From the NCBI GenBank assembly GCA_016550415.1, contig JABXGU010000452.1:1-14773 (forward strand): a stretch of DNA of 14,773 nucleotides, given 5' to 3'. The notes beneath the pieces were generated by a model. That model searched no databases. It saw only the letters and a program-made list of their open reading frames with translations, and was not told where the DNA came from. How positions within the stretch are numbered: the first letter of the stretch is position 1; every line of letters begins with the position of its first letter. Positions 1-14,773 of this stretch are shown here, piece by piece. The position numbers and the translations under genes are program-made. The DNA is from an archaeon. Lineage in GTDB: Archaea > Asgardarchaeota > Hermodarchaeia > Hermodarchaeales > Hermodarchaeaceae.

Positions 1-1
1 A

Positions 2-1153
2 TGTGCTGCCGCCAGAGTCACAGCAGAATATGGTCTTTCAACAGTGATTTTTGACAGTCGTTCTAAAGTGGGGGTTCCAATTCAATGCGGGGAGTACCTT
101 CCAACTCCAAATGAAATAAGGGATTTATTACCTCATTCTCCTCGTGCACCAAAGCTAGTCAGTGTTAATAGTGATTATGTGACCAATCAATGCTCTCATT
201 TGCGATTGTTTTCACCACACGGAAATGGTTTCGAGTTTGCCTTGAAAGCAAATATTATCAACCGTACCCTCTTTGATCAACAGCTTGCGCATCAAGCTGA
301 GGAAGCTGGGGCTAAGCTACACTTACAATCAACTGCAATTAAGCGAACTAGCAATAACACACTTATTATCAACAGCAAAAAAACAGGACGAACTAACGTT
401 CGTGCACGAATTGTGATTGGAGCAGATGGGGCTCAATCACGTATTGCTCGATCAATTGGCATGGTATATACTAACAAAGCTCAGGACTACTCAAAAACAG
501 TTCAATTTGTGATGAAAAATGTGGACAGTGATCCTGATTTTACAGAGATGTATTTTGGGAGTCAAATTGCTCCAGGGGGTTATGCGTGGATAATTCCAAA
601 GGGGGATTCTATTGCTAATGTTGGTCTTGGTTTGCGTGAATGCTTTGGTGCAAATAATGTTCGTGCACTGGATTATCTGCAGCGGTTCATAAGATTCCAT
701 CCTATTGCTTCAGCTCAACTGAAAAATGCTAAAATTATCAGAAGAACTGGGGCAATTCTTCCTGTTGGTGGCCCGTTAAAGAAGACTTATTCCGATTCAG
801 TACTTCTTGCTGGCGATGCTGCGGGACATGTGATGGCGTCAAATGGTGGGGGAATCCCAACTGCACTTGTTGGTGGAGACATTGCTGGGCATACAGCTGT
901 GAAGCATTTAGATGAAGAAGTTCCTCTATCCTGGTATGAAGAAACATGGAAGAAGGAGATTGGATCAGAGTTATTCTCTGCATTATTGATTTTGCGTATT
1001 GCAGACCAGGTCATGATTTCAGATAACTTGACTAATCTATGTATGCGTCTAGCTGGAATTCGTTATATGAGACATCTAATCAGATGCCGATTACCATGGC
1101 CAGTAAACTTTGCATCAAAGAGTATTGTCAAGATTATGAAGAAGCTAGTTTGA
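2..1153 (+). CDS. Geranylgeranyl reductase family flavoprotein, 5'-truncated by window edge
   Basis: FAD-dependent reductase of the archaeal geranylgeranyl reductase family, which saturates isoprenoid double bonds in membrane lipids or in the prenyl tails of quinones. The frame is open from base 2 and reads through the GTG at base 44 with family-like sequence (AARVTAEYGLSTVIFDSRS), so the gene starts upstream. Only the first residues, with the GxGxxG dinucleotide-binding motif, are missing; 383 codons are present. Visible marks are VGVPIQCGE with the conserved Cys of this family, a GGYAWIIPKG segment that lines the substrate pocket in relatives, and the FAD-binding GDAAGHVMASNGGGIPTAL block about 110 residues from the C-terminus. 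The next genes on the same strand make and transfer prenyl chains, so the substrate may be either a lipid or a quinone tail. The family call is firm; the substrate is inferred. Confidence 0.9.
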   Translation, partial: CAAARVTAEYGLSTVIFDSRSKVGVPIQCGEYLPTPNEIRDLLPHSPRAPKLVSVNSDYVTNQCSHLRLFSPHGNGFEFALKANIINRTLFDQQLAHQAEEAGAKLHLQSTAIKRTSNNTLIINSKKTGRTNVRARIVIGADGAQSRIARSIGMVYTNKAQDYSKTVQFVMKNVDSDPDFTEMYFGSQIAPGGYAWIIPKGDSIANVGLGLRECFGANNVRALDYLQRFIRFHPIASAQLKNAKIIRRTGAILPVGGPLKKTYSDSVLLAGDAAGHVMASNGGGIPTALVGGDIAGHTAVKHLDEEVPLSWYEETWKKEIGSELFSALLILRIADQVMISDNLTNLCMRLAGIRYMRHLIRCRLPWPVNFASKSIVKIMKKLV

Positions 1154-1270
1154 AACAAGACCTAGACTAATCTAGAGTATTTATTCCTCGGTTCAAAGCA
1201 GAAATATGTAAGATTTGTGACATTCCATCTTGAAATGTAAAATATTTTATTATAAGTATAATTTTAGATA

Positions 1271-1279
1271 TTTATAATA
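1271..1279 (+). promoter_or_regulatory. Possible TATA box before the DoxX-like gene
   Basis: TTTATAATA lies about 70 bases before the ATG at 1346. That would put transcription start near base 1300 and leave a leader of about 45 bases that keeps the ribosome binding site GGGAT (1338-1342). The whole region is AT-rich, so a chance match is quite possible. Confidence 0.3.
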
Positions 1280-1345
1280 GCAATAATTTAAAATAACAGT
1301 TAGAGAGGACACTGCCACCTTAATATTTTAGAAAAAGGGATAACT

Positions 1346-2032
1346 ATGAACACTAAACAATGGACATTTCTGTTGTTGGCTATTATCGTTGATGTGATTC
1401 TTGGAGCAATCGTCCTTCTAACGCTGGGACCTGATTGGCTAATTCCAGACACAGCTTTGCTTGTTCCAAACCTCAACCTTATCGTAGCACCTTTGCTTGG
1501 TATCTCAATACTTCTAGTTCCAACTCTGTTCTTCTTTAGGCTTGGTTGGGCAGAAAAAATCACTAATACAATGCTCGCTCTCCCTCTTCGTCTAGGACTC
1601 GCATACGAATTCCTCCATGGAGGTCTTGGAAAACTCCTCGACCCCACATACTTAGCTTCTCCAGGAATTCTTTATGCTGGTGGAGGGGCTCAAAGTCCTT
1701 GGGTACGAGAATTCTTGTCCCTCCTCGTGGCTAACTATGCGTTTTGGTTAAGTCTGATCGCCATTGGTGAATTACTCGTCGGTCTTTCTCTACTACTTGG
1801 TGGATTCACTCGTATCGGTGCTTTCGGTGGTATTCTATTGCAGTGGACTTTCCTCTTTTTGCTTGGCTGGCTCAGCGTCTCGACATTTGGAATCAACTTT
1901 CTTGGCTCGTTAGCCTTCTTTATAGTTGGTGCACTTCAAGCTGGAAGGTTCCTGGGGATAGACCAATTTCTGGGTCCAAAATTAGAAGAATCGCAGAATC
2001 AGATTATCAAAGGTATTGCATGTCTAACCTGA
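1346..2032 (+). CDS. DoxX/DoxD-like integral membrane protein
   Basis: A 228-residue membrane protein with about six hydrophobic segments (near residues 5-27, 43-65, 76-95, 125-150, 153-175 and 180-202). The stretch RLGLAYEFLHGGLGKLLDP, then a loop with GILYAGGGAQSPW, then IGELLVGLSLLLGGFTRIG, is typical of the DoxX superfamily. That includes DoxD, the small subunit of thiosulfate:quinone oxidoreductase in Acidianus. Members are often tied to quinone or thiol redox at the membrane, but many have no proven role. The ATG at 1346 follows GGGAT at a good distance. It lies between a geranylgeranyl reductase and prenyl-chain genes, which fits a quinone-linked role. No DoxA partner is visible, so thiosulfate oxidation is not supported. 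The family is fairly sure; the activity is unknown. Confidence 0.75.
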   Translation: MNTKQWTFLLLAIIVDVILGAIVLLTLGPDWLIPDTALLVPNLNLIVAPLLGISILLVPTLFFFRLGWAEKITNTMLALPLRLGLAYEFLHGGLGKLLDPTYLASPGILYAGGGAQSPWVREFLSLLVANYAFWLSLIAIGELLVGLSLLLGGFTRIGAFGGILLQWTFLFLLGWLSVSTFGINFLGSLAFFIVGALQAGRFLGIDQFLGPKLEESQNQIIKGIACLT

Positions 2033-2053
2033 TTTCTCTATCATGAGAGAACA

Positions 2054-2100
2054 TGGAGGAAGGTAAAAAACCAATATCCTTCCTCCACACCTTCCTTTAT
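2054..2100 (+). terminator. Hairpin with T-rich tail after the DoxX-like gene
   Basis: TGGAGGAAGG (2054-2063) and CCTTCCTCCA (2078-2087) are exact reverse complements, giving a 10-bp stem with a 14-base loop. A pyrimidine-rich stretch follows (CACCTTCCTTTAT). It sits 22 bases after the DoxX-like stop codon. A terminator or a 3'-end stabilising hairpin is likely, although archaeal termination depends more on T tracts than on hairpins. Confidence 0.5.
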
Positions 2101-2194
2101 CTTAGCAGTGTTTTCAAGAGAATTAATGAAGGCGTAATCTCTAATAGGGACCTACTCATCAGAATACTACCTTAAATCGAGATGAGATTTCTAC

Positions 2195-3277
2195 ATGCCA
2201 AAAAGTAACTCTGCTCTAACGGAGACCAATCAACGTAGTAGCAATAATCATAGGTCATCTGAAATACCATTTGATAACCAATCAATGGGACAAGATGCAA
2301 GTTCCGCTTCGTCTCCATTACAGAGTCAAGATTTACAAAAACTAATGATTCTCATTAACCAAGAAATACAACAATACCTACAGGAGGACAAAGGTGAACC
2401 TCAAATTCTGTATGAAGCTGCTCATCACCTGATTATCGCTGGTGGAAAACGGCTGAGATCTCTATTAACACTACTTTGCTGCCAGGCAGTGAATGGCGAT
2501 ACCGAGAAGGTTCTGCCAATCACCGTTGCTACTGAATTATTGCAAACTGCAAGTTTAATACATGACGACATTATTGATGATGATGAGATGCGTCGTGGTG
2601 TCCAAACGGTGCATCGAAAATTTGGCAAAGACCTTGCTATTCTAGCTGGGGACCTACTAATTGCCCAAGCCTTTCGAATAGTAGGACTACATGGGACAAA
2701 GGAACTCATTGTCCATTTGGGATCTGGAGGTATCCGAATGTGTGAAGGCGAAGCAGCCGACCTGTCAATGAGTGTCGATAAAACATCATCGTTCAATAAA
2801 CAAGAGTACATTAGCATGATTAAACGTAAGACCGTTGCTTTCATGAAATATGCAGCAAAGATAGGCGCCATCATGGGCGGAGCTACTGAAGATCAGCAGC
2901 AAGCACTAATGCGCTATGCTGAAATGTTGGGTTTTGCCTTCCAACTTCGTGATGATATTCTAGATGTAAAAGCAACATTACTAACAGCTCAGAAGTCTAT
3001 TCTATCTGATTTGCGCTTACAACGTGGTAACTACCCTGTTATCCATACACTTGAAGTATGTTCAAAACAAGACCACCATCGGTGCACACAAGCTTTTGCT
3101 GAAGGAAACTTGAAGGTCGTCCTCGAAGTTCTCGACGAGACAGATGCTATCCAGCACACCCATGAAATGGCTCAAATTTATGTAAAAGAGGCAAAACAAG
3201 GATTGCAGGGTCATGGTTTCCATTCTCTTAAATTGCTTGAACAATTTGCTGATTTTGTTCTTGAGCGTGAATTTTAA
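2195..3277 (+). CDS. Polyprenyl diphosphate synthase (trans-isoprenyl, probably long-chain)
   Basis: Condenses isopentenyl diphosphate onto an allylic diphosphate to build a prenyl chain. The 360 residues show GKRLR (84-88), the first Asp-rich motif HDDIIDDDEMRRG (D124, D125, D128) and the second motif QLRDDILDV (D253, D254, D257). The residue five before the first motif is Ala (A119). This small residue resembles long-chain synthases such as IspB and differs from farnesyl synthases, which carry an aromatic there, so a C30-C40 product is plausible but unproven. Residues 1-45 are a polar Ser/Gln/Asn-rich tail before the fold begins; the ATG at 2195 has a GAGATGAG purine run upstream, so the tail may be real. 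The gene lies just before a MenA-like prenyltransferase, which points to quinone tail synthesis; a role in lipid synthesis remains possible. Confidence 0.9.
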   Translation: MPKSNSALTETNQRSSNNHRSSEIPFDNQSMGQDASSASSPLQSQDLQKLMILINQEIQQYLQEDKGEPQILYEAAHHLIIAGGKRLRSLLTLLCCQAVNGDTEKVLPITVATELLQTASLIHDDIIDDDEMRRGVQTVHRKFGKDLAILAGDLLIAQAFRIVGLHGTKELIVHLGSGGIRMCEGEAADLSMSVDKTSSFNKQEYISMIKRKTVAFMKYAAKIGAIMGGATEDQQQALMRYAEMLGFAFQLRDDILDVKATLLTAQKSILSDLRLQRGNYPVIHTLEVCSKQDHHRCTQAFAEGNLKVVLEVLDETDAIQHTHEMAQIYVKEAKQGLQGHGFHSLKLLEQFADFVLEREF

Positions 3278-3400
3278 AAAGATAATGTTAAGGTCTTGGA
3301 GAATACATTATTCTTAAGAAAAAGAATCGAATTCAAATGTGTCACTGAAGGAGCTTAATTTATCATAAAATAAAATTTCCCACAAATAGGGGTAATCAAA

Positions 3401-4540
3401 TTGGATCCTAGCAAAATTCGTTATTCTCCAAGTAGAGATTCTAAAATAGAACTACGACCAAAAGTCCATCAGCAATCCAACGCTGCCAGTGCGACTACCT
3501 CAGCTGCTGAAGAACAATCCAGCAAGCTGAAGATTTGGCTTGCTGAACTTCGTCTCCCCTTCATTACTGCTTCAATAATCCCAATCTTACTTGGGGCTTC
3601 TATTGCATGGGCAACAAAAGGCATTTTTTTGTGGGATTTCTTTTTGATTACATTAATTGGTGGTATATGCGCCCATTTGGGTGCAAATGTGGCCAACGAC
3701 TATTTTGATTATCGAAGTGGAACTGATAATATCAATGTAGAATTTGTTAGACCGTTCAGCGGGGGTAGCCGAATGATTCAACGTGGGCTTCTTTCGCCGC
3801 GTGCTGTTCTAGCTGGCTCATTGGTATTTTTCTGCATAAGCGGAGCCTTAGGAATATACCTCGCTATTACTCGTGGATTTATGGTCATTCTTCTTGGGGT
3901 GCTGGGTATATTCTCTGGTTTCTTCTATACTGCTCCTCCACTCAAGTTAGCTCACCGCGGAGTAGGAGAGTTATTCATTGGATTGAGTTTCGGTGTTTTA
4001 TTAACTCTGGGTACTTATTATGTTCAGGTTCAAATTTTAGCATGGGAACCCATCATTGCTTCAATTCCAATTGCACTTCTTATTGCCGCTGTTCTTTACA
4101 TTAATGAATTTCCTGATTATGTCGCTGATAAAGAAGCTGGAAAACTCACGCTAGTTGTTCGCCTCGGTAGGAAACGAGCCTCAATACTCTACGCTTTCTT
4201 ACTCCTTGCTGCATATTCAATAATTGGTATAGCTGTCTTTCTTGGGCAAATGAGCTGGTATACTCTCCTTGCACTATGCTCCTTACCACTAAGTGTTCTT
4301 GGCATTCGTTATGCCCTGATAGCCTATGAACGTCCCTTCGAGTTGATACCAGCGAATGCTGCCACAGTTTTTAATCATATGCTAACTGGCCTTGCCCTGG
4401 TAATCGCTTACATCCTTCAGGGCCTGAGTTTTCCTTACCTATATGTTATTGCAGTTAGCGTCTTGTTGCTAGCTCTTGCAATACATTTCTCCAGAAAGTT
4501 CCATAGCCAAGGTAAGATGGCTAAGGCACCAACCTCATAG
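3401..4540 (+). CDS. UbiA-superfamily prenyltransferase, MenA-like
   Basis: Integral membrane enzyme that joins a prenyl diphosphate to an aromatic acceptor. The 379-residue protein has the first Mg-diphosphate motif NDYFDYRSGTD (99-109) and the second NEFPDYVADKEAGK (235-248), followed by TLVVRLG. The first motif with the following FSGGSRMIQRGLLSP is more like MenA (1,4-dihydroxy-2-naphthoate prenyltransferase) than like UbiA or the archaeol-forming DGGGP synthase. About nine transmembrane helices fill residues 52-365. The TTG start at 3401 is preceded by AGGGGT at 8 bases, a strong site, and there is no later Met before the fold. A polar tail of about 43 residues therefore precedes helix 1. 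Combined with the upstream polyprenyl synthase, this suggests menaquinone-type quinone synthesis. The superfamily is certain; MenA function is probable. Confidence 0.87.
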   Translation: MDPSKIRYSPSRDSKIELRPKVHQQSNAASATTSAAEEQSSKLKIWLAELRLPFITASIIPILLGASIAWATKGIFLWDFFLITLIGGICAHLGANVANDYFDYRSGTDNINVEFVRPFSGGSRMIQRGLLSPRAVLAGSLVFFCISGALGIYLAITRGFMVILLGVLGIFSGFFYTAPPLKLAHRGVGELFIGLSFGVLLTLGTYYVQVQILAWEPIIASIPIALLIAAVLYINEFPDYVADKEAGKLTLVVRLGRKRASILYAFLLLAAYSIIGIAVFLGQMSWYTLLALCSLPLSVLGIRYALIAYERPFELIPANAATVFNHMLTGLALVIAYILQGLSFPYLYVIAVSVLLLALAIHFSRKFHSQGKMAKAPTS

Positions 4541-4580
4541 ATAGGGAATGCAGATTGATTTAGCCAAGGTTTTCATTATA

Positions 4581-5909
4581 TTAGGTTTGGATAGCATCAA
4601 TCCCAAGGATTTCAGAAAAGTCCAAGATTTCTTCCACAACATCCCCATAGACCATGTGTAAATGGTTTGATCTAAGGTGTTGAATGAAGAGGTCGGGATC
4701 ACCATCAAGACGGACGAAAGCATGGGGCCAACGATCGCGTGCTTCCTTAAACGTTTCTTTGGGCTGTGTGAAAGCGTCCCCAGTAGCCACATGAATTACA
4801 TATTCCCCTGCAAATCGGCTTAATCGTGCGAGAGTGACTGGACCTTCTTTGCAGCAGAAGGTTGGGCAGGCACCAGAACATTCACCCATATACTCGTATT
4901 GTGGGTTCCATTCCACATCCTTTGGGGAACTAGCCATTGTAGTTGCAATTGTTCCACAATTAACAAGACGCAGAGTGCCTGTATTCCTATCTAAATCGTT
5001 AACATCAGCGAATAAGACTGGACCATCAGTTAGAAGGTGTAGAATACGCATGGTGAGAGCCGCGTTCATATCTGCTTCACAGGACATCATGATTCCCTCA
5101 TCTATGAGAAACGCAAGAGCCATACATCCACTTACATAATTTCCAATGAATTCTGGTTGGCATTTGAAACCGCCAAAGGCATAATTCTCTGATTCCATTA
5201 GTTCCTTCAAGGCAATGTAGAGACGGATGCTCCTTTCCAAGATTTCATCAGAGACATTAACCGCACCATAAGTTTTCTTAGCCCAAGCCATTTTTTCCTT
5301 AACTTTATTCGCAGGGATTTTTTGAGCAGCCAAGTAGATACGAAGCATATCCACATGTTCAAGTTCAGTACCAAAGACATCCTTAATTTGGCTAAAATCA
5401 ACTGAAGCTGTTACCATTCCCATTGTCTTTCCTCCGATGACGACGGCCTTGCTGCGTGATAAGTCATCGAAGACCATTGCAGCACGAGAGTAGCTGGTAA
5501 TAGTACTAAGAACGGTGGGGTCTGTTGGCTCCCCAAAAACAAAGCGGTGTGTAAAGCCAAGTTCGTCAAGGCTACCATGTGTTATGGCAGCACCCACTAA
5601 ACTAAAGGCAGCTGGACTGCGATAACCATAGACTATACTTGGTAAACCAGTTGCCTGAACTGCAGAAACCACCATGGGTGCATAAACCCAGGTTCCAATA
5701 TTGTATATTATACTTTGGAGATGTTGATGCACCATATCTTCAGAGACACGAACTGCATCCTCCATTGTAAGAACAAGATCATTATGTGGCTTTACATCTA
5801 AAGGTTGCTTTTTCAGGGCTGCTAACAGTTCTTTATGTGCTTGTTTTGCTATGTCTGTGCGTTCACGAGGAAGAGAAAGTGTGATTAGACCAATTTTTGG
5901 TTTTGGCAA
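4581..5909 (-). CDS. L-fucose/L-arabinose isomerase-like protein
   Basis: A 442-residue member of the FucI/AraA-like sugar isomerase family, metal-dependent aldose-ketose isomerases, though many members have no assigned substrate. The likely metal-binding region is FGGFKCQPEF (E253) and SCEADMNAALTM (E278 or D280). The C-terminal SNHLHMVYGD (H416, H418) matches the conserved His and YGD of the family. GPVTLARLSRFAGEY (356-370) is a family hallmark. Two oddities stand out. A Cys cluster (C344, C348, C352, C353) sits just before GPVTLARL, and LVNCGT (315-320) has Asn where I would expect a His. The start is TTG at 5909 behind GAGGGAT. It is last in a minus-strand run after LarC, LarE and the HEAT protein, with a 136-base gap that may hold its own promoter. 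The substrate is unknown. Confidence 0.78.
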   Translation of the reverse strand: MPKPKIGLITLSLPRERTDIAKQAHKELLAALKKQPLDVKPHNDLVLTMEDAVRVSEDMVHQHLQSIIYNIGTWVYAPMVVSAVQATGLPSIVYGYRSPAAFSLVGAAITHGSLDELGFTHRFVFGEPTDPTVLSTITSYSRAAMVFDDLSRSKAVVIGGKTMGMVTASVDFSQIKDVFGTELEHVDMLRIYLAAQKIPANKVKEKMAWAKKTYGAVNVSDEILERSIRLYIALKELMESENYAFGGFKCQPEFIGNYVSGCMALAFLIDEGIMMSCEADMNAALTMRILHLLTDGPVLFADVNDLDRNTGTLRLVNCGTIATTMASSPKDVEWNPQYEYMGECSGACPTFCCKEGPVTLARLSRFAGEYVIHVATGDAFTQPKETFKEARDRWPHAFVRLDGDPDLFIQHLRSNHLHMVYGDVVEEILDFSEILGIDAIQT

Positions 5910-6045
5910 TTTAATCCCTCAATGATGTTGAATTGTGCATTATTAATTGGTTTGCTTAACATTCGATAGTGAAGTGACGATAAAAGCCTTTGTAGAATAG
6001 CTTGTGTGCGAATATTTCTTAATCAATAAAACTCATAGATTGAAA

Positions 6046-6678
6046 CTATGTGGATGGAAGACGCTTGTAAATTTGGTTAGCTTTTCTTGCAACAACTTTT
6101 ATTTCACTATCAAGATATTTTTCAATTAGCTCTTTTACCTTCGGGAGTAGCTCTTTTCTTTCTAAGAAGTAGTCCATCACTTCGATTATGAAACCAACAC
6201 GGTTACCAGGAAAGAATTCTGTTACTTCAAGAATTGCATCGAGAATTGTTACTGCCTTATCTGATTGGGCTTTAGCAATTTTGCCAAGGGCTCGAAGAGA
6301 ATGAACCTGTAAGACAATACTCTTGTTTTTTAGAAAGCCTATCATTGAATCAATGGCAGCTGCAGTCTTCTGGTCCCTATCGACCTTAGCTAGGTTACCC
6401 AAAGTGCAAACTGCTTCCCATAATAGAACTTTTTCCTTTGCAGTGAGGTTTCTAAGAAACAAATCAATATGCGGGTAGAGTAAATCTGGTCTATTCTCTG
6501 ATAGCAACGATGTTAGTTCAGCACAACCATTTCGAATTCTAGAATTAGTGGATTGTAACCCTCCAATGAGTTGTTCTAAATATGATTGAGGATTCTTCGA
6601 GATGTAAAGGTTGTAAATGTCAATAGGTCTAGTTCCATCTTCCCATTTACCAGAAAGTATTTGATGGATGTCCTTCAA
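6046..6678 (-). CDS. HEAT/ARM-repeat protein
   Basis: A 210-residue, almost wholly helical protein made of paired-helix repeats. Units of about 35-40 residues can be picked out, for example SRIRNGCAELTSLL, KVLLWEAVCTLGNLAKV, IVLQVHSLRALGKIAKA and IKVVARKANQIYKRL. These have the small/hydrophobic pattern of HEAT or ARM repeats. Such proteins are scaffolds and carry no catalytic residues; none is visible here. There is no signal peptide or membrane segment. The start is TTG at 6678 behind GAGGAG. The gene begins only 27 bases after the LarE stop, so it is probably co-transcribed with the nickel-cofactor genes. It might bind one of the Lar proteins or the client enzyme, but that is only inference from position. 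Confidence 0.7.
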   Translation of the reverse strand: MKDIHQILSGKWEDGTRPIDIYNLYISKNPQSYLEQLIGGLQSTNSRIRNGCAELTSLLSENRPDLLYPHIDLFLRNLTAKEKVLLWEAVCTLGNLAKVDRDQKTAAAIDSMIGFLKNKSIVLQVHSLRALGKIAKAQSDKAVTILDAILEVTEFFPGNRVGFIIEVMDYFLERKELLPKVKELIEKYLDSEIKVVARKANQIYKRLPST

Positions 6679-6705
6679 ATTTTATCATTCTCCTCTACAA
6701 ATCAT

Positions 6706-7560
6706 TTACTTTGATTGAGATCTTTTTTCATCAAAACTGCCAAAATGATACCCAATAAGGTCTATAGTTACATATCGGTAGCCAAGTGCTCGTAACTCTT
6801 TGACAAGATTTTTAGAAATGTCTGGCTTAATGAGGCGAGGTATGTCATCTTGTGAAACTTCGATTCGAGCAAGGTTCCCATGATCACGAACACGAATAAC
6901 ACGGGCAGAAGTTAATTTTCGGACAACTTGTTCTGCTGCCGCAATGCGATTTAATCTGGCACGAGTAAGTGGTTCACCGTAGGGAATCCTTGTTGCAAGG
7001 CAACTATTGGACGCCTTATCCGCAACTGGTAAATCATAGTGCAAAGCTATTTTTCGCGCTTCTTCCTTTGTGATTTCTGCTTGGAGAAGAGGACTAATTA
7101 TGCCAAGTTGTTCAAGTGCACGCAGTCCCGGCCTATGCTCACCAAGGTCGCTCCGAGTTGTTCCATCAACAACAGCAGATAATCCCATCTCTTTAGCTAG
7201 GGCTTGCGCCTTCAAGAAACGATATTCTTTGCAATGAAAACATCGATCTTCTGGATTGGAAGCAATTGAAGCAAAGCCCAGTTCATCACTTGGTTCTACT
7301 AGGTGTTTTATTCCAATCTTTTTTGCACAAACCCGAGCAGCTTCCAATTCACCAGGGGGTGTTAGTGGTGATTCAAATGTTACAGCAATGGCATTGTTAC
7401 CTAGTTCTTCAAATGCAAGAGCAGCTACCACCGCACTATCTACCCCGCCAGAAAACGCTACCATGACACTTCCCATTTTTCTTAATATCTGAAGTGCTTT
7501 TTTGTGCTTCTTTTCTAGTGCAGCATCTACACTTTTTCGTGGTATGTTTTTCATCTCCAA
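6706..7560 (-). CDS. larE: LarE, ATP-dependent sulfur transferase of nickel-pincer cofactor synthesis
   Basis: LarE adenylates the carboxylated pyridine nucleotide made by LarB and inserts sulfur, giving the thiocarboxylate ligand of the nickel-pincer nucleotide. The 284 residues show the PP-loop SGGVDS (37-42), NPEDRCFHCK (102-111), DGTTRSDLGEHRPG (132-145) and NSCLATRIPYG (185-195). Three Cys are in family positions (C107, C110, C187). The Lactobacillus plantarum enzyme is known for a single sacrificial Cys, whereas some LarE proteins with a CxxC plus third Cys carry a 4Fe-4S cluster for repeated sulfur transfer. This protein has the second pattern. The called start is TTG at 7560, 8 bases after the LarC stop; ATG at 7554 is an alternative two codons later. 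The close spacing implies translational coupling with LarC. Confidence 0.92.
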   Translation of the reverse strand: MEMKNIPRKSVDAALEKKHKKALQILRKMGSVMVAFSGGVDSAVVAALAFEELGNNAIAVTFESPLTPPGELEAARVCAKKIGIKHLVEPSDELGFASIASNPEDRCFHCKEYRFLKAQALAKEMGLSAVVDGTTRSDLGEHRPGLRALEQLGIISPLLQAEITKEEARKIALHYDLPVADKASNSCLATRIPYGEPLTRARLNRIAAAEQVVRKLTSARVIRVRDHGNLARIEVSQDDIPRLIKPDISKNLVKELRALGYRYVTIDLIGYHFGSFDEKRSQSK

Positions 7561-7568
7561 TATGGGTC

Positions 7569-8840
7569 CTATTTTTCCTTCCCTTTTCCGAGCTCTTGTT
7601 GTACAGCTTGCTCTACTTTACGTGCAACAATAGCTAGTGGTTGTCCAGTTTTTTGGGCGGCTTGCTTAACATCCTCATATTCAGGTTTAATATGAAGAAT
7701 AGTCCCTTGCTGATTCTTAGAAATTTTAACCCGGATACTGATTTCTTGATTATCTATCCTAATGGTTACAGGGAGAATTTCTCGTGCAAGGAGATGCCTA
7801 TCGCATTTAAAGACCCGGACACCTAAACTTCCTGTTTCAGTAATGAGGAGTTGAGAAAGTCGCTGCTCATCCTCCGGTGCTGAAATAACAGAAATCAAAT
7901 GACCTGGACGATTTTTCTTTGTGGTTGTAGGGAGAATTGTGACATCTTTAGCTCCTGCAGCCATCATTTGTTCAACTACATAACCCAGAATTTCGCCGGA
8001 GACATCGTCAACATTTGTTTCCAGTACGACAACTTGATCCCTGAGGAGTTGATGGGGGATTACAGGTGTTCCCAAAACTAGGCGAAGAAGATTGGGTACA
8101 TTGGGTAAATCCATAGTTCCTGCACCATATCCTGTTGCTTGGGATTGGAGGGCAGGATATGTTGGATTCGATGTTGGTGTAAGTGCAGCAATAAGGGCAG
8201 CTCCTGTTGGTGTTGCCATTTCTTTTTCAAGTGGTCCTCCTCTGAAGAGTAGTTTCGCTTTTGTTAGAATTTCTGTAACTGCAGGACCTGGGGCTGCAAG
8301 TTGTCCGTGACTACTTGGAAATATTCCTCCACCAACAGCAATGGGCAGTGCATAATATGATGTCTTTTCAGGGTCTGCAAGACCAAGTTTGTCCAAAGCT
8401 GTTGCTACTCCAATAATATCAACTACTGTATCAGCTGAACCCGCTGCATGCAATTGGATTTCCCCAGTAGTTTTTCGGTGAACTTTCGCTTCTGCCTCAA
8501 CAAGGATTTGTATGGCTCTTTTGGCATAGTTAGTAGCTGAGGTTGATAATTTCAATTCCTTTGCAACTTTCTCTACTGCGTCAATGAGTATTTTTCCTTC
8601 TCTTGTGTGATATGATTCATCAATTTTTATGTCAAGGTAGAGACCACCCACATGGCTGCGTTCAACTGGTTTTGGTATTACACGTATGCTCTTACAATTA
8701 GGTATGTGTTTGCTAACTCCTTCCATAGCGCTGACAACTGCGTCCGGTTCTGCGCCTAAATCGATGAGGGCTGCAACAAACATGTCGCCCGCAACGCCTG
8801 CCATTTGGGCATCAATGACAAGTATCCTTGAAGTAGACAC
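7569..8840 (-). CDS. larC: LarC, nickel insertion protein of nickel-pincer cofactor synthesis
   Basis: LarC inserts nickel into the dithiocarboxylated pyridine nucleotide in a CTP-dependent step. The fold starts at SRILVIDAQMAGVAGDMFVA, which matches the family N-terminus. Further marks are AVGGGIFPSSHGQLAAPGPA, TPTGAALIAALTP, ETNVDDVSGEILGYVVEQM and KKNRPGHLISVIS. Both halves are in one frame, unlike Lactobacillus plantarum where a frameshift joins LarC1 and LarC2. The longest open frame begins at 8948 and would overlap the divergent LarB gene, but the extra 36 residues have no family resemblance. I place the start at GTG 8840, preceded by AGAGGT at 6 bases, giving 423 residues. It leads the operon LarC-LarE-HEAT protein. 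Confidence 0.9.
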   Translation of the reverse strand: MSTSRILVIDAQMAGVAGDMFVAALIDLGAEPDAVVSAMEGVSKHIPNCKSIRVIPKPVERSHVGGLYLDIKIDESYHTREGKILIDAVEKVAKELKLSTSATNYAKRAIQILVEAEAKVHRKTTGEIQLHAAGSADTVVDIIGVATALDKLGLADPEKTSYYALPIAVGGGIFPSSHGQLAAPGPAVTEILTKAKLLFRGGPLEKEMATPTGAALIAALTPTSNPTYPALQSQATGYGAGTMDLPNVPNLLRLVLGTPVIPHQLLRDQVVVLETNVDDVSGEILGYVVEQMMAAGAKDVTILPTTTKKNRPGHLISVISAPEDEQRLSQLLITETGSLGVRVFKCDRHLLAREILPVTIRIDNQEISIRVKISKNQQGTILHIKPEYEDVKQAAQKTGQPLAIVARKVEQAVQQELGKGKEK

Positions 8841-8909
8841 GACACGACCTCTTGCATTCTGTGAACTATCATCTACCTTTAATACGGTTGCTCTTACTAG
8901 TGCAGGATA
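8841..8909. promoter_or_regulatory. Divergent LarC/LarB promoter region
   Basis: Once the LarC start is placed at 8840, only 69 bases separate it from LarB, so both promoters must lie here. CTTTAATAC (8877-8885) reads TTTAATA on the plus strand and GTATTAAAG on the minus strand, and could serve as a TATA element in either direction. It lies about 30 bases before the LarB ATG, compatible with a short leader. The match is weak. The sequence otherwise shows GGAT (8904-8907) as the LarB ribosome binding site. Confidence 0.35.
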
Positions 8910-9695
8910 GTGATGGATATGACCCAACTTCGAGATATACTCGAACAACTAGCTCAAGGCAAGTGTACAATGGAAGAGGCTGAGAAGAAATTGCGTCTAT
9001 TCAACATCATTGAGATAGCACGCTTGGCAAAACTAGACATTCATCGTGAAGCTAGAAAGGGTATCCCTGAAGTAGTATGGGCACAACACAAGACAGTGGA
9101 TGACCTTGTAAAAATCATTCTAGCTGCAATAAAATCAACACAATTCCTTTTAATCAGCCATCTATCTTCAGATCAGGAGGAAGCGCTAAGGAAGAAACTT
9201 GGCACCAAGCTAGTTTTAGAAGTGTTCTCTGACGGTGAAATTGCTCTAGTTCGTCAACCCAATTATAAACCTCCGAAGAAAGGAGGAAAAGTGGGCATTA
9301 TTGCTGCAGGAACATCTGATCGGAGAGTCGCTGAATCAGCACAAGTAATGGCTGAGCAAATGGGATGTGAAGTTCTTGTTGCCTATGATGTGGGCGTCGC
9401 TGGTGTTCATCGTCTTTTTCCAGAATTGGAAGATATGATTGAAGAAGGCATCGATGTTCTCATAGTTGCTGCTGGCATGGAAGGCGCCCTTCCTTCCCTA
9501 GTCACAGGGTTGGTGGATATCCCAGTTATCGGACTCCCAGTTGCTACTGGATACGGCCTTGGTGCAGAGGGTTTGGGTGCTTTGATCTCTATGCTTCAGT
9601 CTTGTTCCCTCGGACTTGCTGTAGTTAACATCAATAACGGTGTAGGTGCTGGTGCTATCGCAGCACTAATTGCTAATCGTATTGCTAAAGGCTAA
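8910..9695 (+). CDS. larB: LarB, pyridinium-3,5-biscarboxylate mononucleotide synthase
   Basis: LarB carboxylates and hydrolyses nicotinic acid adenine dinucleotide, the first step of the nickel-pincer cofactor. The 261-residue protein has the short helical N-terminal part with LAQGKCTMEEAEKKL and a C-terminal domain related to the PurE carboxylase: GIIAAGTSDRRVAESA, VAYDVGVAGVHRLF, VLIVAAGMEGALPSLVTGL, IGLPVATGYG and NINNGVGAGAIAALIANRI. GTSD and GMEGALPSL are family signatures. The start is GTG at 8910 or ATG at 8913; GGAT at 8904-8907 is better spaced for the ATG, which would shorten the protein by one residue. It is transcribed away from LarC and LarE, and no LarA-type racemase lies nearby. 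Confidence 0.93.
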   Translation: MMDMTQLRDILEQLAQGKCTMEEAEKKLRLFNIIEIARLAKLDIHREARKGIPEVVWAQHKTVDDLVKIILAAIKSTQFLLISHLSSDQEEALRKKLGTKLVLEVFSDGEIALVRQPNYKPPKKGGKVGIIAAGTSDRRVAESAQVMAEQMGCEVLVAYDVGVAGVHRLFPELEDMIEEGIDVLIVAAGMEGALPSLVTGLVDIPVIGLPVATGYGLGAEGLGALISMLQSCSLGLAVVNINNGVGAGAIAALIANRIAKG

Positions 9696-9759
9696 TTTAT
9701 TGGCTTCTGAGGCTCTAAGATGCTTTTCTTACAAGATTGTTAGAAGGATTTATTAAATT

Positions 9760-9797
9760 AAAAAAGGGATATAATAAAGTCGGACTATTCCCGGGGG
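9760..9797 (+). promoter_or_regulatory. Archaeal promoter of the zinc-head/DENN-like gene, probably leaderless
   Basis: ATATAATAAA (9769-9778) is a good TATA box, with a purine-rich AAAAAAGGG just upstream in the TFB-element position. Its centre is about 25 bases before the ATG at 9798, the usual TATA-to-start distance in archaea, so the transcript should begin at or near the ATG. The G run at 9793-9797 touches the ATG and is too close to act as a normal ribosome binding site, which supports a leaderless mRNA. Confidence 0.55.
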
Positions 9798-10646
9798 ATG
9801 AACTCGACGAAGGTCAACATACGCTGTCCGGTGTGCGAGGTATCATCAGATTTGGAACTAGAGGACTCATTTCTTAGTAGCATCGAGTCAGGTGTTGCCC
9901 AGATAGAAATCCCCAAAGACCACATATGTAAACACCATTTCTTAGCATTTGTTGACCAAAATGGAGCTATCAGAGGTTATTCTCAAATCCACTTAACTGT
10001 TGAAAAATTACTCGAAGATCGTGCTCCGACACAGAAAGGTCCAACAATTCAGTCATTGGCTATTTCCCTTACAGGACTTGCTGATGTAATGGGTCAAGAA
10101 AACTTGATGAAAGTGCTTCACAACTTATTCCTTGGTCGCCGCATCCTAGTCATCGATGAAGATGAGCGATTCTATACTCAATTGCGGGCATTCCTCGTTA
10201 CTGCACTACCGCAAGGTGTTCTTGGTGCTGATGCTATCATACCTCTGACTCGAGTACGAACTATACGCGATCCTGATCTTATTGGAAAAGAAGACTTAGT
10301 TTATGACAGATTAAGCTCTGCAATCACAGAAGATCCCAGCACTGGTGAACCCCAACAATATATATCATCTCTAATGCGACGTATGATGAAAGTAAAAGAT
10401 CAGACTGCACAACAATTGATCCTAACAAATGAAGCTCGTAAATTAATGGAAATGGCCAGCTTTCTCCAAGACTGGTCAACTACTGAAGAAATAACTAATC
10501 CAAAGGACTTACGTGACAAACTGAGTAGCCAATTCAAAACCAAGGTTGAAAGGGATCTTTTCACTTTTATTGCTCAAATGGCACAACATCGCTATGGTCT
10601 TACACTTCCATCTAAAGGTGTTGACACCCTTCTCGACGAGTTCTGA
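9798..10646 (+). CDS. Zinc-binding-head protein with possible DENN-like body, next to Ras-like GTPases
   Basis: A 282-residue soluble protein that I do not recognise by name. Residues 8-62 hold CPVC (10-13) and then HICKHH (42-47), a likely zinc site, in a small beta-rich domain ending QNGAIRGYSQIHL. Residues 84-175 look like an alpha/beta domain: SLAISLTGLADVM, then ENLMKVLHNLFLGRRILVID (101-120), then a helix, then ADAIIPLTRV (144-153) and LVYDRLS (167-173). By eye the helix ending in L-GRRILVI, followed about 30 residues later by IIPL, resembles the core of eukaryotic DENN domains (LLLERRILFVS ... IPILP). DENN proteins activate or bind Rab GTPases. The C-terminal third is helical. It stands first in a plus-strand set with a membrane protein and two GTPases. 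The DENN reading is a hypothesis from pattern only; an unrelated Asgard domain is equally possible. Confidence 0.6.
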   Translation: MNSTKVNIRCPVCEVSSDLELEDSFLSSIESGVAQIEIPKDHICKHHFLAFVDQNGAIRGYSQIHLTVEKLLEDRAPTQKGPTIQSLAISLTGLADVMGQENLMKVLHNLFLGRRILVIDEDERFYTQLRAFLVTALPQGVLGADAIIPLTRVRTIRDPDLIGKEDLVYDRLSSAITEDPSTGEPQQYISSLMRRMMKVKDQTAQQLILTNEARKLMEMASFLQDWSTTEEITNPKDLRDKLSSQFKTKVERDLFTFIAQMAQHRYGLTLPSKGVDTLLDEF

Positions 10647-10687
10647 GCCTGAGAAAGTAGACACAAAACAAGAAATGTGGTGAAAAG

Positions 10688-11473
10688 ATGTCATTTGTAG
10701 ATTTGGCTAAACGTCACCTGATATATATTATCATAATGCTTTGCGTTGCTGTCATTGGGACATTTGGCATTATTTTCAAGCCTTTGCCCCCAGATCCACT
10801 AGGGTTGTCTTCAACATACGTTATGCTGTTAGGGCTATCAATGGTTGCGGTATTACTTCTTTGGGGAATTTCCGCCTATCTCTTCTACCGATGGTTTGCA
10901 ACTGAACGAAAATCCTTTGCTACACTGATATGGGCATTATCCTTCTTCATCTACGGAATACTATTTGTTGCAATGTGCTTCCAAGCTTTGGGAATGCCAT
11001 GGGCAAACATGAACGATCCAGTCCTCTTCTTTGCTTTCCGTGAAGTAATGATTTGGTTCCTTGCACTTCAATGGCTAGGAATTGCCATGCAACTTACTGA
11101 AAACATGTACATACGTTGGATTCCAGCCCTACTAATCCTAATATTTGGCTATATCTGGTTTGCTTTTGGTCTACTCATTGTCGCTGATATTGAGTATACA
11201 ATGTATGGCTTCACATATGGTATACTAATCCCCGTTGCATTCACCCTTGCATATAGTTTCTTCCTCTATGCTCGATCAGCTAAAATCAATGCTCCCTATT
11301 TCCTAGCTGTTGGTTTCACAGGACTAGCTATCTGCTATGGCGCTTGGGCACCATGGCATCCAGTACTGTTCTACTTCATCTGGTTCTTCCTCTTCGAAGC
11401 CTCACTGATTCCCATCGCCATCGGTTTTCCACTTCTGTCTCGAGATGTAGAACTCCGAAAACACCGAAGCTAG
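10688..11473 (+). CDS. Eight-helix integral membrane protein of unknown function
   Basis: A 261-residue, very hydrophobic protein with about eight membrane helices (near residues 10-30, 44-68, 78-100, 112-135, 142-165, 172-194, 204-220 and 224-250). There is no cleavable signal peptide and no large soluble domain. Aromatic residues are plentiful (for example FFIYG, FGYIWFAFGLL and FYFIWFFLFEAS), and the charged residues lie mainly in the loops, with a basic C-terminal RKHRS. I see no transporter or enzyme motif. ATG 10688 follows GGTGA at 4 bases, and the gene starts 41 bases after the zinc-head gene, so the two are likely co-transcribed. The next genes are Ras-like GTPases, so a role as their membrane platform is possible but not shown. 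Confidence 0.7.
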   Translation: MSFVDLAKRHLIYIIIMLCVAVIGTFGIIFKPLPPDPLGLSSTYVMLLGLSMVAVLLLWGISAYLFYRWFATERKSFATLIWALSFFIYGILFVAMCFQALGMPWANMNDPVLFFAFREVMIWFLALQWLGIAMQLTENMYIRWIPALLILIFGYIWFAFGLLIVADIEYTMYGFTYGILIPVAFTLAYSFFLYARSAKINAPYFLAVGFTGLAICYGAWAPWHPVLFYFIWFFLFEASLIPIAIGFPLLSRDVELRKHRS

Positions 11474-11561
11474 CCAACAACGAAATTAGTCATTCCTATA
11501 ACCGTCTTCATCTGTAAAATACGATGTTTCAAATACATAGAATTGGAAAGGGGACGATAAA

Positions 11562-12113
11562 TTGGAGGCAGAAAAAATCAGTCAACTAAAACCTGTACTG
11601 AAGCTAATAGTGTTCGGTGAAGGCGGTGTAGGAAAGACAACCATGATTCATCGATTTATAACAGGAACTTACCTTGAAGCACGGATGACTGTGGGTAGTG
11701 GCTTTGCGACGAAGAATGTTGAGGTGGATGGGAATACAGTAACTATATCCATCTGGGATTTTGCTGGTGAAGAACGCTTCCGAATTTTAATGCCAAAATA
11801 TTGTATTGGCGCTCATGGCGGTATTTTAGCCTTTGATTTAACAAGAACCGACACCTTCGTAAAACTAGATGCATGGCTTAAAATCGTTCGCGAAGGCTGC
11901 CCACAAATTCCGATTTTATTAGTAGGCAACAAAAGTGACATGAAATCCTTTGTCTCCCGTGAAAACGCTCTGGAGTTTGTTAAACGCAATTCAATCAATG
12001 GCTATCTAGAGACCAGTTCAAAGGATGACTCAAATGTTACTGAAACTTTCGAAAAAATCGCTGAACTCATGTGGAGTCATTCGAAGAAGAACATCCAACA
12101 GTTATATGGCTAG
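11562..12113 (+). CDS. Ras/Rab-like small GTPase, first of tandem pair
   Basis: A 183-residue small GTPase of the Ras superfamily. G1 is GEGGVGKTT (19-27), the switch I Thr is in MTVGSGF (T43), G3 is WDFAGEERF (65-73), G4 is NKSD (123-126) and G5 is ETSSK (150-154). So it should bind GTP and be soluble. The position of Ras Gln61, the catalytic residue, is Glu (E70). The C-terminus (NIQQLYG) has no Cys, so prenyl anchoring as in eukaryotic Rabs is not expected. The start is TTG at 11562 behind GGAAAGGGG. It lies 88 bases after the membrane protein. The second GTPase downstream is about 58% identical by eye over some 157 residues, so the pair arose by duplication. Partners and pathway are unknown. 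Confidence 0.92.
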   Translation: MEAEKISQLKPVLKLIVFGEGGVGKTTMIHRFITGTYLEARMTVGSGFATKNVEVDGNTVTISIWDFAGEERFRILMPKYCIGAHGGILAFDLTRTDTFVKLDAWLKIVREGCPQIPILLVGNKSDMKSFVSRENALEFVKRNSINGYLETSSKDDSNVTETFEKIAELMWSHSKKNIQQLYG

Positions 12114-12143
12114 TTCCAATATCGGGATTATCTAGGTCAATAA

Positions 12144-12174
12144 TTTTTTATTCATACTTTTTTTGTCTATTTTT
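12144..12174 (+). terminator. T-rich terminator tract after first GTPase gene
   Basis: Three T runs (six, seven and five T at 12144-12149, 12158-12164 and 12170-12174) lie 30-60 bases after the stop codon, with no stem before them. This is the usual form of an archaeal intrinsic terminator. If it works, the second GTPase gene has its own promoter in the remaining 160 bases of the gap, where I see no clear TATA box. Confidence 0.5.
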
Positions 12175-12333
12175 CATATAGAATTCATTACAGGACCGTG
12201 TTGAACTTCACAATTTTGATATCAAAGATAGGCTTTTTACTTGTCATTGTAACTATTGATAAAGAAAAATTCAATACCCAATCGGTCTTCCAGCATGTTG
12301 AAGAATAACTAATTCGAGGGATTCACCACGACA

Positions 12334-12918
12334 TTGCCTTCACCGGAAATGGGCTTGGTTTCTGATGCAGAGGAGCGCACTATCCGGCGAAAAAACATCT
12401 TGAAACTATTAGTTCTAGGCGATGGTGGAGTTGGCAAAACAACTCTTATCCATCGCTTTTTAACAGGAGAATATCTTGATCAACGAATGACAGTGGGTGC
12501 TGGTTTTGCAACTCGTGACATTCAAATTAATGGTGATACGATTACGCTGACTATCTGGGATTTTGCCGGTGAGGAACGTTTTCGCTTCATCTTGCCAAGA
12601 TACTGTCTTGGCTCACATGGTTGCATTCTTGCCTTTGACCTAAGTCGTCCTGCTACATTCCATCATTTGGATGAATGGCTAGGAGTTGTTCGTAAAAAAA
12701 CAGATAATATCCCAATCCTACTCGTTGGAACTAAGTGCGACATTGTAATGACGATTCAAGAAAAAGCTGATGAATATGTTGCAAACCATTCACTATCCGG
12801 TTTCTTGTCCACTAGCTCCAAAGAAGGTGTTAACGTAGATGAGGTCTTCGAATTAATTGCCCATCTAATGTGGACACGCACTCTAGAACAATTTCAATCC
12901 TACAGTTCCACAGATTAA
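12334..12918 (+). CDS. Ras/Rab-like small GTPase, second of tandem pair
   Basis: A 194-residue Ras-superfamily GTPase. G1 is GDGGVGKTT (29-37), the switch I Thr is in MTVGAGF (T53), G3 is WDFAGEERF (75-83), G4 is TKCD (133-136) and G5 is STSSK (159-163). TKxD instead of NKxD also occurs in Rho-family proteins, so nucleotide binding should be intact. As in its neighbour, the Gln61 position is Glu (E80) and the C-terminus (SYSSTD) lacks Cys. The first 20 residues are a charged tail absent from the first GTPase. The start is TTG at 12334, with GAGGG 13 bases before it; ATG at 12349 is an alternative but is farther from that site. It is separated from the first GTPase by 220 bases, so it may be regulated on its own. 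Confidence 0.92.
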   Translation: MPSPEMGLVSDAEERTIRRKNILKLLVLGDGGVGKTTLIHRFLTGEYLDQRMTVGAGFATRDIQINGDTITLTIWDFAGEERFRFILPRYCLGSHGCILAFDLSRPATFHHLDEWLGVVRKKTDNIPILLVGTKCDIVMTIQEKADEYVANHSLSGFLSTSSKEGVNVDEVFELIAHLMWTRTLEQFQSYSSTD

Positions 12919-13001
12919 GTATTCTTACACCACTTTGCATTAGCTTATCAAAATCGGTCATTTTCACACAATATTGTTTTTCGCATCTGGGAGTTGTTAG
13001 T

Positions 13002-13025
13002 TCCTTCAAGATAAATCTTGAAGGA
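13002..13025. promoter_or_regulatory. Exact inverted repeat, candidate operator before malic enzyme
   Basis: TCCTTCAAGAT (13002-13012), two bases AA, then ATCTTGAAGGA (13015-13025): 11-bp perfect arms with a two-base centre. The tight centre is more like a binding site for a dimeric regulator than an RNA hairpin. It lies about 80 bases before the malic enzyme start at 13105 and 83 bases after the second GTPase stop. AT-rich elements such as GATTTATTC (13057-13065) follow it, so a repressor bound there would sit just upstream of a possible promoter. It could instead be the 3'-end hairpin of the GTPase transcript. Confidence 0.45.
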
Positions 13026-13104
13026 GAGAAATAGACTTATTTGTGACTTTCAAACCGATTTATTCATGTCTAGGGATAATCGTAAAGATGGAGATTGATG
13101 ATTT

Positions 13105-14466
13105 ATGACAAGTAAAGAAAGACCACCAACCGAAGAAGAACTTCTTGAAAAAGCAAAACAACCTGCTAAAGATGCAATGATTATACACCCCTATTATCGG
13201 GGTAAAATTCAAGTCGCGCCAAAATGTGCTATCCGGGGATTCGAAGACTTCGCCATCTACTACACTCCTGGCGTCGCTGCTCCCTGTCGAGATATCCAAG
13301 CAAATCCCGAGAAAGTATGGGAGCATACGAATCGAGCTAATATGGTCGCTGTAGTCTCTGATGGAAGCAGAGTATTGGGGCTTGGCAACATCGGTGCAAA
13401 TGCTGCAATGCCAGTTATGGAAGGAAAAGCCCTTATTTTCAAATATTTGGGTGGTGTCGACGCAGTACCAATTTGTCTTGACACTCAAGATCCTGAAAAC
13501 TTCATTCGTACCGTGAAATGGCTCCGTCCCAGTTTTGGTGGTATCAATCTTGAGGATATCGAGAAACCCAAATGCTTCAATATTCTCCATCGTCTCCGAA
13601 CTGATATGGACATACCTGTGTTTCATGACGATCAACAGGGGACAGCAACCATCATCCTCGCAGGTCTCAAGGGTGCTTTAAGACATGTGGGCAAGGCGCT
13701 TGATCAGGTGCAAATTGCTATTTTGGGTGTTGGTGCTGCAAATACGAGTACTGCACATCTTCTCATAGCTGCAGGTGTTCCATCTGGTAATCTCATATTG
13801 TGTGATAGAAAGGGTCTCCTTTACAAGGGTCGCGAGGATTTGAAAGAACTAAGAGATACTGAACATGAAAAATATGACCTCGCTATTTTAACCAATGAAG
13901 AACAACGAACTGGTGACTTTGGCGAAGCTATGCGGAACGCTGATGTATGTATTTCTGCATCTACGCCAAAGCCGGGTCTAATCAAGAATGAGTGGGTGAA
14001 ATCGATGGCATCAGATGCCATTGTATTTGCTTGTGCAAATCCCCTTCCAGAGATTTGGCCATGGGAGGCTAAGGCAGCTGGTGCTCGTGTCATTGGGACT
14101 GGGCGAAGTGATTTTCCAAATCAAATAAACAACAGCCTGGGATTTCCTGCCATCTTCCGTGGAGCATTAGATGTACGAGCAAGGACAATCACTGATGATA
14201 TGTGCATCGCTGCTGCAGAGGCACTTGCAGATTTAGCTGAAGAAAAGGGGATGAAAGATGATCATATAATCCCATCAATGCAGGACTGGGAGTTATACCC
14301 AAGGGAAGCTGTCGCTGTAGCTACAAAGGCGATGGAACAAGGCGTTGCACGAATACAAAAGGAACCTGAGGAACTGCTCAAGCATGCCCGCCACCTCATT
14401 AAGTCTTCAATTGATGTAACACAACTACTCATGGACACTGGCTTCATTCCAAAGGGTCCAATTTGA
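13105..14466 (+). CDS. NAD(P)-dependent malic enzyme, short form
   Basis: Oxidative decarboxylation of L-malate to pyruvate and CO2 with NAD(P) reduction, in the cytoplasm. The 453 residues match the short bacterial/archaeal form without the phosphotransacetylase domain of MaeB. Visible are YYTPGVAAP (Y53 likely general acid), GLGNIGANAAMPVMEGK (K108 likely base), the metal ligands NLEDI (E150, D151) and FHDDQQGTA (D175 or D176), and the Rossmann loop LGVGAANTS (207-215). In the loop, Asn stands where most relatives have Gly (GAGAAG). Asp after the second strand (LILCDRKG) hints at NAD preference, weakly. FACANPLPEIWP and NQINNSLGFPAIFRGALD are strong family signatures. ATG 13105 has a GGAG about 11 bases upstream. 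A HAD phosphatase gene follows at once. Confidence 0.95.
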   Translation: MTSKERPPTEEELLEKAKQPAKDAMIIHPYYRGKIQVAPKCAIRGFEDFAIYYTPGVAAPCRDIQANPEKVWEHTNRANMVAVVSDGSRVLGLGNIGANAAMPVMEGKALIFKYLGGVDAVPICLDTQDPENFIRTVKWLRPSFGGINLEDIEKPKCFNILHRLRTDMDIPVFHDDQQGTATIILAGLKGALRHVGKALDQVQIAILGVGAANTSTAHLLIAAGVPSGNLILCDRKGLLYKGREDLKELRDTEHEKYDLAILTNEEQRTGDFGEAMRNADVCISASTPKPGLIKNEWVKSMASDAIVFACANPLPEIWPWEAKAAGARVIGTGRSDFPNQINNSLGFPAIFRGALDVRARTITDDMCIAAAEALADLAEEKGMKDDHIIPSMQDWELYPREAVAVATKAMEQGVARIQKEPEELLKHARHLIKSSIDVTQLLMDTGFIPKGPI

Positions 14467-14477
14467 GAGAGCGTCTG

Positions 14478-14773
14478 ATGATGGTTCAAGAAGCGGTCAT
14501 ACTTTCAGATTTGGACGGGACTCTGCTAGATGTTCGGGAGCGTTTTGCAAATGCACAAGCCGCTACTCTACTCAGTTTAGGTCATAGAATTCCTGTGAAT
14601 CGTCTTCAAAGTCTATATCGATTTTGCCTTGATGCAGACAAGTTACTCGACATTCTTGGAATCACACTTACCGCTGAAGAACTCAATCAATATTATGTCC
14701 GCATTAGTAACGAGTTCTTAGCGAATTGGCATCACTCGAAATTGATACCCGGAGTTAAAGAAGCCTTTGAAAA
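14478..14773 (+). CDS. HAD-superfamily phosphatase, 3'-truncated by window edge
   Basis: The frame reads MMVQEAVILSDLDGTLLDVR and continues open to the window end, giving 98 complete codons. DLDGT is HAD motif 1, with the nucleophile Asp and the acid/base Asp two residues later. The following helical part (ANAQAATLLSLGHRI ... LIPGVKEAFE) resembles the cap of the phosphoglycolate-phosphatase-like subgroup, where a PGV turn follows the cap. The ATG at 14478 is 11 bases after the malic enzyme stop. A TTG at 14463 overlaps that stop in frame and has AAAGGG six bases upstream, so it is a serious alternative start. Co-transcription with malic enzyme is likely. The substrate is unknown because most of the protein lies outside the window. 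Confidence 0.8.
   Translation, partial: MMVQEAVILSDLDGTLLDVRERFANAQAATLLSLGHRIPVNRLQSLYRFCLDADKLLDILGITLTAEELNQYYVRISNEFLANWHHSKLIPGVKEAFE

Follow-up and report, generated by a model that had tools for sequence, protein, structure and literature searches.

A candidate small-GTPase control locus in an Asgard archaeon, with a predicted DENN-fold protein beside a membrane protein and two Ras-type GTPases

Known systems and the locus

Asgard archaea are close microbial relatives of complex cells, and in complex cells DENN proteins control the switches of membrane traffic. In eukaryotic DENN modules, e.g., those of folliculin, DENND1A/B, DENND10, C9orf72, and SMCR8, a DENN domain is followed by a d-DENN domain. 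For archaea, a 2016 study that searched with Pfam models of regulators, including DENN, obtained mostly scattered marginal matches; absence and divergence were indistinguishable (PMC4915359). Asgard small GTPases with regulators of the roadblock, longin, and TRAPPC3 types have been reported (Tran et al., 2024; PMC10933270). The word DENN occurs 0 times in that paper, which reports that MK-D1 as a rule does not encode its GTPases in operons with regulators. In Myxococcus, MglA-MglB and RomR/RomX represent a prokaryotic Ras-like switch with encoded regulators, MglB being a roadblock GAP (PMC3521125 and PMC10933270).

The locus presented here lies in a window of 14,773 nucleotides, the whole stretch of DNA that was analysed. 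Four successive plus-strand genes were found exactly where the original prediction had placed them. They encode protein A (9798..10646, ATG start, 282 aa), protein B (10688..11473, ATG start, 261 aa), and the Ras-type GTPases R1 (11562..12113, TTG start, 183 aa) and R2 (12334..12918, TTG start, 194 aa), separated in this order by 41, 88, and 220 nt. Two plus-strand genes outside this group anchor a conserved synteny: on the left a LarB-like (AIR-carboxylase) gene (8910..9695; Pfam AIRC, E=1.5e-18), on the right a malic enzyme gene (13105..14466; Pfam malic, E=9.3e-29). Reading the sequence 3' of R1 on the plus strand reveals a T-rich tract (T6, T7, T5; 12144..12174), which may be an archaeal transcription stop and would split A-B-R1 from R2. 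A bacterial-type scan found no stem-loop terminator at 12144-12174, and the count of sigma-70-type promoter sites was not above that of shuffled sequences. The original prediction mentions neither this tract nor two further features described below, the Glu at the catalytic Gln position of the GTPases and the C-terminal tail of A. As in Myxococcus, a Ras-like switch is encoded with potential regulators; different from MglB, the candidate regulator A is predicted to adopt a DENN fold, and the gene next to its own codes for a 7TM protein. With the Asgard systems of Tran et al. the locus has the Ras-type GTPases in common, as well as longin and roadblock relatives which are encoded beside B in other genomes.

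The zinc-head protein A

A zinc head is likely in residues 1-65 of A (9798..9992, plus strand) because C10, C13, and C44 are kept in 34/34 aligned family members and H46 in 32/34. The near-invariant CCCH ligands are in keeping with the zinc-head protein originally proposed. The head is homologous to the heads of proteins encoded next to R genes elsewhere (hhalign E=4.4e-5, probability 69%, and E=3.5e-10, probability 97%). In the full-length A model the N-terminal region has the predicted order E-E-H-E-E-E-H, which we take to resemble the longin order; the earliest DENN row of the VIA structure comparison starts at residue 59 at least. Between the Loki X domain and the folliculin-type longin, hhalign detected no homology (E=0.57).

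The AF2 model of A has a pLDDT of 79.6 and a pTM of 0.67, residues 65-87 being of low confidence; its alignment comprises 66 sequences, and 64 belong to a single close group with 16-20% identity to A. Foldseek and VIA matched the model to DENN proteins over residues 85-267 (10050..10598, plus strand), with the DENN rows 3-7 Z units higher and d-DENN included. In the model, a central DENN alpha/beta domain is followed directly by an all-helical d-DENN (helices 187-198, 202-229, 235-246, and 252-266). In VIA, residues 85-267 align with folliculin 343-558, a range which accommodates all four d-DENN helices. Some PDB chains were identified partly from their residue numbers (C9orf72, SMCR8). In its predicted fold A follows the domain order of the eukaryotic modules and, like these, it has no conserved P-loop motif in the family alignment. 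It differs in that it is archaeal, has a zinc head in place of a recognised longin/u-DENN, and has an identity of 9-14% to DENN proteins in the DENN rows of VIA. We consider A a candidate GTPase regulator with a predicted DENN/d-DENN fold; within family A this prediction comes from the model of A itself. If this Asgard family does have a DENN fold, a main class of Rab regulators would have arisen earlier than eukaryotes.

The DENN-like pattern noted initially is supported at the level of the predicted fold, while at the sequence level it amounts to a sub-threshold Folliculin_C match (Pfam E=0.019, 14.9 bits versus a cut-off of 27). A sequence-profile search of the PDB with family A returned no DENN match; the hits were chance-like, ABC transporters first. 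NCBIfam had no match for A or B. Scanning 34 family members with Pfam gave Folliculin_C in 2, a zinc-ribbon model in 3, and single weak matches in the remainder. Elsewhere in Asgard, proteins occur in which a Folliculin-like head is combined with a region that aligns weakly with the DENN/d-DENN of A. For one of the proteins compared (L006) the DENN homology to A was borderline in hhalign, with E=0.0091 and a probability of 4.5% over 118 columns, and was lost with a wider L006 alignment (E=0.28); the remaining hhalign comparisons against the A profile gave E=0.23-0.81.

A single-sequence search of 5.8 billion proteins returned one close relative of A only, 54% identical and located on a 2.3-kb contig; therefore, the family was gathered by genome search and profile. 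The profile has 145 matches at E<=1e-5, the best 120 of which are mostly one close group. Among 227 Asgard genomes, 94 have matches, part of which cover the head alone. Full-length family A ORFs are present in 58 of 60 A-centred regions, the ORF lists of L056 and L090 containing none. Family A is multi-copy in Asgard and often located near multi-pass membrane proteins.

Membrane protein B and the GTPases R1 and R2

The AF2 model of B (pLDDT 83.0, pTM 0.80) has eight transmembrane helices, as anticipated for the membrane protein of the locus. Seven of these, residues 40-259 (10805..11464, plus strand), form a bundle with the arrangement and the predicted N-out/C-in topology of GPCRs and microbial rhodopsins. 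DRY and NPxxY, the class A GPCR motifs, are absent from the B sequence, and Pfam finds 0 families at E<=10. The retinal-binding Lys of microbial rhodopsins is likewise missing: helix 226-260 has its sole Lys at position 258, at the C-terminal end and outside the membrane position. B further differs from both groups by its extra N-terminal helix. The model supports B as a polytopic membrane protein with a receptor-like topology. Its most conserved residues show a preference for the outer half and for one of the outer loops. Family B is present in 24 of the 227 Asgard genomes. Homology to B was also considered for the other 7TM proteins neighbouring family A and was rejected: the best hhalign E was 0.011, with 18 columns aligned, and hmmsearch gave E=0.0097 for L106 and >=15 for the remaining ones.

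R1 and R2 are Ras-family proteins by Pfam (PF00071; E=2.1e-40, 138.4 bits, and E=3.2e-38, 131.3 bits, respectively; cut-off 21.6) and 54% identical to each other. Both carry the G1, G3, G4, and G5 boxes (P-loop GEGGVGKT/GDGGVGKT, WDFAGE, NKSD/TKCD, SSK), in agreement with the two paralogous GTPases predicted. A duplication confined to the window is not favoured: in the R tree R1 falls outside a group of R2 and seven syntenic R proteins, though with weak support (84/82) and long branches. Instead of the catalytic Gln61, R1 has Glu70 (codon 11769-11771) and R2 has Glu80. Among the 35 readable of 37 R-profile matches, R1 and R2 included, 27 have Glu at this position and the other 8 Gln. None of the 35, again with R1 and R2, has a Cys within the last eight residues, so the expected lack of a prenylation Cys is confirmed; the archaeal Rab-like proteins of PMC4915359 likewise lack it.

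Gene linkage and interpretation of the locus

The four genes had been proposed to be a conserved self-contained module. This is not supported: the quartet A-B-R1-R2 occurs in 0/20 R-centred regions and 0/27 other B loci, several of which end at contig ends (the count leaves out the contigs of P0002 and P0004, whose B is 72% identical). For the quartet, this is one half of the outcome that the original prediction named as refuting it, the other half being a lack of predicted or measured contact. What recurs elsewhere are linked component classes. Proteins of the R1/R2 subfamily are paired with zinc-head proteins in 12/22 genes (11/21 without L184), a feature which sets this Glu61-type subfamily apart from the MK-D1 GTPases (PMC10933270). 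The R-centred regions are ranks 3-22 of the R-profile listing plus, out of order, rank 35 (G227, L184), ranks 1-2 being L003; they are not independent, as several form orthologous pairs between related genomes. The R tree divides the zinc-head-paired R proteins, with those of L003, into some seven groups. Further, B is encoded beside longin, roadblock, DENN, or GTPase-type proteins in several other Asgard loci; in L115-L134 these neighbours were judged by eye and with the Ras and family A profiles, some also by a Pfam scan. Frame or stop damage in several genomes shortens some neighbour genes (e.g., L119, L174, L175). Of the notion that activator and membrane site are encoded beside the GTPases, the predicted DENN fold of A and the polytopic B are supported, but not the conserved four-gene unit. 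The recurrence of some gene pieces side by side in related microbes hints that this style of control may predate complex cells.

Tentatively, and with somewhat more doubt than conviction, we favour a membrane-tethered small-GTPase control unit made up of A, B, and R1, to which R2 is adjacent. B, in the membrane, may sense something outside. A would be held at the cytosolic face of B, probably via an amphipathic C-terminal tail, and would bind R1 and/or R2 to alter their nucleotide state, more likely as exchange factor than as GAP. R1 and R2 have no lipid anchor and therefore would undergo switching at the membrane on reaching B-A. The proposal draws on predicted folds and domains and on sequence, i.e., the Glu61-type subfamily, the zinc-head/GTPase pairing, and similar tails; from these we infer contact, direction of regulation, and sensing. 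Together with the zinc-head/GTPase pairing, a DENN fold in family A, which is multi-copy in Asgard, would supply candidates for the control of Ras switches without lipid anchors. The proteins involved are in part small and soluble, which makes the idea directly testable.

Alternatively, A and B could be a receptor-adaptor pair located by chance where LarB, GTPase, and malic enzyme genes have long been together. R1 and R2 would then be bystanders, and the targets of A would be GTPases encoded elsewhere in the genome. This appears unlikely, yet it accounts for several observations. LarB, one R, and malic enzyme occur together in 7/20 R-centred regions, contiguously in 4 and with one or two other genes between in 3; none of the seven has A, B, or a second R at this locus. 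In the window, R2 stands where these relatives have their only R, before malic enzyme. Family A adjoins 7TM-class proteins (18/114 at distance 1 versus 18/472 at distances 3-8; Fisher p=1.9e-5, window counted, transmembrane helices assigned by a simple hydropathy window), not Ras genes (1/113 as immediate neighbour versus 11/495 at distances 2-6), and an A-Ras linkage as a rule of the family is thereby rejected. Candidate Ras genes, as counted at first look, number 8-113 per listed Asgard genome. Against bystanders speak the short-gap run which R1 forms with A and B, in a place where the seven relatives have no second R, and the frequent pairing of the R subfamily with zinc-head proteins; moreover, the same-strand 7TM enrichment is weak (11/85 versus 12/205, p=0.04) and includes the window itself.

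Rather improbable is that A acts in the manner of folliculin/SMCR8, as a GAP or as a scaffold for the GTP state. FLCN and SMCR8 rely on an Arg in their longin domain, a domain that in A is either missing or substituted by the zinc head. The Glu at the Gln61 position alters the usual GAP chemistry as well; in Ras, Q61E hydrolyses GTP intrinsically faster, and exchange would therefore become the limiting step. That A is unrelated to DENN and GTPases, its resemblance reflecting a shared, degenerate P-loop-like alpha/beta core with helices, is quite improbable given the higher Z and d-DENN coverage of the DENN rows and the Asgard proteins with Folliculin-like heads, and a P-loop-like resemblance is to be expected because the DENN central domain itself has been described as P-loop-like without binding residues (PMC3521125, section 6).

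An extension of the control unit is conceivable, if a long shot: Asgard receptor-type signalling via small GTPases, in which a 7TM protein of GPCR topology would recruit a set of cytosolic partners that can replace one another (DENN, longin, longin-GTPase, histidine kinase) through a C-terminal tail that they share, the DENN partner activating Glu61-type Ras. This would amount to a 7TM-DENN-Ras pathway predating eukaryotes, in which a zinc head stands in for the longin of DENN modules. GPCRs grip the C-terminus of G-alpha, and recruitment by B would be comparable. The extreme C-terminal tail of A is GVDTLLDEF (10617..10643, plus strand). An LLDEF ending common to all of family A was rejected, as most members end otherwise. 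Tails similar to that of A are present in some otherwise unrelated proteins encoded beside B homologues.

The quartet and its locus

The four ORFs of the quartet (plus strand, 9798-12918) were found where the original prediction had put them: A, a zinc head followed by a predicted DENN/d-DENN region (282 aa), B, an eight-helix membrane protein, and the Ras-type GTPases R1 and R2 (183 and 194 aa). The spacers are 41 nt (A-B), 88 nt (B-R1) and 220 nt (R1-R2) long. The last one contains T runs (T6, T7, T5); judging from these, A, B and R1 may form one transcript and R2 another. The 5' side holds genes of prenyl-lipid and quinone type as well as a set for the nickel cofactor (Lar-type; we infer these gene names); on the 3' side is a malic enzyme gene. 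Named relatives of B are from Asgard archaea (Promethearchaeota) in every case, and LarB, a FucI-like protein and malic enzyme of the window share 76-81% identity with proteins in the Asgard loci examined. An isomerase-like protein of the L-fucose/arabinose type is encoded at 4581-5909 (Fucose_iso_C E=1.6e-19); in the relatives L171, L173 and L179, proteins encoded close to the Lar genes share 77-81% identity with it.

Conservation of the quartet as a unit was not found. R denotes the Ras subfamily of R1 and R2. In 227 genomes, the best-scoring relatives of R served to choose twenty R-centred regions (ranks 3-22 and rank 35; ranks 1-2 are locus L003). LarB, a single R and malic enzyme are grouped in seven of these 20, contiguously in L169, L170, L177 and L179 and with one or two intervening genes in L171, L172 and L173; A and B are absent at this locus in all seven. 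Since these relatives have LarB, one R and malic enzyme without A or B, the window has an old LarB-R-malic enzyme locus to which A, B and a second R were added, or in which these were retained and lost elsewhere. A tree places R1 outside the group of R2 and the seven syntenic R proteins (84/82, weak). Of note, positions 8910 to 14466 of the window carry LarB, Glu61-type GTPases and malic enzyme; the seven loci group LarB and malic enzyme with one Glu61-type GTPase.

R1 and R2 both possess WDFAGE, i.e., a Glu at the position of the catalytic Gln of Ras proteins. The Ras mutation Q61E accelerates GTP hydrolysis. Over all loci examined the R profile matched 37 ORFs, 35 of them readable; the Gln61-position residue is Glu in 27 (including R1 and R2) and Gln in 8. 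The predicted lack of a prenylation Cys in R1 and R2 is confirmed for their final eight residues, and none of the 35 readable ORFs has a Cys there.

The R-centred regions contain 22 R genes, and 12 of these have a zinc-head neighbour on the same strand (11/21 minus rank 35), about seven tree groups when L003 is counted. The 252 ORFs of these regions contain 12 zinc-head ORFs, all of them the R-paired ones, as detected with two profiles, one built from such R partners. Their heads are homologous to that of A (hhalign E=4.4e-5, probability 69%; E=3.5e-10, 97%), and the alignment with A is confined to the heads.

Partners of B and their C-terminal tails

Besides the window, 27 B loci were examined (L001-L007 and 20 regions, L115-L134; the L133 ORF list lacks B, and L004 and L007 have a partial B only). 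In several loci a GTPase-type partner lies directly beside B on the same strand. An X-domain protein overlaps B by 7 nt in L117 and L121-L124 (cut in L119); in L005 the X domain is fused to an Arf GTPase, and L130 has a similar protein. L118 has a longin-like, then roadblock arrangement (Robl_LC7 E=2.3e-14), L003 a longin-like protein, with two Ras/zinc-head pairs on the opposite side, and L006 a longin-DENN-type protein. 'Longin-like' is our own reading for L118 and L003; Pfam returned nothing for the partner in L118 and Longin at E=0.03 for that in L003. In the remaining loci no GTPase-type partner was found directly beside B by eye or with Ras and family-A profiles; L001, one of these, has a PAS-histidine kinase 5' of B. 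At E<1e-80, members of the B-linked X subfamily are present in 6/227 genomes, beside B every time; five of the six supplied the profile, which makes their scores high by construction. The next match, away from these places, has E=1.4e-45.

Unrelated soluble proteins encoded beside B have an acidic-aromatic C-terminal tail in common. The L001 kinase (L001:942-2078) ends in GIETLLDDF and A in GVDTLLDEF (10617-10643), although the two are unrelated. The L003 partner (L003:10850-11284) ends in KMDKWVDSF, the X-GTPase of L005 (L005:6441-7940) in GFDDFLDKF and protein P0002 in RIESLLDEF. Among complete same-strand B neighbours of at least 120 aa with a gap up to 110 nt, h[DE]x[FW] terminates 4/24 vs 6/1177 other ORFs (p=2.4e-5), 4/16 with orthologues collapsed (p=4.3e-6) and 3/14 when the window is also excluded (p=1.0e-4). 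The last residue is F or W in 12/24 vs 105/1177 (collapsed 7/16, p=3.0e-4). All these p values are descriptive and no proof, as the motif was picked after being noticed.

We propose that A would be held at the membrane by B through this tail, and that its DENN part would contact R1/R2 and drive exchange; an effect on hydrolysis is less likely. Alternatively, the tail may be a plain amphipathic membrane anchor. For family A, the relatives of A, in general, this is just as likely as a B-held tail because many members carry other hydrophobic tails at the C-terminus.

Neighbours of family A

In 63 full-length family A genes (60 regions and the window) a Ras gene is the immediate neighbour in 1/113 cases, at L047, A's closest relative among these genomes; at distances 2-6 the count is 11/495. 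Multi-pass membrane proteins are enriched, 35/113 immediate neighbours (31%) vs 10-15% at distances 2-6, and about half of them are one orthologous four-helix protein. The gene of a conserved membrane protein (MPIRIRW...; ~155-160 aa, four hydrophobic stretches) lies directly 5' of family A members in L048, L050-L055, L060, L061, L063, L068, L071, L074, L077, L079, L085 and L100. Proteins of the 7TM class make up 18/114 immediate neighbours vs 18/472 at distances 3-8 (p=1.9e-5), the window included, and occur in 8/17 sequence clusters; on the same strand the numbers are 11/85 vs 12/205 (p=0.04). Homology of these proteins to B is not detectable.

Helarchaeal members (L104:7350-8804, L105:7947-9407, L106:7341-8810) carry ~120 additional residues at the N-terminus, a domain that by eye resembles roadblock; a Pfam scan gave no match for L104 and weak unrelated matches for L105. 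Two of the three end in SSWFDKW and SGWLDNW. A Hermodarchaeal set ~3 kb from B (L002:13953-16255, L007:3463-5762) comprises a zinc-head protein, a MinD-like ATPase and, third, a protein of 320 aa whose start looks DENN-like by eye.

Other candidate DENN-type proteins in Asgard archaea

In L006 (Helarchaeota) the gene of a 316-aa protein lies just 5' of B, and its end overlaps the B ORF when B is called from the first start codon. Six full-length relatives of ~380-390 aa (L136-L141, from G062, G063, G066, G067, G069 and G070; e.g., L137:1279-2418) consist of a longin-like head and a DENN/d-DENN-like region. Three were scanned and scored 25.2, 23.7 and 22.4 bits for Pfam Folliculin (cut-off 23.3). 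The region following the L006-type head aligns in register with the DENN/d-DENN part of A, a borderline match (E=0.0091, probability 4.5%). The six may be complete archaeal DENN modules with all three parts. DENN folds could have been listed in structure-based surveys of Asgard proteomes, which are available as preprints. In the literature searched, with preprints and most subscription papers outside its scope, no report of archaeal DENN folds was found, including passages of PMC3521125, PMC10933270 and PMC4915359.

The L006 protein has matches in 128/227 genomes, many to its head alone. In other Asgard genomes this type of head is fused to a Ras GTPase (L142:895-1953, L143:973-2025 and neighbours), and in some loci two such fusion genes stand head to tail.
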